This document shows positions 1-64,000 of a stretch of 64,000 bases of DNA, piece by piece. Where the stretch lies: positions 1 through 64,000 of the forward strand of contig JABMOW010000025.1 of the NCBI GenBank assembly GCA_013204025.1. The letters are read 5' to 3'. The DNA comes from Fidelibacterota bacterium (lineage in GTDB: Bacteria > Fidelibacterota > Marinisomatia > SCGC-AAA003-L08 > JACNLC01). Position numbers and translations under genes: made by a program. Numbering within the stretch: the first letter of the stretch is position 1; each line of letters begins with the position of its first letter. The notes under the pieces are model-generated. The model was not told the DNA's origin, ran no database searches, and worked only from the letters and a program-made list of their open reading frames with translations.

Positions 1-983
1 CCATCAGACTGAGCAAGTTCGATAGTTGTTCTGCCACCACCGATCATTGTTCCAAAATCTAAAATGACATCAGAAGAGAACAAGGGGAGTTTCTTTGTGA
101 CAGTAACACCGCCAAAACCGGATTCAATATTCAATAAGCGTGTATTACCATCAGCGGTGTTAAATTTTTGGTCATATTTTAACCCTGCACCCATACCGCC
201 AATGAATAATCCTTTGCCCACATTGCCCATACCGTACCCACCAAAAAAGACCACTGAGTTTTTATCGATAGGTTGAAAATCATAAAGGCCAATGAAACTG
301 TTCAGATTATCGAGGTCGTAATCAACCAGAATTCCCAATGGACCGCCACCGCCGTATCCAACAGATAATTTCTTCTTTTTTCCAAAATCATCAAAGTCTC
401 CCCAATCCTTGCTATTATCCTCTGTTATTACAGGTGGTGCAAAAACAAGAACTGTTTCCATTACTTTTTCATTTCTGAAATATTTGACTGGTACTGTGTC
501 TCCGATTTTTTTGCTGTCACGTAAATTCAAAAGATGAGATTCGTATCTAACTTTTTCACCATCGAATTCCATTATAATATCATCTGAAATAAGTCCTGCA
601 CGATCGGCATTTCCACCATTGACAACTCCAGTAACAACGACACCGTAACATTCAGGATAATGACGATGGTAAGCTTCTTCAAAATCCATGTTTTCGATAT
701 AAATACCCAGTTTCAGTGATAATTCATCGTATTCTGCTAAAGCATTTATCCCCGGAATTGGTGGAATTGGTGGGATAGGCTGACCTTGTTCGATAGAATT
801 TTCAAGATCCTCACCCCATTTTTCCATTTGAGTCTCCCATTTTTCCATGCTCTCCTCAAAATTATCCATACTTTGGTCCAATTTCTTCAATTCATTTTTA
901 TCTTGAAAATTGATTCCTGAAACCAAAGAAATACAAAATATTGAGAGCGATACAAGTAGTTTGACTTTGTTGTGTGTGATCAT
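1..983 (-). CDS. Secreted PDZ-domain protein, C-terminus cut by window edge
   Basis: An open frame of about 327 codons runs leftward from an ATG at 983 and leaves the window without a stop. A GGAGG ribosome site lies 7 bases before the ATG. Residues 1-23 form a signal peptide. A charged, probably coiled-coil stretch follows (about 27-66), then a proline hinge (PIPPIPPIPG), then a PDZ domain at roughly 85-180 with a typical carboxylate-binding surface and the phrase ADRAGLISDDII. The remainder is glycine-rich beta sequence (YGGGGPLG, FIGGMGAG). By family knowledge, PDZ domains bind C-terminal peptides, often as periplasmic protease or chaperone modules. No protease motif is visible in the part seen. 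The function is unknown. It lies 212 bp downstream of the ECF operon on the same strand and may be a separate transcript. Confidence 0.8.
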   Translation of the reverse strand, partial: MITHNKVKLLVSLSIFCISLVSGINFQDKNELKKLDQSMDNFEESMEKWETQMEKWGEDLENSIEQGQPIPPIPPIPGINALAEYDELSLKLGIYIENMDFEEAYHRHYPECYGVVVTGVVNGGNADRAGLISDDIIMEFDGEKVRYESHLLNLRDSKKIGDTVPVKYFRNEKVMETVLVFAPPVITEDNSKDWGDFDDFGKKKKLSVGYGGGGPLGILVDYDLDNLNSFIGLYDFQPIDKNSVVFFGGYGMGNVGKGLFIGGMGAGLKYDQKFNTADGNTRLLNIESGFGGVTVTKKLPLFSSDVILDFGTMIGGGRTTIELAQSD

Positions 984-1195
984 TTTAACCTCCAGTGTTA
1001 TCCATGTGTTTATTAATTTTCATGATAAGTTTAGCAAACGGAGTGCCACTGCAGGTGGTAAAATTATAAGTTGTTTATTATTAATGAGATAAGAAAATAT
1101 GAGAGAAGCTGGGATTTTAACAGATCATATCAAATTGATATTGTATCCGTAATATTGATATGATAACATGGTTGAGAATAAGTCTGGGGGTGGGC

Positions 1196-2053
1196 TTAAT
1201 TATCGATCCAATTGATTTCTATGGAACCTGCGCCAATTGTTCCGGTGATATAAATTGTATAATTTTCTTTATTAAAATCCTTACTGTAATATTCATCACT
1301 GATTAAAGAAAAATCGTCCAAATCCACATTGGATAAAAATGATCCGTCATATTTGAATATGACATTCATGCCTTCAGGAATTTCAATTTCAATGGTTCCC
1401 AAGCCAACGGAAATATCCACATCTATATCACGTTTAAGTAGTCCACCAAAATGGAGATTCATAGTTCCAAGTCCACACTCAAATTCCATTCGATCAGAAT
1501 TGGAGTTGAGCAGGTTTTTCACTGTTGCAGATCCCAACCCTGCATCGATATCCACAGTTGCACATTGAACAGGATTAAAAGATTCACCAAAATCAATGAT
1601 AGTTTCGCACATTCCGCAATCCAAAACGAAATTTTCTATTGTTAAGTGGTCCAAAGATAAATTCGATTTTCCCATGCCAACATCAATATTCATTTTTAAT
1701 GGGACCTTAGGAGATAAGTACAATTCGCTTTCATTAAAGATTTTATTTTTCTTTCCATCATCGAATTCGAAATCCCATCCTACATCCACATCAGTTTCAA
1801 GATGCAGAACACCCGTACTGCCAAATCTCTCATACTCTAACAATCCATCGATATTCTGATAATTATACTTTAAGTAGCCCGTAACAGCCATATCAGCTTG
1901 TCCGGCTTCCATCACTAGATTTCCTAAATTATAATCAATGTTGACTTTCATGGATTGTATTCCGTCCAGCGGCTCATTCAGGGTAAGAATTTTGTCCAGA
2001 TTATTTGAGAAAGCCAGACACATTATTATTATAACTGACGCGAACTTTAACAT
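1196..2053 (-). CDS. Secreted toastrack-like (LiaF/DUF2154-type) beta-repeat protein
   Basis: This is a 285-residue exported protein. I chose the ATG at 2053 over the TTG at 2059 because a GGAGGA ribosome site sits 8 bases before it. A short signal peptide (MLKFASVIIIMCLAFS) is followed by repeated short beta strands with alternating glycines. Phrases such as DVGMGKSNL, DAGLGSATV, ECGLGTMNL and SVGLGTIEIEIPEG recur about every 35 residues, the signature of toastrack/LiaF-C-like beta-solenoid domains. It is the last gene of the sigma-factor operon and overlaps the upstream barrel gene's stop region. By analogy, such domains sense or buffer envelope stress, but no biochemical role can be read from the sequence. 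Confidence 0.65.
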   Translation of the reverse strand: MLKFASVIIIMCLAFSNNLDKILTLNEPLDGIQSMKVNIDYNLGNLVMEAGQADMAVTGYLKYNYQNIDGLLEYERFGSTGVLHLETDVDVGWDFEFDDGKKNKIFNESELYLSPKVPLKMNIDVGMGKSNLSLDHLTIENFVLDCGMCETIIDFGESFNPVQCATVDIDAGLGSATVKNLLNSNSDRMEFECGLGTMNLHFGGLLKRDIDVDISVGLGTIEIEIPEGMNVIFKYDGSFLSNVDLDDFSLISDEYYSKDFNKENYTIYITGTIGAGSIEINWIDN

Positions 2054-2055
2054 GA

Positions 2056-3582
2056 TCAAAATCCTCCATCATTCAAAAATAATAATAAGTTTATCTGAAT
2101 GTCATTGTGTTCAATATCTCCTAAAGGTTTTATAATATCAACGCGCGTTTTATGTGACCCGATGCTGACACCCAGTGATTCACCATTATAGGAGTTTATC
2201 AACTTATCCCAATGACCAGTTGAAAGTCCATCTGATTCGTCAGACCAGATTGCAGCGCGATCATAGAAAATAGTTAGATCATTAAAAACAATTTCAACGG
2301 TTCCAGAGGAAAACCTCGTACCATTGAACAACTTCCATTCAAAACCTCTTAATGAACCTATTCCACCGATTTCGTACTGATGCTGTGGTCCATAATAGTC
2401 ACCCGAAATCGTCCCAGCCATTACCGATGTGTGAATGCCCAAACCGTTTGTGATCGGGAAATATGAATCTGCAATTAGATCCTGCTTTTTAAAGATAAAG
2501 TCAGAGTTGTTTTGTGATTCCGTCCTGGAGTACTGAATAAAACCGGTGAGTGAAGACGTGCATTCCCATTGGAATTTACTTCCCGCACTCAGTGTATAGT
2601 TAAGTGAAATTTCTTTTCCATCGTCAATTACATACCCATCACGAAACGTCTTATTACTTCCAAACAGTGACCATGTTGCAACCGTATTCATGGAAGTATG
2701 TAGCTCATCCTTATACAAAGCCGATAATTTTATTTTCAAAGGTAATACTAAAGACCCTCCAGTTTCAAAGCCATCAGTTTTATACCAATCAAGAAAATCT
2801 TCATGAATAAAAAAAGCGGAGAAAGAATTTAATTTATCATTTATACGCCATATATCGTTTGTGGTAGATCGATCATATTTTTCGATGTACAATTGAAATG
2901 AATCATTAAATAATCGTTGTTCAAATCCAATAACACCACTGTATGTATTTCTATTGAATGCCCGACCAACTCCACCATACAGTGTATTTCCAGGAACAAA
3001 CTCATTCTCCACATGCATATTCATTTGAAGATAGAAGCCTTCAGCACGATTGTATCGCAACCAACCACTTTCTGAATATGCCTGGGAATGTGGAAGTTTT
3101 GGATTACTAACTCTACATCCTGAACAGCAGTCATCTTCGTCAAACCAATTTTTAAATCCAGAATCAGAGTAATCCTCTGGGATTCTTGAAAATGAAAATT
3201 TATCCTTGTTCAATTCAAGAACTTCACCTTTGATATTTGCGCCTGGGCTTTTTTGAATTTTTCCACCAATCGCGATGATGGTACCATTGATAATTGCGGA
3301 TTCGTTAATGCTAATGTCACCACCTAATACTTGGATTTCACCATTGACAGTACCGTCAACAATAAGTGCACCGCCGATGATTTTAAGATTGCCATTCACA
3401 ACCATATCATGGGTGATCACATAGTCGCTGAAAATTTTTGTGACTCCCTTATCCTTGATCAACTGTATTGAATCATAGCTGGTGTTCATCTGTGATGAAG
3501 ATACTTCATTCATCGAAGATGCCAGAATCTGTGAGACTAATATCGAAATCAGAAAAATAAATACAAATAATCTGTTAGTCAT
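2056..3582 (-). CDS. Bactofilin-like domain fused to an Omp85-type outer-membrane beta-barrel
   Basis: This protein has about 508 residues. The ATG at 3582 is favoured over the one at 3588 because AGAGGA is 7 bases away. After a signal peptide, residues of about 45-130 form a run of short hydrophobic strands punctuated by glycine (VVNGNLKIIGGALIVDGTVNG, then EIQVLGGDISI), typical of polymer-forming bactofilin/beta-helix domains. A linker with a CCSGC cluster follows. The rest is a beta-barrel with many alternating strands, ending in aromatic GGF. Near residue 410 it carries GGIGSLRGFEW, matching the conserved RGF/RGY lid-loop motif of Omp85/surface-antigen barrels. Inference: an outer-membrane barrel with a periplasmic beta-helix in place of POTRA domains. 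It overlaps its operon neighbours on both sides. Confidence 0.6.
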   Translation of the reverse strand: MTNRLFVFIFLISILVSQILASSMNEVSSSQMNTSYDSIQLIKDKGVTKIFSDYVITHDMVVNGNLKIIGGALIVDGTVNGEIQVLGGDISINESAIINGTIIAIGGKIQKSPGANIKGEVLELNKDKFSFSRIPEDYSDSGFKNWFDEDDCCSGCRVSNPKLPHSQAYSESGWLRYNRAEGFYLQMNMHVENEFVPGNTLYGGVGRAFNRNTYSGVIGFEQRLFNDSFQLYIEKYDRSTTNDIWRINDKLNSFSAFFIHEDFLDWYKTDGFETGGSLVLPLKIKLSALYKDELHTSMNTVATWSLFGSNKTFRDGYVIDDGKEISLNYTLSAGSKFQWECTSSLTGFIQYSRTESQNNSDFIFKKQDLIADSYFPITNGLGIHTSVMAGTISGDYYGPQHQYEIGGIGSLRGFEWKLFNGTRFSSGTVEIVFNDLTIFYDRAAIWSDESDGLSTGHWDKLINSYNGESLGVSIGSHKTRVDIIKPLGDIEHNDIQINLLLFLNDGGF

Positions 3583-4729
3583 TAACATTTCCTCTGTTTA
3601 TTACAATATTTCCATTAAATAGAGTTACATTGATCTTGTGCATTTCATTTGCTGGATGGTATATCCCCATATGTGGATATTCCCCGATGATTTTTGCAAC
3701 GTTGCTGGAAATTGAACCGCCTTGGGTTTTTAGATCCAGACCGACATTGTCCCCAACATAACTCATAAATAGACTGCCAGAAACAATTTTTATAACTGAT
3801 GAATTACCAATACTGTCATTCGGAAAATATCTGTTGATTTCTACATTTCCGTAAAACGAATTGATGGTTAAATTCCCTTGTACGTCGCTAACCGTGATAC
3901 TACCGGAATAATTTTGCAATTCAAAATCGCCTGTCCAATTGGATCCTGTTATGAAGCCACCATAAGTTTCTGAAAAAGTATTACCATCAACATTTTCAAG
4001 AATAATATCACCTGCCATTGTGTTAAATCTGCCTTCGGTGGTTGAAAGTGAATGAACCGAAATATCGCCACCTCTGGTTAATGCCTGGATAGTATCGCCT
4101 GAAACATTTTGAATAAGGCAATTACCTGCAAATGTTTTCATTTCAAGAGAGCCATCATGTTCAATTATTGACAAATCACCACTTCCTGATTCCAGGCGCA
4201 GATAACCCCGGGTATTGCTTGAAAAAATATTACCGTTTAGAACTGATCCATAAATATTCCCTTGGACATTCTCAATTTTCAGATTTCCATCACCCGTTGT
4301 GAGGTGCGTGTTTCCAGAGATATCATTTACATTAATCAGTCCACTTAACTTTGTTACGGATAGGGATCCATTAATATGAACAACTTCCAGAGATCCACCC
4401 AATAGATCGAGATTAACGTTCATATGTTGTGGAATAAAAATATCATATATCTTATTGATAGTTAACGAAATTCCGGGTTGTTCGTAAAATTCTATGATAC
4501 TGTTATTTGAACGAAGATTTCCTTTATTCAGAGCCTGCAAATCAAGATTTGACTTTATCTGTTGCACAATTTTGATATTTTCCTGATCAGTGCCTCTGAG
4601 GGTAATATTTCCATCAATAGAATTTAAAATAAGTAAAGTATCATTTTTAGACTCGAGTTCATACTCATAAGTGACACTTTGTCCGCTCAATAAAAAAGAA
4701 AGGAGAAGGAATTGAAAAACGATTCTCAT
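3575..4729 (-). CDS. Secreted DUF4097-type beta-strand repeat protein
   Basis: This is a 384-residue protein with a signal peptide (MRIVFQFLLLSFLLSGQSVT). The body is a long series of short strands built on an N-G-x-I/L-x-V rhythm (SIDGNITLRGT, NISGNTHLTTGDGNLKIENV, GSLEMKTFAGNCLIQ), characteristic of DUF4097 right-handed beta-helix proteins. Its start overlaps the upstream anti-sigma candidate's stop by one base (TAATG), indicating translational coupling. In FCB bacteria, DUF4097 genes often follow ECF sigma/anti-sigma pairs. Its molecular role is not established. It probably lies in the periplasm or at the cell surface. Confidence 0.7.
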   Translation of the reverse strand: MRIVFQFLLLSFLLSGQSVTYEYELESKNDTLLILNSIDGNITLRGTDQENIKIVQQIKSNLDLQALNKGNLRSNNSIIEFYEQPGISLTINKIYDIFIPQHMNVNLDLLGGSLEVVHINGSLSVTKLSGLINVNDISGNTHLTTGDGNLKIENVQGNIYGSVLNGNIFSSNTRGYLRLESGSGDLSIIEHDGSLEMKTFAGNCLIQNVSGDTIQALTRGGDISVHSLSTTEGRFNTMAGDIILENVDGNTFSETYGGFITGSNWTGDFELQNYSGSITVSDVQGNLTINSFYGNVEINRYFPNDSIGNSSVIKIVSGSLFMSYVGDNVGLDLKTQGGSISSNVAKIIGEYPHMGIYHPANEMHKINVTLFNGNIVINRGNVND

Positions 4730-5574
4730 TATTTTTTTATTTCACCTGTAGTTTCAGTAATATCAGTTGAAGACATAAGTAATTTCCCAGCGGTATATCT
4801 TACAGAAGGATTTTCATCTGAAATTGAGATCACCTTTAAAATTTGATGAACATAAGGATCAGCTGAAAAATGTTCCAAGTAGTTTAGCGCAGACATTCGG
4901 ATTGGTGCATCGTATTCACCCATCACAATTTGAAGGAGTGCATCTCTGACTGTTAACGATTCATTGTGTTGCAGACTTTCGATTAAGACAGATTGAATAG
5001 CTGAATTATCTTCAGAGAGCATTGCTTTAATAATAACGGAAACAGCCATTTCATTGTTCACACCCGTGTCAGATAACTTTCGTGCTAGCTTTAGTCGATC
5101 GCCAGGATTTGCAGTATTATTTAGCATGTGCTCTAACAACAATATTACGGTCTGATCATTTTCACTACCGGAATATTGATAATCGTTCTGTGATACAAAC
5201 TTAAAAGCGTATGGTTCAGATTGATTCTGATCTATATCCAGCTGGACAGAGGAGATTTTATTGGATGTCAACAATTCCATAATATTGTTTGTGGATTTTT
5301 CAGATTGAAATGGACGAAATGGATTTGTAAATACTCCAACAGAAAATCCGATCAAAAGAGTAAATATACCAAATATGGCAAATGAAATCGGAGCTTCCTG
5401 TGGTTTGAATGCGAATAGCCGAATCGGGAGCCAAGATCCCTTTCGATTTTCGATTTGGTCAATTGCCCCCATTAGTTTATTTCTCTGGTAATGTAACCAT
5501 TGGTCACTGACTTTAGGTCTTTTATTGAATGTTTTCATCAATTCTTTATCAAAATTTTCAAGCATATCCTGCAA
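4729..5574 (-). CDS. Single-TM HEAT-repeat protein, putative anti-sigma factor
   Basis: This protein of up to 281 residues starts at a TTG at 5574; an ATG at 5565 is also possible. The N-terminal 65 residues are cytoplasmic and charged. One transmembrane helix follows (about 66-84, SFAIFGIFTLLIGFSVGVF), and the periplasmic part carries HEAT-like helical repeats (about 145-275). Position gives the function: it overlaps the upstream ECF sigma gene by 17 bp, the usual arrangement of a sigma factor and its membrane-bound regulator. No zinc-binding HxxxCxxC motif is visible, so it is not a classical ZAS anti-sigma. Anti-sigma activity is inferred from gene order and topology only. Confidence 0.6.
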   Translation of the reverse strand: MQDMLENFDKELMKTFNKRPKVSDQWLHYQRNKLMGAIDQIENRKGSWLPIRLFAFKPQEAPISFAIFGIFTLLIGFSVGVFTNPFRPFQSEKSTNNIMELLTSNKISSVQLDIDQNQSEPYAFKFVSQNDYQYSGSENDQTVILLLEHMLNNTANPGDRLKLARKLSDTGVNNEMAVSVIIKAMLSEDNSAIQSVLIESLQHNESLTVRDALLQIVMGEYDAPIRMSALNYLEHFSADPYVHQILKVISISDENPSVRYTAGKLLMSSTDITETTGEIKK

Positions 5575-6097
5575 GTTCCTTCCTAAGTATCTCTCGTGCT
5601 CGGAATAAATATTTTTTTATTGTGCCTTCTCCAATTCTAAGAATTATCGATATATTATTAATTGTATTTCCCTCTAAATAATGCATGACAGTAATAGTAC
5701 GTAACCGAGGAGATAGTTGTTGAATTGCTCCATAAAGGGCTTTAGTTGTTTCCAATTTATTCGGGTCATTTTCTTCAGATGGATAAATTATATTATTCAT
5801 TATTTCATCATCGCCATCAGTTTGATTTCTTGCTCTTCTCTTTGTGAAATTGTAACATGTATTAACTGTAATTCTGTACAACCATGAGTAGAAGTCACTT
5901 CTAAATTGGAAGGTTTTGATTTTTTTCCACACTTTTAAAAAGACCTCCTGATAAAGATCTTCAGTATCTTGTCTGTTCAGCACAATTGAGTATATCAAAT
6001 TGGATACACGATCATCATAGAGTGCCACCAGGGCCTGGAATGCTCTCTGATCACCTCTCTGAGCCTGTCTGATATGTTCAATGATTTTCGCTTCCAT
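5558..6097 (-). CDS. ECF-family RNA polymerase sigma factor (RpoE-like)
   Basis: This 179-residue protein has the two ECF domains. Region 2 is at about 25-95 (DTEDLYQEVFLKVWKK, then FYSWLYRITVN) and region 4 at about 120-172, with a helix-turn-helix (NNISIILRIGEGTIKKYLFR) and the closing R-A-R-E-I-L motif. It directs RNA polymerase to a small regulon and is normally held inactive by a partner encoded next to it, here the overlapping downstream gene. It heads a five-gene operon of envelope beta-repeat proteins, so I infer that it responds to envelope state and controls its own operon. The 214 bp upstream contain no Shine-Dalgarno site I can recognise and no clear ECF promoter consensus. Confidence 0.9.
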   Translation of the reverse strand: MEAKIIEHIRQAQRGDQRAFQALVALYDDRVSNLIYSIVLNRQDTEDLYQEVFLKVWKKIKTFQFRSDFYSWLYRITVNTCYNFTKRRARNQTDGDDEIMNNIIYPSEENDPNKLETTKALYGAIQQLSPRLRTITVMHYLEGNTINNISIILRIGEGTIKKYLFRAREILRKELAGYA

Positions 6098-6262
6098 TGG
6101 TTGTACTAACGTGTTGGACAGATTATTGAAGTGTTGGTTGTCATGTTGTGATTTGTGATTATTTTAACGTTTATGATGGGAAATTTAATTTTAATTCAGT
6201 ATCATTGAAGAGTAATAAATGGCCATATGCAATAACTTTTAGATCGGTAAATTAAAATAAAA

Positions 6263-6289
6263 AAAAAGCCTCAGTTATTGAGGCTTTTT
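6263..6289 (-). terminator. Rho-independent terminator after rpmA, possibly bidirectional
   Basis: A hairpin with stem GCCTCA/TGAGGC and loop gttat is flanked by an A run on the left and a T run on the right. The A/T tracts extend the stem and give a U tract in either direction. It lies 23 bp past the rpmA stop (minus strand). It separates the ribosomal-protein operon from the sigma-factor operon's upstream region. Confidence 0.85.
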
Positions 6290-6311
6290 AATGAAGTTTT
6301 TTGAAGGATAT

Positions 6312-6578
6312 TTAATTAACAGTAATAACAGTATAGATACTGACCTGTTTTTTATCTCGTCCTTTTCTTTCAAACTTTACTCTACCTTCAATCTTTGCAA
6401 ACAAAGTATCATCTTTACCGCGTCCTACATTTGCTCCAGGATGAATTTTTGTACCTCTTTGGCGGACGATAATGCTGCCGGCTGTAACAATTTTTCCATC
6501 AGGACTTTTAACACCGAGCATATTTGGTTTGCTGTCTCTTCCGTTTTTGGAACTCCCAACACCTTTTTTATGAGCCAT
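6312..6578 (-). CDS. rpmA: 50S ribosomal protein L27
   Basis: This 88-residue protein matches bacterial L27: the N-terminal [15 protein letters not shown], the [15 protein letters not shown] core and [16 protein letters not shown]27 reaches the peptidyl-transferase centre of the large subunit. It begins directly with MAHKKG, so there is no Firmicutes-type N-terminal cleavage extension. It lies 11 bp downstream of rplU in the conserved rplU-rpmA order and is followed by a strong terminator. Nothing is unusual. Confidence 0.97.
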
Positions 6579-6589
6579 TTAAATATCCT

Positions 6590-6916
6590 TTATTTAGATG
6601 ATTTTACAGAATTGACATTGTTAATTTTAATGAGAGTGAAATTTTGACGGTGCCCCTGTTTTTTCTGGTACCCTTTTCGACGTTTGAATTTAAACACAAT
6701 AATTTTTCTCTCTCGTCCGTGATTCACAATATTTGCAGTTATTGAGACATCTTTAACAAAAGGGTCTCCCACAACCATATTCTCACCATCATTAAAAAAC
6801 AGGACTTTATCCATCACAATTTCATCACCTGCATTTCCCTTTGAATAGGGGACTTTAATTTCTTTTCCCGGTTGTACTTTAAATTGTTTTCCGGATAATT
6901 CGACGTATGCGTACAT
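6590..6916 (-). CDS. rplU: 50S ribosomal protein L21
   Basis: This 108-residue protein has L21 signatures: YVELSGKQFKVQPG at the start, VLFFNDGENMVVGDPFV in the middle and the basic FKFKRRKGYQKKQGHRQ near the C-terminus. It binds 23S rRNA in the large ribosomal subunit. It lies between rng (55 bp upstream) and rpmA, the common bacterial rng/rne-rplU-rpmA arrangement. The C-terminal tail (NNVNSVKSSK) is a little longer than the family core. Confidence 0.96.
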   Translation of the reverse strand: MYAYVELSGKQFKVQPGKEIKVPYSKGNAGDEIVMDKVLFFNDGENMVVGDPFVKDVSITANIVNHGRERKIIVFKFKRRKGYQKKQGHRQNFTLIKINNVNSVKSSK

Positions 6917-6971
6917 AATAGTTCCTAAAATTAGACCCGTAATTTATTTTTTCCCAGATGATTGAAACAAC

Positions 6972-8519
6972 TTAAACTTCAGCGGTAACTTCACGTTTTC
7001 TTTTTTTGGAATAAATCTGGAAAATGTCAGGTGCTAAAGATTCATCTTCTTTAATATCCAGTAACATCCAGTTCTCCCACATGAATCCCTTAAGCAATTT
7101 ATTATTTTGTAAATAATGTGCGATGTCAGGATGTACCGTAATTGTTAGTCTCCTGTCGTTTGATTTGGCCTTGAACCGTTTTAACCAGTTTTCAATATTT
7201 GTAATTACGGTATCCTTCGATGGTACCATTCCTAATCCGTTGCAAGTTGGACATGGGTCATTAACGGTATTTAATAAGGATAATCGAACCCTCTGACGAG
7301 TCATTTCAAGTAAACCAAAATTCGAAAACTCAGCTAAGGATACTTTTGCCCGGTCTTTTTTTAAGACGCTTCTAAATTCTTCAAACACTTTCTTTTTATT
7401 GGCTGAATCATGTAAGTCAATAAAATCAATGACAATCAAACCACCAATATCTCTCAACCGTAATTGACGAGCAACTTCTCTAGCGGCTTCGATATTAATT
7501 TTTGTAGAATTCTGCTCATGATCTTTTTTACCAATAAACCGTCCACTATTTACATCTATTACCATCATTGCTTCTGTTTGTTCAATAACCAGATGAGCAC
7601 CGCTTTTCAGCCACACTTTTCGTCGCATGGATTTTTGAATTTGATCTTCAATATTGTGTTGATCAAATATTGAGCCGCCTTTATTATGAAGTTGCAGCTT
7701 ATGAATTTGATCTGGTGAAACTTCTTTAATGTATCTGGAAATCCTCTTGAATACCTGTTTATTATCTACGACGATTGCAGCAACTTCAGGTGTAAAGAGA
7801 TCTCTAATAACTTGATCTGCTGTTGAAAAATCCTGATATACGATTACCGGAGCGGGCTGGTTTTTTACTTTATCATCTATCACTTTCCAAGCTTCCCAGG
7901 ATCTATTGAAATCAGCTTCGAGGATACTTTGATCTTTGCCTTCGGAAATTGTCCGAATGATTAATCCAACACCGGCTGGTTTAAATTCTTTGACGATTCT
8001 TCTGAGTCGTCTTTTTTCATATTTATCTGAAATTTTACGGGAAGTCCCAACAATATTAGATCCCGGAACCATGACCAACAGACTTCCAGGGATTGAAATA
8101 TCGGTAGTGACTCTCGGACCCTTACCTCCGTATGGTTCCTTGATTACTTGTACTAGTATTTCATCATTGACTCTCAGATTTTTGGATTGCGACGTGTTAG
8201 GCTTTGAATGTCTACCTTTTTTTGGTTGGATGTCTTCATCTGCATCTTCTTCATCTGAAATTGAGATATTTCCTAAGTTTTCAGGATTACCAATTTCTGA
8301 AAAAGGCAGGAACGCATTAATCTCATACCCAATATCAACAAAGGCAGCCTGCATTCCGGGTATCACATTTTGCACCTTACCTTTGTAAATATTACCTACC
8401 ATACGTTGTTGATCATTTAATTCAATATAAAGTTCAACGATCTCATCATTTTCGGTGATTGCAATACGGGTACTGCCAGCAGAAATATTTATAAAAATTG
8501 CTTTTTCATTCGTATTCAT
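6972..8519 (-). CDS. rng: Ribonuclease G (RNase E/G family endoribonuclease)
   Basis: This 515-residue enzyme cuts single-stranded RNA in rRNA maturation and mRNA decay. An N-terminal S1 domain (about 38-145) is interrupted by an acidic-then-basic low-complexity insert (SDEEDADEDIQPKKGRHSK, residues about 88-115). The catalytic core contains MVIDVNSGRF and GGLIVIDFIDL, whose aspartates bind the catalytic metal, and then the zinc-link motif CPTCNGLG. No long RNase E degradosome tail is present, so RNase G is the better name. The start ATG has a weak ribosome site and a strong hairpin 23 bases upstream. Rng, rplU and rpmA probably form one operon. Confidence 0.93.
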   Translation of the reverse strand: MNTNEKAIFINISAGSTRIAITENDEIVELYIELNDQQRMVGNIYKGKVQNVIPGMQAAFVDIGYEINAFLPFSEIGNPENLGNISISDEEDADEDIQPKKGRHSKPNTSQSKNLRVNDEILVQVIKEPYGGKGPRVTTDISIPGSLLVMVPGSNIVGTSRKISDKYEKRRLRRIVKEFKPAGVGLIIRTISEGKDQSILEADFNRSWEAWKVIDDKVKNQPAPVIVYQDFSTADQVIRDLFTPEVAAIVVDNKQVFKRISRYIKEVSPDQIHKLQLHNKGGSIFDQHNIEDQIQKSMRRKVWLKSGAHLVIEQTEAMMVIDVNSGRFIGKKDHEQNSTKINIEAAREVARQLRLRDIGGLIVIDFIDLHDSANKKKVFEEFRSVLKKDRAKVSLAEFSNFGLLEMTRQRVRLSLLNTVNDPCPTCNGLGMVPSKDTVITNIENWLKRFKAKSNDRRLTITVHPDIAHYLQNNKLLKGFMWENWMLLDIKEDESLAPDIFQIYSKKRKREVTAEV

Positions 8520-8541
8520 ATATTACCAATAGTTTATTTAG

Positions 8542-8564
8542 TTGGATATGGAAAAAATATCCAA
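8542..8564 (-). promoter_or_regulatory. Leader hairpin upstream of rng
   Basis: There is a perfect 8-bp inverted repeat, TTGGATAT/ATATCCAA, with a 7-base loop, 23-45 bases before the rng start codon. In E. coli the rne 5' UTR has hairpins through which RNase E regulates its own mRNA. A similar role here is inference. Confidence 0.4.
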
Positions 8565-8798
8565 AATTCGACAGGTAATTTAGTGCAGGATGTTATTTAT
8601 TTGCGGAAAGGGTAAGGTAAAAAATTTGATAAATAAAATTTAACGGAAAATATTAACAGTAAAAAATTAACATAAAAACCAAGTTTTTGTTAAATCATTT
8701 ATTTCTAAGTTATGTAAAAAAAGAAATTATCGTCCTGTTCACGCTAATAAAGCAAATCAAATCGCACTAAACCTTCTGATTTTCATACATCAATTTAA

Positions 8799-8818
8799 AA
8801 TTGTATAACATTACAATT
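8799..8818 (-). terminator. Weak possible terminator after the MFS gene
   Basis: The inverted repeat AATTGTA/TACAATT with a 6-base loop lies 10 bp past the MFS stop codon. On the minus strand it is followed by TTTTAAATT. The stem has only one G-C pair, so this is tentative. Confidence 0.3.
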
Positions 8819-8827
8819 ACAATAAAT

Positions 8828-10045
8828 TTAGGTTTTAAGTGATTTTAGTCTTCCAAATGATTTTGAAAATATTCCAAGAAGTGAGCAAGCAGCAGCAAGT
8901 ATCCCAAATATCAAAAATATCAATTGAACTGATAGTAATTCAAGAATAAATCCCATGGCTACAACAGAAATTGCCGTGGTGCCCATTACAGACATATTGA
9001 TAAGCGAAAAAATCCTTCCACGGAATTGATTATCAACCGATAGCTGAACGATAAGAGTTCGCGAGATTGTAATCATAGGTATTCCGATTCCATGGATAAA
9101 TAAAAATAGGTATGCAGTAAAATTTGTTTGTGTAAAATAAATTAAGCAATAAGTCAGTCCATCCAGAACGAATCCTAATAATAAAATACGAACAGGATTA
9201 ATTCCTTTTAAAAATCTCCAGATAATTATTGAACCTAGAATCATCCCGGTAGCCATACTCGTCTCAAGAATAGCGAGAGTCGTAAATTGATTATCCAATA
9301 CTTCTCTCACGAATACAGGTATTCCAATGATGGCCAAACCCATAATAAAAAAATTATTTATGGTGGATACAAAGATTAGCGCACCAATCTCTTTTTTGGT
9401 GGATATGTACTTAATTCCGGATTTAATTAACTCTGAATATGATTGTTGAGTTCTTTCATAGTTTTCTTTTCTGGGAATTTTTAGAAATGAAATACAAATC
9501 AAGGAAGCCGAGAAAGATAGTGCGTCAATAGTAAATAGATGGGTGATTCCAACAATCGAAACCAACACGCCTGCCAGAAAGGGACCTAATAAATGCGCCA
9601 TTTGGCCGGATGTTGAAATGATTGAATTGGCACTTGCCAATTGGTTCTGCGAAACAATATCCGGAATAAGGGAATCACGTGCTGGATAAAAAGGGGTTGC
9701 CAAAGTGGCTACTATAAAGGTGATAACTCCAATTAGAACTGGGGATGTAAGACCCATGATCAATGAAATGGGGACTAAAAGTACAAATATTGAACGAAGA
9801 ACATCACTCATCATCATTACCTTTTTTCGGGAATATTTATCTGCAAACGTTCCAGCGATCAGACCAAAAAGTATAGATGGAAGATAACCACTCATTATGG
9901 TAAGTGAAGTCGTGCTTTTCGACCCCGTCAAATCTAAAATCAACCATGGCAAAGCGATCATGTAAATCGAATCACCAGCATGGGATATTAGTTGTCCGGT
10001 CCAAAGCAGCATAATATTTTTATTTTTGAGAATTGATTTTTCCAT
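8828..10045 (-). CDS. Major facilitator superfamily exporter (MFS_3/EntS-like)
   Basis: This 405-residue protein has about 12 hydrophobic helices in two six-helix halves. The N-terminal half carries the MFS loop 2-3 motif (GTFADKYSRKKVMMM). The overall pattern (WTGQLISHAGDSIYMIALPW at the start, PARDSLIPDIV after helix 4) matches the MFS_3 exporters that include EntS and macrolide-efflux-type proteins. The substrate cannot be read from sequence. It lies alone between rng and the divergently transcribed ferredoxin, so gene context gives no hint. Confidence 0.85.
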   Translation of the reverse strand: MEKSILKNKNIMLLWTGQLISHAGDSIYMIALPWLILDLTGSKSTTSLTIMSGYLPSILFGLIAGTFADKYSRKKVMMMSDVLRSIFVLLVPISLIMGLTSPVLIGVITFIVATLATPFYPARDSLIPDIVSQNQLASANSIISTSGQMAHLLGPFLAGVLVSIVGITHLFTIDALSFSASLICISFLKIPRKENYERTQQSYSELIKSGIKYISTKKEIGALIFVSTINNFFIMGLAIIGIPVFVREVLDNQFTTLAILETSMATGMILGSIIIWRFLKGINPVRILLLGFVLDGLTYCLIYFTQTNFTAYLFLFIHGIGIPMITISRTLIVQLSVDNQFRGRIFSLINMSVMGTTAISVVAMGFILELLSVQLIFLIFGILAAACSLLGIFSKSFGRLKSLKT

Positions 10046-10230
10046 TATGCAAATTTAGACTGGTATCTGACCAATGATAAAAGTCAATAATTACAATTCG
10101 AAATTTATTTCTACTGAATGTGGAGAGTGATTACCGTTATTATTTATTTTTGAGGTGCTCCAGACAACGCCGTAATTTTAGGGGTTGTTATTTAAATAAA
10201 ATCTTGTTCCAATCTATTTAGGAGGAAAAA

Positions 10231-10512
10231 ATGGCTTATATTATTGCCGAACCCTGTCTTGGCACTTGTGACACTGCTTGTGTAGAGGTCTGTCCCGTGG
10301 ATTGTATCCATCCAGACAATGATAACTGGGAAAAAGGAAATGATCCTAAAGGTCATACATTATACATACACCCGGAAGAATGTATCGATTGTGGTGCATG
10401 TGAACCCGAATGTCCTGTAGAAGCAATATTTGAAGAAGATGCAGTACCTGAAGAGTGGAATCACTGGATCAAAAAGAATTATGATCATTTTGGTGTAGAG
10501 TACAACGGTTAA
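10231..10512 (+). CDS. Two-cluster (7Fe/8Fe-type) ferredoxin
   Basis: This is a 93-residue electron carrier. Cysteines at 9, 17, 21 and 51, 54, 57, 61 (ACVEVCP and [12 protein letters not shown]) match the two-cluster pattern of FdxA-like ferredoxins: C9, C17 and C61 would ligate a 3Fe-4S cluster, and C21, C51, C54 and C57 a 4Fe-4S cluster. C13 and C25 are additional, so a second 4Fe cluster is possible. A strong ribosome site (AGGAGG) precedes the ATG, and a good terminator follows. It is monocistronic. A likely user is the 2-oxoacid:ferredoxin oxidoreductase begun at the right edge, but that pairing is inference. Confidence 0.9.
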
Positions 10513-10543
10513 GCACTCAGCCAATTCCAAATTCAGCCTTTGT

Positions 10544-10580
10544 AAACAACGGCTATCTTTTATTAGGTAGCCGTTTGTTT
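10544..10580 (+). terminator. Rho-independent terminator after ferredoxin
   Basis: The stem is AACGGCTATC/GGTAGCCGTT (one G-U pair) with an 8-base loop, followed by TTGTTT. It lies about 35 bp past the ferredoxin stop codon and so sets it apart from mrp. Confidence 0.8.
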
Positions 10581-10658
10581 CATTTAAATATTCGTCATTT
10601 GATCCTTTATCATCTCTTATAAAATAATTAATCATCGAAGATAGCACATAAATAATCC

Positions 10659-11702
10659 ATGAATAAAGAAAATATCCTCAAATTACTGACTCAAATAAAA
10701 TATCCTGGTTTTTCTAGAGATATTGTTTCATTTGGAATGGTTAAAAATGTTGGCATTGAAGAAAAGAATGTACATATCACCCTGACCATTTCGACCAGAG
10801 AGCAAAATGTGAAAGACCAATTGCGACAAGAAATTGAAAAAGTTATTCGCGAGAACACTCAATTTGAAAATGTTGGCGTATTTATTATCCAACCTGAAGT
10901 CGGTAAAAAGGCAAATCAATCTCCGGTATCCGAACCTCAAAAAGATGCTTTCCCCAATATAAAGTACATAATCGCTGTTGCTAGTGGAAAAGGTGGCGTA
11001 GGGAAATCCACGGTAGCCATCAATCTTGCATCTACCCTGTCACGAAAATTTTCTGTAGGCTTACTGGATTTGGATATCTACGGTCCAAGCCTTCCTTCCG
11101 TAACAGGTATCAGTGAAGCACCAAAAATGACCGATCAGCAAAAGATTATTCCCATTGAAAAGTTCGGGATGAAACTTATGTCATTTGGATTTATTAGCGG
11201 AAACGCATCTCCCACAATTTGGCGAGGACCAATGGTAACTCGAATGACTCAACAATTTTTTGATGATGTAGAATGGGGTGATCTTGATTTCCTTATTTTA
11301 GATTTACCGCCAGGTACTGGTGACATTCAGTTGACTCTTGTTCAAAAAATTGCATTGACAGGGGCAGTAATCGTAACCACACCACAAAATTTAGCAGTTA
11401 AGGACGTTCAAAAAGGTGCAGACATGTTCCGAAAGGTGAATACTCCTGTGCTTGGAATTATTGAAAACATGACACATTTTCAATGTCCGCATTGTGAGAA
11501 TATTACCCAAATTTTCTCTGGTAAGGGTGGACAGGATGAAAGTGAACGATTGAATGTTCCGCTTCTTGGTCAGATTCACTTGTCTCCCGAGTTGGCATCT
11601 ACCGCAGATGCGGGTACTCCATATGTTTTAAAACACCCAGATTCAGTAATTACAAAAATCTATAATGATATTTCTGAGCAAATCGTCAAGTTAATCCAAT
11701 GA
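10659..11702 (+). CDS. mrp: Mrp/ApbC/NBP35-family iron-sulfur cluster carrier ATPase
   Basis: This 347-residue protein has an N-terminal MIP18/DUF59 domain (about 5-80) and a P-loop ATPase with the deviant Walker A motif SGKGGVGKS at 109-117. It also has WRGPMVTRM, DLPPGTGD and a CPHC cluster-binding pair near residue 273. The family assembles and transfers 4Fe-4S clusters to apoproteins in the cytoplasm. The DUF59-ATPase fusion is the common bacterial form, and the length is normal. It lies 79 bp beyond the ferredoxin terminator and 95 bp before uppS. Confidence 0.93.
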   Translation: MNKENILKLLTQIKYPGFSRDIVSFGMVKNVGIEEKNVHITLTISTREQNVKDQLRQEIEKVIRENTQFENVGVFIIQPEVGKKANQSPVSEPQKDAFPNIKYIIAVASGKGGVGKSTVAINLASTLSRKFSVGLLDLDIYGPSLPSVTGISEAPKMTDQQKIIPIEKFGMKLMSFGFISGNASPTIWRGPMVTRMTQQFFDDVEWGDLDFLILDLPPGTGDIQLTLVQKIALTGAVIVTTPQNLAVKDVQKGADMFRKVNTPVLGIIENMTHFQCPHCENITQIFSGKGGQDESERLNVPLLGQIHLSPELASTADAGTPYVLKHPDSVITKIYNDISEQIVKLIQ

Positions 11703-11797
11703 GTTATGAATTGCGAACATGAGATTGTCAATTCAATATAGTTGAAAAAAATAAAAAATTAATCTAACTTATTTGGCTAATATTCCAGACAATAAAC

Positions 11798-12559
11798 GTG
11801 ATAAGATCAATCCCCGAAAATATTAATACAGAAAAATTACCGCATCACATTGCGATCATCATGGATGGCAATGGAAGATGGGCACATGAAAGACGACTTC
11901 CGAGGATTGCCGGTCATAATGAAGGTGTAAGAGCCGTAAGGCGGGTAACCGAAGCTGCAGGCGAACTGGGAATCAATACATTAACTCTGTTCACGTTTTC
12001 TTCTGAGAACTGGAACAGACCTTCATCTGAAGTCAGTGCACTAATGAAGTTATTTATAAAATCATTAAAAAATGAAATTAATGATTTGAACAAAAATAAT
12101 GTCAGATTGAAAATGATAGGGTGTAAAAATAGCCTGTCAAAATCCGTGGTTTCAGAATTAGAATCGGGGATTGTATCAACTTCAGGCAATACAGGACTGA
12201 CATTAAATCTGGCATTTAACTATGGAAGCAGGCAAGAAATTGTTGATGCTACAAAAAAAATTGCTAATCAGGTGAAAAAAGGGGAACTAAACCCCGAAAA
12301 TATCGATGAAAATATCTTTGAGAAATACCTTTATACATTTGACCTTCCAGACCCTGACCTTTTGATTAGAACAGGTGGAGAATTTAGAATTAGTAATTTC
12401 ATGCTATGGCAAATCGCTTATTCTGAAATCATCATATATCCTAAATATTGGCCGGAGTTTTCTAAAGAAGATCTGATCCAATGTATAATGAATTACCAAA
12501 CGCGAGAAAGAAGATTTGGAAGAACGAGCGAACAATTAAAAAAGGATACTATCCATTAA
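11798..12559 (+). CDS. uppS: Undecaprenyl diphosphate synthase
   Basis: This 253-residue cis-prenyltransferase makes the C55 lipid carrier for peptidoglycan and surface glycans. Visible signatures are IIMDGNGRWA, with the catalytic Asp at residue 23, GHNEGVRAVR, TLFTFSSENW and the C-terminal RTGGEFRISNF pyrophosphate-binding motif. The start is GTG at 11798; no upstream ATG exists and the next ATG is inside the catalytic motif. There is no strong ribosome site. It begins a run of envelope-biogenesis genes, and its stop overlaps the proposed ATT start of bamA. Confidence 0.95.
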   Translation: MIRSIPENINTEKLPHHIAIIMDGNGRWAHERRLPRIAGHNEGVRAVRRVTEAAGELGINTLTLFTFSSENWNRPSSEVSALMKLFIKSLKNEINDLNKNNVRLKMIGCKNSLSKSVVSELESGIVSTSGNTGLTLNLAFNYGSRQEIVDATKKIANQVKKGELNPENIDENIFEKYLYTFDLPDPDLLIRTGGEFRISNFMLWQIAYSEIIIYPKYWPEFSKEDLIQCIMNYQTRERRFGRTSEQLKKDTIH

Positions 12560-14969
12560 ACATTTTATAATTTTTTTACTTCTGTTGTGTGCGTCTGTTT
12601 TCAGCCAAGAACAAAAAGTCACCATTGTATCGGTTGTTGTTGAAGGAACTGAACGATTAGCACCTGAAGATGTTATTCGGAGTTCCAGACTTTATCAGGG
12701 CCGTGAAATCGATTTCGAAGATATCCAGAAGGGTATTAAAACCCTATGGAATCTGAACCAATTCAGTGACGTCCAATTATTTGTTGATGATGAATCTGAA
12801 GAAGGTGTTCAACTTCGGATAGTTGTTGTTGAGTTGCCGATTTTAGAATCCTATGAGTTTTTTGGTAATAAGAAACTATCCCGAACCTCTCTTGAAGAAG
12901 CAATTAAGCTCAATAAAGGTCAGCTGATCTCTGAACAAAATATTTTTGATTCTGTGCAGCACTTAATGGAAGAGTATAAAAAGAACCATTACCACAATGC
13001 GGATATCAATACTGAGTTAGTGGATGGCACCTTGCAACATTCCAAAAAACTAAACATTCATATCAAAGAGAATAAAAAAAATAAAGTAGTAAAAGTTACT
13101 ATCGAAGGCAACACTGCCATATCAGATCGTAAAATCATCAAAAAAATAAAAAATTCAAAACCAAAAAAATGGTACCTCCCGTGGTTGGGAGGTTTCGATC
13201 AATCCGAATATGAAGAGGATTTAAAAGCTCTAGCAGCATACTATGGTCAAAAAGGTTATAGGGATTTCCATATTATTGAAGAGAATGTTGAATTAACAGA
13301 AAATAAAAAAGGTCTGGAGATATTTTTAAAAATCTATGAAGGACCTAAGTATTACTTCCGAAATATCACCTGGGAAGGGAACTATGTTCATTCAACGGAG
13401 GAATTATCGTCTCATTTGGGATTTTCCAACGGAGATGCTTATAATGATGAAAAGTTCAATGTGGCAATCTCAGAATCAGTTAGTCCATTGTATATGGATC
13501 AAGGGTATTTTCATTTTATGATTGATCCAAAGATTACGCCTGTAGGAAAAGACTCTCTTGATGTTCATTTTACGATTGTAGAGAATCAAATTGTAAAAAT
13601 TAGAAAAATTAATATAACGGGTAATGATAAAACCCACGAGAATGTTATCCGTCGTGAATTACGAATGTATCCTGGAGATATTTTCAACCGGAAAAAACTT
13701 ATTGATAGTTATCGCGACATTATTATGCTGGAATATTTTGAAAATGTAACACCAGACGTGGCTCCGGTTGGTGAAGATCAAATTGACATTCTACTGGATG
13801 TGATTGAAAAAAGTGCTGACAGAGCAAACTTTTCTATGGGGTATAACGGAACCTACGGACTCACAGGTGGCGGTGGTGTAGAATTTCGTAACTTCAGGGG
13901 ACGGGGTCAAACATTATCACTTAACTACCAACGTGGAATCGGGTCGAACACCTCCTCTAACCAGTATTCTTCATTGACGGATTATTCCTCAAATAATGTT
14001 GCTGATTATCAATCATTTTCGCTCAGTTTTGTTGATCCGTGGGTATTTGATACTCCGAATCTCATGGGTATCTCTTATTACCTACAGGAAAAGGGACAAG
14101 GGCAGGGAACCTATCTTCCATTCGATATGCGATCCTCTGGCGGTTCTGTGAGATGGGGACGTAGATTTAAATGGCCGGATTATTTTTTCAGAGGAAGTTG
14201 GATGTTCAGATCAACCAGAAACAAATATTTTGCCAACTCTGAAAATGATCTTCTGGATTATTTTACAAGTGGTATTGAACATCTCATCAAGGATGAAGGA
14301 GATGCCTTTACTTTCACTACCGCCGGGATTTCCTTTTTGCAGACCATTACGAGAGATAGTCGAAATCATCCAGAATTTCCATCAATGGGTTCCAGATTTT
14401 CGTGGTCTTCAACGTACTCTGGTGGAATACTAGGTGGCGATGAGGATTACCATAAGCATGAGCTGGACTTTGATTTTTATTCGCCTGTGTATAAAAAAAT
14501 AGTATTACGTCATAACATGAAAATGGGCGTGCTCAAACAATTACCTTCATCAGAGTCCGAAAGGTCTGTTATCCCGCCTAATGCAAAATTCTTTATGGGT
14601 GGCAGCGGAATCCCTTACGGTGAAATGTTGCGTGGATATGATGATAATTCTGTCGGACCGATGGGAGTTTATAGTCCACTGGGTGGCAACATTATACTAA
14701 AATATACTTTGGAATTACGGTTCCCTCTTTCCGAAAATCCCACCGTGTATGCGCTCATGTTTGGTGAGGTTGGAAATGTTTGGAATAATTTTGATAATGT
14801 GGATCCATTCCAATTGAAACGGTCAACAGGAATCGGTGTTAGGATGTTTATGCCAATGCTGGGAATGATTGGATTTGATATGGGATATGGATTTGATGAT
14901 ACAATAATCGATGGGGATATGAAACCGCAGGGCTGGAATTATCATATCCTTTTTGGAATGCCATTTTAA
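12555..14969 (+). CDS. bamA: Outer-membrane protein assembly factor BamA, apparent ATT start
   Basis: This Omp85 protein inserts beta-barrels into the outer membrane. Five POTRA-like repeats (about 25-430) precede a C-terminal barrel with the lid motif MLRGYDDNSVGP and a terminal phenylalanine (GMPF). The first conventional start is TTG at 12585, but that removes the signal peptide and has no ribosome site. Reading back in frame from there gives KHFIIFLLLLCASVFSQ, a clear signal peptide. An in-frame stop at 12537 limits the upstream extent. The best start is ATT at 12555, with AAAGGA 8 bases before it and overlapping the uppS stop (ATTAA). This yields 804 residues. ompH follows, as in many Gram-negatives. 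Confidence 0.93.
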   Translation: MKHFIIFLLLLCASVFSQEQKVTIVSVVVEGTERLAPEDVIRSSRLYQGREIDFEDIQKGIKTLWNLNQFSDVQLFVDDESEEGVQLRIVVVELPILESYEFFGNKKLSRTSLEEAIKLNKGQLISEQNIFDSVQHLMEEYKKNHYHNADINTELVDGTLQHSKKLNIHIKENKKNKVVKVTIEGNTAISDRKIIKKIKNSKPKKWYLPWLGGFDQSEYEEDLKALAAYYGQKGYRDFHIIEENVELTENKKGLEIFLKIYEGPKYYFRNITWEGNYVHSTEELSSHLGFSNGDAYNDEKFNVAISESVSPLYMDQGYFHFMIDPKITPVGKDSLDVHFTIVENQIVKIRKINITGNDKTHENVIRRELRMYPGDIFNRKKLIDSYRDIIMLEYFENVTPDVAPVGEDQIDILLDVIEKSADRANFSMGYNGTYGLTGGGGVEFRNFRGRGQTLSLNYQRGIGSNTSSNQYSSLTDYSSNNVADYQSFSLSFVDPWVFDTPNLMGISYYLQEKGQGQGTYLPFDMRSSGGSVRWGRRFKWPDYFFRGSWMFRSTRNKYFANSENDLLDYFTSGIEHLIKDEGDAFTFTTAGISFLQTITRDSRNHPEFPSMGSRFSWSSTYSGGILGGDEDYHKHELDFDFYSPVYKKIVLRHNMKMGVLKQLPSSESERSVIPPNAKFFMGGSGIPYGEMLRGYDDNSVGPMGVYSPLGGNIILKYTLELRFPLSENPTVYALMFGEVGNVWNNFDNVDPFQLKRSTGIGVRMFMPMLGMIGFDMGYGFDDTIIDGDMKPQGWNYHILFGMPF

Positions 14970-14987
14970 TAAATAATAGGAGATAAA

Positions 14988-15521
14988 GTGAATAAATACA
15001 TGAAATCAGCTTTGGTGGGTGTGCTATTAGTGCTCCCGGCCTTTATTTTTGCTGAAATGAAAATTGGATACATTGATTCAAATAAATTAATGAGTGAATA
15101 CAGCGAAGTGGCTTCCGTTCAAGCTGCTGTCGAAAAAGAACAAAGAAAAATGGAAACCGAATTTAACAATCTTTTGGCACAATTAGATAGTGTGAAGACT
15201 GAATTCAGCAAGCAAAGTCTTTTGATGAGTGAAACCAGGAGAGAAGAAGCTTCCACTCAAATCATAGATATGGAGACAAATATCCAGAATTTCCAAGTAG
15301 AAAAATTCGGACCCAATGGAGAAATATACGCGAAGCAAAATACATTGCTCTCACCGGTACTCAAAAAAATCGATGCAGCAATTCAAAAAGTTGGTGCTGA
15401 ACGAGGATATGATTATATTTTCGACGCAGTATCTGGAGCTATCGTTTATGCCCTTGACTCTCACGACCTTACTCAATTTGTTTTGGATGAATTAAAGGCA
15501 CCGCCTTCTGCGGGTGACTAA
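14988..15521 (+). CDS. OmpH/Skp-family periplasmic chaperone
   Basis: This is a 177-residue exported protein. The start is GTG at 14988, 4-5 bases after AGGAGA; an ATG at 15000 is too far from that site. A signal peptide ends at IFA, and the mature protein begins MKIGYIDSNKLMSEY, the typical OmpH/Skp opening. A long charged helical region (about 45-120) forms the tentacles. Skp keeps unfolded outer-membrane proteins soluble in the periplasm on their way to BamA, which is encoded immediately upstream. It is followed directly by lpxD, as in E. coli. The function is known from the family and its context. Confidence 0.9.
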   Translation: MNKYMKSALVGVLLVLPAFIFAEMKIGYIDSNKLMSEYSEVASVQAAVEKEQRKMETEFNNLLAQLDSVKTEFSKQSLLMSETRREEASTQIIDMETNIQNFQVEKFGPNGEIYAKQNTLLSPVLKKIDAAIQKVGAERGYDYIFDAVSGAIVYALDSHDLTQFVLDELKAPPSAGD

Positions 15522-15533
15522 CGCTCTGTACAA

Positions 15534-16565
15534 TTGATCTCTGTCAGACAAATAGCCGAAAAATTAAACGGAACCATCCAGGGTAATCCTGATTTGATGA
15601 TCTCCGGAATATGTAGCATCGACGATGGAAAAGAGGGGTGTATCTCATTTCTTAGATCGTCAAGGTTTGACAGATATTTTACGGACTCCCCATCCTCTGC
15701 AGTGATAGTAAATCCTAACTTCAACCTTGATCGGGGTACTAAAACGACGATTACCGTTGAAAATTCTGATATTGCACTGATTGCTGTACTTTCCATGTTT
15801 GACAATAAACCGGTGGCTAATCCAAGTATCCACACCTCTGCAATCATTGGGGAAAACGTATCCATCGGAGTAGACTGCACTCTCCAACCACATGCAGTTA
15901 TTGAAAAGAATGTTAAAATTGGAGACAACGCCTTTGTTGGGGCAAATGTTTACATTGGCGAAGGATGTTCCATTGGAAGCCGAACTGTTCTTCATCCAAA
16001 TGTTACGGTTTATCATTCATGTACCCTCGGAGATGATGTAACTATAGATTCAGGCGCCGTCATAGGGGCTGATGGATTTGGATGGGTCACAGTGAAGGAT
16101 GTTCACCATAAAATCCCACAAATTGGCAAAGTAATTATTAAAAATAATGTCTGGATTGGTGCAAATTGTACTGTTGATCGGGGTACATTTCGTGATACAA
16201 TAATTAATGAAAATACGAAATTGGATAACGGAATTCAGATCGCGCACAATGTTGAAGTAGGTCGCGGATGTCTCTTTGCAGGTCAGGTTGGTATAGCCGG
16301 TAGTACGAAAATTGGAAATCACGTGACGTTAGCCGGGCAAGTGGGTATAGTAGATCATATTAGCATCGGAGATCGGTGTATAGTTGCATCAAAATCAGGT
16401 GTAATGCAATCTCTAGCCCCGGGGTCTTTTTTCTCAGGTATACCCGCAAGACCACACAATGAAAAGAAAAGACAGGATGTTATCATTAACAAATTACCGG
16501 AAATTGCAAAACGTATCCGTGCTTTAGAAAACCGTTTCGATGAGTTATCGAAGGAAAAAAGTTGA
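15534..16565 (+). CDS. lpxD: UDP-3-O-acylglucosamine N-acyltransferase
   Basis: This 343-residue enzyme performs the third step of lipid A synthesis, N-acylating UDP-3-O-acyl-glucosamine. It has an N-terminal uridine-binding domain (1-100), a left-handed beta-helix of hexapeptide repeats (about 100-315) and a C-terminal helix. The catalytic histidine is H238 in IQIAHNVE, equivalent to E. coli H239. The start is TTG at 15534; it lies in the same frame as ompH, four codons past that gene's TAA, with no visible ribosome site. The stop overlaps the lpxC start (TTGA). Confidence 0.95.
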
Positions 16566-17983
16566 ACGACACAAAAAATTACCAGCACTCTAAATATCAA
16601 AAAACTATTGGTAAAGAAGTCAGCATCAGTGGCATCGGCCTTCATACAGGTGTTGAATCCACAGCAATATTTAAACCCGCACCCCCAAACTCGGGTATTC
16701 TATTTAAGCGAATAGATTTAAAGGACTGTCCTGAAATATTAGCGGATATTGATCATGTAATTGATATTTCTCGAGGAACAACCATCAGTCAGAATGGTGT
16801 TCGAATCCACACTGTAGAACATGTCATGGCAGCTGTTGTGGGTCTTCAAATTGATAATGTCCTGATCGAGCTTACCAATAAAGAACCCCCTGTGATGGAT
16901 GGCAGTGCACAGCCATTTGTAAAAATATTACTAGATGCAACCATTGTTGAGCAGAGCGCTCATCGTGATGAGTTGATCATCGATCAAACCATTACCTACA
17001 GTGATCCTCAAAGAGGGGTGGACATCCACGTTCTACCTTCTGATAAATTCCGCATCACGTTTATGACGGATTATAAATTTCCATCGTTGGGTACGCAATA
17101 TACGGCGATGTATTCTTTGGAAGATGATTTTATTAGTAGATTTGCTCCTGCAAGAACCTTTTGTTTTTTCTCCGAGATCAGGGAACTGAAAGAACTTGGC
17201 CTGATTATGGGTGGAGGTATCGATAACGCGTTGGTGTTTCTTGATCGAGAAGTAAAAGATTCAGAAATTGCTACAATCCGGAAAATGTTCCATATTAAAA
17301 GTGAAATATTTGCGGGCGAGAATGGAATCATGAATGGTGTAAAATTACGGTTCTCAAATGAACCTGTTCGCCATAAAGTTGTAGATCTTATCGGTGATCT
17401 CTCTCTATTAGGAATTCCCATTCGAGGACATGTTATCGCAGCCAGAAGTGGTCATGCTGCAAACGTTGAGCTAGTCAAACGGATCAAACAAGTTTACGGT
17501 AAGAAGATCAAAGAAAAGAAACTCCGTCAAAAAGATCCAAAAGTAAAATTCGACATCCAGGCAATATTGCAGATCATGCCCCACAGGTATCCATTCCTTT
17601 TAGTTGATAGGATTTTAGATGTTGAGCCGGGTAAAATAGTCCATGCCATCAAAAATGTAACGATGAACGAACCATTTTTTCAGGGACATTTCCCTGGGCA
17701 ACCTGTCATGCCGGGAGTTTTGATTCTCGAAGCCATGGCGCAGGCAGGGGGATTCCTAATATTAAATTCTATTCCAAATCCCAAAACGAAGCTAATGTAC
17801 TTTACAGCAATTGACAATACCCGATTTAGAAAAATCGTTGTTCCCGGTGACCAAGTCGAATTTGAAATTCATTTGGTCAAATTCCGAATGGGGACTTGCA
17901 AAATCAAGGGAACGGCTTCTGTTGATGGCGAAATTGTCGCCGAAGCAGAAATGATGGCGTCAGTTGTAGACAGGAGAGAATAA
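16562..17983 (+). CDS. lpxC-fabZ: Fused LpxC deacetylase / FabZ dehydratase
   Basis: This 473-residue protein has two enzymes in one chain. Residues 1-310 are LpxC, the zinc deacetylase committing UDP-GlcNAc derivatives to lipid A: ligands lie in HTVEHVMA (H87), [10 protein letters not shown] and SGHAANVE. Residues of about 325-473 are FabZ, the beta-hydroxyacyl-ACP dehydratase: [12 protein letters not shown], with the catalytic His, and [11 protein letters not shown], with the catalytic Glu. This fusion is well known in Bacteroidota/Chlorobiota relatives and supports FCB placement. The start is TTG, with AAGGAA upstream and overlapping the lpxD stop. Fusion may balance lipid A and fatty-acid flux. 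Confidence 0.96.
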
Positions 17984-18756
17984 TTTCCACCACTATCCAT
18001 CCTACCTCGATCATTCATCCTGATGCGGTCATAGGAGAGAATGTGTCCATCGGACCGTTTTCCATAGTAGAAGAAGATTGCATTATTGGTGATGGAACCG
18101 TTATCCACGAACATGTCAGTATAAAAGCGCATTCTAGAATTGGAAAAGAGTGCCAAATTTTTCAAGGTTCTGTTGTTGCAGGGATTCCTCAGGATTTAAA
18201 ATTTGGTGGCGAGAAAACGATTATAAGCATTGGCGATCGAACGAGAATTAGGGAATATTGTACATTGAACCGAGGGACTGTAGCTCATGGTAAAACGGAA
18301 ATCGGCAGTGATGTACTGATTATGGCGTACGTTCACGTAGGACATGATTGTATTATCGGAGACAAGGTCATTCTGGCGAACACCATATCTTTGGGTGGAC
18401 ACGTTGAAATTGGATACCACGCAACGATAGGCGGTTTAACACCGGTTCATCAGTTTTGTAAAATTGGTGAACATGCGTTTGTAGGTGGTGCATATCGGGT
18501 TGTACAGGATATACCTCCATACATCTTGGCAACCGGTGAACCGATGAAATATGCTGGTCTAAATATTGTTGGACTTCGACGACGAGGATTTTCAGTGGAA
18601 CAAAGATCCAATATTAAAAAAGTGTATAGTAAAATATTTCGATCTAAAATGAATATTTCTCAGGCTCTTGGATGGATAAAAAATGAAATGGAGCTGACGC
18701 CTGAAGTACAAAGAATTATTCATTTTATCGAGTCCAGTGAACGTGGCATTATTTAA
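17983..18756 (+). CDS. lpxA: UDP-N-acetylglucosamine acyltransferase, apparent ATT start
   Basis: This enzyme catalyses the first acylation of lipid A synthesis. The hexapeptide beta-helix and the catalytic histidine region (YVHVGHDC, as in E. coli H125) are clear, and a C-terminal helical domain follows. A GTG at 18043 is the first conventional start, but the open frame upstream encodes TTIHPTSIIHPDAVIGEN, the standard LpxA opening coil. The best start is ATT at 17983, which shares a base with the fabZ TAA stop and lies 5 bases after AGGAGA; ATA at 17980 is too close to that site. This gives 257 residues against 262 in E. coli. Confidence 0.93.
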   Translation: MSTTIHPTSIIHPDAVIGENVSIGPFSIVEEDCIIGDGTVIHEHVSIKAHSRIGKECQIFQGSVVAGIPQDLKFGGEKTIISIGDRTRIREYCTLNRGTVAHGKTEIGSDVLIMAYVHVGHDCIIGDKVILANTISLGGHVEIGYHATIGGLTPVHQFCKIGEHAFVGGAYRVVQDIPPYILATGEPMKYAGLNIVGLRRRGFSVEQRSNIKKVYSKIFRSKMNISQALGWIKNEMELTPEVQRIIHFIESSERGII

Positions 18757-19348
18757 ATCAGTGAAATCCTGTCTGATTGTTATTGTATTATTTACAAGCG
18801 CTTTCACAAATAATATTGAAAAAGATCTTGCAAAATCACTTTCTGTTTCCCCCCATCATACAGTCGAGACATCGAACATCTTTGTTTCTTTATCACTTTA
18901 CGAATACAATTCGAATCCCAAATTAAAATTGAACTCCCAAATTTGGTTTTCTCCTAATTTGTACGCAAAAGGTGGGATATCCCCAGGTAAATACGATTCT
19001 TATATTTGTTCTGCATACCAAATGGGGCTCGGATATGTCCCACAGCTCCCTTGGTCAGAAAAATCAACTACGGTCATTGAATTCGGTGAATATCATCTGA
19101 AATGGTATGGCGACAAGCATTATAAGTGGCAATATGGAACAGTAACCCAATCCACAAACTACAAAGAGAATCAGATCCATTTTTCCTGGATGCATTTTTT
19201 AGACTCAGACTGGAATCACGAACAGTTTTCCATTATTCTTTCTCGCAATATTAATGACTCATTTAGTTACCAACTTCAAAATGATTTGTATTGGACCGGC
19301 TCTAGGATAAAATTGAATCCGGTAATTACGATTTCAGCTAAGTTATGA
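18737..19348 (+). CDS. Secreted protein of unknown function between lpxA and dxr
   Basis: This 203-residue frame starts at GTG 18737, overlapping the lpxA end by 20 bp, and ends overlapping the dxr ATG (ATGA). A signal peptide spans about 7-26 (FKSVKSCLIVIVLFTSAF). The remainder has alternating aromatic beta strands (LKLNSQIWFSPNLYAKGG, HLKWYGDKHYKWQYG), suggesting a small outer-membrane or periplasmic beta protein. I do not recognise a family. Tight overlap at both ends argues that it is a genuine gene of this envelope operon. Confidence 0.65.
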   Translation: MNVALFKSVKSCLIVIVLFTSAFTNNIEKDLAKSLSVSPHHTVETSNIFVSLSLYEYNSNPKLKLNSQIWFSPNLYAKGGISPGKYDSYICSAYQMGLGYVPQLPWSEKSTTVIEFGEYHLKWYGDKHYKWQYGTVTQSTNYKENQIHFSWMHFLDSDWNHEQFSIILSRNINDSFSYQLQNDLYWTGSRIKLNPVITISAKL

Positions 19349-20496
19349 AAAAAATCAGCATTTTAGGAAGTACTGGTTCCATTGGAACTCAGGCTTTGGA
19401 AGTCATAAAACAACATCCGGATCAATTTAAAGTGATCGCTCTATCTGCGCATCGGAATATCAGGCTCCTGATTGAACAAATTAAAGAATTCCACCCGGAC
19501 ACAGTATGCATTTCCGATACTGCTCTTTCTGAAGATATAAAAAACAACCTGGGAAAAATGTGCAATGATGTTCTTTATGGCCGTGAAGGACTTCTTGAAC
19601 TAGCAGGACGAGATAATGTCGATATTTTGTTAAATGGTCTCGTTGGCTCAGCAGGAATGGAACCAACAATCAATGCGGTGACGTCGGGAATTGATGTGGC
19701 TCTTTCCAATAAAGAAAGTCTGGTCCTTGCAGGAGGAGTGATCACTCAATTACAAAAGAAAAATAATGTAAATATTTTTCCGGTAGACAGTGAACACAGT
19801 GCGATCTGGCAATGTCTGAAGGGGGAAAAACCTGAGCAGGTCAAACGTCTAATCCTCACAGGCTCTGGTGGACCATTTAGAAACCGACCAACTGATACAT
19901 TTTCATCCGTTACCGTTGAGGAAGCGCTACGGCATCCCAACTGGAATATGGGATCGAAAATAACTATCGACTCTGCTACGATGATGAATAAAGGCCTTGA
20001 AGTTATTGAAGCAAGCTGGTTATTTGAGATTCAGGTGAAAAATATAGATATCGTGATTCATCCACAGTCTATTATTCATTCGATGGTTGAATTTAGTGAT
20101 GGATCTGTTAAGGCTCAACTCGGGTATCCGGATATGAAAATTCCGATCCAATATTCGCTGACATATCCAGACCATGCGGCAGTATCCTGGGAGCAATTTG
20201 ATTTAGCTGCCATCGGTCAATTGACATTTGAACAACCGAATTTTCAAAAATTCCCTTGTATCAAATTAGCGTATCATGCGATGGAAGCAGGAGGCTCTTA
20301 CCCGGTAGTGCTAAATGTAGCGAATGATATGGCTGTAGATGCTTTCCTTCGGAATAGCATTTCTTTTACGGAAATCCCTCAACTGATAGAAAAGGCGATG
20401 GAAGCTCATAGTAGTGTGGGAGAACCGGATGTTGATGAGATCAAGGAACTAATGTCCTGGACTTATCATTTTATGAATTCTAAACTCAAAGGATAA
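19345..20496 (+). CDS. dxr: 1-deoxy-D-xylulose 5-phosphate reductoisomerase
   Basis: This 383-residue enzyme carries out the second step of the MEP isoprenoid pathway, converting DXP to MEP with NADPH. Signatures are the N-terminal nucleotide loop GSTGSIGTQ, ALSNKESLVLAG, the metal and substrate motif PVDSEHSAIWQ and DSATMMNKGLEVIEA. The length is normal (about 390). Its ATG overlaps the stop of the preceding unknown gene, and rseP follows 8 bp later, the dxr-rseP pairing common in bacteria. Together with uppS it links isoprenoid supply to envelope synthesis. Confidence 0.97.
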   Translation: MKKISILGSTGSIGTQALEVIKQHPDQFKVIALSAHRNIRLLIEQIKEFHPDTVCISDTALSEDIKNNLGKMCNDVLYGREGLLELAGRDNVDILLNGLVGSAGMEPTINAVTSGIDVALSNKESLVLAGGVITQLQKKNNVNIFPVDSEHSAIWQCLKGEKPEQVKRLILTGSGGPFRNRPTDTFSSVTVEEALRHPNWNMGSKITIDSATMMNKGLEVIEASWLFEIQVKNIDIVIHPQSIIHSMVEFSDGSVKAQLGYPDMKIPIQYSLTYPDHAAVSWEQFDLAAIGQLTFEQPNFQKFPCIKLAYHAMEAGGSYPVVLNVANDMAVDAFLRNSISFTEIPQLIEKAMEAHSSVGEPDVDEIKELMSWTYHFMNSKLKG

Positions 20497-20503
20497 CCTG
20501 TTA

Positions 20504-21568
20504 ATGACATTTTTGTATTTTATGCTTCTGTTGGGTGTTTTGATCTTTGTTCATGAGCTGGGACATTTTCTGGCGGCAAGATCCGTTGGTATGAGAGTTG
20601 AAAAATTTTATATGGGTTTCAATCTGTTTGGAATCGGTATCAAAAAAAAGTGGGGTGAAACTGAGTATGGCATAGGATTGTTTCCGTTAGGCGGATATGT
20701 GAAAGTCTCGGGAATACTCGATGAAAGTATGGACCCATCCAGTACAGGCGCCGACTATGAATATCAATCAAAAAATGCCCTACAACAGATATGGTTTGCT
20801 TCCGCAGGTGTGATAATGAATTTCCTTTTGGCAATTATTATTTTTACAGGAATCGTTTATCATATCGGTGTCGGAGTACAGGATGAGAGAGCAATTGTGG
20901 GTGAGGTCATTCCAAATTATCCAGCTCAGTCAGTGGGAATCACAAGTGGTGATCTGATATTGTCTGTCAACGGAGAAGAAATATCCTCTTGGGCAGAGAT
21001 GACCGAATTGATTCATCCCATAATTGATCAAACGGTAATACTTGAAATAGAGCGAAATGGAATCGTCATAACTGATACGCTTGTGACGACGTCTAGCCAA
21101 AGTTATATCGATGGTGAATTGAAGTTGGTTGGCATGGTGGGGATTGCTCCCAAAGTTGAAATTGTACCGGCTACTTTATTCCAAGCTGTTGGAGAAGGAT
21201 TTTCTTTGACATCCTATTGGCTGGTGATCATCTTTGATTCTCTAAAAATGATCGCTACCGGTGAAGCATCTTTCAAAGAAATTGGCGGCCCCATAATGAT
21301 TGCCAAACTGACTGGTGAATCCGTAAGAAATGGTTTTCTTTCTTTTCTGAACTTCATGGCGATTATTAGTATAAATCTGGCATTTATTAATATTCTCCCG
21401 ATACCTGCGATGGATGGAGGACATATAGTTGTCTCGGTTCTGGAAGGTGTTTCTCGACGAAAATTACCGACAAAAGTGAAGATGGGAGTTCAACAGGTAG
21501 GTGTTTTAATTCTGTTATTATTATTTGTTTTTGTGATGTTCAATGACATCAGCCGGCTCTTCCAATAG
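20504..21568 (+). CDS. rseP: RseP-type site-2 intramembrane metalloprotease
   Basis: This 354-residue inner-membrane protease has the zinc site VHELGHFLAA (H18, E19, H22) in its first helix and the second metal motif INILPIPAMDGG near residue 303. A single PDZ domain lies between (about 125-205), whereas E. coli RseP has two. Such proteases release membrane-bound anti-sigma factors; the single-TM anti-sigma candidate at 4729-5574 is a possible substrate, though this is inference. The last 48 bp overlap tail-to-tail with the DUF3108 gene on the opposite strand. Confidence 0.94.
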   Translation: MTFLYFMLLLGVLIFVHELGHFLAARSVGMRVEKFYMGFNLFGIGIKKKWGETEYGIGLFPLGGYVKVSGILDESMDPSSTGADYEYQSKNALQQIWFASAGVIMNFLLAIIIFTGIVYHIGVGVQDERAIVGEVIPNYPAQSVGITSGDLILSVNGEEISSWAEMTELIHPIIDQTVILEIERNGIVITDTLVTTSSQSYIDGELKLVGMVGIAPKVEIVPATLFQAVGEGFSLTSYWLVIIFDSLKMIATGEASFKEIGGPIMIAKLTGESVRNGFLSFLNFMAIISINLAFINILPIPAMDGGHIVVSVLEGVSRRKLPTKVKMGVQQVGVLILLLLFVFVMFNDISRLFQ

Positions 21569-22279
21569 GGGAAGAACTACTTCCTTCAGTTCAAGAATCA
21601 TTGACCCCAAAGAAGTAGTCTGTTCTATTTTTGCAGGTAATTTTTTTTCATCTTTTGTGTACCAGATTGTCATTTCCCCTTGATTTTTTAACAGTTCTGA
21701 TCCATCAGGAGATGATGGTGAAAGTACCCAGCATCTGAAAATTCCAGCAGGTACGGATATTGTTTCTTCATGGGTAACTGTAACTTGAATATCCTTTATT
21801 TTTCCGTTGTCAAAAGATGTGAACGAATACACATCCCCGATTTTCATATCTTTGGTTCTAAAATAATATATGGCAGAAATTGGGTCCATTACATGGTTGG
21901 GAAGTGGTAATATCTTTTTACCCATTGTGGCTTCTTGCTTATCCCAATCGATTATCGCGTTAAAGTCCCTTTTATACTTCCCTTCACGAATTTTTTTGTT
22001 CATCCGAATCAAACGAAAATCATCACTTGAAACCCATACATCTATTTCATCACGAACCTTATAAAATTTATCCAGAATGCCAGCGGACCTTGTTTTAGAG
22101 ATCAACTGGTAAACTGGTACGCCGTTGAGGGTATCGTTATGCATTTCAATAGATGCTAATCCTGCTGAAAAGAATCGAAATCCTGCTGAATAATTCAATT
22201 TTTCTCCGGGTATAAATGGATTCTGACTCAGCGCAAATCCGATGAATACCAAGATGATGATGTGTTTATTAATTTTCAT
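21521..22279 (-). CDS. Secreted DUF3108 protein
   Basis: This is a 252-residue protein if started at the ATG at 22279 (MKINKHIIILVFIGFALSQ, a signal peptide); a TTG at 22288 is also open. It matches the DUF3108 pattern: FIPGEKLNYSAGFRFFSAG at the mature N-terminus, MNKKIREGKYKRD in the middle, and a late VPAGIFRCWVLSP segment followed by WYTKDEKKLP. The family is periplasmic or outer-membrane associated with unknown function. It is the last gene of the surface-glycan operon, overlaps waaA by 11 bp, and its final 48 bp run opposite the rseP end. Confidence 0.75.
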   Translation of the reverse strand: MKINKHIIILVFIGFALSQNPFIPGEKLNYSAGFRFFSAGLASIEMHNDTLNGVPVYQLISKTRSAGILDKFYKVRDEIDVWVSSDDFRLIRMNKKIREGKYKRDFNAIIDWDKQEATMGKKILPLPNHVMDPISAIYYFRTKDMKIGDVYSFTSFDNGKIKDIQVTVTHEETISVPAGIFRCWVLSPSSPDGSELLKNQGEMTIWYTKDEKKLPAKIEQTTSLGSMILELKEVVLPLLEEPADVIEHHKNK

Positions 22280-23543
22280 TTTCGCCAAAAATAAGTGAAA
22301 TGATACGATGGGAACTTAAGGGGCGGGATTTCACATAATGAAGTGTTTTTTCCTGATAGGATTTAAGTATATCTAAATTTTCAAGCATTGTCAGTAAACG
22401 TACGAAATCTTCATTTGTTTTAACCATAAATCCGATTTTTTCTTTGAATAGATCAACCGCTTCATCAAGAATATGGATGTTTGGACCGAATACAACTACA
22501 CAGCCATGAACTGCGGGTTCGATGACCGAATGGACACCTGCACCAAATCCAGCGCCCACGTAAGCGATAGAGGCGTATTTATAGAGATCCGCAAGAATCC
22601 CCACGGTATTGACTATAACTGCTCTTGAATCTTGGATCCCATCAAAATCATCGAAACGCACAGAATTGATATTCTGTGATAGCAGCACATTCTCCCAAAG
22701 TTGAAGAGTTTCCTCGTCAGTTTCATGAGGTACGATGATCAGACGCATATTTTTTGTTTCTAAACTGAATATCCCTTGCGGGAAATAGTCTGAAATCGTT
22801 CGAGCAATAATTTCTTTATCTGATGGAATGACACTGCCGAAAATGATATTTTGAGATGCTGGAAACGTATTTGGAAGTAATTGACGATGATTATCACTTT
22901 TCCGTTCCATAACCTGGTCAAACCGGGTATCACCGACGATATGGATTTTTTCTTCAGGTGCCAATATTTTCAAATTCTCTTTCAATCGTTGCGAACCCGT
23001 CAAAATTTTATCAAACGACGAAAATACCCAACGGTTTGCTGATCGGCTAACTATTTTCAATCTTGCAGAACGCTCGTGAAGATTTGCGTTTATCAATATT
23101 ACCTGAATTCCCATTTTTTTCGCGATGAAAACATGATTTGGCCAGATATCGTGTCGGGTAATGATGTAATAGTCCGGTTTTATCAACTTGAAGAAAATCC
23201 ATGCGGACCATGGAAAGTCAAATGGGTGGTAACAGCATGTGTCGAATAATGGAGACTTTGATTCTTTCGCGAATATTGTGGGGGAAAAAAATGATTGTAC
23301 CAGTAGATACTTGCTTCGATTCATCTTTTTCAGAACCGGTTTGAGTTGTTCGAACTCACCCGCGGATGCCGCATGGAATATGACAACCCGGCGTCGGTCT
23401 TGGGCTATTTTATGTTTGACTTTTAATAGAGAGGGATATTGATGGATCAGGTGATTTTTTATTTTTGGAACCAACCAGCCTACAGTATGAAGTAGAATCC
23501 ATATTCCTGGCGAAAGCACAAGATAAATGATGTAAAAAATCAT
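22269..23543 (-). CDS. waaA: 3-deoxy-D-manno-octulosonic acid (Kdo) transferase
   Basis: This 424-residue GT30 enzyme adds Kdo from CMP-Kdo to lipid A at the cytoplasmic face. An N-terminal membrane anchor (about 1-20) precedes a glycosyltransferase B fold. Family phrases include VVIFHAASAGEFEQLKPVL with the catalytic Glu, YYIITRHDIWPN, ANLHERSARL and the late YVGAGFGAGVHSVIEPAV donor-binding motif. The length is typical. It lies 12 bp downstream of the kdsC-like gene in a lipid A/core operon. No kdsA or kdsB is in the window. Confidence 0.93.
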   Translation of the reverse strand: MIFYIIYLVLSPGIWILLHTVGWLVPKIKNHLIHQYPSLLKVKHKIAQDRRRVVIFHAASAGEFEQLKPVLKKMNRSKYLLVQSFFSPTIFAKESKSPLFDTCCYHPFDFPWSAWIFFKLIKPDYYIITRHDIWPNHVFIAKKMGIQVILINANLHERSARLKIVSRSANRWVFSSFDKILTGSQRLKENLKILAPEEKIHIVGDTRFDQVMERKSDNHRQLLPNTFPASQNIIFGSVIPSDKEIIARTISDYFPQGIFSLETKNMRLIIVPHETDEETLQLWENVLLSQNINSVRFDDFDGIQDSRAVIVNTVGILADLYKYASIAYVGAGFGAGVHSVIEPAVHGCVVVFGPNIHILDEAVDLFKEKIGFMVKTNEDFVRLLTMLENLDILKSYQEKTLHYVKSRPLSSHRIISLIFGENEN

Positions 23544-23555
23544 GAATTGAAAATA

Positions 23556-24050
23556 TTACCGGTGGGAAAGTAAAATGTCGACAAACTCTCTGAACGCGCC
23601 GTCACCTCCGGCTCTTTCAGTAATGATATGAGGCGTAAACTGCTGTAAAATTGGACTGCTTGACGGCATGCCTGATATTCCCACAGATTTCAGAACTTCA
23701 AGATCATTTATGTCATCGCCAATGTAAGCCACCTGATCAAGTTCTATCTCAAATCGTGCACAGAGATACTTAATTCTAGGGAGTTTATCCTTTTCACCAA
23801 GATACACATGCTGGATATTCAATTTTTCAGCTCGTCTCGATACTGCAGGAGAAGATTCACCAGTGAGAATTGCTACTTTTACTCCAGCTTCATGTAATAA
23901 TTGCACGGCCATACCATCATAAGTGGAAAATGCTTTCATGAATTCACCATTATCAGTGTAATACATTTTTGCGTCCGTCCAAACACCATCAATATCGGTA
24001 GCGACCAAACGGATATGCGGAGATTTTACTTTTAAGATATTTTCATTCAT
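23556..24050 (-). CDS. KdsC-like HAD phosphatase (Kdo-8-P or nonulosonate-9-P)
   Basis: This is a 164-residue capless HAD phosphatase. Motif I is DIDGVWTD (nucleophile and acid Asp), motif II AILTGE, motif III Lys in EKDKLPR, and motif IV YIGDDINDLEV; the GGxGAFRE tail is typical of the tetrameric C0 family. KdsC hydrolyses Kdo-8-phosphate. However, GVWTD and the following MYY resemble KDN-9-phosphate phosphatases, and the next gene upstream is NeuB. Substrate choice between eight- and nine-carbon acids is therefore open. Both waaA and neuB are its direct neighbours. Confidence 0.85.
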   Translation of the reverse strand: MNENILKVKSPHIRLVATDIDGVWTDAKMYYTDNGEFMKAFSTYDGMAVQLLHEAGVKVAILTGESSPAVSRRAEKLNIQHVYLGEKDKLPRIKYLCARFEIELDQVAYIGDDINDLEVLKSVGISGMPSSSPILQQFTPHIITERAGGDGAFREFVDILLSHR

Positions 24051-24088
24051 GTATTATTATTAGTTTTGAAGAAGACAATCTTGTCTGC

Positions 24089-25138
24089 TCACCAGTTGAG
24101 ATCATCCTCATGAATCACAGTGTCTTCAGGGATATGATGTTTTGGTTTTTTACCTATGACCTCATGTATCCGCATTGGAGAAATACCGATCCCAGGTCCT
24201 TTTGTGGTTAACATATCGGCAGTAATTTCCTGGTCAGGAAAAAGCTCGACAGCAGAAACGATACTTTTTGCCAATTTTTTAAATACAGGGAGCTCGGATT
24301 CCTGTACATTTTTTTCAAATCCTCCCAATGCCTGTTCAGTATGTCGGATGTCTCTAACCATTTTTGAAAATCCCTGTGGCTCGAGTGAAGCGGCATGATC
24401 TCCACCTTTCATGGTTCTATCCAAAGTGAAGTGTCGCTCAATGATCCGTGCACCCAACCCCACAGCTACCGGTGGAAGTGCGATGCCAAGCTCGTGCCCA
24501 GAATACCCAATCACTACCTTAGGAAATTCCTTTTTGTAAGTATGAAGTACATTTAAATGAATTTCGCTAAATACGGATGGATACGTAGACGTGCACTGTA
24601 AAATTCCGATCTGGTCATTGTATTTGGATATATGTTCGTATGCAGAACAAACGGTTGCTAGATCAGCCATTCCAGTAGATAAAATAACCGGTTTCCCCTT
24701 TTTTGTGGTATGCTCCAGAAGTGGGAGGTTGGTTAAATCAGCAGAGGCCATTTTAAAGAATAATACGCCTAGTTCATCCAGAAAATCGATACTTTCTTCG
24801 TCCCAGCCAGATGCACAAAAAATCAGTCCAATTTTTTCTGCGTATTTTTTAAGTTTGAGATAATCTTTTTCTGAAAGTTCGAGTGCCTTTTTATGCTCAC
24901 CATACGTGGCTCCAAAACTATTGCGATTATCATAGGGTGCTTCGAGTCCGCTTTTTGTAAGAATGCGGTTTATGGATCGCTTCTGAAATTTCACAACATC
25001 AGCGGCGCAATCTTTTGCCTTATCAATTAATTGTTGGGCAATTTTCACATCTCCCTGATGATTTATGCCGATTTCGGCAATTATCAAAGTTGGAAAGCCT
25101 TCACCGACTTTTCGATTCCCAATGGTGATCACACTCAT
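24089..25138 (-). CDS. neuB: NeuB-family sialic/nonulosonic acid synthase
   Basis: This 349-residue enzyme condenses phosphoenolpyruvate with an N-acetylated hexosamine to give a nonulosonic acid. The TIM-barrel part (1-265) shows IIAEIGINHQGDVKIAQQ, VVKFQKRS, KMASADLTNLPLL, ILSTGMAD and GYSGHELG, with metal and PEP ligands. The C-terminal SAF/antifreeze-like domain (about 285-349) has KSIVSAVELFPDQEI. Whether the product is Neu5Ac, legionaminate, pseudaminate or KDN cannot be told. The paired CMP-activating enzyme is two genes upstream. Confidence 0.93.
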   Translation of the reverse strand: MSVITIGNRKVGEGFPTLIIAEIGINHQGDVKIAQQLIDKAKDCAADVVKFQKRSINRILTKSGLEAPYDNRNSFGATYGEHKKALELSEKDYLKLKKYAEKIGLIFCASGWDEESIDFLDELGVLFFKMASADLTNLPLLEHTTKKGKPVILSTGMADLATVCSAYEHISKYNDQIGILQCTSTYPSVFSEIHLNVLHTYKKEFPKVVIGYSGHELGIALPPVAVGLGARIIERHFTLDRTMKGGDHAASLEPQGFSKMVRDIRHTEQALGGFEKNVQESELPVFKKLAKSIVSAVELFPDQEITADMLTTKGPGIGISPMRIHEVIGKKPKHHIPEDTVIHEDDLNW

Positions 25139-25150
25139 GCAGATTCCTTA

Positions 25151-27187
25151 TTATTCATTTTCATAACCATCAAAATTTACAAAATAATTGCCATTCTGAT
25201 GTTTCGTGGATTGGCTAATAATATTTTTCTCTTTAAGGGAAAAATAGGCGGTCTGCAGGTAGCTTCTGCTTCGTTTGCCTAAGACATTTCTCATGCTTTC
25301 ATTATCTTCAAATATCAGATTTCCCTCATTTGAAATCAGAAAAACTTCTTTTTTTTGATTCAGAATCTCTTTGAATAGATAGTTATCTTCAAACCAATAT
25401 ATCTGATCGTTTACCACGCGACAGGCAAATCCTTCGGTAGTCTGCAAAGGATTTCTTCCCCAAATCGGTATCGCTTGATCTTCAATGTTCAATAGCGACA
25501 ACAACATGGGAAGAATATCTGCCTGACTGGTTACTGTATCAATCATTTTCCCATTGTTGATGATATTCGGATTATATATCACCAGTGGAATTTGGGCGTT
25601 GATTGGGTTATCAAAATTTTCACGATTCACCCAAAGGCCGTGATCGGAGGTAAAAATAAATAGGGTATTTTGATACCACTCTGAAGCTGAAGCTTCAACT
25701 AAAAAATCATGAATCACTTCGTCAACATACGCCATAGTACGTGCAGTTCCCTGGCGATTAAACGGAGCATCGGGGAAATGGGGAATATGGTAATCATAGG
25801 AATCGGGTATTTTCCACGGTTGGTGGTTAGTTGTTGTAAACAGCACAGATAAAAATGGTGAAGATGTCTGATCCATTTCATCCAAGGCCATTTGGAATAA
25901 GTGGTGGTCAAATTTTCCCCAAGCAGTTCCCTCCGCATCGTCCGGTAAGTTTCGCTGATCAAAGGTTTGTTGAAAGCCATTCATTTTAAGGAAACCATTC
26001 ATGTTATCGTAATTTGCATCTCCGCCATAGTAATATGAAGTTGCATATCCACGATCACCAAGAATGTTGCCGATGGTAGTAATCCCTGACATGGATTCAA
26101 CCTGGTAGATGAGAGGTAATCCAGGAAGTGATGGCCTGCCTGTTAAAATAGTACTTATCCCGTGAGCGGAGCGGCTACCATTGGCGTAACATCGCGTAAA
26201 AGATATTCCGTTTTCAGCAAGGTTGTCAAAATGAGGCGTCGCATTAAGCGTAGAACTCGGATTCAAATATCCGCACAATGCCCCGGTAAATGATTCTAGA
26301 ATTACGATAACGACATTGTATGGTTGTGAAGTCACACCCGATGAGAGAATAACATCTGACTGGTGGTGTTCGCCATTTGTTAATATGTCAAGGGTTGTCT
26401 GCTTTGCTTCGTCTAATGGATATGTGGAAAATATTTTCGTCAAATGATCTTCTGAAGATAATTCAACTACCGATCTGCCAAAAAAGAAAATTCCATTTAG
26501 TGCAGTTTGGTTTGCGAGATTATTATCGCTGAAAATAGCATAACCCCAATCTATTGGTCGTTCCTGCCATCCTCCTCTACATGCCAAGATAAGACCTGCA
26601 GTCATGATAAAGAAGGTAGTCACATGTATTAAAACATGGGGCGATCTTACTTTTTGAACGAGCTTTGAGCATCGGTTAATAATCCACCCAAAAATGAATG
26701 TCATGAGTGACAGGATAATGAAATACTGCACAATCGGATATTCACTTTTGAGGTAGGACCAGAGTTCAGTTTCGTTTCCCGATTGATGAAGGATTAGAAA
26801 ATTGACATGCATCCCAAATTCTTTGAAAAATTCCAGATCGAACAGATGCATCACCGATATAAGAAACAGACACACGATATTGTAGGTAGTATAAATCATT
26901 TTATACGATCGGGTTCTCCAGCCGATATACGGGAGGAAAGCTGTAATCAGCACAGGCAAAGTAAGGTAACCGGAGATTACACTATCTAATCTTAATCCTA
27001 AAAAAATTGCTTTTAAAAAAATTCCACCCTGTTGGTAGTCTAAAGATTCACTCTGTGAAAAGAGAAATATAATTCTCCATGTCAGGTTAAGAGTGAGAAA
27101 AAAGAGGAAAGAAATACACCCAGCGAGAAAAGCACCAGGCAATGAAAACAATTGCGGATGTGATGAATAGGGTTGAGTACGACTCAT
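25151..27187 (-). CDS. LtaS/OpgB-like membrane sulfatase-fold phosphotransferase
   Basis: This 678-residue protein has about five transmembrane helices in residues 1-205 and an extracytoplasmic alkaline-phosphatase-superfamily domain from about 285. The metal ligand region is VVIVILESF (E298), the nucleophile loop YANGSRSAHG (Ser338/Ser340 where LtaS has Thr) and the late FTSDHGLWV. Relatives transfer glycerol-phosphate or phosphoethanolamine onto polymers or glycans outside the membrane. In this operon, with CDP-polyol and sialic-acid genes, I infer modification of a surface glycan or LPS. The substrate is unknown. Confidence 0.85.
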   Translation of the reverse strand: MSRTQPYSSHPQLFSLPGAFLAGCISFLFFLTLNLTWRIIFLFSQSESLDYQQGGIFLKAIFLGLRLDSVISGYLTLPVLITAFLPYIGWRTRSYKMIYTTYNIVCLFLISVMHLFDLEFFKEFGMHVNFLILHQSGNETELWSYLKSEYPIVQYFIILSLMTFIFGWIINRCSKLVQKVRSPHVLIHVTTFFIMTAGLILACRGGWQERPIDWGYAIFSDNNLANQTALNGIFFFGRSVVELSSEDHLTKIFSTYPLDEAKQTTLDILTNGEHHQSDVILSSGVTSQPYNVVIVILESFTGALCGYLNPSSTLNATPHFDNLAENGISFTRCYANGSRSAHGISTILTGRPSLPGLPLIYQVESMSGITTIGNILGDRGYATSYYYGGDANYDNMNGFLKMNGFQQTFDQRNLPDDAEGTAWGKFDHHLFQMALDEMDQTSSPFLSVLFTTTNHQPWKIPDSYDYHIPHFPDAPFNRQGTARTMAYVDEVIHDFLVEASASEWYQNTLFIFTSDHGLWVNRENFDNPINAQIPLVIYNPNIINNGKMIDTVTSQADILPMLLSLLNIEDQAIPIWGRNPLQTTEGFACRVVNDQIYWFEDNYLFKEILNQKKEVFLISNEGNLIFEDNESMRNVLGKRSRSYLQTAYFSLKEKNIISQSTKHQNGNYFVNFDGYENE

Positions 27188-27873
27188 TTATCTTCATTTT
27201 CCAGGAAGGTTTTTTCAAGAAGACTGAAATCTAGCTCTGTATCAATTTGCAAACTGTATTTTTCTGGTAATAGGTAATAACCGATTTTTCCGCCCAAACG
27301 GTTACCGGTTTTGTTAAAAAGTTGATGGGTGAAAATGTAAAAGGAACCGTTTTCAGCATAACGGATGTCTTTCAGATCCATGTCCTGTCGGCGGGGACGA
27401 TTCAAATAGTCATATTCAGGGATTGCACGATCGCCGTCAATTGTCCAGAAAAAGTGATGAGTTTGAGATAGAGTAAGGAGAGAGTCTAAGCGACTCAGAA
27501 TAAAATGATCAATCGCCTTGGATAATGCATCCACAGGGCGAAACGGACTTGTTGCCTGCATAAGTACGATCATATCAGTAGAAATATCGTCCGAGTCCAG
27601 TATATCTAGAAAGTGTCTTACTGCTGACTCGGATGTTGCTGAATCTCCGGAGATATCAGTGGGCCGAAGAATCGTTCTAGCGCCTGCCCGTTTTGCAATG
27701 GACACAATCTCTGTATCGTCGGTGGAAACATAAACGGCATCTACCTGAGGTGTATTTAATGCATGTTCAATTGTGTGTACAATTAACGGTTTCCCCGCAA
27801 ACAATTTGATATTCTTTAGTGGGATTCCCTTGCTTCCGCCTCGAGCGGGGATGATGACAACAGTTTCATTCAT
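27184..27873 (-). CDS. neuA: CMP-nonulosonate (acylneuraminate) cytidylyltransferase
   Basis: This 229-residue enzyme activates sialic-type acids with CTP. The nucleotide motif IIPARGGSKGIPLKN opens the protein. VYVSTDDTEI, RPTDISGDSATSESAVRH and MQATSPFRP follow, all classic NeuA/KdsB-superfamily signatures, with RRQDMDLKDIRYAENGSFYIF near the end. The length fits single-domain NeuA. It overlaps both neighbours (8 bp with the GT29-like gene, 4 bp with the LtaS-like gene), so expression is probably coupled. The product should feed the adjacent GT29-like transferase. Confidence 0.94.
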   Translation of the reverse strand: MNETVVIIPARGGSKGIPLKNIKLFAGKPLIVHTIEHALNTPQVDAVYVSTDDTEIVSIAKRAGARTILRPTDISGDSATSESAVRHFLDILDSDDISTDMIVLMQATSPFRPVDALSKAIDHFILSRLDSLLTLSQTHHFFWTIDGDRAIPEYDYLNRPRRQDMDLKDIRYAENGSFYIFTHQLFNKTGNRLGGKIGYYLLPEKYSLQIDTELDFSLLEKTFLENEDK

Positions 27874-28489
27874 ATTCGGATAATTTCTTAATTTTTCCTG
27901 TACTCAAAAGATTTTCGACAAATTGTTTTTCTGATTTCATATCATGTTTTGATGCTTTTTTGATGACACCAATTTGGATAAGCCAATTCATCCATTTTTG
28001 ATCATTGTAATGAGCTTTGGAATCAATGAAAAAATCAAATCCATGAATAATCACTTCATCAAATCTATCCATTGCCCACATGATGGATGTCGTCCCTGTA
28101 GTGGGGCGGATAATTCCGCATCTATTTTCCCAGGATTCCATCTCATCCAGACTTGCCAGTTCATAATTCGATGAAGAAATTCCTAACCGCCTGGTAATTC
28201 TTTGGTGGATAGAGTCGGTTTTTGACCGTAGAATTTCAGCCGGGATGAGCACCACAATCCTATCCGGAAAATGTTTTCTCTTCTTCAGTTTCTGATTTGC
28301 TCCGTTGAACCAGATATGTGTTTGGGAACCCACGTAATCCTCAAACTCGGCTGTTGAATAATTATTTATCCTTCCAATTGTTGAGAATGAATCGACTAGA
28401 GTTCCCAACTTTTGCTGCAAAACGGATTGTCCATTACCGATGATCAGAATTGAAGTATTGGAAATATCAATCTCCCACACGGAGATCAA
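27866..28489 (-). CDS. GT29-like sialyltransferase
   Basis: This 207-residue protein (TTG at 28489 or GTG at 28480) carries all four sialylmotifs of glycosyltransferase family 29. L motif, residues 14-60: IIGNGQSVL, then STIGRINNY and YVGSQTHIW. S motif, 127-151: RPTTG, then DEVIIHGF. Motif III: H160-Y161 in AHYND. VS motif: H182 with E187 (H-x4-E). The family transfers sialic acid from CMP-sialate. It overlaps neuA and the CDP-polyol gene and lies three genes from neuB, which fits. It is short compared with animal enzymes and has no membrane anchor, so it probably works at the cytoplasmic face. Assignment is by motif only. Confidence 0.75.
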   Translation of the reverse strand: MISVWEIDISNTSILIIGNGQSVLQQKLGTLVDSFSTIGRINNYSTAEFEDYVGSQTHIWFNGANQKLKKRKHFPDRIVVLIPAEILRSKTDSIHQRITRRLGISSSNYELASLDEMESWENRCGIIRPTTGTTSIMWAMDRFDEVIIHGFDFFIDSKAHYNDQKWMNWLIQIGVIKKASKHDMKSEKQFVENLLSTGKIKKLSEYE

Positions 28490-29762
28490 AAACCTGACCA
28501 GTTAAATGACCATGACAATAAGAAGTAGAAATTTCTGCTACTCTCTTTGGGCATAACATCTTCAAAGGATCTTCACCCGTAAAAACAGACCGCATTTTTG
28601 TCAGTGTTCTTGAAGGATTAATACAATTAACCATGACTTGTCTATCTTCAAATTCTTCAGCAAGGCTTTGTACAAAATTGACCAATCCCGCTTTCGCGGC
28701 GGAGTATAATCCGAATTTACTCCGTCCCCGTTTTGCAGATGATGAACCGATGAATAACAGATGGCCACCACCTGTCATGGTTTTTAATGCTAACTTGGCT
28801 ACTAAAAATGCGGATGTCAAATTGATTTTAAGTCCCTCGTCCCATTCAGAATAGGACAGATTTTCAACCAATTCAATAATCGGGCGGTTTCCAATTTTCA
28901 TAGCACCCATACTATGGACGATTATATCCCAGGATTGGTTTTCAAAGCGAGCCAGAGAATCCTTATTTTGTATTTGAATTTCCGATCCTGCAACGGTCAC
29001 GTCAGCCCCAAAACTCAGCAACCGCTCAGAAATGGCCTTTCCAATCCCACTGGTTCCACCTAAAATTAATGCCCTTTTATTATGAGCGTCAAAATCGGAT
29101 TGATTCAGATACAGTTTTGATCTCATCAATTGTTCAGCCAGGTAAAAATCCATACGGGTAGTAATTTTAAAATTAAAGCTGTTCCCTTTAAAAAAATTAA
29201 TTTTTACCTTTTGGTTATGCATGAACACCAATCCAACTTCATCTGTCGTTATCAATCCGGATTGTTGCGCAGCTTTTAAAATATCTACACGGAATGCCTG
29301 AGGAGTTTGAACGGCTTTGATATTTTCACGTTCCATATGTCCGGCAACCCCATTTTTAACAATGATAAGAGAATCGTTGGGATTTTGGATAGGAGCAGCG
29401 CCATCAAATTCAACCAGACTTTCAATACACTCTGTGATCAATTCATTAGTGACGAATGGTCTTGCAGAATCGTGAACAAGTACATTCTTTGTACCAGGCG
29501 CTAACGCATTCACACCATTAGTGGCAGACCCTTGTCTGGAATCTCCACCCAGAATGACTTTGCAATCGGGATAATCTTTCTTGACCTGGTCCATATCCTT
29601 TGGTGATGTGGTAATAATCACCTCATCAATCATAGGATGTTCAGAAAATGTTTTCACTGAAAATGAGAGCATCTGTCGCCCGTCAATGGTCATGAACTGT
29701 TTGGGAATGCTACTTTGAAATCGTCTACCTTGTCCTGCAGCTAAAATAATGACGCTATTCAT
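28467..29762 (-). CDS. Bifunctional IspD-like cytidylyltransferase / SDR reductase (CDP-ribitol type)
   Basis: This 431-residue fusion has an IspD-like CTP transferase at residues 1-225 (ILAAGQGRRFQSSIPKQF, VLVHDSARPFV, TPQAFRVD, TTDEVGLV) and a short-chain dehydrogenase at about 228-431 (LILGGTSGIGKAI with the Rossmann glycine pattern, the catalytic pair in YSAAKAG, NCINPSRT). The same domain order occurs in Acs1/TarI-TarJ-type enzymes, which reduce ribulose-5-phosphate and make CDP-ribitol. A general role in making a CDP-polyol is well supported; ribitol specifically is inference. It is not a simple MEP-pathway ispD. It lies 48 bp before the CDP-polyol-transferase gene's end. Confidence 0.85.
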   Translation of the reverse strand: MNSVIILAAGQGRRFQSSIPKQFMTIDGRQMLSFSVKTFSEHPMIDEVIITTSPKDMDQVKKDYPDCKVILGGDSRQGSATNGVNALAPGTKNVLVHDSARPFVTNELITECIESLVEFDGAAPIQNPNDSLIIVKNGVAGHMERENIKAVQTPQAFRVDILKAAQQSGLITTDEVGLVFMHNQKVKINFFKGNSFNFKITTRMDFYLAEQLMRSKLYLNQSDFDAHNKRALILGGTSGIGKAISERLLSFGADVTVAGSEIQIQNKDSLARFENQSWDIIVHSMGAMKIGNRPIIELVENLSYSEWDEGLKINLTSAFLVAKLALKTMTGGGHLLFIGSSSAKRGRSKFGLYSAAKAGLVNFVQSLAEEFEDRQVMVNCINPSRTLTKMRSVFTGEDPLKMLCPKRVAEISTSYCHGHLTGQVFDLRVGD

Positions 29763-29810
29763 AAAATTATTTTTTCTAAATTATTAATTATATTATGTTT
29801 AATTACAATG

Positions 29811-30875
29811 TTAAAGTTGTTCTCGTTTTCCGGTTTCGATAAATATTCTAATCATTTCTGATATTCTGTGAACCGTCTGTCCATCTGATTTCCAGCAACA
29901 TTGTTCGCCCCAATATTGCCGTTCCTTTTTGAATTTATCGGGGTGTTTGATTGCATCAACTACAGTGGCTCTCAGATGATCGGGTGTGCATGTATGTCCA
30001 ACAATCCAGTCTTCGTCTAAATAAGCAATTTTAAATGGTCTGGAACTCCGGTCTGTGTTTTTCATCTCGGAGTTGATAATTTTCTCATCAATCCAGCTTC
30101 CCTCTTTCCGTTTATCATAATCAGGAAAACATCCAGGATAAGAAGGGAGTATGATCTGAACTACAGGCTTTCCAATAGCCGCAGCTTCACCAATAACAGA
30201 AGATACGTCACTGACAACCACATCAGCCAATTTGATAAATTCATTGATGTTGCTTTTTTTATCTGGTACGACCGCTTTGAATTGCCGTGCATACTTATAA
30301 TCCTGAGGGTGCGGAACTATAATCAAGTTTGGTATATCGTGTAAATACCTTGCATTTCGTATTCCCCAGTGTTTGCTATGTTTTCCCCCCCACGTAGGGG
30401 CAAATAATACTACCGGGAGATCCGGGTTTAAATTATATCTGTCACAAAGGGTGTGGCGGTCAATTTTCAGGTTAATTAAATTATCCATTTTTGTAAAACC
30501 ACCCATCAATCCGTTTTTAAAACCAGGGTTCAATTTTTCCATTTTTCTTTTGAATACTTCTCCCTGATAAAACAATAATGCACATTCATAGAAGTATTCA
30601 TAGCGGTAGGCATAATACTTTATAGGTCCGACACCATGATCAACATAAATCATCTGTCCAGTCCATTCTTTGTGTTTTTTTAGTCTTCGCATGGGTATAT
30701 CGTAAGCGGCAACAACATAAGGCGCTAGAGATTTTACCGCTTTATAATTTCTGAACTTATGCTTGTGAATTTTCACAATGTTGGTTTCCCACCCGGATTT
30801 TGACATATATTCCTGTACCGGTCTAATACACGCCAAATCCTTAAGCGAAGTCCAAATAAAATCAATTCTTCTCAT
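29811..30875 (-). CDS. CDP-glycerol/ribitol glycerophosphotransferase-family protein
   Basis: This 354-residue protein has the signature of TagF/TarL-type polyol-phosphate transferases: YVDHGVGPIKYYAYRYE, LFAPTWGGKHSKHWG, IVPHPQDYK and the donor-binding block DVVVSDVSSVIGEAAAIGKP. Such enzymes move glycerol- or ribitol-phosphate from CDP-polyol to a glycan acceptor, as in wall teichoic acids and some capsules. Here it lacks the extra N-terminal domain of TagF. It follows the ABC exporter with a 4-bp overlap and precedes the CDP-ribitol-type enzyme that would supply its donor. Confidence 0.85.
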   Translation of the reverse strand: MRRIDFIWTSLKDLACIRPVQEYMSKSGWETNIVKIHKHKFRNYKAVKSLAPYVVAAYDIPMRRLKKHKEWTGQMIYVDHGVGPIKYYAYRYEYFYECALLFYQGEVFKRKMEKLNPGFKNGLMGGFTKMDNLINLKIDRHTLCDRYNLNPDLPVVLFAPTWGGKHSKHWGIRNARYLHDIPNLIIVPHPQDYKYARQFKAVVPDKKSNINEFIKLADVVVSDVSSVIGEAAAIGKPVVQIILPSYPGCFPDYDKRKEGSWIDEKIINSEMKNTDRSSRPFKIAYLDEDWIVGHTCTPDHLRATVVDAIKHPDKFKKERQYWGEQCCWKSDGQTVHRISEMIRIFIETGKREQL

Positions 30876-32704
30876 GAAGTGTTCTTTCCAAACTGAATCT
30901 CATAAAATTGCCTGTATGTACTTTCAAGGTTCATTAGTTCTGTATGTGTACCAGTTTCAATGACTTTACCACGATCGAAAACAACGATCTGATCTGCCTT
31001 TCGAATTGTTGATAATCGGTGTGCAATAACGATAACCGTTTTATTCTCCACCAGTCTGTCAATCGCTTCCTGAACTTTTTGTTCAGACTCTGTATCCAAT
31101 GCAGAGGTGGCTTCGTCAAAAATCAAAATGGGTGGATTTTTCAGGATCGCTCGTGCGATTGATATTCTCTGTCGTTGCCCACCTGAAAGCAAGGTTCCTT
31201 TTTCACCGATCACGGTATCAAATTCTTTAGGGAGTTGTTCGATAAACTCCAGAGCATTCGCAGCCTTTGCGGCATTGATTAATTCATCGTGAGAACAGTC
31301 TGGTTTGCCATAGGAAATATTATTGGCAATCGTATCGTTGAACAGAATGGTATCCTGCATGACAATACCCAAAATAGATCTGATAGAGTCAATCGTTAGA
31401 TCTCTGATATCCTGACCATCCAGAAGTATTCTACCATCGGTCACATCATAAAAGCGTGGAATCAAATCGACAAATGTGGATTTCCCCGCACCACTTCTCC
31501 CAACAAGCGCAACAATCTGTCCTTTTTGAATTGTAACGGACACATTTTTTAATGAGGGTCCCGTGCCACTTTCATATTTGAAAGTAACATTATCAAACTG
31601 GATTGAACGATCAAACGATTGAATCGATTTTGCATCTTCAATGTCAAAAATTGCCGGGCGTATTTCCAGAATATTAAAAATTCTATCAGCAGATGCAAGT
31701 CCTGCCTGTATCTGTGCGGAAACATTTCCCAGTTTTTTTCCTGGCTGAAGTAGAGCAAATAATATGAGAATGAATCGCATAAAATCATCATGAGCAAGTC
31801 CGTGACCACCAAGCACCGCGGAACCACCGATCCAAAGAAGTATTACTCCGATAGACACACCGATGATTTCATTAATGGGTGTACTGAGTTTACTCATTTT
31901 TGCCTGCCGGAAAGATAATGCAAAAAATTTCTTATTTTCTGATATAAAACGATCGGTTTCGAATTTTTCCATCGCAAATGCTTTCACAATCCGAATACCG
32001 GAAATAGTTTCCTGAAGAATGTTTGAGATGCCTGCAATCTTGATGCTGGAACGTTTTGATTTTCTTCGGATACTTTGACCCAGTTTCGTAATAACCAATC
32101 CGGAAATGGGGATCATGATCAGTGCAATAAGTGTCAATTTGATATCGATTATGAACAATAAACATATAAAAATAATAATGTTAACAGGTTCAACGATTAA
32201 TTTTTGAAGACTTTGACTAAATGACGCTCGTAATGCAGCCACATCTCGAATCATTATGGTTTGAAGTTCTGCGGATTTACTTCTGTCGAAATAGGACAAA
32301 GGTAACTGGTGGATATGTCCAAAAAGCGAAGTTCGGATATCAAGTATGATTCTATTCTGGATGAACGCCAATGAAACCATATTAATATAAAAGAAAATAT
32401 TTTTCAGAATAAAAATAAGCACCAGCCAAAGACATAAGTGCAGTAGTTGCTGAACAGGTGAACCGTTCCCGACCAAAAGATGAGTCCATTCTTTAAGCTT
32501 ATCATTTACAGAAATAGATTGATCAACGGTTTCGATCGCTACCGTTTCTGTTGGATTCTCAGAAATCACTTTATCCATCAATGTTCCGATCATCCAGATA
32601 GAGGTGGAACTTAATATCGCGAAAATCAGCGATGAAATGACAGCCAGGATAAGGATATATTTATAGGGAGAAATATATCTTAACAGTTTTCTTGATGTTT
32701 TCAT
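30872..32704 (-). CDS. MsbA-like ABC exporter (fused membrane and ATPase domains)
   Basis: This 610-residue half-transporter has six helices (about 1-335) followed by an ATPase with Walker A GRSGAGKST, signature LLSGGQRQR, Walker B PILIFDEATSALD and the H-loop IVIAHRLSTI. MsbA-type exporters flip lipid A-core or lipid-linked glycans across the inner membrane. Its place between the lipid A acyltransferase and glycan-decorating genes supports that substrate class. An extended periplasmic loop lies between helices 1 and 2 (about 40-80). It overlaps both neighbours by 4 bp. Confidence 0.9.
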   Translation of the reverse strand: MKTSRKLLRYISPYKYILILAVISSLIFAILSSTSIWMIGTLMDKVISENPTETVAIETVDQSISVNDKLKEWTHLLVGNGSPVQQLLHLCLWLVLIFILKNIFFYINMVSLAFIQNRIILDIRTSLFGHIHQLPLSYFDRSKSAELQTIMIRDVAALRASFSQSLQKLIVEPVNIIIFICLLFIIDIKLTLIALIMIPISGLVITKLGQSIRRKSKRSSIKIAGISNILQETISGIRIVKAFAMEKFETDRFISENKKFFALSFRQAKMSKLSTPINEIIGVSIGVILLWIGGSAVLGGHGLAHDDFMRFILILFALLQPGKKLGNVSAQIQAGLASADRIFNILEIRPAIFDIEDAKSIQSFDRSIQFDNVTFKYESGTGPSLKNVSVTIQKGQIVALVGRSGAGKSTFVDLIPRFYDVTDGRILLDGQDIRDLTIDSIRSILGIVMQDTILFNDTIANNISYGKPDCSHDELINAAKAANALEFIEQLPKEFDTVIGEKGTLLSGGQRQRISIARAILKNPPILIFDEATSALDTESEQKVQEAIDRLVENKTVIVIAHRLSTIRKADQIVVFDRGKVIETGTHTELMNLESTYRQFYEIQFGKNTS

Positions 32705-33282
32705 ACTGGGAATTTACCATCCCCTTGCCTGACAATATGAGGCGGGGAGGTTGTCAGATCAACGATTGTTGAACCCAAAGAATCTCTTACTTTTTGATCT
32801 TCAAAAATGGTGAGATCGGGGAAATCAATTTCTACCTGACTTACTTCAATCAACGGTTGTTTTCCATGGCGATTAATACTGGATGTAATTATTGGACAAC
32901 CTGATTTTTTTACAATATTTCTGGGGAAATTGTGATCTGGAATTCGAATACCTATTGATAGCGAATTCAATGTAACTAACGGTGATAATCCTGAGGGTTT
33001 CTTCTGTAGAAGGAAAGTAAATGGACCAGGAAACAAAGAATTTATGATGTCCAAAAATTCAGGATTTACAATAGCATATTTGTCGATCATATCAATATCC
33101 GAAACAACGACGCTTAATGGTTCACTCCTTCCTTTTAAAAAATTCAACAGTCTGATAGCTTCCGTATTTGTTGCATCTACACCCAAACCGTACAACGTAT
33201 CAGTGGGGTACACGATAATTTCGCCTTCCTTTACCAATTTGGAGGCGTAATTCACGTATTCATTATTAGCAGGGTATATCAT
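32701..33282 (-). CDS. tsaC: Threonylcarbamoyl-AMP synthase (YrdC/Sua5/TsaC family)
   Basis: This 193-residue YrdC-domain enzyme makes threonylcarbamoyl-AMP for t6A modification of tRNAs reading ANN codons. Signatures are VYPTDTLYGLGVDATN, RSEPLSVVVSD, FTFLLQKK and the late STIVDLT. It lacks the C-terminal Sua5 domain, so it is the short TsaC form. It appears to be a housekeeping passenger in the glycan operon, overlapping the ABC exporter by 4 bp. Confidence 0.92.
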   Translation of the reverse strand: MIYPANNEYVNYASKLVKEGEIIVYPTDTLYGLGVDATNTEAIRLLNFLKGRSEPLSVVVSDIDMIDKYAIVNPEFLDIINSLFPGPFTFLLQKKPSGLSPLVTLNSLSIGIRIPDHNFPRNIVKKSGCPIITSSINRHGKQPLIEVSQVEIDFPDLTIFEDQKVRDSLGSTIVDLTTSPPHIVRQGDGKFPV

Positions 33283-33332
33283 TTTCTTTTAATTAATCAA
33301 TAATCCAAAATTAAGCAATTCAAGTTACTACT

Positions 33333-34190
33333 TTACAACCACTTCCTATGAAACCAGAAATACTGCTGAGGGTGTTGTTTGATTTTATCTTCCAGCATGT
33401 GGTGGTACTTTTGATTAATGCTTCGAATTCGATCGTTGATATCGGTGCCATTTTGCTCTATTATTATCTCTTCCATGTCTAAAATATAGGTACCATTATC
33501 AGCTAGCACAACGGTCGTAAAATAGATAGGGATTTCCGTTTTTATGTGAAAAACACAAAAGCCTTTCGGCGATCGAGCTGGCTTCCCAAAAAAATTAATA
33601 TCTATCCCGCGCTTGCTACCTCTTTGATCTCCGACGATAACCAAAAAATTTTGGGATAATTCATCCATCATTTCTTTGGTAGATGCTCTTGAGGAAATCA
33701 ACTTACAACCATTGGATTTTCTAACCCACGTAATGAACCGGTCAAATCCAGGGTCTTTTTGAGGACGGGCAATTGCGCTGACCGCAAGACCTGAAATAGC
33801 TAAAATATGGGGGAGTAATTCCCAATTGCCGAAATGAGCACTAAGGACAATTCCATTCGTGCGAGTGTTCAATATCGTTTTGGCTGATGGAGTCATCTCA
33901 ATTAGCATATCCAGCTTTTTCTTGGATAGAAATGGTAGTCGAAAGAAATCCATTAGTACTTTTCCAAAATGCCGATACATGTTGGTAAGAATATTTTCAA
34001 TATCAGAATTGTTAAGGCTGGGAAAAGCGATGCGGATATTTTCTTTAGAAGTTTTTTTTCGGATGGCGACGAAACGATATAAAAGGTATCCAAAGAGATT
34101 GCCGAAACGGTGCATCATTTTTCGGGGCAGGTGACCGATAATCCAACACATTTTGAATAATGAATAATATACGATTGTATTTCGGAGCAT
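33333..34190 (-). CDS. Lipid A biosynthesis acyltransferase (HtrB/LpxL family)
   Basis: This 285-residue LPLAT-superfamily protein has an N-terminal membrane anchor, the acyltransferase motif SAHFGNWELL (His-x4-Glu catalytic pair) near residue 117, VIGDQRGSKRGIDINFFG and a closing YFWFHRKW. It transfers secondary acyl chains onto Kdo-lipid A. It is the first gene of the 12-gene minus-strand operon that also contains waaA, so it should complete lipid A here. Which acyl position it serves cannot be read from sequence. Confidence 0.9.
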   Translation of the reverse strand: MLRNTIVYYSLFKMCWIIGHLPRKMMHRFGNLFGYLLYRFVAIRKKTSKENIRIAFPSLNNSDIENILTNMYRHFGKVLMDFFRLPFLSKKKLDMLIEMTPSAKTILNTRTNGIVLSAHFGNWELLPHILAISGLAVSAIARPQKDPGFDRFITWVRKSNGCKLISSRASTKEMMDELSQNFLVIVGDQRGSKRGIDINFFGKPARSPKGFCVFHIKTEIPIYFTTVVLADNGTYILDMEEIIIEQNGTDINDRIRSINQKYHHMLEDKIKQHPQQYFWFHRKWL

Positions 34191-34402
34191 ATCTTGTAAT
34201 TCAGGTCAAAAATTGAGCTGAAATTTACTCTATTCATCAACGTAGGATTCGGAATTATTTATCAGTTTTCAACTTAACCGTAGTCTATAGATTAAAATAT
34301 TTTTAGATTATTGATTCCTAACGATGGGAAAAATACCATATGAATATCCTAAAACATGTTAAATATTGGGAGATTTTGCAGTATCGGTGTAATTTTATCA
34401 TT

Positions 34403-35755
34403 ATGAAAAACAAGATTCTCTTCCTACTCCTACTCATTGCCAACCTATTATCTCAAGATTCTCTGGTGTATAGCATTCCAATCCACGGTGATATTGATAT
34501 GGGTCTGCCATATTACATAGAACGTGGGATAATTGAAGCAGAGGAAAATAATGCACAATTCATCCTTTTTGATATTGAAACTTTTGGTGGAAGGGTAGAT
34601 GCCGCAACTCGTATCAAAGATGCCATTTTAAGCAGTAAAATCCCTACCATTGCATTTGTGAACCGTCGGGCTATTTCAGCAGGGGCATTGATATCCTTAT
34701 CATGTGATTCAATTTACATGGCTATTGGTGGAACCATCGGAGCTGCGACAGCTGTAGATCAATCTGGAAAAAAAGCGTCTGAAAAAGTCATTTCATACAT
34801 GAGAGAGGAAATGGCGTCCACAGCGGAAGCAAATAATCGCAACCGGGACGTAGCTGCTGCCATGGTGGATGAAGAATTAGAAATATCATTTATTATGGAT
34901 GTTTCCGGAGATACCCTTACCGTCAAAGATGTCAGCGGATTTAAATCCGGGAAGCTGATCACCCTCTCAACGGAACTAGCGTTACGATTAAAAATCGCAG
35001 ACCGGACATTCGAAACCCGCACGGAAATTCTGGACTACCTACTACCATCTGGCTGGGAGGTAGTTGAAGTTAAAGTTTCCTGGTCTGAACAACTGGTCCG
35101 TTTTCTTACCAGCCCAACCGTTGCTCCACTTCTAATGTCATTGGGCCTGCTGGGATTATTTTTCGAAATAAAATCACCCGGTTTTGGATTTCCTGGGGCT
35201 TTCGGGCTAATTTGTCTGGGACTGTTTTTCGGGTCCCATCTCCTCGTTGGACTAGCGGATGTTTTTGAAATAATTTTGTTAATATCCGGTATCGCTTTGA
35301 TATTGCTGGAGGTGTTTGTCGTACCTGGTTTTGGAATCACCGGTATTTCGGGTATCGCTTTGATCCTGTACAGTATGTATAAAATGTTATTGGCCCCACA
35401 CCCGGGTCCCGGAGAAGGATGGGAGGCTTATTATGGGATGAATATTGGTATCATCGTCATGTTTATAACAGGGATCATTTTCTTTAAAGCATTAACCAAA
35501 AGCAATTTATATCACAAATTCATTCCGATATCTTCACAAAAAAAATCAGATGGATTTTCCATTTCGAAGGGATATGATCAACTCAAAGGGAAAACCGGGA
35601 AAACTATCTCGAAGCTTCGACCATCCGGTAAAGCGTTGATTGATGGTAAGGAATATCAGGTGATGTCCCACGGTGAATTTATAGAAGCCGGAGCGGATGT
35701 CCTTGTTGATGGAGTAGATGAAAATCAAATTTTAGTTAAAACATTAGACCATTAG
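34403..35755 (+). CDS. NfeD-family membrane protein with ClpP-like serine protease domain
   Basis: This is a long-form NfeD protein (450 residues from the ATG at 34403). I prefer this to the ATG at 34340 because it starts a clear signal peptide (MKNKILFLLLLIANLLSQ). The ClpP-like domain (about 25-210) has FDIETFGGRVDAATRI and the nucleophile region NRRAISAGALISLS. Four or five membrane helices follow (about 240-370), and a C-terminal OB-fold NfeD domain ends the protein. Long NfeD proteins pair with flotillin-like proteins in membrane microdomains; floA is 30 bp downstream. Confidence 0.92.
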   Translation: MKNKILFLLLLIANLLSQDSLVYSIPIHGDIDMGLPYYIERGIIEAEENNAQFILFDIETFGGRVDAATRIKDAILSSKIPTIAFVNRRAISAGALISLSCDSIYMAIGGTIGAATAVDQSGKKASEKVISYMREEMASTAEANNRNRDVAAAMVDEELEISFIMDVSGDTLTVKDVSGFKSGKLITLSTELALRLKIADRTFETRTEILDYLLPSGWEVVEVKVSWSEQLVRFLTSPTVAPLLMSLGLLGLFFEIKSPGFGFPGAFGLICLGLFFGSHLLVGLADVFEIILLISGIALILLEVFVVPGFGITGISGIALILYSMYKMLLAPHPGPGEGWEAYYGMNIGIIVMFITGIIFFKALTKSNLYHKFIPISSQKKSDGFSISKGYDQLKGKTGKTISKLRPSGKALIDGKEYQVMSHGEFIEAGADVLVDGVDENQILVKTLDH

Positions 35756-35784
35756 TAATGAATGATAAATAAAAGGAATTTCGT

Positions 35785-36795
35785 ATGAATACTCTCACAT
35801 TAGCTTTGCCAATAGGCATAATAGCCTTATTTGGCTTTTTCTATTTTGTCCCCATCGGACTCTGGTTCCAATCAGGTGTTTCTATCGGTTGGGGAAAAAT
35901 CGGTATGGTAAAATTAATCATCATGCGGGTAAGAAAAATACCACCTAAGATGATGGTGGACGGCATCATCAACCTGCACCGGGCGGGATTGGACTATGTT
36001 TCATCAGAAGAACTTGAAACCCATTTTCTTGCGGGGGGAAGAGTGGGTAAAGTCGTTGATGCACTTATTGCTGCTGATAAAGCGAACATTGATCTTGATT
36101 TTAAAACCGCCACCGCGATAGACCTTGCCGGCCGTGATGTGAAAGAAGCCGTTGCGACGAGTGTTAATCCAAAAGTGATTGATTGTCCCAGAGAAGGGAA
36201 AGTCTCCGCAGTGGCAAGAGATGGTATTCAGCTATATGCTAAAGCTCGGGTCACAGTCAGGACGAATATCGAACAACTGGTAGGCGGAGCTACAGATGAC
36301 ACAGTCATCGCCCGTGTTGGTGAAGGGATCGTCAGCGCTATCGGATCATCCGACACATATAAGAGTGTTTTGGAAAATCCTGACAACATTTCAAAAGCCG
36401 TTTTATCTAAAAGTCTTGATGCTGGAACCGCTTATTCTATTCTATCCATCGATATCGCTGATGTGGATTTGGGTAAAAATGTGGGTGCCCACTTAGCAGC
36501 AGATCAAGCGGAAGCCGATAAAAAAGTAGCTCAGGCTAAAGCGGAAAGCAGAAGGGCAATGGCAGTAGCCGAAGAACAGGAAATGGTTGCTCGCACCCAA
36601 GAAATGCAGGCGAAAGTCGTAGAAGCCGAAGCTGAAGTCCCCAAAGCAATGGCTGATGCATTTCGGAAAGGGAATCTTGGAGTGATGGACTATTACAAGA
36701 TGCAAAATATCCAGTCTGATTCTCAGATGAGGAAAGCAATTTCAAAACCTGACTCAGAAACCACAGATCCTTCTAAAGAAAATTCTGGAAAATAA
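35785..36795 (+). CDS. floA: Flotillin-like protein FloA
   Basis: This 336-residue protein is an SPFH/UPF0365 flotillin. An N-terminal membrane hairpin (about 5-28) precedes the SPFH domain ([65 protein letters not shown]). An Ala/Glu-rich coiled coil follows (about 235-300, [19 protein letters not shown]). It scaffolds membrane microdomains. The nfeD-floA order is widely conserved, and the next small gene begins 3 bp after it, suggesting one operon. Confidence 0.95.
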
Positions 36796-36798
36796 ATC

Positions 36799-37317
36799 AT
36801 GAATCTTGCCGGATTTGAACCTGGAATAATCGGTATCATTATTTACATGATCTACTCTGCATATAGTGCACAGAAGAAAAAACAGGAGAAACTTCAGAAG
36901 AGGGGGACTGTCAAAAGTCCCCCTTCCTCTGGGAAAGATGTTTTTGATCTTTTTAATACTCTCAAATCTGAATTTAATAAAGCTATTGAACCAGAAACTG
37001 TAGTCAATCAAACTGTCAAAATAAAAGAATCTGATAGTTTTGATCTTTCCGAAAAAGAGTCTTCAGAGCAAACGTACAGTGAATTTGAGCGAGAACAGCA
37101 AGCTGATTATGCGGCAGCATCAATACAAAGTTATGAGTATTCTGATTTTAATCACTCTGAATCTGTAGAGTTAGAACCAGAAATTTATCAACCATTCAAA
37201 CATAACGCTTCTTTGCGTCATGTAATGAAAATGTCTCCACTAAAACAGGCAATAGTTTTAAAGGAAATTCTGGATCAACCCATTGGGTTTCGACGAGAAG
37301 GAGGTCCTTTTTGGTAG
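36799..37317 (+). CDS. Small single-TM protein with acidic linker, unknown function
   Basis: This 172-residue protein has an N-terminal transmembrane helix (about 9-24, GIIGIIIYMIYSAYS), a basic stretch (KKKQEKLQKR) that places the rest in the cytoplasm, a long acidic low-complexity linker (about 55-140) and a short conserved-looking C-terminal motif (LKQAIVLKEILDQP). That C-terminal helix resembles endings I associate with short membrane proteins encoded near flotillins or coaE in FCB genomes. The function is unknown. It lies 3 bp after floA, so it may belong to the microdomain operon. Confidence 0.7.
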   Translation: MNLAGFEPGIIGIIIYMIYSAYSAQKKKQEKLQKRGTVKSPPSSGKDVFDLFNTLKSEFNKAIEPETVVNQTVKIKESDSFDLSEKESSEQTYSEFEREQQADYAAASIQSYEYSDFNHSESVELEPEIYQPFKHNASLRHVMKMSPLKQAIVLKEILDQPIGFRREGGPFW

Positions 37318-37326
37318 ATATCAGCT

Positions 37327-37346
37327 GTAACCGGGTATCCGGTTAC
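37327..37346. terminator. Hairpin between converging genes (floA operon and coaE operon)
   Basis: A perfect 8-bp stem GTAACCGG/CCGGTTAC with a GTAT loop lies in the 25-bp gap between two convergent stop codons. The U tracts are poor, so termination is supported mainly by position and stem strength. Confidence 0.5.
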
Positions 37347-37936
37347 CGTTTGAGGCTTGAATAGAAGGTTTCCAATTTTGTTTTAAAATCGTCTAGTGAC
37401 TGGTTATTATCTATACAATGAGTGGCGAATTGTTTTTTCTCTTCGTCCATCATTTGCAAATCCATCCTCTTTTTAATTTGATCATCAGATAAGTTTCCTC
37501 TTCTTCTGGCTCTTTTTATACGAGTATCCTCGTCAGCAGTTATTAAGAGGACATAATCAAAAAAATGTGAGTACTGGGCTTCTATCAACAAAGCAGCATC
37601 AAGCACAAATAATTCGATATTTTCTTCGGTGCATTTTTGAACGGCTTTTTCCACTAGGAGATATACTTCCGGCCAAATAATTCCATTCAGTATTTTCTGA
37701 TCCATTGGGTTTGAAAACGCAGTAGCAGCCAATGCGGCAAAGTCCAATTTATTATGAACGTTTTTGATTGTATTTCCAAACACGTTGAATAGTTTTTTTT
37801 GCAACGAATTGGTATGTAGCATATGTGTCTTAGCTTCACTGTCTGCGTCAAAAACAACAGCTCCCTTATCAGCGAAAAACTTTGAAGCGGTTGTTTTTCC
37901 TGAACCCAAACCACCGGTGACTCCTAATTTAATCAT
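37343..37936 (-). CDS. coaE: Dephospho-CoA kinase
   Basis: This 197-residue P-loop kinase carries out the last step of coenzyme A synthesis. The Walker A motif is GGLGSGKTTA at residues 8-17, followed by FADKGAVVFDADSEAK and FVLDAALLIEA. An LID-type region with RIKRARRRGNLSD follows. The length is normal. It overlaps adk by 8 bp. Its end coincides with the converging hairpin described separately. Confidence 0.94.
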   Translation of the reverse strand: MIKLGVTGGLGSGKTTASKFFADKGAVVFDADSEAKTHMLHTNSLQKKLFNVFGNTIKNVHNKLDFAALAATAFSNPMDQKILNGIIWPEVYLLVEKAVQKCTEENIELFVLDAALLIEAQYSHFFDYVLLITADEDTRIKRARRRGNLSDDQIKKRMDLQMMDEEKKQFATHCIDNNQSLDDFKTKLETFYSSLKR

Positions 37937-38579
37937 ACTGATCTAAAATCTGAAAAATAGAATTCGTAATTTGACTCACCGTACCACTGCCATCAACAAA
38001 TTTTGTCAAGTTCTTATCTTGGTAATATTGAACCAGCGGTTCTGTTTGCTTTTTATATACAGCCAATCGTTTTTGTATGGTTTCCGGTAGATCATCCCTC
38101 CGTTGTATCAGCTTTGAGTGGCAAACGTCACATAAATCCGAATTATTAGGAGGATTAAACAACAGGTTATAAATTTTTCCGCAATGGGTACATGAGCGTC
38201 TTGATGATAACCGCTCCACGATGATATCATCATTTGTTTGAAGAACCACCACTTGATTGATGTGAATATTTTCAGATTTAAGTATCAATTCCAATCCATC
38301 CGCCTGCGGATTTGTTCTTGGAAACCCATCCAAAATGAAACCGTTATTACAGTCTTTTCCTTTCAATCTTTCCTTTATCATGATCAAGATATTCGAATCA
38401 GGAACGAGCAGACCATTATGCATATATGATTTTGCAACTCTACCCAGCTCCGTATCATTAATGATGTTCTCACGTAGTATGTCGCCAGTCGAAATGTGCG
38501 GAATTTTATACTTTCCGGAAATTCTCTTTGCTTGTGTTCCTTTTCCTGCTCCAGGGGAACCGATGAAAATGATATTCAT
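37929..38579 (-). CDS. adk: Adenylate kinase
   Basis: This 216-residue enzyme interconverts ATP+AMP and 2 ADP. It has the Walker A motif IGSPGAGKGTQ, the AMP-binding STGDILRENI and the DGFPRTNPQADGLE motif. The long LID domain carries four cysteines (CTHCG and CDVCH), so it binds zinc, as in Gram-positive and many FCB enzymes. The length is normal. It is upstream of coaE in the same operon. Nothing is unusual. Confidence 0.96.
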   Translation of the reverse strand: MNIIFIGSPGAGKGTQAKRISGKYKIPHISTGDILRENIINDTELGRVAKSYMHNGLLVPDSNILIMIKERLKGKDCNNGFILDGFPRTNPQADGLELILKSENIHINQVVVLQTNDDIIVERLSSRRSCTHCGKIYNLLFNPPNNSDLCDVCHSKLIQRRDDLPETIQKRLAVYKKQTEPLVQYYQDKNLTKFVDGSGTVSQITNSIFQILDQYD

Positions 38580-38638
38580 ATGTTCTTATTTGATAATTAT
38601 TATAAAAATAGATTGACTATAAAACAAATATTGCCGGT

Positions 38639-40261
38639 TCAAACGAGTAATATCCCCGCAATTGTGGCAGTCATGAATGATGCGATAGCTCCACCAAACA
38701 TGGCTTTTAATCCTACTTTTGCTAAATCGGATTTTCGATTAGGTGCCAATGCGCTGATTCCTCCAATTTGGATTCCGATAGATGAAAAATTGGCAAATCC
38801 GCAGAGGGCATACGTGGAGATGATTATTGCACGTTCACTAAGTACGCCGTTGTTGATGTAGGTTCCCAGGGTTCCGTATGCAACAAATTCATTCAGCGAT
38901 AATTTTATTCCCAGTAAGTTGCCTACTTTGTCTGCTTGAGTCCAGGAGACACCCATAAGCCAGGCAAGAGGACGAAGTAGGGTTCCAAACAGGGTCTGAA
39001 GTGAACCCGGAATGAGTCCCCGATATTCACCAATAGCAGGTGACATTCCAGATGCATCATATGAGTAGTATTCGCCTTTGAAAATTTTTCCATCTATTAA
39101 CAAATCCACATAATTCAGCAAAACATCTATCACAGCGATGAGAGCAATAAATCCAATCAACATCGCGCCCACATTAACTGCTAATTTTAGACCATCGGTT
39201 ATCCCATTGGTAGCTGCTTCGATGACGTTACTACCTACACTAATTTTCGGTAATTCCACATCACCGGCAGTTTCGGAGTGTTCCATCTCAGGAAAAATAA
39301 TTTTCCCCACTACTAGAGCAGCCGGTGCGGACATGACGCTGGCAGCAATCAGATGCCCTGCCGGGACACCCATTGAAATATAACCGGCCAATACTCCTCC
39401 TGCGATAGTTGCAAATCCACCAACCATAATTGTGAGTAGCTCAGATTTCGTCATTTTATTCAGAAACGGTTTGATCAATAATGGTGCTTCTGTTTGTCCA
39501 ACAAAAATATTGGCAGAACAGGACAGAGTTTCTGCTCCACTTGTACCGATAGTCCATCTCATGAATTTACTCATGGATTCAATCACTTTTTGCATAATGC
39601 CCAAGTAGTATAGGACACTCATAAATCCACCAAAGAAAATAATGGTGGGGAGTACTTTAAACGCAAATTGAAATCCAAACCCAGGCCATTGGGCATCCGG
39701 TCCCGTGAAGAAATATGCGCCATCTGATAAATTAGCAAACAAAAATTTTGCGCCGAAATCAGATAAACTTAAAAACCCTGCTATTTTATCACTGAATGAT
39801 TTGAAAATAATCTGACCATGCAAACCGTGCGCGACGAGATAAGCAATCCCTGAAATGACAAAAACTGCTGCCACGAAACGTTGTGCTGGTTGAAAGAATT
39901 TCATTTTGGCATTGAGAATGAGAAAGAGAACAGAGATAATCAGCATCCATTTGGGTACGCCTGGAATCAAATAGAATACTGTCCAGACAATACTACTTCC
40001 TATGAGTACAATAATCAGCGCTTTGAAGCCACCACCAAGTTTTTGATCGTCCTTCTGCATAATATAAGTGACCAAAAGCAGACCGAGTATTCCCATGCCG
40101 ATATAACTGAAATAATCACTTCTGAGAATAATTAGTGCGAATAAAAACTGAAGCCCAATTCCCCACAATATGGGTTTCAGCTTGATGTTGGATTTATGAT
40201 AAGATAATAGCCAGGCTATTCCCAATAGTGCGAACAATCCAAAAATACTTATAAAATTCAT
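38639..40261 (-). CDS. Concentrative nucleoside transporter (CNT/NupC family) with extra N-terminal helices
   Basis: This 540-residue membrane protein has the CNT core motifs GAETLSCSANIFVGQTEAP, GGFATIAGGVLAGY and, near the end, ALCGFANFSSIGIQIGG. CNT proteins import nucleosides with Na+ or H+. Bacterial members are usually about 400 residues. Here about 100 extra residues with three or four hydrophobic helices lie after the first CNT helices (about 50-150), and a polar insert sits near residue 390 (FKGEYYSYDASG). The downstream genes tdk, udk and cdd point to pyrimidine nucleosides as substrates. Confidence 0.9.
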   Translation of the reverse strand: MNFISIFGLFALLGIAWLLSYHKSNIKLKPILWGIGLQFLFALIILRSDYFSYIGMGILGLLLVTYIMQKDDQKLGGGFKALIIVLIGSSIVWTVFYLIPGVPKWMLIISVLFLILNAKMKFFQPAQRFVAAVFVISGIAYLVAHGLHGQIIFKSFSDKIAGFLSLSDFGAKFLFANLSDGAYFFTGPDAQWPGFGFQFAFKVLPTIIFFGGFMSVLYYLGIMQKVIESMSKFMRWTIGTSGAETLSCSANIFVGQTEAPLLIKPFLNKMTKSELLTIMVGGFATIAGGVLAGYISMGVPAGHLIAASVMSAPAALVVGKIIFPEMEHSETAGDVELPKISVGSNVIEAATNGITDGLKLAVNVGAMLIGFIALIAVIDVLLNYVDLLIDGKIFKGEYYSYDASGMSPAIGEYRGLIPGSLQTLFGTLLRPLAWLMGVSWTQADKVGNLLGIKLSLNEFVAYGTLGTYINNGVLSERAIIISTYALCGFANFSSIGIQIGGISALAPNRKSDLAKVGLKAMFGGAIASFMTATIAGILLV

Positions 40262-40406
40262 ACATACTCCTCTACTTTAATCAAGACTTTCCAGATCAAT
40301 TATAATCAAGTCTTTTTTCCATGGTCTTCAGTAAATCCTGAAAGGATTTCTTTTTCAGATAGACGGCAAAATTTAATACAATGAAAACAGGTACACCTAC
40401 ACAAGT

Positions 40407-40967
40407 TTAGGGGTGTGGAGGATCAAAACAAGTACGGCATCTGGCTTCATATTTATCGGCTTCTCCAACAACAACTTGACCACCTTCATGGCTGAGCCGT
40501 TGACTATAATTTGCAGGATCTCCACATATGACGCAAATAGCCAGGACTTTTGAGATAAATTCAGCTTCGATAAGCAATTCAGGCATTGGACCGAATGGTC
40601 TCCCCATATAATCCTTTTCCAGACCGGCGATGACCACTCGTTTTCCAGAGTTGGCTAATGATCGGCAAACCTCAACAATGGATTTGTCAAAAAATTGAGC
40701 TTCGTCCACACCAATGACGTCCGCTTCGTCAATGTGTGCCAATATTTCATGAGGATCACTGATCACCACAGACTTTATCTTACGATTGTTGTGTGAGACG
40801 ATGTATCCCTCGCTGTATCGGTTATCAATTGCAGGTTTAAAGATTTCCACCTTCTGTTTTGCAATCTGTGCACGTACCAATCGCCGGATTAATTCTTCGG
40901 TTTTTCCGCTGAACATGGGTCCGCAAACGATTTCGATCCAGCCGCCCATTCTAGGGGTTAATTTCAC
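40407..40967 (-). CDS. tdk: Thymidine kinase
   Basis: This 186-residue type II thymidine kinase has the Walker A motif [14 protein letters not shown], the Walker B/lasso region [24 protein letters not shown] and two zinc-binding pairs (CVICG and CRTC). It phosphorylates thymidine for salvage. The start is GTG at 40967, overlapping the udk stop (GTGA) with GGAG upstream. It is between udk and the nucleoside transporter on the same strand. Confidence 0.96.
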
Positions 40968-41620
40968 GGTTTATCTCCAATTTTATATCCTAATAATAAC
41001 GACATAATCTTTGTCCGGATTACGTCAATAGCTACTTTGTTTTTGCCCCCTTCGGGGATGATGATATCTGCATATGCTTTTGTAGGCTCCACAAATTGCT
41101 GGTGGGATGGACGTACGGTCTTATAATATTGTTCAATAACCGACTCAAGGGAACGTCCTCGCTTTTTTACATCCCGGGTGATTCTCCGAATGATCCGAAT
41201 ATCATCTCCGGTTTCAACGTACAATTTGATATCCATCAAACTTCGTAGTTCCGGGTCCAGCAAAATGAGGATTCCATCAAGTATAACGATGTGGTGCGGT
41301 TCGATGTGGCGAAACTCACCACTACGGGTGTGGGTGCTATAGTCATATACGGGTACATCGATTGCACTTCCGCATATAAGTGATTTCATTTGACTTTTCA
41401 GCATGTCAAAATCAAATGCATCAGGGTGGTCAAAATTTACATTCCCGCGTTCGATCATGTTGAGATGGGCTAAGTCGCGATAATAGGAATCCTGTTCAAT
41501 AAGTGCCACCTCGGAACCGCCGAACTCTGATGACAATGCCTTTGCGACTGTGGTTTTTCCAGATCCGGTTCCTCCGGCAATTCCTATTAAAATTGATGTT
41601 TTACCTGTTAGGTCATTCAT
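40964..41620 (-). CDS. udk: Uridine kinase
   Basis: This 218-residue P-loop kinase phosphorylates uridine and cytidine. The Walker A motif is [13 protein letters not shown] near residue 13, followed by [19 protein letters not shown] and [10 protein letters not shown], all conserved in Udk. [15 protein letters not shown] and [12 protein letters not shown] follow, and the length is normal. It is translationally coupled to tdk (4-bp overlap) and follows cdd by 58 bp, consistent with a pyrimidine salvage operon. Confidence 0.96.
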
Positions 41621-41678
41621 ATGGCGAAGTCCTATTCATTCAAGCTATCCTTATCTATAATTATATGTTTTTGTGCCT

Positions 41679-42065
41679 TCATTTACCAAAGGGGTGGGGA
41701 AGGAGTTCTGAAATCGTGAGTTCCTGATAATTCTGATGAATGTCAGATACAATGATCGGGACATCTCCGAGAAATTCGTACATGATCTGGCGACAGGAAC
41801 CACAAGGCATTGCTCCGTCTTCGGTGACAAGTGCCATTGCAGTAAATCGGGAATGCCCGCTAGAGATAGCAGAAAAAATGGCTACTCTCTCCGCGCATAG
41901 AGTGGTGGGATACGCCTTGGATTCGATATTACAACCATGAATGATGGTTCCGTCTGATGTCTGCAACGCTGCTCCAACGCGGTAGTTACTGTATGGCGCT
42001 ACCGCTTTTTCCCTGGCGGCGATGGCCTCGATGATTAATGCTTCAGTGTTTATCATGTTCTCCAT
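41679..42065 (-). CDS. cdd: Cytidine deaminase
   Basis: This 128-residue homotetrameric-type enzyme deaminates cytidine to uridine. Zinc ligands and the catalytic Glu are in TTLCAERVAIF and PCGSCRQIMYE; YSNYRVGAALQT is the substrate-binding opening. It overlaps the rhomboid gene by 13 bp and lies upstream of udk and tdk. With the CNT transporter it completes a compact pyrimidine uptake and recycling set. Confidence 0.96.
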   Translation of the reverse strand: MENMINTEALIIEAIAAREKAVAPYSNYRVGAALQTSDGTIIHGCNIESKAYPTTLCAERVAIFSAISSGHSRFTAMALVTEDGAMPCGSCRQIMYEFLGDVPIIVSDIHQNYQELTISELLPHPFGK

Positions 42066-42733
42066 TTGTATTTACTCTTTGTAATTAATACCATTAAAAT
42101 TATTCCGACAAGGAATCCTCCGATGTGGGCAAACCAGGCGACACCTCCTCCGGTTCGATCTAAATCTGCAATTCCGTTTAAGAGTTGAGTAATAAACCAG
42201 AATCCAACTACAATTCCGGCTGGAATCACTATTGGGAAGATCACTACCAGCACATGGATACGTGCTCGTGGATATTTCAACAGATATGCAGCCATAACCC
42301 CTGATATTGCTCCGGATGCTCCGATGATGGGTATCATGGAGTGTGTATTGGTAGTAACCTGGGATAATGTTGCGACGATTCCGCAAATCAGATAAAATAA
42401 TAAGAATTTTCGATGTCCCAGGATACTTTCAATGTTATCGGCAAACACGTACAGAAATAGCATATTCCCAAGCAGGTGTGCGATACCTCCGTGTAAAAAC
42501 ATGGATGTGATCAAGGTGAATAAGGGGGTGAAAACATAAAAGGGTAAATCGAGAGGCTGGGCATAACCCGTTATTAATGCAGGGATGGTGCCAAAACGCG
42601 AACTAATGGGATATTCTGCCCCTGAATTGTAAACCAGTTGAAAAATAAAAACGGAGACATTGATGGCGAGGATACTCCACGTCACATAGGGAATTAAAAT
42701 TCGTGGATTATCATCCTTGTAAGGAATAAACAT
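42053..42733 (-). CDS. Rhomboid-family intramembrane serine protease
   Basis: This 226-residue protein has six hydrophobic helices, the catalytic serine in GASGAISGVMAAYL near residue 141 and the catalytic histidine in FAHIGGFLVG near residue 206. MFLHGGIAHLLGNMLFLYVF is the conserved helix 2 block. Rhomboids cleave membrane-protein helices; the target here is unknown. It is upstream of cdd with a 13-bp overlap and just downstream of the M23 gene. Confidence 0.93.
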   Translation of the reverse strand: MFIPYKDDNPRILIPYVTWSILAINVSVFIFQLVYNSGAEYPISSRFGTIPALITGYAQPLDLPFYVFTPLFTLITSMFLHGGIAHLLGNMLFLYVFADNIESILGHRKFLLFYLICGIVATLSQVTTNTHSMIPIIGASGAISGVMAAYLLKYPRARIHVLVVIFPIVIPAGIVVGFWFITQLLNGIADLDRTGGGVAWFAHIGGFLVGIILMVLITKSKYKWRT

Positions 42734-42738
42734 CTTAA

Positions 42739-44727
42739 TTATCGAATGGTAAATATTTGTATTGTTTTAATCGAATTTCCAATATTATCAGCAGCTCTGA
42801 TCTCCAATTGATGCTTCCCTGAGGGCAAGCCATCCCAGAAAGTATAACTTACTCTTTTCCTGTAAGAATTATACTCGAAAATTAGTGGTTTCCCGTCTAA
42901 TATTATAGACACATTTCTTTCACCGTCAATCCCGGAAAATGTGTCGTTGACGTTGAACGATATTCTGTCTATGTCGATGGATTCATAAACGGCGTGGTTC
43001 GATGGAAAGATATTTTCAAGGACAGGAGGATCAGACTCGGAAAGCACAGCAAATACACCGCCAGATAACAGTGTTGTGGATAAATATTCTCCATCATCAG
43101 TGGTGTTCATGTATAGCCATCGTGATTTCTTTGGATCGAAATAATAAATCGCTGAATTCGTCTTATCGTCTATCTGTTTTCGGATTCTCAACACCATCTC
43201 ATTTTTATATGGAATGAGATCGGGTCCCACGGAAATGGGGCCGAATTGTACATATCCTTCTGGGATGGAATAACGATTGGAGACAGGATAAGTCCATACC
43301 AAAGCCGGATAATAAAAACAATCTTCAGCGCCAGATAACACCACGCTGCTGTCAGGTGTGACCAATATAAATGGAGAGTCAGGACGGACATATCTCCCGG
43401 TGATCGGTCGTTCAAATGGTATTCCGTTTACCAATGAAGTTACACTAGTGAGTCCATCAAGCTGTACGGGGTCAAGTAATCGTGAAAATGATCTTCCATA
43501 ATAGTTGTTCGGAATTAGAAAAACCGGTATGGAATGACGACCATCTGATGCTTTCACCTCAAGAAACGAACCCCACTCCGGTTCATTATCGGTTTCCAAG
43601 ACCAGTCCATGATTCAATTGGTAAATAGAAACAGAACTTAATGACTGCGAAATATCTGATTTAAGGATTGACATATCAGCAAGCCCATCATCATATTTTT
43701 GCTGAGGTTCAATTATAATAACCCCCGTCAACGTCGCAGTATTTCCGGAATAATCAGATGCCTTGATTCTGAAGTGGTACACACCTTCAACAACGGGGAG
43801 AGTTTCAGAATTCCAGTGTTTCACAAAGTTCTGTACGTCAACAGATGGCTCTTGGAACAAACGGTAATACTTCTCACCCGTTAATTTATTCAAAGTATAG
43901 TCCATATCCCATATTGATAACGGTTCTTCTCTAAAAGAATAAGTATCGTACTCCCGTCGAAACCATAATGTGGAGTCGATTTCCAATTCAATTGAAAATA
44001 ATCCATAATTGAAGGGCTGGCCATCCAGTTTGTCCTTCACTTCAACGGCAAATCCTGCAGGTCCTTGAATGGTAACGGTTTTTAAATCAGAATACTCATG
44101 TTTTCCAATCTTTTCGACAGAATATGTGGAATGAACAGGTGAGTGATCGATCCGAGTATCAGGTGACAGAGGAATCACAGCCAAATTGAAAAACTCAGGG
44201 GACTCAGTATCTATTACGGATAGTCCCAGCAGCTGTGGGTTGATGGGATTTTCGTTTTTATCCCTGATCTCAAAATGCAGATGAGCGCCGTTAATTGTAC
44301 CTGTGTCACCGGAATACCCGATGATCTCACCTCGTTTTACAGGGTACTCATCAGGTAGGAAGTAGTGATCGATAGTATAGGATTTAGCGGCTTCTTGCAA
44401 TGACCTGGCAGCTTTGTTCAAGGGCATCGTAAAATTTTCAAGATGAGCATAAACAGCGGTATTTCCGTCATTAAGTTTGACGTAAAGGGTTTTTCCATAT
44501 CCACGAGAACCGGTGCGGATACGTTGAATATATCCGTCTTCTATGGCGAAAAGTTCGTACCCGGTTTTGCCCCAGGTTCGAATATCAAGTCCCGCATGAA
44601 ATCGTCGTGGACGCGCATCTCCAAAAACGGTTGTGATAGTATGACTTGCATTGGTGGGCCAAACATAGGATTGCGCGATTGCTATCCCGATAAACATAAG
44701 TATGGTAACGGATTGTAGTACTCTCAA
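42739..44727 (-). CDS. Secreted M23 (LytM-type) metallopeptidase with long C-terminal region
   Basis: This 662-residue protein starts at TTG 44727 with a signal peptide (MRVLQSVTILMFIGIAIAQ). The M23 domain occupies about 22-165: FHAGLDIRTWG, AVYAHLENF and GAHLHFEIRD contain the expected zinc ligands and catalytic His, so it should be active. The remaining 490 residues are beta-rich, probably Ig-like modules, with a final ADNIGNSIKTI repeat-like end. M23 peptidases cut peptidoglycan cross-links. The long tail probably positions it at the cell wall or outer membrane. Confidence 0.88.
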   Translation of the reverse strand: MRVLQSVTILMFIGIAIAQSYVWPTNASHTITTVFGDARPRRFHAGLDIRTWGKTGYELFAIEDGYIQRIRTGSRGYGKTLYVKLNDGNTAVYAHLENFTMPLNKAARSLQEAAKSYTIDHYFLPDEYPVKRGEIIGYSGDTGTINGAHLHFEIRDKNENPINPQLLGLSVIDTESPEFFNLAVIPLSPDTRIDHSPVHSTYSVEKIGKHEYSDLKTVTIQGPAGFAVEVKDKLDGQPFNYGLFSIELEIDSTLWFRREYDTYSFREEPLSIWDMDYTLNKLTGEKYYRLFQEPSVDVQNFVKHWNSETLPVVEGVYHFRIKASDYSGNTATLTGVIIIEPQQKYDDGLADMSILKSDISQSLSSVSIYQLNHGLVLETDNEPEWGSFLEVKASDGRHSIPVFLIPNNYYGRSFSRLLDPVQLDGLTSVTSLVNGIPFERPITGRYVRPDSPFILVTPDSSVVLSGAEDCFYYPALVWTYPVSNRYSIPEGYVQFGPISVGPDLIPYKNEMVLRIRKQIDDKTNSAIYYFDPKKSRWLYMNTTDDGEYLSTTLLSGGVFAVLSESDPPVLENIFPSNHAVYESIDIDRISFNVNDTFSGIDGERNVSIILDGKPLIFEYNSYRKRVSYTFWDGLPSGKHQLEIRAADNIGNSIKTIQIFTIR

Positions 44728-44806
44728 AGCCGGATGATTAATTGGATACTTCTGAGTGAATAATCATAAGAATTAACTGAATATCATTTGTAAATTATTT
44801 CTGTTC

Positions 44807-45322
44807 ATGAGTTTAAAACTACTGAAAATAAAACTATTAATCCTGTTCTATTCTCTCACAGGGAAGATGGGGAGGCTGGCAAATCAACTGCATTTACCTA
44901 TATCTGTATCTTCTATTCGAAGCATCCTGATTTTTTTCCCCGTTTCGGAAAGTTCTTTTCAGGTGGCTCTGTACAGTTTTAGGCACCTCATCAACCACCA
45001 AAATAAGGATGTAAAATTTTCATTCATGATTCTGGACACATTTAGCGAATTGGTAAATGATACATATGACGGCCTAATTTTTTACAAAATGGACGAATTA
45101 AAGATCACACCAACAGACATTAAATTCGATTTGATCATTGATTTGAACCCAGAGTTTCACCTGGAATTATCAAAGTTTATCAGTCGAATCAATTCTGAAT
45201 ATAAAATGGGATTTAAATCCATCTTTAGTGACTATTTTTATAATATTCAACTCAACATTCCCCCCAGTGGTTTTCTGGAACGGGGATATAAACAGGTTAA
45301 CAAAATCATCCAATTATTATGA
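44807..45322 (+). CDS. Protein of unknown function, weakly GT9-like
   Basis: This 171-residue protein opens with a hydrophobic helix. The segment RSILIFFPVSESSFQVALYSFRHL resembles the N-terminal strand-helix of ADP-heptose-type (GT9) glycosyltransferases, and LIDLNPEFHLELSKFI and KMGFKSIF follow the same order. The C-terminal donor-binding half is missing, so it may be a degenerate or accessory remnant. It overlaps the next GlmU-like gene by 4 bp. The function is unknown. Confidence 0.65.
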   Translation: MSLKLLKIKLLILFYSLTGKMGRLANQLHLPISVSSIRSILIFFPVSESSFQVALYSFRHLINHQNKDVKFSFMILDTFSELVNDTYDGLIFYKMDELKITPTDIKFDLIIDLNPEFHLELSKFISRINSEYKMGFKSIFSDYFYNIQLNIPPSGFLERGYKQVNKIIQLL

Positions 45323-46542
45323 ATTATATTCTATTTGAAGATACCCGATCACAGGAATTACGGCCGTTTACATTGACCCATGCTACTTTTGAAGTACGGT
45401 GTGGCATCTACCGGAATGTTGACCGCATTGTGAACCTGATGAAAGATGATGATACACTCACACTGCTGGTGCGGAAAGAAATGGTAGATGTGACGAGAGA
45501 ACGATTTCCGGACTTTTCGGTGAATCCATATAAAATCGATCCAGGCATTTGGCTTAATGGGGCGTGTCTGTGGGATGCTGATCATCTAGAAAGTATGAAA
45601 CTCTGGAAACAGTACGTGACGAATGACGGTCATTTAATTGGATTTATAACTGAAACCATTCAAGACCCGGGTGTCCTCCCACCACTGGATGATTATCATC
45701 CGGAAAAGATTGACGTACCCTATTTTCATTATCTGTGGGATGCTATCGAACTGAACGGTCATTATATTGGCAAGGATATATTGAGTGACCGATTTAAAAA
45801 TTATGTGAGTCCTATGGAATATACGCTGACTGCGGAAGGTGCGGGGACAGGACGGAATATCCACCCATCAGTGACATTGATGCACAATTATCACATCTAC
45901 CTTGCAGAAAATTGTGAAATCTCCGGGGGGGTCGTTCTGGATGCCTCTAAAGGAAAGATCATCATCGACAGTGGCGTGAAAATTGATATTGGTGCATTGA
46001 TCCAAGGACCTGTATTTATTGGTAGGGATTCGGTAATCAATCCGGGGGCAAAGATACGGGGACATGTGACCATCGGCCCCGTCTGTAAAGTGGGTGGCGA
46101 GGTGGAGGACACTATCATTCATGGATACAGCAACAAACAGCATGATGGTTTTCTAGGCCACAGTTATATCAGCGAATGGGTGAACTTGGGTGCTAATACC
46201 AATACCAGTGATCTGAAAAATAACTACGGGATGATCCGATTCAATTTTGGTGATGAACTAGTGAACACAAAACTTCAGTTTCTGGGGCTGCTGATGGGGG
46301 ATTATTGCAAATCCGGGATATCCACCATGTTTAATACAGGGACGTACGCAGGGGTAGGTGCTAATATTTTTGGAGGTGGATTTCAACCGAAGTACATCCC
46401 ATCATTTTTCTGGAGTCCTGATTCCAATACCGATTTTAATAAGTTTATACAAACAAGTGAACTCTTGAAAAACCGACGAAAGCAATTTCTTACAGATGCT
46501 GAAAAAGTGTTATTGAAGTTGGTGTACGAGGAGAAAAGGTAG
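45319..46542 (+). CDS. GlmU-like sugar nucleotidyltransferase-family protein
   Basis: This 407-residue protein has an N-terminal region (1-190) related to nucleotidyltransferases, but the usual GxGTRM loop is not visible. The C-terminal left-handed beta-helix of hexapeptide repeats (about 190-385) contains GAKIRGHVTIGPVCKVGGE, LGANTNTSDLKNNYG and MFNTGTYAGVGANIFGGG, like GlmU's acetyltransferase half. The pattern fits the GlmU-family proteins of Bacteroidota/FCB, whose function is not established. It is coupled to the preceding gene. Confidence 0.8.
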   Translation: MNYILFEDTRSQELRPFTLTHATFEVRCGIYRNVDRIVNLMKDDDTLTLLVRKEMVDVTRERFPDFSVNPYKIDPGIWLNGACLWDADHLESMKLWKQYVTNDGHLIGFITETIQDPGVLPPLDDYHPEKIDVPYFHYLWDAIELNGHYIGKDILSDRFKNYVSPMEYTLTAEGAGTGRNIHPSVTLMHNYHIYLAENCEISGGVVLDASKGKIIIDSGVKIDIGALIQGPVFIGRDSVINPGAKIRGHVTIGPVCKVGGEVEDTIIHGYSNKQHDGFLGHSYISEWVNLGANTNTSDLKNNYGMIRFNFGDELVNTKLQFLGLLMGDYCKSGISTMFNTGTYAGVGANIFGGGFQPKYIPSFFWSPDSNTDFNKFIQTSELLKNRRKQFLTDAEKVLLKLVYEEKR

Positions 46543-46556
46543 AATTTTAATAATTC

Positions 46557-46605
46557 AAACGACGATACCCTTTTCAATAATTAGGGATTTATATGTCGTT
46601 TTTCC
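46557..46605 (+). terminator. Possible terminator after the GlmU-like gene
   Basis: The outer stem AAACGAC/GTCGTTT and inner stem CCCT/AGGG are separated by unequal internal loops and end in a T run. It starts 15 bp past the stop codon. The internal loops lower confidence. Confidence 0.35.
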
Positions 46606-46800
46606 GCTTTCCGTATAATTAGTTTGTTGGTATTTCATATTTATTTAACTCTCTATAAGTTCAATTCACTGCTCCTTGGGAGCGAATCAAAAGACCACAT
46701 TTTATTCCTGTATCAATGAGATACGATATTTTCCATTAAAAATGTTTGACGGTTTTCACATACGAAAGTATATTTCTGCCCCTGTAAATAGGAGAAATTA

Positions 46801-47223
46801 ATGTTAAAGTCAAAAGTTGAGGGATTAATTTGCCCTGCATGCTCTAGTCCGATATCGGAAGAAGACCTGGCGGTTAAACTAGAATGTCTTTCATGCAAAA
46901 AGAATCTAAAGAAAAAGAAGTATCTTGCGTTTCTGGAATTTTTAATGATGCAAGGAATTGTTCAAAATATCGATTTTTTTGATGAAACACTTTATGGTGA
47001 TGAAATCAAGAAAGAAGAAGAAACCAGTGAAGAATTACGGGATGAAACCAATCCCGATGAATATGAAGATCTGAAAGAAAAATTTGAGAAATATGAAGAC
47101 GAAATGGGAATTAAAGATGAAGTCGATGAAGGAACTGAAGAAAAAGATTGGAAGACCATAGACGAAGATTGGCAGGAGTTCAATCGAAAACACCGGGAAG
47201 AAGACGCAAAAAATAATAAATAG
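46801..47223 (+). CDS. Small zinc-ribbon protein with acidic tail
   Basis: This 140-residue protein has an N-terminal four-cysteine zinc ribbon (CPACSSPIS, then CLSCKKN, residues 13-38). An acidic helical tail rich in Glu, Asp and Lys follows (about 65-140, EEETSEELRDETNPDEYEDL). A ribosome site (AGGAG) precedes the ATG. I do not recognise the family. The tail suggests a nucleic-acid mimic or a protein-binding surface. It lies 8 bp upstream of the DUF3467 gene, so the two are probably co-expressed. Confidence 0.7.
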   Translation: MLKSKVEGLICPACSSPISEEDLAVKLECLSCKKNLKKKKYLAFLEFLMMQGIVQNIDFFDETLYGDEIKKEEETSEELRDETNPDEYEDLKEKFEKYEDEMGIKDEVDEGTEEKDWKTIDEDWQEFNRKHREEDAKNNK

Positions 47224-47231
47224 GGAGTATC

Positions 47232-47555
47232 GTGGAAGATTCTAAACCCAAACAACAAAAGATTCAGATCGAACTTGATGAAAAAACATCTCAGGGTGAG
47301 TACGCCAATTTTTCCATTGTAACTCATTCACCTTCAGAATTTGTCATCGATTTTGCCCGCATGCTGCCAGGAATGCCTAAAGCCAAAGTGAAATCCCGAA
47401 TTGTCATGATGCCTGCGCAGACCAAAACACTCATGCTCATTCTGCAGGATAATATTAAAAAGTTCGAAGGAAAATATGGTGAGATCAAACTGGTGCAGCA
47501 AGCAGGCCAGAAACAGTTTTCATTTAAGGTACCCGAGGACACACTTCCCAATTAG
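47232..47555 (+). CDS. DUF3467 family protein
   Basis: This 107-residue protein starts at GTG 47232 after AGGGAG. The central motif YANFSIVTHSPSEFVIDFARMLPG and the TKTLMLILQDNIKKFE helix match DUF3467 proteins, which are widespread in FCB and cyanobacteria and have unknown function. It is probably an operon partner of the preceding zinc-ribbon gene. A strong inverted repeat 14 bp downstream probably ends the transcript. Confidence 0.85.
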   Translation: MEDSKPKQQKIQIELDEKTSQGEYANFSIVTHSPSEFVIDFARMLPGMPKAKVKSRIVMMPAQTKTLMLILQDNIKKFEGKYGEIKLVQQAGQKQFSFKVPEDTLPN

Positions 47556-47569
47556 TCTCTACTGGAATT

Positions 47570-47595
47570 TTCAAATAATCAGATGATTATTTGAA
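47570..47595. terminator. Perfect inverted repeat between converging genes
   Basis: An 11-bp perfect stem TTCAAATAATC/GATTATTTGAA with an AGAT loop lies between the convergent DUF3467 and PAP2 genes. It is AT-rich with modest T tracts on both sides. It probably serves as a bidirectional terminator. Confidence 0.6.
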
Positions 47596-47610
47596 GTTAA
47601 TTATTATCGT

Positions 47611-48171
47611 TTAAGTTTTCTTTTGTAATCGCCAAAGCGACTTTTCTAAGACTAAAACGATTATGGTCGCTATTGTCCCACCTAATAATGCGCCCGCAAT
47701 CACGTCCGAAGGATAATGAACTCCAATATACACTCTTGAAAACATAATTATAAAAGCGAATGCCCAGAAATATTTGCCAAACCGTCTGAATAAGTAAGAA
47801 AATACGACTGCCATCGCAATGGAATTAGCTGCGTGGTTTGAGGGAAATGATTTCTGCTTACCCCCTTTTCCACCCAGATGATTCACAGATTCCACACCAT
47901 AGTGTACCCAGGGACGCTCTCTTAATTCCAATTTTTTAATGTGGTATCCGGTTTGATCAACACATAAAACCGTCAGAGGGAAAATAATTGCAATAAACCA
48001 CCGACGGCCTTTGTCTTTGATTAGAAGAAAAATCCATAGGAGCAGAAACGGAATAACCAATGGAGCTGATTTATCAAACAGTGGCATGATTTTATCGAAC
48101 ACCAGATTGGATAGGGTTCCGTTGATAAAGAAGAATATCTGATGATCGATATTCAGAATGAACTGAATCAC
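47611..48171 (-). CDS. PAP2-family membrane phosphatase
   Basis: This 186-residue membrane protein has the PAP2 signature: KxxxLRERPWVHYG (motif 1), SFPSNHAANS (motif 2) and SRVYIGVHYPSDVIAG (motif 3), with the catalytic histidines. Such enzymes hydrolyse lipid phosphates, for example undecaprenyl pyrophosphate or phosphatidate. The start is GTG, 7 bp after the TonB receptor stop, so co-transcription is likely. Undecaprenyl-PP recycling is a plausible role but not proven. Confidence 0.9.
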   Translation of the reverse strand: MIQFILNIDHQIFFFINGTLSNLVFDKIMPLFDKSAPLVIPFLLLWIFLLIKDKGRRWFIAIIFPLTVLCVDQTGYHIKKLELRERPWVHYGVESVNHLGGKGGKQKSFPSNHAANSIAMAVVFSYLFRRFGKYFWAFAFIIMFSRVYIGVHYPSDVIAGALLGGTIATIIVLVLEKSLWRLQKKT

Positions 48172-48178
48172 TGTAGTT

Positions 48179-51100
48179 TTATAATGATGTTGCCAGTTTA
48201 AATACGAATTGCTGCCCCATTTTCGCTCCGCCTACGAGTTCGCGATGATAGTCATCCAATAGATTTAGTCCAGAAATATTTACTGTGACGTGCTTATTGA
48301 ATTCATATGAATAATGGATATTAATGATGTTGTATGGGCCAATGGTACCCGCCCACAATCCATCGGACCAGGGGAAGCGGTCCACATGTCGCAGACTACC
48401 AGCGAGAGAACCGAATTTGGACTCCCATTTTGCGCCGACAGTCCACTTGAATTTTGGTGCGTTTATAGGGTCGTTCTTTTTTGTTAAGTCGTTATAAAAC
48501 TCGGTGGAATTATACCATGAAAAATTCCCATTCAATGTCACGGATGGCGTAAGAAAATGAGTAAAACTCATATCAAATCCCTGAATCCAAACTTCACCAT
48601 AGTTTAATGAGCTGAGGATAATATGGGGTGGAGAGCTTGCCCTTCCAGGTCCCATTAATGGATTTCCATCAGGACCGATCACACTGGTTTGAACCCATTC
48701 GGCTTCTGAAAGTCCGATCAGTTTCTGATATTCGTCAACACCGACTGCTTCCCAAAACTGTGCATCAAAATCGTACTGAGGTTTAAATTGTGTACCCGTA
48801 GCGAAAACTTCCCAGGGATGATAAATTGTATATCCTGTTGTATCATTATCATCAGTAATATCATATTCAACAAATCCCCATTCGCCAGCATCTGGTTCAG
48901 CGCCCCAACCGAATTCATCCGCCCAAGGTGCCCAATCTTCGTCATCATCCAATCCATTCCATGCCGTGCCATATGGGGGGTTCGATCCACGGTCATTTAT
49001 AGGCAGTATTCCTATGACTGTATTATTTTCAATGCTGGCCTCAGTACCATCGCTGTTATATCTTTTTACGACTGTTGGCGTGATTATTGTCGCAGGACTA
49101 AAAAAGTTTTGATAATAACTGACATAATAGTCGAAAGTAAAAAATGTTCGGTCACCTAAAAATCCTTTATAACCAATTTCAAAGGTTTGGATATTTTCAG
49201 ATCGAAGTGGGTCAATATCCGGGAGGTGATAGGATTCTTCAGGCGTGTACAAAACACCGTCTCCATTCACTTCAGGAACAAAGATCAGATATCGTAAAGT
49301 ATCCAATGGGATCCAATCGACTGGAGCGCTTTCATCTGTGATATTAAAGAAAAAAGGTGCTCCGGTGACTCTGTTGCCATATGAATCAAAATACCCCGCT
49401 TCCATCAATCCAATTTGTTCAAAACCAAGAGAAGGGTCATATGTTGGGTCGTCGGGACATATATTTCCATAACAACCATAGTATCCTGGCTTTTGGACAG
49501 GATAGTCTTGGCTAACTCGCGTGTATGGTGTACCGTCTTTATTGCCACGGGAATAAATGTCAAAAATTTGAGACTTTCCAATATAAATATCAGTAAAGAG
49601 TGTTGTAGTTGTGGGTGTGTTGAAGGCTTTTCCATAGGTCAACCGCCACATGTTTCTTTCGTTCGGCTCAAAGATCAAGCCGAGTTTTGGACCGAATAAT
49701 AATCCTTCTTCTTTTAATTGATCGTGACTGTCAACTCTGGCAGCTGTTATTAGCTTCCATCTTTTAGATGTTGTCAGAATAGTACTACTCTGGTAATAAA
49801 CACCAAGTTCCGAGGCGTTGACGTTATCAAATTCATCTGGCTCATCAATTCCCTCATCACTTTCGTCAATCAGTCCATCACCATCATTATCCACACCATC
49901 TGATCGCATCAAAAATCTATCACCATCGTTGTCATATCCATTGGGTCCATCGTTAAGGATAGTTCCGAAAGTTTGTGGCATGGTTTGGAACAAGTCAACC
50001 CCCCAGATAAGTTCTGTGGGGAAGGACATATTTTTGCGTAAATCAAGATTATTTTGAATTTGAACAGCAAAATTTGATGAATGATCGATGATGTGGTCAC
50101 CTAGATTATATCCGCGGGTTTTCCCAGAATAACTTGTATTTGTATATGTTTGAACAAACCAGTTTTTATATAATGCTCGCATTTGGAAAAATTTGTATTC
50201 CCATCCATCAGCGAGGTATCTCCCAATCCCGGTTACTTGCTGTGTTTTTGTATAGGAATAACCTCCCTGAAAAGTGATGGAAAGATCAGGATTAGGATTA
50301 TAATCCATTCTCATTTCAATTTTCCGGTTATCTACCTCAAAATCAGGGTAATCGTCATCGCCATCACCATTGGTATCACGCACAACTTGAAAATCATCCA
50401 TATAGTCATTTTCGCATCCGAAGCATCCATCACCTGTGTCATAAATCCCATCATTCTCACCATTGTCAGTGGCAAATAAACCATTTCCTTCGCCAGGGTC
50501 ACCAGTACCGGGTAAGCCATCCTGTCCAAAGTCATAGATGGGTTCACCTTCATTCCAAATTCCATTTGGTGCTGGCCAAACATCATTCCAATTATTTGGG
50601 TTAAATAAATATGTATCGTTATAACTACCGCTTATAGGTACATCAACTATGCCATTGCCATTTAAATCAACCCATCCATCACCAGGCTGCCAAATACCGT
50701 CACCTTCACCTTCGTCATCAGTATTGGGGATGCCATCTAATCCTACATCCTGTGCATCGCCAAATGTATGTGTAAAAATATTTAATGGTTCACCAACTTG
50801 CAATTGATTGTCACCTGCTAAATCATCAAATGGGTCACCCGGAATTCTATCTTGTCCATAGTCGTAAATATAATTATCAAAAAGAATTGTAAACTTATCT
50901 TCATCATACATGTACTTGCCTCGTACATGTTCATCAATGCCATCGGGGTCATACCAAGGATTTGGATTACCATGATATATGGGCGAAAATTTACCATTAT
51001 ATAAAATTATGTCTTGAGTCTCGATATTATTCGCCCAGGCTGGATATTCCAAGTTCGAATTGCTGATTCTCTCATTGGTGTCGTCCACACCACCGGTACC

Positions 51101-52432
51101 ATCGTTGTCATACCCATCATACCAGATGTCGCTGGAAAGGTCAATATTTTCATCAGGAGGTAATCCATTTGCTCCGCTCCATTCGCCATTACTATCCCAA
51201 TCTTCAAAAGGTTCACCGAGGTCGTACATGCCGTTTTCATCCAGATCATCAAAGGGTTCAGCATTATCAATACCATCTGCCCAGAAATAATCTTCGTCCA
51301 CCTTCCCATCGTGGTCATCATCAATGCCGTTGAACCAATCTTCCCCTGCTATACCATCTCCATCCAGGTCTCCATGATTTGCTTCCCCATCGCCGATGAT
51401 TAATGTATCACCACTATTATTTACACCCCATCGTGCATTAGCAATTGCACCTCCTGTCGAAGGGATACCTGATTTCCATGGATTATTATCTTTTCCATCT
51501 ATTTTTCTTTCTGGAAATCCGACCCAGGGATAACTATGCGCTTTGAACTCTCGCTCAGACATATATTCCCATTCGTAGGCATGTAAGTATGAACCTGAAA
51601 GTTTCATACTGAAAGCACCGAATTTTTTTGCCCATCTGCCCGCAACCTGTCGTAATTGTCTTTCATCGCTACTACCAGAAATATTAAAGTTTAATCCTTC
51701 AGAGTCCCTAGGTGATTTTGAGGTGATATTAATAACACCACTATGCGCATTAGCACCATAAAGTGCAGTGGCCGGACCCAAAACCACTTCAATTTTTTCC
51801 ACATCTTGGGTAGATTGTGGAATCGTGGCATAATTGATTACTCTTAATGCTGGAATGTTTGCAACCCTGCCATCTGTAAGAGTGAGTAAACGCGAGCTGA
51901 AACTGCTATTAAATCCACGAATGGATACACTATAGTTATTAATCCCGCTGGCAGTAAAATCTACTCCCTTCATTCCGCCCAAATACGAACCAATATTTGT
52001 GGTATTCTGTCTTCGGATATCTCTGGTACTAATGATCTCAACGGAGGAAGGCGCTTTTGTGACTTTGTCTTGTCGTCTAATCCCGGTGACCTGAGCGCCT
52101 TCAACACGAATGGCTTGAGGAACCAGAGAAAAATCTAAAACCGGAAAAAGTTCATTTTGTGTAAGTGTAATGACGGAGGTTTGTATCTCGTATCCAATAT
52201 AATTCGCCATAACCGTGTAGGTACCATATGGGACATCCGGGATCGAATATCTCCCATCCAAGTCCGTGGCACTCCCCAGTGACGTTCCTTCAACAATTAC
52301 ATTTGCACCGATCAATGGGTCACTATTGGACTTATCTGTGACCTTTCCGGTAATTGTGGCCCCTGCGGAAAGCAGCCAACTGATAATAGATGCAATTGAA
52401 ATTAATATTTTAGATTTTCTAAATTTTCTCAT
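48179..52432 (-). CDS. Large SusC-type TonB-dependent receptor with acidic Ca-binding-like inserts
   Basis: This 1417-residue outer-membrane receptor has a signal peptide, a CarboxypepD-reg-like domain (about 25-110, TGKVTDKSNSDPLIGANVIV), a TonB plug (about 125-235, SIRGFNSSFSSRLLTLTDG, VVLGPATALYGANA) and a barrel ending FVFKLATSL. Between barrel strands are long acidic inserts (about 330-460, 510-690 and 835-870) full of D-x-D/N-G-D units such as DLDGDGIAGED and GYDNDGDRF. These look like thrombospondin-3/EF-hand calcium loops. The ligand is unknown. No SusD homologue is adjacent. Size is above the usual 900-1100. Confidence 0.9.
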   Translation of the reverse strand: MRKFRKSKILISIASIISWLLSAGATITGKVTDKSNSDPLIGANVIVEGTSLGSATDLDGRYSIPDVPYGTYTVMANYIGYEIQTSVITLTQNELFPVLDFSLVPQAIRVEGAQVTGIRRQDKVTKAPSSVEIISTRDIRRQNTTNIGSYLGGMKGVDFTASGINNYSVSIRGFNSSFSSRLLTLTDGRVANIPALRVINYATIPQSTQDVEKIEVVLGPATALYGANAHSGVINITSKSPRDSEGLNFNISGSSDERQLRQVAGRWAKKFGAFSMKLSGSYLHAYEWEYMSEREFKAHSYPWVGFPERKIDGKDNNPWKSGIPSTGGAIANARWGVNNSGDTLIIGDGEANHGDLDGDGIAGEDWFNGIDDDHDGKVDEDYFWADGIDNAEPFDDLDENGMYDLGEPFEDWDSNGEWSGANGLPPDENIDLSSDIWYDGYDNDGTGGVDDTNERISNSNLEYPAWANNIETQDIILYNGKFSPIYHGNPNPWYDPDGIDEHVRGKYMYDEDKFTILFDNYIYDYGQDRIPGDPFDDLAGDNQLQVGEPLNIFTHTFGDAQDVGLDGIPNTDDEGEGDGIWQPGDGWVDLNGNGIVDVPISGSYNDTYLFNPNNWNDVWPAPNGIWNEGEPIYDFGQDGLPGTGDPGEGNGLFATDNGENDGIYDTGDGCFGCENDYMDDFQVVRDTNGDGDDDYPDFEVDNRKIEMRMDYNPNPDLSITFQGGYSYTKTQQVTGIGRYLADGWEYKFFQMRALYKNWFVQTYTNTSYSGKTRGYNLGDHIIDHSSNFAVQIQNNLDLRKNMSFPTELIWGVDLFQTMPQTFGTILNDGPNGYDNDGDRFLMRSDGVDNDGDGLIDESDEGIDEPDEFDNVNASELGVYYQSSTILTTSKRWKLITAARVDSHDQLKEEGLLFGPKLGLIFEPNERNMWRLTYGKAFNTPTTTTLFTDIYIGKSQIFDIYSRGNKDGTPYTRVSQDYPVQKPGYYGCYGNICPDDPTYDPSLGFEQIGLMEAGYFDSYGNRVTGAPFFFNITDESAPVDWIPLDTLRYLIFVPEVNGDGVLYTPEESYHLPDIDPLRSENIQTFEIGYKGFLGDRTFFTFDYYVSYYQNFFSPATIITPTVVKRYNSDGTEASIENNTVIGILPINDRGSNPPYGTAWNGLDDDEDWAPWADEFGWGAEPDAGEWGFVEYDITDDNDTTGYTIYHPWEVFATGTQFKPQYDFDAQFWEAVGVDEYQKLIGLSEAEWVQTSVIGPDGNPLMGPGRASSPPHIILSSLNYGEVWIQGFDMSFTHFLTPSVTLNGNFSWYNSTEFYNDLTKKNDPINAPKFKWTVGAKWESKFGSLAGSLRHVDRFPWSDGLWAGTIGPYNIINIHYSYEFNKHVTVNISGLNLLDDYHRELVGGAKMGQQFVFKLATSL

Positions 52433-52592
52433 AACATAATCACCTTGTTATACTCTGAAACAGAATTGTTTTTAGTAAATAAATCTAAATGAATTTACGC
52501 CTAATTTTAATTAAAAATTAGCGAACATAAATCAGATAACCGCGGACAACAGTTGTATCAATAATATTTGAGAATTAGATATTAAAATTAAC

Positions 52593-52630
52593 AAAAAAAA
52601 GGAGGCAGAAAATACATTTCCGCCTCCTTT
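52593..52630 (-). terminator. Rho-independent terminator after the dockerin-domain gene
   Basis: Stem GGAGGC/GCCTCC is extended by GAAA/TTTC inside and by A/T tracts outside. It gives a run of eight U residues on the minus strand, 25 bp past the stop codon. It separates this gene from the downstream TonB receptor. Confidence 0.85.
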
Positions 52631-52654
52631 ATAGTCTGTTAATCTGGTTTTATA

Positions 52655-54637
52655 TTATTTCAATAGTACTAGTTTTTGAGTAAGCACGTCAGAATTAAAA
52701 GTAGATTTTACAAAATACATACCACTGGGCGCTTCAGAAGCATTCCAATGAATATCATAAACACCGGCTTCCTGATAACCACTCATCAATGTTTCGATCA
52801 ATTGTCCTTGTAGATTGAAAATCTGTACAGTCACATTACCACTTGAATCCAGAGATAAACTCATGTTGGTTACGGGATTAAACGGATTAGGATACGCTGT
52901 ACTCAGTGAAAATTCACTGGGTGAAACCAGGTTCATATTTAAATATTCAGAACCGGTAGCAGCAAGAGCAGATTCAATGATGAATTCTCCGTTGGTTGTG
53001 AATAAATCGTTTCCTTCGGGAGCAACGATAATAATATGCGTCATGGTTCCTTCAGTTTTATAATCTGCAACCAAAGCGTTATCAGTAAGATTTAAAACAA
53101 AATCCTCACCATGAGACAAAGTCAATTCAATCCCTCCGACAAATCCGTCAGATGTAAAGGTCGCTGTATGTCCACTGGGTGCAATTTCGATTGATGTTGC
53201 GTTATCAGCACGCGCAGGATTTAAAATCGCCTGAACCATCATGACAATATCTAATACTGTGAGGTTTAGGTCTGCATTCATATCCGCTTCACAAAATTGA
53301 TCCGATGTGAGGTCAATTGGATTATTCCCCAAAATTTCTGAAACTAGCAGAACGATGTCCGCTACATCCAAGCTACCGGAAAGATTTATGTCACCACTAT
53401 TTTCACAAACACCCAGGTCTCTCATTTCTACCATGACCAATCGGGATTCATATTCAGGTAAGCAAGTGGGTGCGAAATTCATAACAATCCTACCGCTGGC
53501 TCCGTCAAAATCATGATCGCTGTCGTCGGAAAGTATTCCAGGATTCGTAGCCATGATATATGCTATACATTCATCATATGTTCCGCCACCCATCATGCAG
53601 CCTTCCAATGTTGCTCCGAATACTACTCCGTTGTATGTAAGAAAATTACCCCAAGTGGCAAATTGTTCATCCATCAGATATACATCATTAGCGACAGAAA
53701 CTACATCGACACAATATCCCAGTCCAATTTCTTCAAATATAGCTGAAACATCACCTGCAATAGCATAATTAAATCCACATGCAGGGTTCATATGCGTGGC
53801 AGTAATGTAAGGCAGCCCAAATATTCGGTCATAGTCGCCTGTTAAACCATCTTCGTCATAACCGATAATATCGCCTAAACCACTTTCGGAAACAGGACCA
53901 TCCATGGCATGCCATTCAAAGTACATGTCAGGGTAAACGCCCATGGCTTGGTTGGTGGAGGACATTGAAACTAAACCAGGTTCTTTTAATATAAATCCAC
54001 CAGCAACACCAGGAAGGTCGGTATCAGCCGGCACATAAACATCCATGTTTCCATCTCCATTAGTATCAGCAAAATATGTCGAAGGTATTTGAACGTTTGT
54101 AGGTGTTGAAGGGAAATAGTCAAGTACAAACCCGGTTGACAGAGAAATGCTACCGCCTGTCATTCCACCATAATTACTTTCGGAAGGATATCCAATAATA
54201 TCAATAGAAGGTATTGTAAACCCGGCAGTCAAGTCCGAAGAATATTCCATGACATCGGTGATAGGTAAAACCTGAACGGAAGTTATACAATTCTCTTCGT
54301 TTACATCCGGATAAAAACTACCTTCTACAATTTCAGCAATCCCGTCTGCTCCAAAATTCACATTCAAGTTGATACCGCTTGCAGTAAGTGCTGCTTCGCT
54401 ATGGGGACCATTGTAGGTGTGATAAAACACATATCCTTCTGGCATCGTCGAAATAGGAACAACAATACCAATTCCATAAATATCAGTTACCTCCAGATCC
54501 GTACTTGCCCGTATGATATCATGGTAAACGACGTAAAGCCCGTTCATCTTATACTCACCAGCAACATCCTGAGCCATGACCGAAGTCATTCCCATAATTG
54601 TAATACACGCAAAAAATAAGTGTATTTTGTGTCTCAT
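52655..54637 (-). CDS. Secreted protein with dockerin-like repeat and C-terminal sorting domain
   Basis: This 660-residue protein has a signal peptide (ending SVMAQ) and a large N-terminal beta-rich region of unknown fold. A dockerin type I-like pair of calcium loops lies at about 418-480 (GDINLSGSLDVADIVLL, then ADMNADLNLTVLDIVMM). A type-IX-style C-terminal domain covers about 575-660 (YPNPFNPVTNMSLSL, GQLIETLMSG, SGMYFVK). The last module is recognised by secretion systems that anchor proteins at the surface of FCB bacteria. AAGGAG precedes the ATG. No secretion-system genes are in the window. The ligand or enzymatic role is unknown. Confidence 0.85.
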   Translation of the reverse strand: MRHKIHLFFACITIMGMTSVMAQDVAGEYKMNGLYVVYHDIIRASTDLEVTDIYGIGIVVPISTMPEGYVFYHTYNGPHSEAALTASGINLNVNFGADGIAEIVEGSFYPDVNEENCITSVQVLPITDVMEYSSDLTAGFTIPSIDIIGYPSESNYGGMTGGSISLSTGFVLDYFPSTPTNVQIPSTYFADTNGDGNMDVYVPADTDLPGVAGGFILKEPGLVSMSSTNQAMGVYPDMYFEWHAMDGPVSESGLGDIIGYDEDGLTGDYDRIFGLPYITATHMNPACGFNYAIAGDVSAIFEEIGLGYCVDVVSVANDVYLMDEQFATWGNFLTYNGVVFGATLEGCMMGGGTYDECIAYIMATNPGILSDDSDHDFDGASGRIVMNFAPTCLPEYESRLVMVEMRDLGVCENSGDINLSGSLDVADIVLLVSEILGNNPIDLTSDQFCEADMNADLNLTVLDIVMMVQAILNPARADNATSIEIAPSGHTATFTSDGFVGGIELTLSHGEDFVLNLTDNALVADYKTEGTMTHIIIVAPEGNDLFTTNGEFIIESALAATGSEYLNMNLVSPSEFSLSTAYPNPFNPVTNMSLSLDSSGNVTVQIFNLQGQLIETLMSGYQEAGVYDIHWNASEAPSGMYFVKSTFNSDVLTQKLVLLK

Positions 54638-54754
54638 TATCGTTTCTCCTTGTTAATTGTTAAATAAGTTTAATTAGAAAAAAGTGATGAATTAAATTCT
54701 TTTAGCAAATTGTAATAAGCACAACCTACATCTTTTTCAGATTTTATTCAAGAA

Positions 54755-56770
54755 TTAAATTTGTATTTTTAAACGACTATTAACCAATTCTGCGAGGTCT
54801 AAAACCTCTACATCCTGCTCTTTACCCTGAACCTTCATGGCGTCATCCATCATTATCAGACAAAAGGAACAGGCAGTCGCTATTGTAGCTGCGTTTGTTT
54901 GAATGGCTTCATCGAACCGGTTTATATTGATCCTATCTCCCTCGTTGATCTCATGCCACATATTTCCACCACCGGCGCCGCAGCAAAAACTGTTTTGTAA
55001 ATTACGAGGCATCTCGATGATCGAATCACGCCCTCGGCTTTTTTTAATCACTGACCGAGGTGCATCAAAAATTTGATTATGCCTACCCAGATAACAAGCG
55101 TCATGATATGTAACGGAACCCTCATCATTATTTTCGAGGGAGATTTTACCCGTATTAATCAATTCGTTTAAAAATTCGCTGTGATGTACCACCTCCAGAT
55201 TTGCACCAAAATCCTGGTATTCGTGTGTGAGTGTATGATAACAATGTGGACATTGGGTGACAATTTTATTAAAGGAATATTTCTTAAAAATTTCAATATT
55301 TTGTAATGCCATCGTCTCAAATATGTATTCTTCACCCATTCGTCGAGCAGAGTCTCCTGTACAGCTTTCTTCGGTACCGAGTACCGCAAAGTCAATTCCT
55401 GCGTTCTTGAAAATATTTATCATCGCTTTGGAAACTTCCTGATTTCGCGGGTCATATGAACCAGCACATCCAACCCAGTATAACACATCCGCGGATTTTT
55501 TCTCTGCAAATACCGGGATGTCGAGCCCTGCATCTTCTGCCCATTTCAATCGTTTGGATTTAGGAAATCCCCAGGGATTTCCATTTTGAGCTGTCTTTTC
55601 CAGACTTTCTCCAGCCATTTCCGGAGGTGTACCCTCAGATAGCACCAGATGCCGTCTCATATCAATAAATGTTGGAATATGATCAATCAACACAGGACAT
55701 ATTTCCATACAAGCACCGCAGGTTGTACATGACCACAACTCCGTTTCAGTAATCAACTTTCCAATCAGTTTGTCATTAGATTTTCCGTTGTCAGTATTGT
55801 ACAATGCACTTCGAATATCGGTGATGATCTTCATCGGAGAGAGAGGCTTACCCGTCTGAGCTGCAGGGCAAAGCGTTGTACACCGTGCGCATTCGGTGCA
55901 AGATGCACTGTCAAGTAGCTGCTTCCATGTGAAATCCATGACATTTCCCACACCCAAAGAAATATTCTCAATGTCTGCATCAGGATCGGACAGCAAATCC
56001 GAGACATGCATAGGTCGAAGAAGCCCCCTTTTTCCTTGGTCTGTAAATGCAATATTCAGAAATACGACAAACGCATGAAACATTTTGGTCATCGGGAAGA
56101 CTGCTATAAATAGTAATGAGGTAATAGCATGAAACCACCAGATTACTGGTTTTATTGCGATCCATGTTTCTGATGAAAGTGCTTTTGAAAGTGTGTATCC
56201 AATCCATGAAAATGCGGCAAATTGGGGTTGGTCTGCTCCTAATCTTGCTGCTTCGGATAAAAATCCACCTACTGCAAGTAGTAATAAAAATATCAGAATA
56301 CCCATATCCCCCAAGAGATTACCACGTCCTGATAATGAGCTGTTGGGGAGTTTCTCAGGTTTTTGGGAGGTTCTTCTGAAAATTGCTAATATTAATCCGA
56401 GGATTAACATCAATCCCCCCAGATCATTGATAAACGCAAACCATGGTGTATCCAAAGCAGGCAGAAATTTAGTTAAGATACCTCGTGCCGTTAGAAAATC
56501 AACGGTTGTGGCAAACAGCAGTATGAAAAATCCCCAAGCAAGAAAAAAATGCATCACTCCTGCATAGGTGAAACGGTTTGAAAACACTTTCCTTTGTAAA
56601 AGACCATATCTAAATAAATGGTTGAGTTGAGTAAGGAAACTTTTTGGAAGTTTGGATTCTGGCTTTCCAGAAAATATTCCAAAAAATCGGCGGAAATTAT
56701 AAATGGTATATAAAATGGTGACCAGCGCAAAAATATAGAATACAGTTGGGATATGATGCATTTCAGTCAT
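54755..56770 (-). CDS. Membrane-bound Fe-S oxidoreductase, HdrD-like (ETF partner)
   Basis: This 671-residue protein has an N-terminal membrane part (about 1-250) with five or six helices like a NarI/cytochrome-b subunit. A two-cluster ferredoxin domain follows (CTECARCTTLCP and CTTCGACMEICP, about 288-370). Two CCG domains characteristic of HdrB/HdrD subunits complete it (WVGCAGSYD, CPHCYHTL, CCGAGGGNMW). It is encoded with etfB and etfA and so probably passes electrons from ETF to the quinone pool, or in reverse, a role known for such proteins in several phyla. That direction is inference. Confidence 0.88.
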   Translation of the reverse strand: MTEMHHIPTVFYIFALVTILYTIYNFRRFFGIFSGKPESKLPKSFLTQLNHLFRYGLLQRKVFSNRFTYAGVMHFFLAWGFFILLFATTVDFLTARGILTKFLPALDTPWFAFINDLGGLMLILGLILAIFRRTSQKPEKLPNSSLSGRGNLLGDMGILIFLLLLAVGGFLSEAARLGADQPQFAAFSWIGYTLSKALSSETWIAIKPVIWWFHAITSLLFIAVFPMTKMFHAFVVFLNIAFTDQGKRGLLRPMHVSDLLSDPDADIENISLGVGNVMDFTWKQLLDSASCTECARCTTLCPAAQTGKPLSPMKIITDIRSALYNTDNGKSNDKLIGKLITETELWSCTTCGACMEICPVLIDHIPTFIDMRRHLVLSEGTPPEMAGESLEKTAQNGNPWGFPKSKRLKWAEDAGLDIPVFAEKKSADVLYWVGCAGSYDPRNQEVSKAMINIFKNAGIDFAVLGTEESCTGDSARRMGEEYIFETMALQNIEIFKKYSFNKIVTQCPHCYHTLTHEYQDFGANLEVVHHSEFLNELINTGKISLENNDEGSVTYHDACYLGRHNQIFDAPRSVIKKSRGRDSIIEMPRNLQNSFCCGAGGGNMWHEINEGDRININRFDEAIQTNAATIATACSFCLIMMDDAMKVQGKEQDVEVLDLAELVNSRLKIQI

Positions 56771-56882
56771 AGACGGTAATCCTTATTAAAATATATGTGC
56801 AAAATTACAGTGGAAAAATACACTAATAAAAGAGCGAGCTATCTGATTCGGATCAGGAACCAGCAGCATATTTTGATAGGGT

Positions 56883-57839
56883 TTAGCCCTTGTGGTCTTT
56901 GAGTGTTTGAGTGATTTTAGGAACGATTTCAAATAAATCTGCCACAATACCATAGTCTGCAATTTCAAATATGGGTGCATTTCCATCTTTATTTATTGCA
57001 ACGATATTGCTGGATCCTTTCATCCCAACCTGATGTTGAATTGCTCCAGAAATACCCAGCGCCAGATACAGTTTCGGTGATACCGTTTGACCGGAAGAGC
57101 CAACCTGGTGTTCATGAGGAAGCCAGCCATAATCCACCACTGGGCGAGATGATCCTAACTCGGCTCCCAAAACTTCAGCAAGTTCCTTAGCAATGGGCAT
57201 ATTCTCTTCTTTTCCGATTCCTCTTCCAACAGCAACAATTATTTTTGCACGACTTAAATCCACCGAACCTTTTGATTCCTGGAATTTTTCGCCGGGGTGA
57301 ACGGTACATTTTACACTATCAAGATTGACTTCAAATTGTTGAACGGAGGTATTACCGGAAACTATCGAATCCAGCCGGTAAGCTCCTGATTGGATAGAAA
57401 CTAATACAGAACCTTCTACTTTAAGGTCTGTGTTAATTTTTCCTTGATAAATTTGACGTGTGAGAATTAATCCGTTCTGATTTTGAATCCGTATGCAGTC
57501 TGAAACAAAAGGTATGTCGAGTTTGGCACTCAATCGGGGAACCCAATCACGGGTTTGGTATGTATGCCCAAATATTACCATATCCGGATGGTGAGCGGAA
57601 ATAACCTGATTAAACGCTTCACAGTAGAGCTGAGGATTATAACTATTCAGACCCGGATCGCTAATTGATAATACTTGTTGGATATCGTACTCGGTCAACT
57701 GATCATTCACCTCGCCAAAGCAAACTGCTGAAACCTGAGCATCGGTAGCTCTGGCAAATTGCTGTGCTCCAGCTAAGGCTTCAAGAGAATTACGATTAAT
57801 AGTACCATTGTCTTTTTGAATAAATACAAATATATTCAT
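56883..57839 (-). CDS. etfA: Electron transfer flavoprotein alpha subunit
   Basis: This 318-residue protein has the EtfA C-terminal FAD domain: SRPVVDYGWLPHEHQVGSSG, YLALGISGAIQHQVGM and IVAINKDGNAPIFEIADYG. The N-terminal domain pairs with EtfB. The length is typical. It lies 8 bp downstream of etfB and 112 bp upstream of the Hdr-like gene. ETF carries electrons from flavoprotein dehydrogenases such as acyl-CoA dehydrogenases; none is in the window. The sequence does not settle whether it is a bifurcating type. Confidence 0.95.
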   Translation of the reverse strand: MNIFVFIQKDNGTINRNSLEALAGAQQFARATDAQVSAVCFGEVNDQLTEYDIQQVLSISDPGLNSYNPQLYCEAFNQVISAHHPDMVIFGHTYQTRDWVPRLSAKLDIPFVSDCIRIQNQNGLILTRQIYQGKINTDLKVEGSVLVSIQSGAYRLDSIVSGNTSVQQFEVNLDSVKCTVHPGEKFQESKGSVDLSRAKIIVAVGRGIGKEENMPIAKELAEVLGAELGSSRPVVDYGWLPHEHQVGSSGQTVSPKLYLALGISGAIQHQVGMKGSSNIVAINKDGNAPIFEIADYGIVADLFEIVPKITQTLKDHKG

Positions 57840-57847
57840 GATTCCCT

Positions 57848-58624
57848 CTAAAACACTTTAATATCGTTTATCATTAAATCCCCAAGCTTTGATGCAATCT
57901 CATCAGGAGTACCTTCTATAAAAGTAGTCTCTTTTACCTTTTGTGGAATATACATCTTATCCAGAAAGATTTTATTTTTACTTCCAGTTGAGTCAATTTG
58001 AGAACTGTCGAAAATATCGATAGGTTTTTTCTTCATCATCATGATTCCTCTTAATGAGGCATATCGTGGTTTATTTAATCCGGATTGAATTGTGATTGAT
58101 GCAGGGAGGTCTAGTTCTGTCCATTGGAACCAACCACCTTCCAATTCTTGTTTGACTTTGATACGTGTGTCATTTAAAACCTCAGTTCCCATTACAAGTG
58201 CAGCGTGGGACATATTTAACATCTCTGCTAGCAATAAACCCAGTTGGGCATTCCCTGAATCATTGGATTGCAAACCCGAAAAAATCAGGTCAAAGTTTTC
58301 ATCTTTAAGAGCCTGAGTAAATATTTTAGCCGTTGAGAGGATATCAAAACCATCTGACTCTTCTTCAGAGATATACAATCCACGATCTGCTCCTTTTGCA
58401 AGTGCATCTTTGATCACCTGCTGAGAGGATTCCCTTCCAAAAGAACAGGCGACTACTTCACCTCCATGGGCTTCTTTCATTAATAATGCTTCTTCAAGTG
58501 CATATGTGTCACTTTCGTTCGTACACCAAGTGATGTCATTCAATTTGATGCTGGAACTATCATTGGACAAAATGATCGCTGAATCATTGTCTGGTACTTG
58601 TTTCATCAGTACGCATATTTTCAT
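57848..58624 (-). CDS. etfB: Electron transfer flavoprotein beta subunit
   Basis: This 258-residue protein has EtfB features: MKICVLMKQVPDNDS at the start, ALEEALLMKEAHGGEVVACS, the nucleotide-binding AKGADRGLYI and the QSNDSGNAQLGLLLAEML segment. A recognition loop follows (LPASITIQSGLNKPRY ASLRGIMMM). The N-terminus is normal. It is the first gene of the etfB-etfA-Hdr-like unit. It is read divergently from the DUF5916 gene across a 333-bp gap. Confidence 0.95.
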   Translation of the reverse strand: MKICVLMKQVPDNDSAIILSNDSSSIKLNDITWCTNESDTYALEEALLMKEAHGGEVVACSFGRESSQQVIKDALAKGADRGLYISEEESDGFDILSTAKIFTQALKDENFDLIFSGLQSNDSGNAQLGLLLAEMLNMSHAALVMGTEVLNDTRIKVKQELEGGWFQWTELDLPASITIQSGLNKPRYASLRGIMMMKKKPIDIFDSSQIDSTGSKNKIFLDKMYIPQKVKETTFIEGTPDEIASKLGDLMINDIKVF

Positions 58625-58957
58625 TTATGCTCTCCTAATCATGTAGCTAATATGGATAAAAATTGATTTTGTATTATAAATATTTTAATTTTATGGATCC
58701 TAAACTTACGGAGATAAAAATTTATTCGGAGATGTAAATCCAAATATTAGATTTGTCTGATAAACAATGCGAAATAAACCAAAATAAACATGAAATCAGC
58801 AACGCTTCCCATGCATTTAAAAGTACTTGATAATGTTATCTGAATACATTTTTCAACTAACTTTACCTTCGAGAATAGATTCTAGTTATGTTACCATCCT
58901 TTACAAATTATCAACAAATATATTTATAACTCGATATTTAAATTATTTGTTCATCTG
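58625..58957. other. 333-bp intergenic region between divergent etfB and DUF5916 genes
   Basis: There is no supportable gene. It is AT-rich and should carry promoters in both directions. I see no strong terminator, riboswitch-like structure or clear consensus promoter. Confidence 0.5.
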
Positions 58958-61486
58958 ATGGATTACTTATACAAATTTCAAAAATTGATTATTACACTTT
59001 TAGTGTTTCTCCATGCTTCAAACCTTGGATTCGGACAGGATATTGTTTATCCTGACAATACAAATTCAATCATTAATCCTAAAAAACTAGCATTCGCCTC
59101 CCGAACAAAAGAACCCCCTACGATTGATGGTATTTTATCTGAGGATGTTTGGGATATTGCTACTCCGATTAGTGATTTTGTTCAGGATTTTCCAAATAAC
59201 CTGACCGCTTCCACTGAAAAAACAGAAGTTAGATTACTCTTCGATGATTATGCTCTTTATGTGGGAGTTGATTTATTTGATTCTTCCCCATCAGAAATAT
59301 CGGAAAGATTAGCCCGTAGAGATGATTGGATGGCTGGATTTGAAGGGATATCTGATTGGTTTACTATCGATTTTGATAGTCGGTATGATCATCAGACAGG
59401 CTTTGTTTTTGCCGTCAATGCATCAGGAGTTCAAATGGATGCCACGGTATTCGATGACACAGACTACGACGAAGAATGGAATGCAGTCTGGCACTCTGAA
59501 ATATCCAAAGATATGACCGGATGGCACATCGAAATTGAGATTCCATTTTCTATCATGAGATATACAGAATCAGATTCAATGGTATGGGGGATGGATATGG
59601 CGAGATACATCCACCGTAAAAATGAACACATCACTTGGATACCCAGGCCGAGGGGGGTCAGAGGCATCGCATCCCGATATGGAAAATTGATGGGTTTCGA
59701 TCATGTACCTGCTGCAAAACAGATCGAGATTCTCCCTTATGTTTTATCAGGCAGAAATTCTATTAAAGGTGAAATGCTGTCCTACCCGGATTCTCTTGGA
59801 AGTGAATTTTCTCCGTTGGATAGAATCGACCGAAATTTGGATGGCGGTGTGGATGTTAAATATGGCATCGGGTCAAATTCAACTATTGATCTGACAATTA
59901 ATCCTGATTTTGGATGGATAGAAGCTGATCCTGCAATAATTAATTTGACATACTACGAAACCTACTTTTCAGAAAAACGCCCATTTTTTTTGGAAAACTC
60001 CACTATTTTCGATACTCCCATTGAAATGTTTTATTCCCGTCGAATCGGTAAAATGGATTCACGGATTTTAACCGCGGGAAAATTATCTGGTAAGTCTCAG
60101 GACGGATTATCCTATAGTGTGTTGGGAGCTCTGACATCTGATTATCAAAGTGGATCCTGGGCAAGCGACTTAAAAAATGAGGGACTTTCATATTATCTTG
60201 CAAGTCGTCTGGTACAGGATATACTCATGGGGAATTCTTTTGTTGGCCTTATGTTTAACTCTACCGGGAGGGATGGTCATTCCACAAACGACGTTGCAGC
60301 AGATCAACTCCTGTCTATTGGGAATAATCGCTTGATAATTGATCAACAGATCGCGCTGACAGATATCACAGGTTTACACGGGTTGGGTTACGCGGGAGAA
60401 ATCGCATACGATAATGAAACATTTTTCAGTACTTATTTTTCGGTAGATTATTTCGACGACAATTTTGATAATAACGATCTAGGGTATAACCTCAGAAACG
60501 ATCTAACGAATTTCGAAGTTGGACTCACGTTTAGAAAGCAGGAACCGGGTCCGATTTGCCGATATGCATTTACTTCGATAGATTATAATCATCAATCCAA
60601 TTTGGATGGGCTAGTTATTGGAAATTATGTGAGCACAGATTTTGGGTTGACATTTAATAATTATTGGCGAATATCAGCTGAAATAAACAGGTCCTTCCGT
60701 CATTATGATGACAAACTGACTTTTGACATCGAAACACAAAATCTCGGCCCGTATGTGAAACTTCCACAAACAGATGGTGCTTATTTCTCGGTCCAGAGTG
60801 ATCAAACAAAACAGGTGCAGATTGGGGCTACTATTGGCAAGGGAAAAAGTATCATTGGCGATTGGGGGAAACAATATTCAATTTATATTAATCTTCGTCC
60901 TACAAGCGCGATTGAAACTAGTATGTACTATTCAAGGAATCGATCTTTTGAGAAATTTCACTGGCTTGAAATTACTGAAGAGATAATTAATGAAAGCTTT
61001 TCCGACAGCATAAAGCTGCATTATATGTTTTCTGAATCCAAAAACCAAATGAATATCCTCACATGGCGAGTATCTGCCGGACTCGCGACCAATAAGAGTA
61101 TTGAATTTTATTCTGAATATTTTATGAGCAGAAACCATTTTAACGATCAACAATATTTAGAATTACTGGAAGCAAAAGCATATCCGGTTCATACTGAATA
61201 TCAACCTTACTCTAGCTTGCCTGATGATTCTAGTTTATTGGAACCGTACTTGTATAATGAATTTTATGCAAAATACTCCAGTCTTAATCTGAATCTTGTT
61301 TTCAGGTGGGAATTTTCTCCTGGTTCAACGTTTTACCTAATATATACAACAATGAAAACGATCAATGGAAAAGAATCAGTGACTATATCAGATTTTTGGA
61401 ATTATCAGGGAGGTGATGACTGGTCGGAATTTTCTACTGAAGGCTCGTTGTACATTAAACTGAACTATCGGTTTAATCGAAGATAA
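58958..61486 (+). CDS. DUF5916 outer-membrane protein with CBM9-like domain
   Basis: This 842-residue protein has a signal peptide (about 1-27). A CBM9-like sugar-binding domain follows at about 45-240 (PPTIDGILSEDVWDIATPI, VRLLFDDYALYVGVDLFD). The DUF5916 region continues (SEKRPFFLENSTIF) and ends in a beta-barrel with a terminal YRFNRR. The family is common in Bacteroidota and marine FCB lineages and is presumed to be an outer-membrane sugar or polymer-handling protein; its function is unproven. It is monocistronic, converging on selD with a 22-bp gap. Confidence 0.88.
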   Translation: MDYLYKFQKLIITLLVFLHASNLGFGQDIVYPDNTNSIINPKKLAFASRTKEPPTIDGILSEDVWDIATPISDFVQDFPNNLTASTEKTEVRLLFDDYALYVGVDLFDSSPSEISERLARRDDWMAGFEGISDWFTIDFDSRYDHQTGFVFAVNASGVQMDATVFDDTDYDEEWNAVWHSEISKDMTGWHIEIEIPFSIMRYTESDSMVWGMDMARYIHRKNEHITWIPRPRGVRGIASRYGKLMGFDHVPAAKQIEILPYVLSGRNSIKGEMLSYPDSLGSEFSPLDRIDRNLDGGVDVKYGIGSNSTIDLTINPDFGWIEADPAIINLTYYETYFSEKRPFFLENSTIFDTPIEMFYSRRIGKMDSRILTAGKLSGKSQDGLSYSVLGALTSDYQSGSWASDLKNEGLSYYLASRLVQDILMGNSFVGLMFNSTGRDGHSTNDVAADQLLSIGNNRLIIDQQIALTDITGLHGLGYAGEIAYDNETFFSTYFSVDYFDDNFDNNDLGYNLRNDLTNFEVGLTFRKQEPGPICRYAFTSIDYNHQSNLDGLVIGNYVSTDFGLTFNNYWRISAEINRSFRHYDDKLTFDIETQNLGPYVKLPQTDGAYFSVQSDQTKQVQIGATIGKGKSIIGDWGKQYSIYINLRPTSAIETSMYYSRNRSFEKFHWLEITEEIINESFSDSIKLHYMFSESKNQMNILTWRVSAGLATNKSIEFYSEYFMSRNHFNDQQYLELLEAKAYPVHTEYQPYSSLPDDSSLLEPYLYNEFYAKYSSLNLNLVFRWEFSPGSTFYLIYTTMKTINGKESVTISDFWNYQGGDDWSEFSTEGSLYIKLNYRFNRR

Positions 61487-61508
61487 TGGACTAACAGATC
61501 CCTACACT

Positions 61509-62555
61509 TTATTTTACATATATCCGGAATTCTGCAGGGTTATAGACTTTACCAATTACTGCTGCAGCAAGCGATTGTTTTTCCATCAATTCAGTTACCA
61601 ACAAATCGGATTTTTCAGCCGGCACTGAGATAAGTAGTCCACCTGATGTTTGTGCATCGGCTAACATCAATTGTTGGAATGGAAGAATCCGATCCGAAAA
61701 ACTGGTTGAGCGATTAACATGAGTCAAATTGGATTTGGTCCCGCCCGGTACAACATCCTTCTGTGCAAGTTCGAATACACCTTCCAGAAAGGGGCATCTA
61801 TCAAACTCAATTACAGCAGATACATCACTTCCCTCGCACATTTCCAACAAATGTCCCAGAAGTCCAAAGCCAGTAACATCCGTGCATGCACTTACGCCTA
61901 CAGCGGTCATAGCCTCGGCGGCGGATTTATTAAGAAATACCATAAGTTCAGTAACTGAACTTATCATGTTTACATCTGCAAGTTCACGCTTGATTGCGGT
62001 CGAAATAATGCCTGTCCCCAGAGGTTTAGTTAGAATAAGCACGTCTCCGGGTTTGGCAGTATTATTCCGAACCAAATTTTCTTTTTTGGCGATTCCCGTT
62101 ATAACGAGTCCGTATTTCAACTCTTTATCTTTGATGGTATGACCACCAAGAATAGGAATCCCCACTTTTTCGGTTACTGATAATCCTCCGTTCAGAATTT
62201 CTGTCATAACGGAAAGTGGTAGTTGATCTTTTGGAAATCCGGCAATATTCAGTGCGAATAAGGGGGTCGCCCCCATAGCGTAAATATCCGAAAGTGCATT
62301 GACTGCGGCGATCTGTCCATAGACAAATGGATCGTCTACGATAGGGGTGAAAAAGTCAACACTTTGGATCAACAAATTTCCGTCAGGTAGCGGATATATG
62401 GCCGCGTCGTCAAACGATTCATACCCGATTTGCGAATTATCTAATGTTACTGAATTTAAAGCGCTCAAAACTTGAGCTAGGTCATCTGCCCCTAATTTGC
62501 AGGCTCAGCCGGCGCCGGATGACATGCTGGTCAATTTGTATTTCTTGGAAGTCAT
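61509..62555 (-). CDS. selD: Selenide, water dikinase (selenophosphate synthetase), selenocysteine-containing
   Basis: SelD makes selenophosphate, the Se donor for selenocysteine and selenouridine. A conventional reading starts at 62468 and lacks the active-site N-terminus. Extending in frame to the ATG at 62555 gives MTSKKYKLTSMSSGAG-U-ACKLG, with TGA at 62505-62507 as codon 17. This aligns exactly with E. coli HGAGCGCK, whose Cys17 is catalytic and whose Lys20 is conserved (K20 here). Later motifs are intact: DDAAIY, QSVDFFTPIVDDPF, GGHTIKD, TDVTGFGLLGHL, DAQTSGGLL. The length is then 348 residues (E. coli 347). selA, selB and tRNA-Sec are not in the window and must lie elsewhere. Confidence 0.93.
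62463..62507 (-). promoter_or_regulatory. Candidate bacterial SECIS element in selD
   Basis: Downstream of the in-frame TGA the mRNA can form a hairpin with a perfect 6-bp stem GCTCAA/TTGAGC and the loop GTT. The apical loop begins 34 bases after TGA and opens with G, which agrees with the usual bacterial SECIS spacing and loop rule as I recall them. An alternative fold pairs TGAGC with GCTCA and CTGC with GCAG. SelB binding is predicted, not shown. Confidence 0.55.
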
Positions 62556-62778
62556 ATTATTGAAAAATTATCAGTTAATTGTTTAGAATTAAAAGTTAAA
62601 AGTTTTCGAATTATAAATACACTTCAAACTCCTAAATACGTTTTGTGTGGTAGAATTACAGAAGGGTAAATTTTCTAGCCGGATTTTCCGGTGTTTTAGC
62701 ATGAATTCTAATGATAAAATGATTTTTGTTTCTCTGGATTCTAAATAATACTTATAAAATCAAGGTTCAAATAAATAT

Positions 62779-64000
62779 ATGAGTGAAACTAAAAAACAAG
62801 TCACTGAACTAACCGATGTAACTATTAGATTTGCCGGTGATTCAGGTGATGGGATGCAGCTTACCGGAACCCAATTTTCAGACAACACCGCAATATTTGG
62901 CAATGATCTTGCCACCTTTCCTGATTATCCTGCTGAAATCCGCGCTCCGGCCGGATCACTTGCCGGTGTCAGCTCATTTCAAATTCAATTCAGCAACCGG
63001 GATATTCATACACCTGGAGACGACCTGGATGTACTGGTATCCATGAATCCAGCTGCTCTAAAGGTACATTTGGCTGATTTAAAAGAAAACGGGATGATCA
63101 TCATCAACGATGCCAACTTTACAAAACGAAATCTTCAGCTTGCAGGATATGACTCAAATCCAGTAGACGATGGTTCATTGAGTAATTTTCGAGTTATCCA
63201 TGTTGACATGACTAAATTAGTCACCATTGCTACAGAGGAAATCGGCTTGTCTCCAAAATTAGTTGCCCGAAGTTCAAACATGTTTGCCTTGGGCATAGTA
63301 TATTGGATGTACGGTAGAAAATTCGACAATACCATTAAATTTATTAAAGATAAATTTTCAAGCAAGCCGGATATATCAGAAGCCAATGTGAGGGCACTCA
63401 ATGCCGGTTTTAATTATGGTGAAACGATTGAAGTAATTAAAACCTCCTTTCACATTTCAAAAGCGGTATTTGAGCCGGGAACGTATCGAAATATGATGGG
63501 GAATATGGCAGTTGCATATGGATTTTTGGCAGCCGCGCAAAGTTCAGGATTGAACCTCTTTTACGGAGGTTACCCGATTACTCCCGCCAGTGATATTCTT
63601 CATTATCTATCTGGATACAAACACTTTAATGTGAAGACATTCCAAGCGGAAGATGAAATCGCAGGTGTCGTCAGTGCAATTGGCGCAGCATATGCAGGAG
63701 ATTTGGCGGTGACTGCCACCAGCGGACCGGGAATGGCATTAAAGACGGAAGCCATTGGATTGGCCATTATTACAGAACTTCCACTCGTTATTGTAAATGT
63801 ACAAAGAGGCGGACCCTCCACCGGTTTACCTACTAAAACCGAACAATCGGATTTATTGCAAGCAATGTGGGGCAGACATGGTGAAGCGCCATGCGCTATA
63901 TTAGCGGCTTCCAGCCCTGCTGATTGTTTTGAGGCAACCTACGAAGCATGCAGAATTGCGTTAAAATATATGATGCCGGTGATTCTCCTTACAGACGGGT
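62779..64000 (+). CDS. korA: 2-oxoacid:ferredoxin oxidoreductase alpha subunit (gamma-alpha fusion), partial
   Basis: This frame starts at the ATG at 62779 and runs off the right edge (407 codons seen). The N-terminal 190 residues form the gamma domain (TIRFAGDSGDGMQLTG, AEIRAPAGSLAGVSSFQ). From about 225 the alpha domain begins (GGYPITPASDILHYLS, ATSGPGMALKTEA, VNVQRGGPSTGLPT). This fused form is typical of 2-oxoglutarate:ferredoxin oxidoreductase KorA, which works with a KorB beta subunit expected just beyond the edge. It converts 2-oxoglutarate to succinyl-CoA, reducing ferredoxin, or runs in reverse. Other 2-oxoacid substrates are possible. There is no strong ribosome site. Confidence 0.92.
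   Translation, partial: MSETKKQVTELTDVTIRFAGDSGDGMQLTGTQFSDNTAIFGNDLATFPDYPAEIRAPAGSLAGVSSFQIQFSNRDIHTPGDDLDVLVSMNPAALKVHLADLKENGMIIINDANFTKRNLQLAGYDSNPVDDGSLSNFRVIHVDMTKLVTIATEEIGLSPKLVARSSNMFALGIVYWMYGRKFDNTIKFIKDKFSSKPDISEANVRALNAGFNYGETIEVIKTSFHISKAVFEPGTYRNMMGNMAVAYGFLAAAQSSGLNLFYGGYPITPASDILHYLSGYKHFNVKTFQAEDEIAGVVSAIGAAYAGDLAVTATSGPGMALKTEAIGLAIITELPLVIVNVQRGGPSTGLPTKTEQSDLLQAMWGRHGEAPCAILAASSPADCFEATYEACRIALKYMMPVILLTDG

Follow-up and report, generated by a model that had tools for sequence, protein, structure and literature searches.

A selD gene interrupted by a TGA at its catalytic position, very probably encoding a selenoprotein, in a Neomarinimicrobiota genome

Near the end of the window (the whole stretch of DNA analysed, 64,000 nucleotides), the minus strand carries a selD gene whose reading frame is open on both sides of a TGA codon at 62507-62505. 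The features of the locus are as follows.

61509..62555, minus strand: selD, selenide, water dikinase, 348 aa including one probable selenocysteine (U17), stop codon included
62508..62555, minus strand: the N-terminal 16 codons, MTSKKYKLTSMSSGAG, dropped by a standard gene caller
62505..62507, minus strand: in-frame TGA, very probably read as selenocysteine, equivalent to E. coli Cys17 by alignment and the same residue in relatives
62466..62468, minus strand: TTG, the ORF start under table 11, most likely a false start
62463..62477, minus strand: predicted bacterial SECIS hairpin from fold and covariation, with a 6-bp stem (GCUCAA/UUGAGC) and the loop GUU (62471-62469)

Under table 11 the gene is called as a 319-aa ORF from TTG 62468, and reading through the TGA gives 348 aa from ATG 62555, with the N-terminus MTSKKYKLTSMSSGAGUACKLG... 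(TGA translated as U). The product matches the SelD equivalog models TIGR00476 (385.4 bits, cut-off 125) and NF002098 (344.6 bits, cut-off 299), each along almost the entire model, and contains the Pfam AIRS and AIRS_C domains. Aligned with E. coli SelD (PDB 3u0o; residues 3-317, 246.6 bits), its N-terminus is gapless, placing U17 on Cys17, C19 on Cys19 and K20 on Lys20, so that both the catalytic Cys/Sec17 and Lys20 are accounted for. The original prediction of an in-frame TGA at the catalytic position of selD, with a residue-for-residue match to the E. coli N-terminus and K20 kept, is thereby borne out. Its span of 62463-62555 holds for the N-terminus and the SECIS hairpin, but not for the whole gene, which occupies 61509-62555.

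The TGA recurs in selD through most of the phylum. Across 60 genomes (our own and relatives), all 47 long SelD matches hold exactly one TGA, which lies at residue 17 in each of the 30 loci read in detail. Across the phylum (245 genomes), those SelD genes among the matches listed that are free-standing likewise carry one TGA, except in G184, where the match begins past the TGA site, and G215, whose Cys form is truncated where its contig ends. The roughly 740-aa frames in which the phylum encodes SelD fusions contain no TGA, and the eight Cys SelD loci of the phylum that were read are all of this fusion type or cut. Readable SelD genes in other genomes number 79 (66 with TGA, 13 with Cys), a split that does not measure prevalence, as the search favours close relatives. 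Since Cys homologues exist, eight of them within the phylum, the UGA stands where homologues hold Cys, as in a selenoprotein. A normal stop in close relatives, with no homology upstream of it, had been named as evidence that would count against this reading; in the relatives, instead, the TGA persists and the homology extends upstream of it. A tree that leaves out residue 17 places 41 of the 42 Sec sequences from the phylum in one group, beside the Cys sequences of the phylum. The remaining one, a Sec-SelD from family f30 (L141, genome G226), has a long branch and falls with Calditrichota, apart from the rest of the phylum, possibly through transfer or a long-branch effect. Three genomes (G118, G138 and G146) each encode two TGA-bearing SelD genes, and in each of two others (G153 and G154) one Sec SelD is accompanied by a Cys SelD whose frame is about 740 aa long.

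Downstream of the TGA lies a hairpin whose loop is separated from the UGA by 33 nt; its stem is formed by nucleotides 31-36 and 40-45 (counted from the T of TGA), and it has a GUN triloop in most sequences. Folded in isolation it reaches −6.4 kcal/mol (z −3.2), whereas the 54-nt region folded whole shows no extra stability against shuffles (z +0.59), so that it is the local hairpin alone that is unusually stable. By covariation across 41 distinct Sec sequences from this phylum, it ranks first of the 584 possible six-pair hairpins around the codon, column pair 33/43 ranks first of 4,620 pairs, and none of 20,000 permutations reaches the observed pairing, although figures of this kind are raised by shared ancestry and base composition. 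At pair 36/40, a change in the Gln codon goes with one in the Leu codon (CAA-TTG 9, CAA-CTG 2, CAG-TTG 0, CAG-CTG 21), and both changes are silent (Fisher 2e-6, in a test that ignores relatedness and base composition). At least five of the six pairs form in 31 of the 41 phylum Sec genes versus none of 21 Cys SelD genes; the other 10 Sec genes have fewer than five pairs at this exact site, so their SECIS would have to lie or fold differently. Sec genes from Acidobacteria, Verrucomicrobia and Planctomycetes have the same hairpin at the same position. Closer to the UGA, another helix (nt 13-20/24-31) was attractive by eye, showed no covariation (p 0.24) and was dropped, and an Rfam search of the window gave no match. 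The silent double change, together with the contrast to the Cys genes, makes a SECIS element the simplest reading of the hairpin.

These observations bear on whether the TGA could instead be a true stop, a sequencing error or the mark of a pseudogene, with SelD starting at TTG 62468 and lacking its catalytic residue. The 319-aa table-11 ORF is what such a reading would yield, but that form is without Sec17 and Lys20, in keeping with the original prediction that a start at 62468 loses the active site. The TTG, moreover, is the first codon of the hairpin's 3' arm, and on account of that position is most likely a false start. Dozens of independent assemblies share the TGA, and the 16 codons before it differ from those of the nearest relative by seven synonymous and no non-synonymous changes, which argues that they are conserved as protein and, on this sequence comparison, under purifying selection. 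(Among named genomes, that of Candidatus Neomarinimicrobiota bacterium SI047_bin25 is the closest, with 76% SelD identity.) We therefore consider a real stop or a broken gene exceedingly improbable, and put the probability that the selD TGA is read as selenocysteine, making SelD a selenoprotein, at roughly 0.97.

From a genomic perspective, the capacity to decode UGA in this way is present in the organism itself, an uncultured marine bacterium represented by a Neomarinimicrobiota (Marinimicrobia/SAR406) MAG of 3.15 Mb, 88% complete. The assembly encodes tRNA-Sec (65.2 bits against an Rfam gathering score of 47; ARAGORN agrees, calling tRNA-SeC with anticodon tca), SelB (350 bits, cut-off 242, including two winged-helix domains of the SelB type) and SelA (540 bits, cut-off 268), all above cut-off, as expected from the original prediction that the organism decodes UGA as selenocysteine. 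Absence of selB and tRNA-Sec, named beforehand as grounds for rejecting that prediction, was looked for, and both are present. The ORFs of selA (L017, 10097-11494) and selB (L017, 11491-13365) overlap by 4 nt and so look like one apparent operon; selD and selC lie on contigs other than this one, and selB had no match in a plasmid search. Taken with the locus, this machinery argues that the organism uses selenocysteine in SelD and probably translates the Sec form.

Further selenoproteins were sought by family searches that read through stops, plus a few stretches, so the following list is incomplete.

L154:1498-1719 (G000 C110), minus strand: SelW-like protein (Rdx, PF10262), 74 aa, motif FCIKUKYEP, CxxU
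L157:501-959 (G000 C97), plus strand: BCP-type peroxiredoxin, motif ASTPGUTVEG, TGA at the peroxidatic cysteine
L158:318-1325 (G000 C94), minus strand: TlpA-like thioredoxin domain, APWUPVCAPEL (WUPVC motif)

The expectation that other selenoproteins lay hidden in this genome was realised three times, each with the TGA at a redox Cys. One TGA is found in all 47 above-cut-off SelW-like matches from our own genome and its relatives, most of which share this TGA-bearing gene. In the peroxiredoxin, the U is aligned to the PGCT-motif Cys of a solved BCP-type structure. By eye, the TlpA-like gene has two dockerin-like repeats after its domain, with no Pfam match. Three molybdopterin oxidoreductase genes of the formate-dehydrogenase type and two AhpD-like genes contain no TGA, which agrees with the remark that Sec-decoding organisms without FdhA have Sec-SelD (PMC1794560). 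A strict codon-usage scan of the window and the selAB and selC contigs for TGA-interrupted genes returned nothing and missed selD itself; in a relaxed scan, selD was the sole convincing case within the window. An in-frame TGA that is read through could also arise if the codon were reassigned genome-wide (e.g. to Trp or Gly), the residue then not being selenocysteine. However, TGA ends 13 of the 42 long frames in the window as an ordinary stop, so the selD recoding is local; all four in-frame TGAs found occupy redox Cys positions, none was seen at conserved Trp or Gly positions among the genes examined, and the genome holds the complete Sec machinery. The chance of such a reassignment is, in our view, practically nil.

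Mechanistically, selenocysteine insertion would proceed as follows. The ribosome would start at ATG 62555 and reach the UGA as codon 17, where SelB carrying Sec-tRNA-Sec, bound to the predicted mRNA hairpin (62477-62463), would insert selenocysteine, after which translation would run on to 61509. The resulting enzyme, presumably with Sec17 in its catalytic role, would turn selenide and ATP into selenophosphate, which SelA would use for more Sec-tRNA-Sec. SelD would thus both consume the product of the Sec pathway and feed it, and therefore depend on the pathway that it supplies; this dependence is a known positive loop. A variant would have two products: with ample selenium the full-length Sec-SelD, and under scarcity a form that is truncated or starts at the TTG and has a regulatory role. 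We are not aware of data on such a truncated product and consider the variant very unlikely, although the TTG frame exists and UGA recoding in E. coli is described as selenium-dependent and incomplete in PMC4513850.

Across the same 60 genomes, SelD and SelA occur together in 41, SelD only in six, SelA only in seven and neither in six. The genomes with SelD but no SelA match above cut-off (6 of 47) are mostly incomplete MAGs. SelA without a SelD match, in most cases together with tRNA-Sec, was seen in G008, G025, G026, G031, G032, G033 and G059, three of which belong to one genus (g6). Genus g22 (0.8-1.0 Mb, 93-98% complete) has no SelD, SelA, SelW-like protein or tRNA-Sec above cut-off, which looks like a coherent loss of the trait. 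We posit, as a probable scenario, that the Sec trait is ancestral to the main Neomarinimicrobiota class, with a core of Sec-SelD and the SelW-like protein to which the Sec peroxiredoxin and the TlpA-like protein were added; that streamlined genera with small genomes lost the whole trait; and that SAR406 'orphan SelD' entries are artefacts of incomplete single-cell genomes or of a missed UGA. Such entries appear in Table 1 of Peng et al. 2016 (PMC5029168), where three SAR406 single cells are given an orphan SelD, that is, SelD without a known use. Our results bear on that listing and suggest, from the genomes covered here, that the SAR406 lineage in fact uses Sec. They also correct how a key gene of selenium metabolism, one that gene callers would shorten, is annotated in a widespread marine phylum whose selenocysteine use bears on the marine selenium cycle.

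Among the papers searched, none combines Neomarinimicrobiota with selenoprotein, and those with Marinimicrobia and selenocysteine were, by their titles and abstracts, apparently unrelated to the subject; phylum-wide documentation of Sec-SelD in Neomarinimicrobiota is, to that extent, modestly new. The recoding itself is mechanistically ordinary and common among many bacteria. As the original prediction stated, Sec-SelD is known in other lineages; few bacterial selenoproteins are more widespread (PMC9312934, PMC4561486, PMC1794560), and PMC4561486 reports Sec in 19% of the SelD genes of one reference set, the position never varying. Compared with E. coli SelD (PDB 3u0o), the present protein shares Lys20 and differs in having Sec where E. 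coli has Cys17. The ~740-aa Cys fusions from other families of the phylum have a homologous SelD domain and branch as sister to the Sec forms, but carry Cys at position 17 and lack the hairpin (1-2 of 6 pairs); their length fits the NADH-dehydrogenase-like SelD fusion of PMC4561486, to which they may correspond. The closest parallel is with the Sec-SelD (SPS-Sec) of Pasteurellales, Clostridia and Deltaproteobacteria (PMC4561486, PMC1794560), which has Sec at the same position, that of E. coli Cys17, a SECIS directly downstream, and SelA, SelB and tRNA-Sec alongside; the differences lie in lineage and local sequence only (here GAGUACK, with Cys19 kept), and none is mechanistic.
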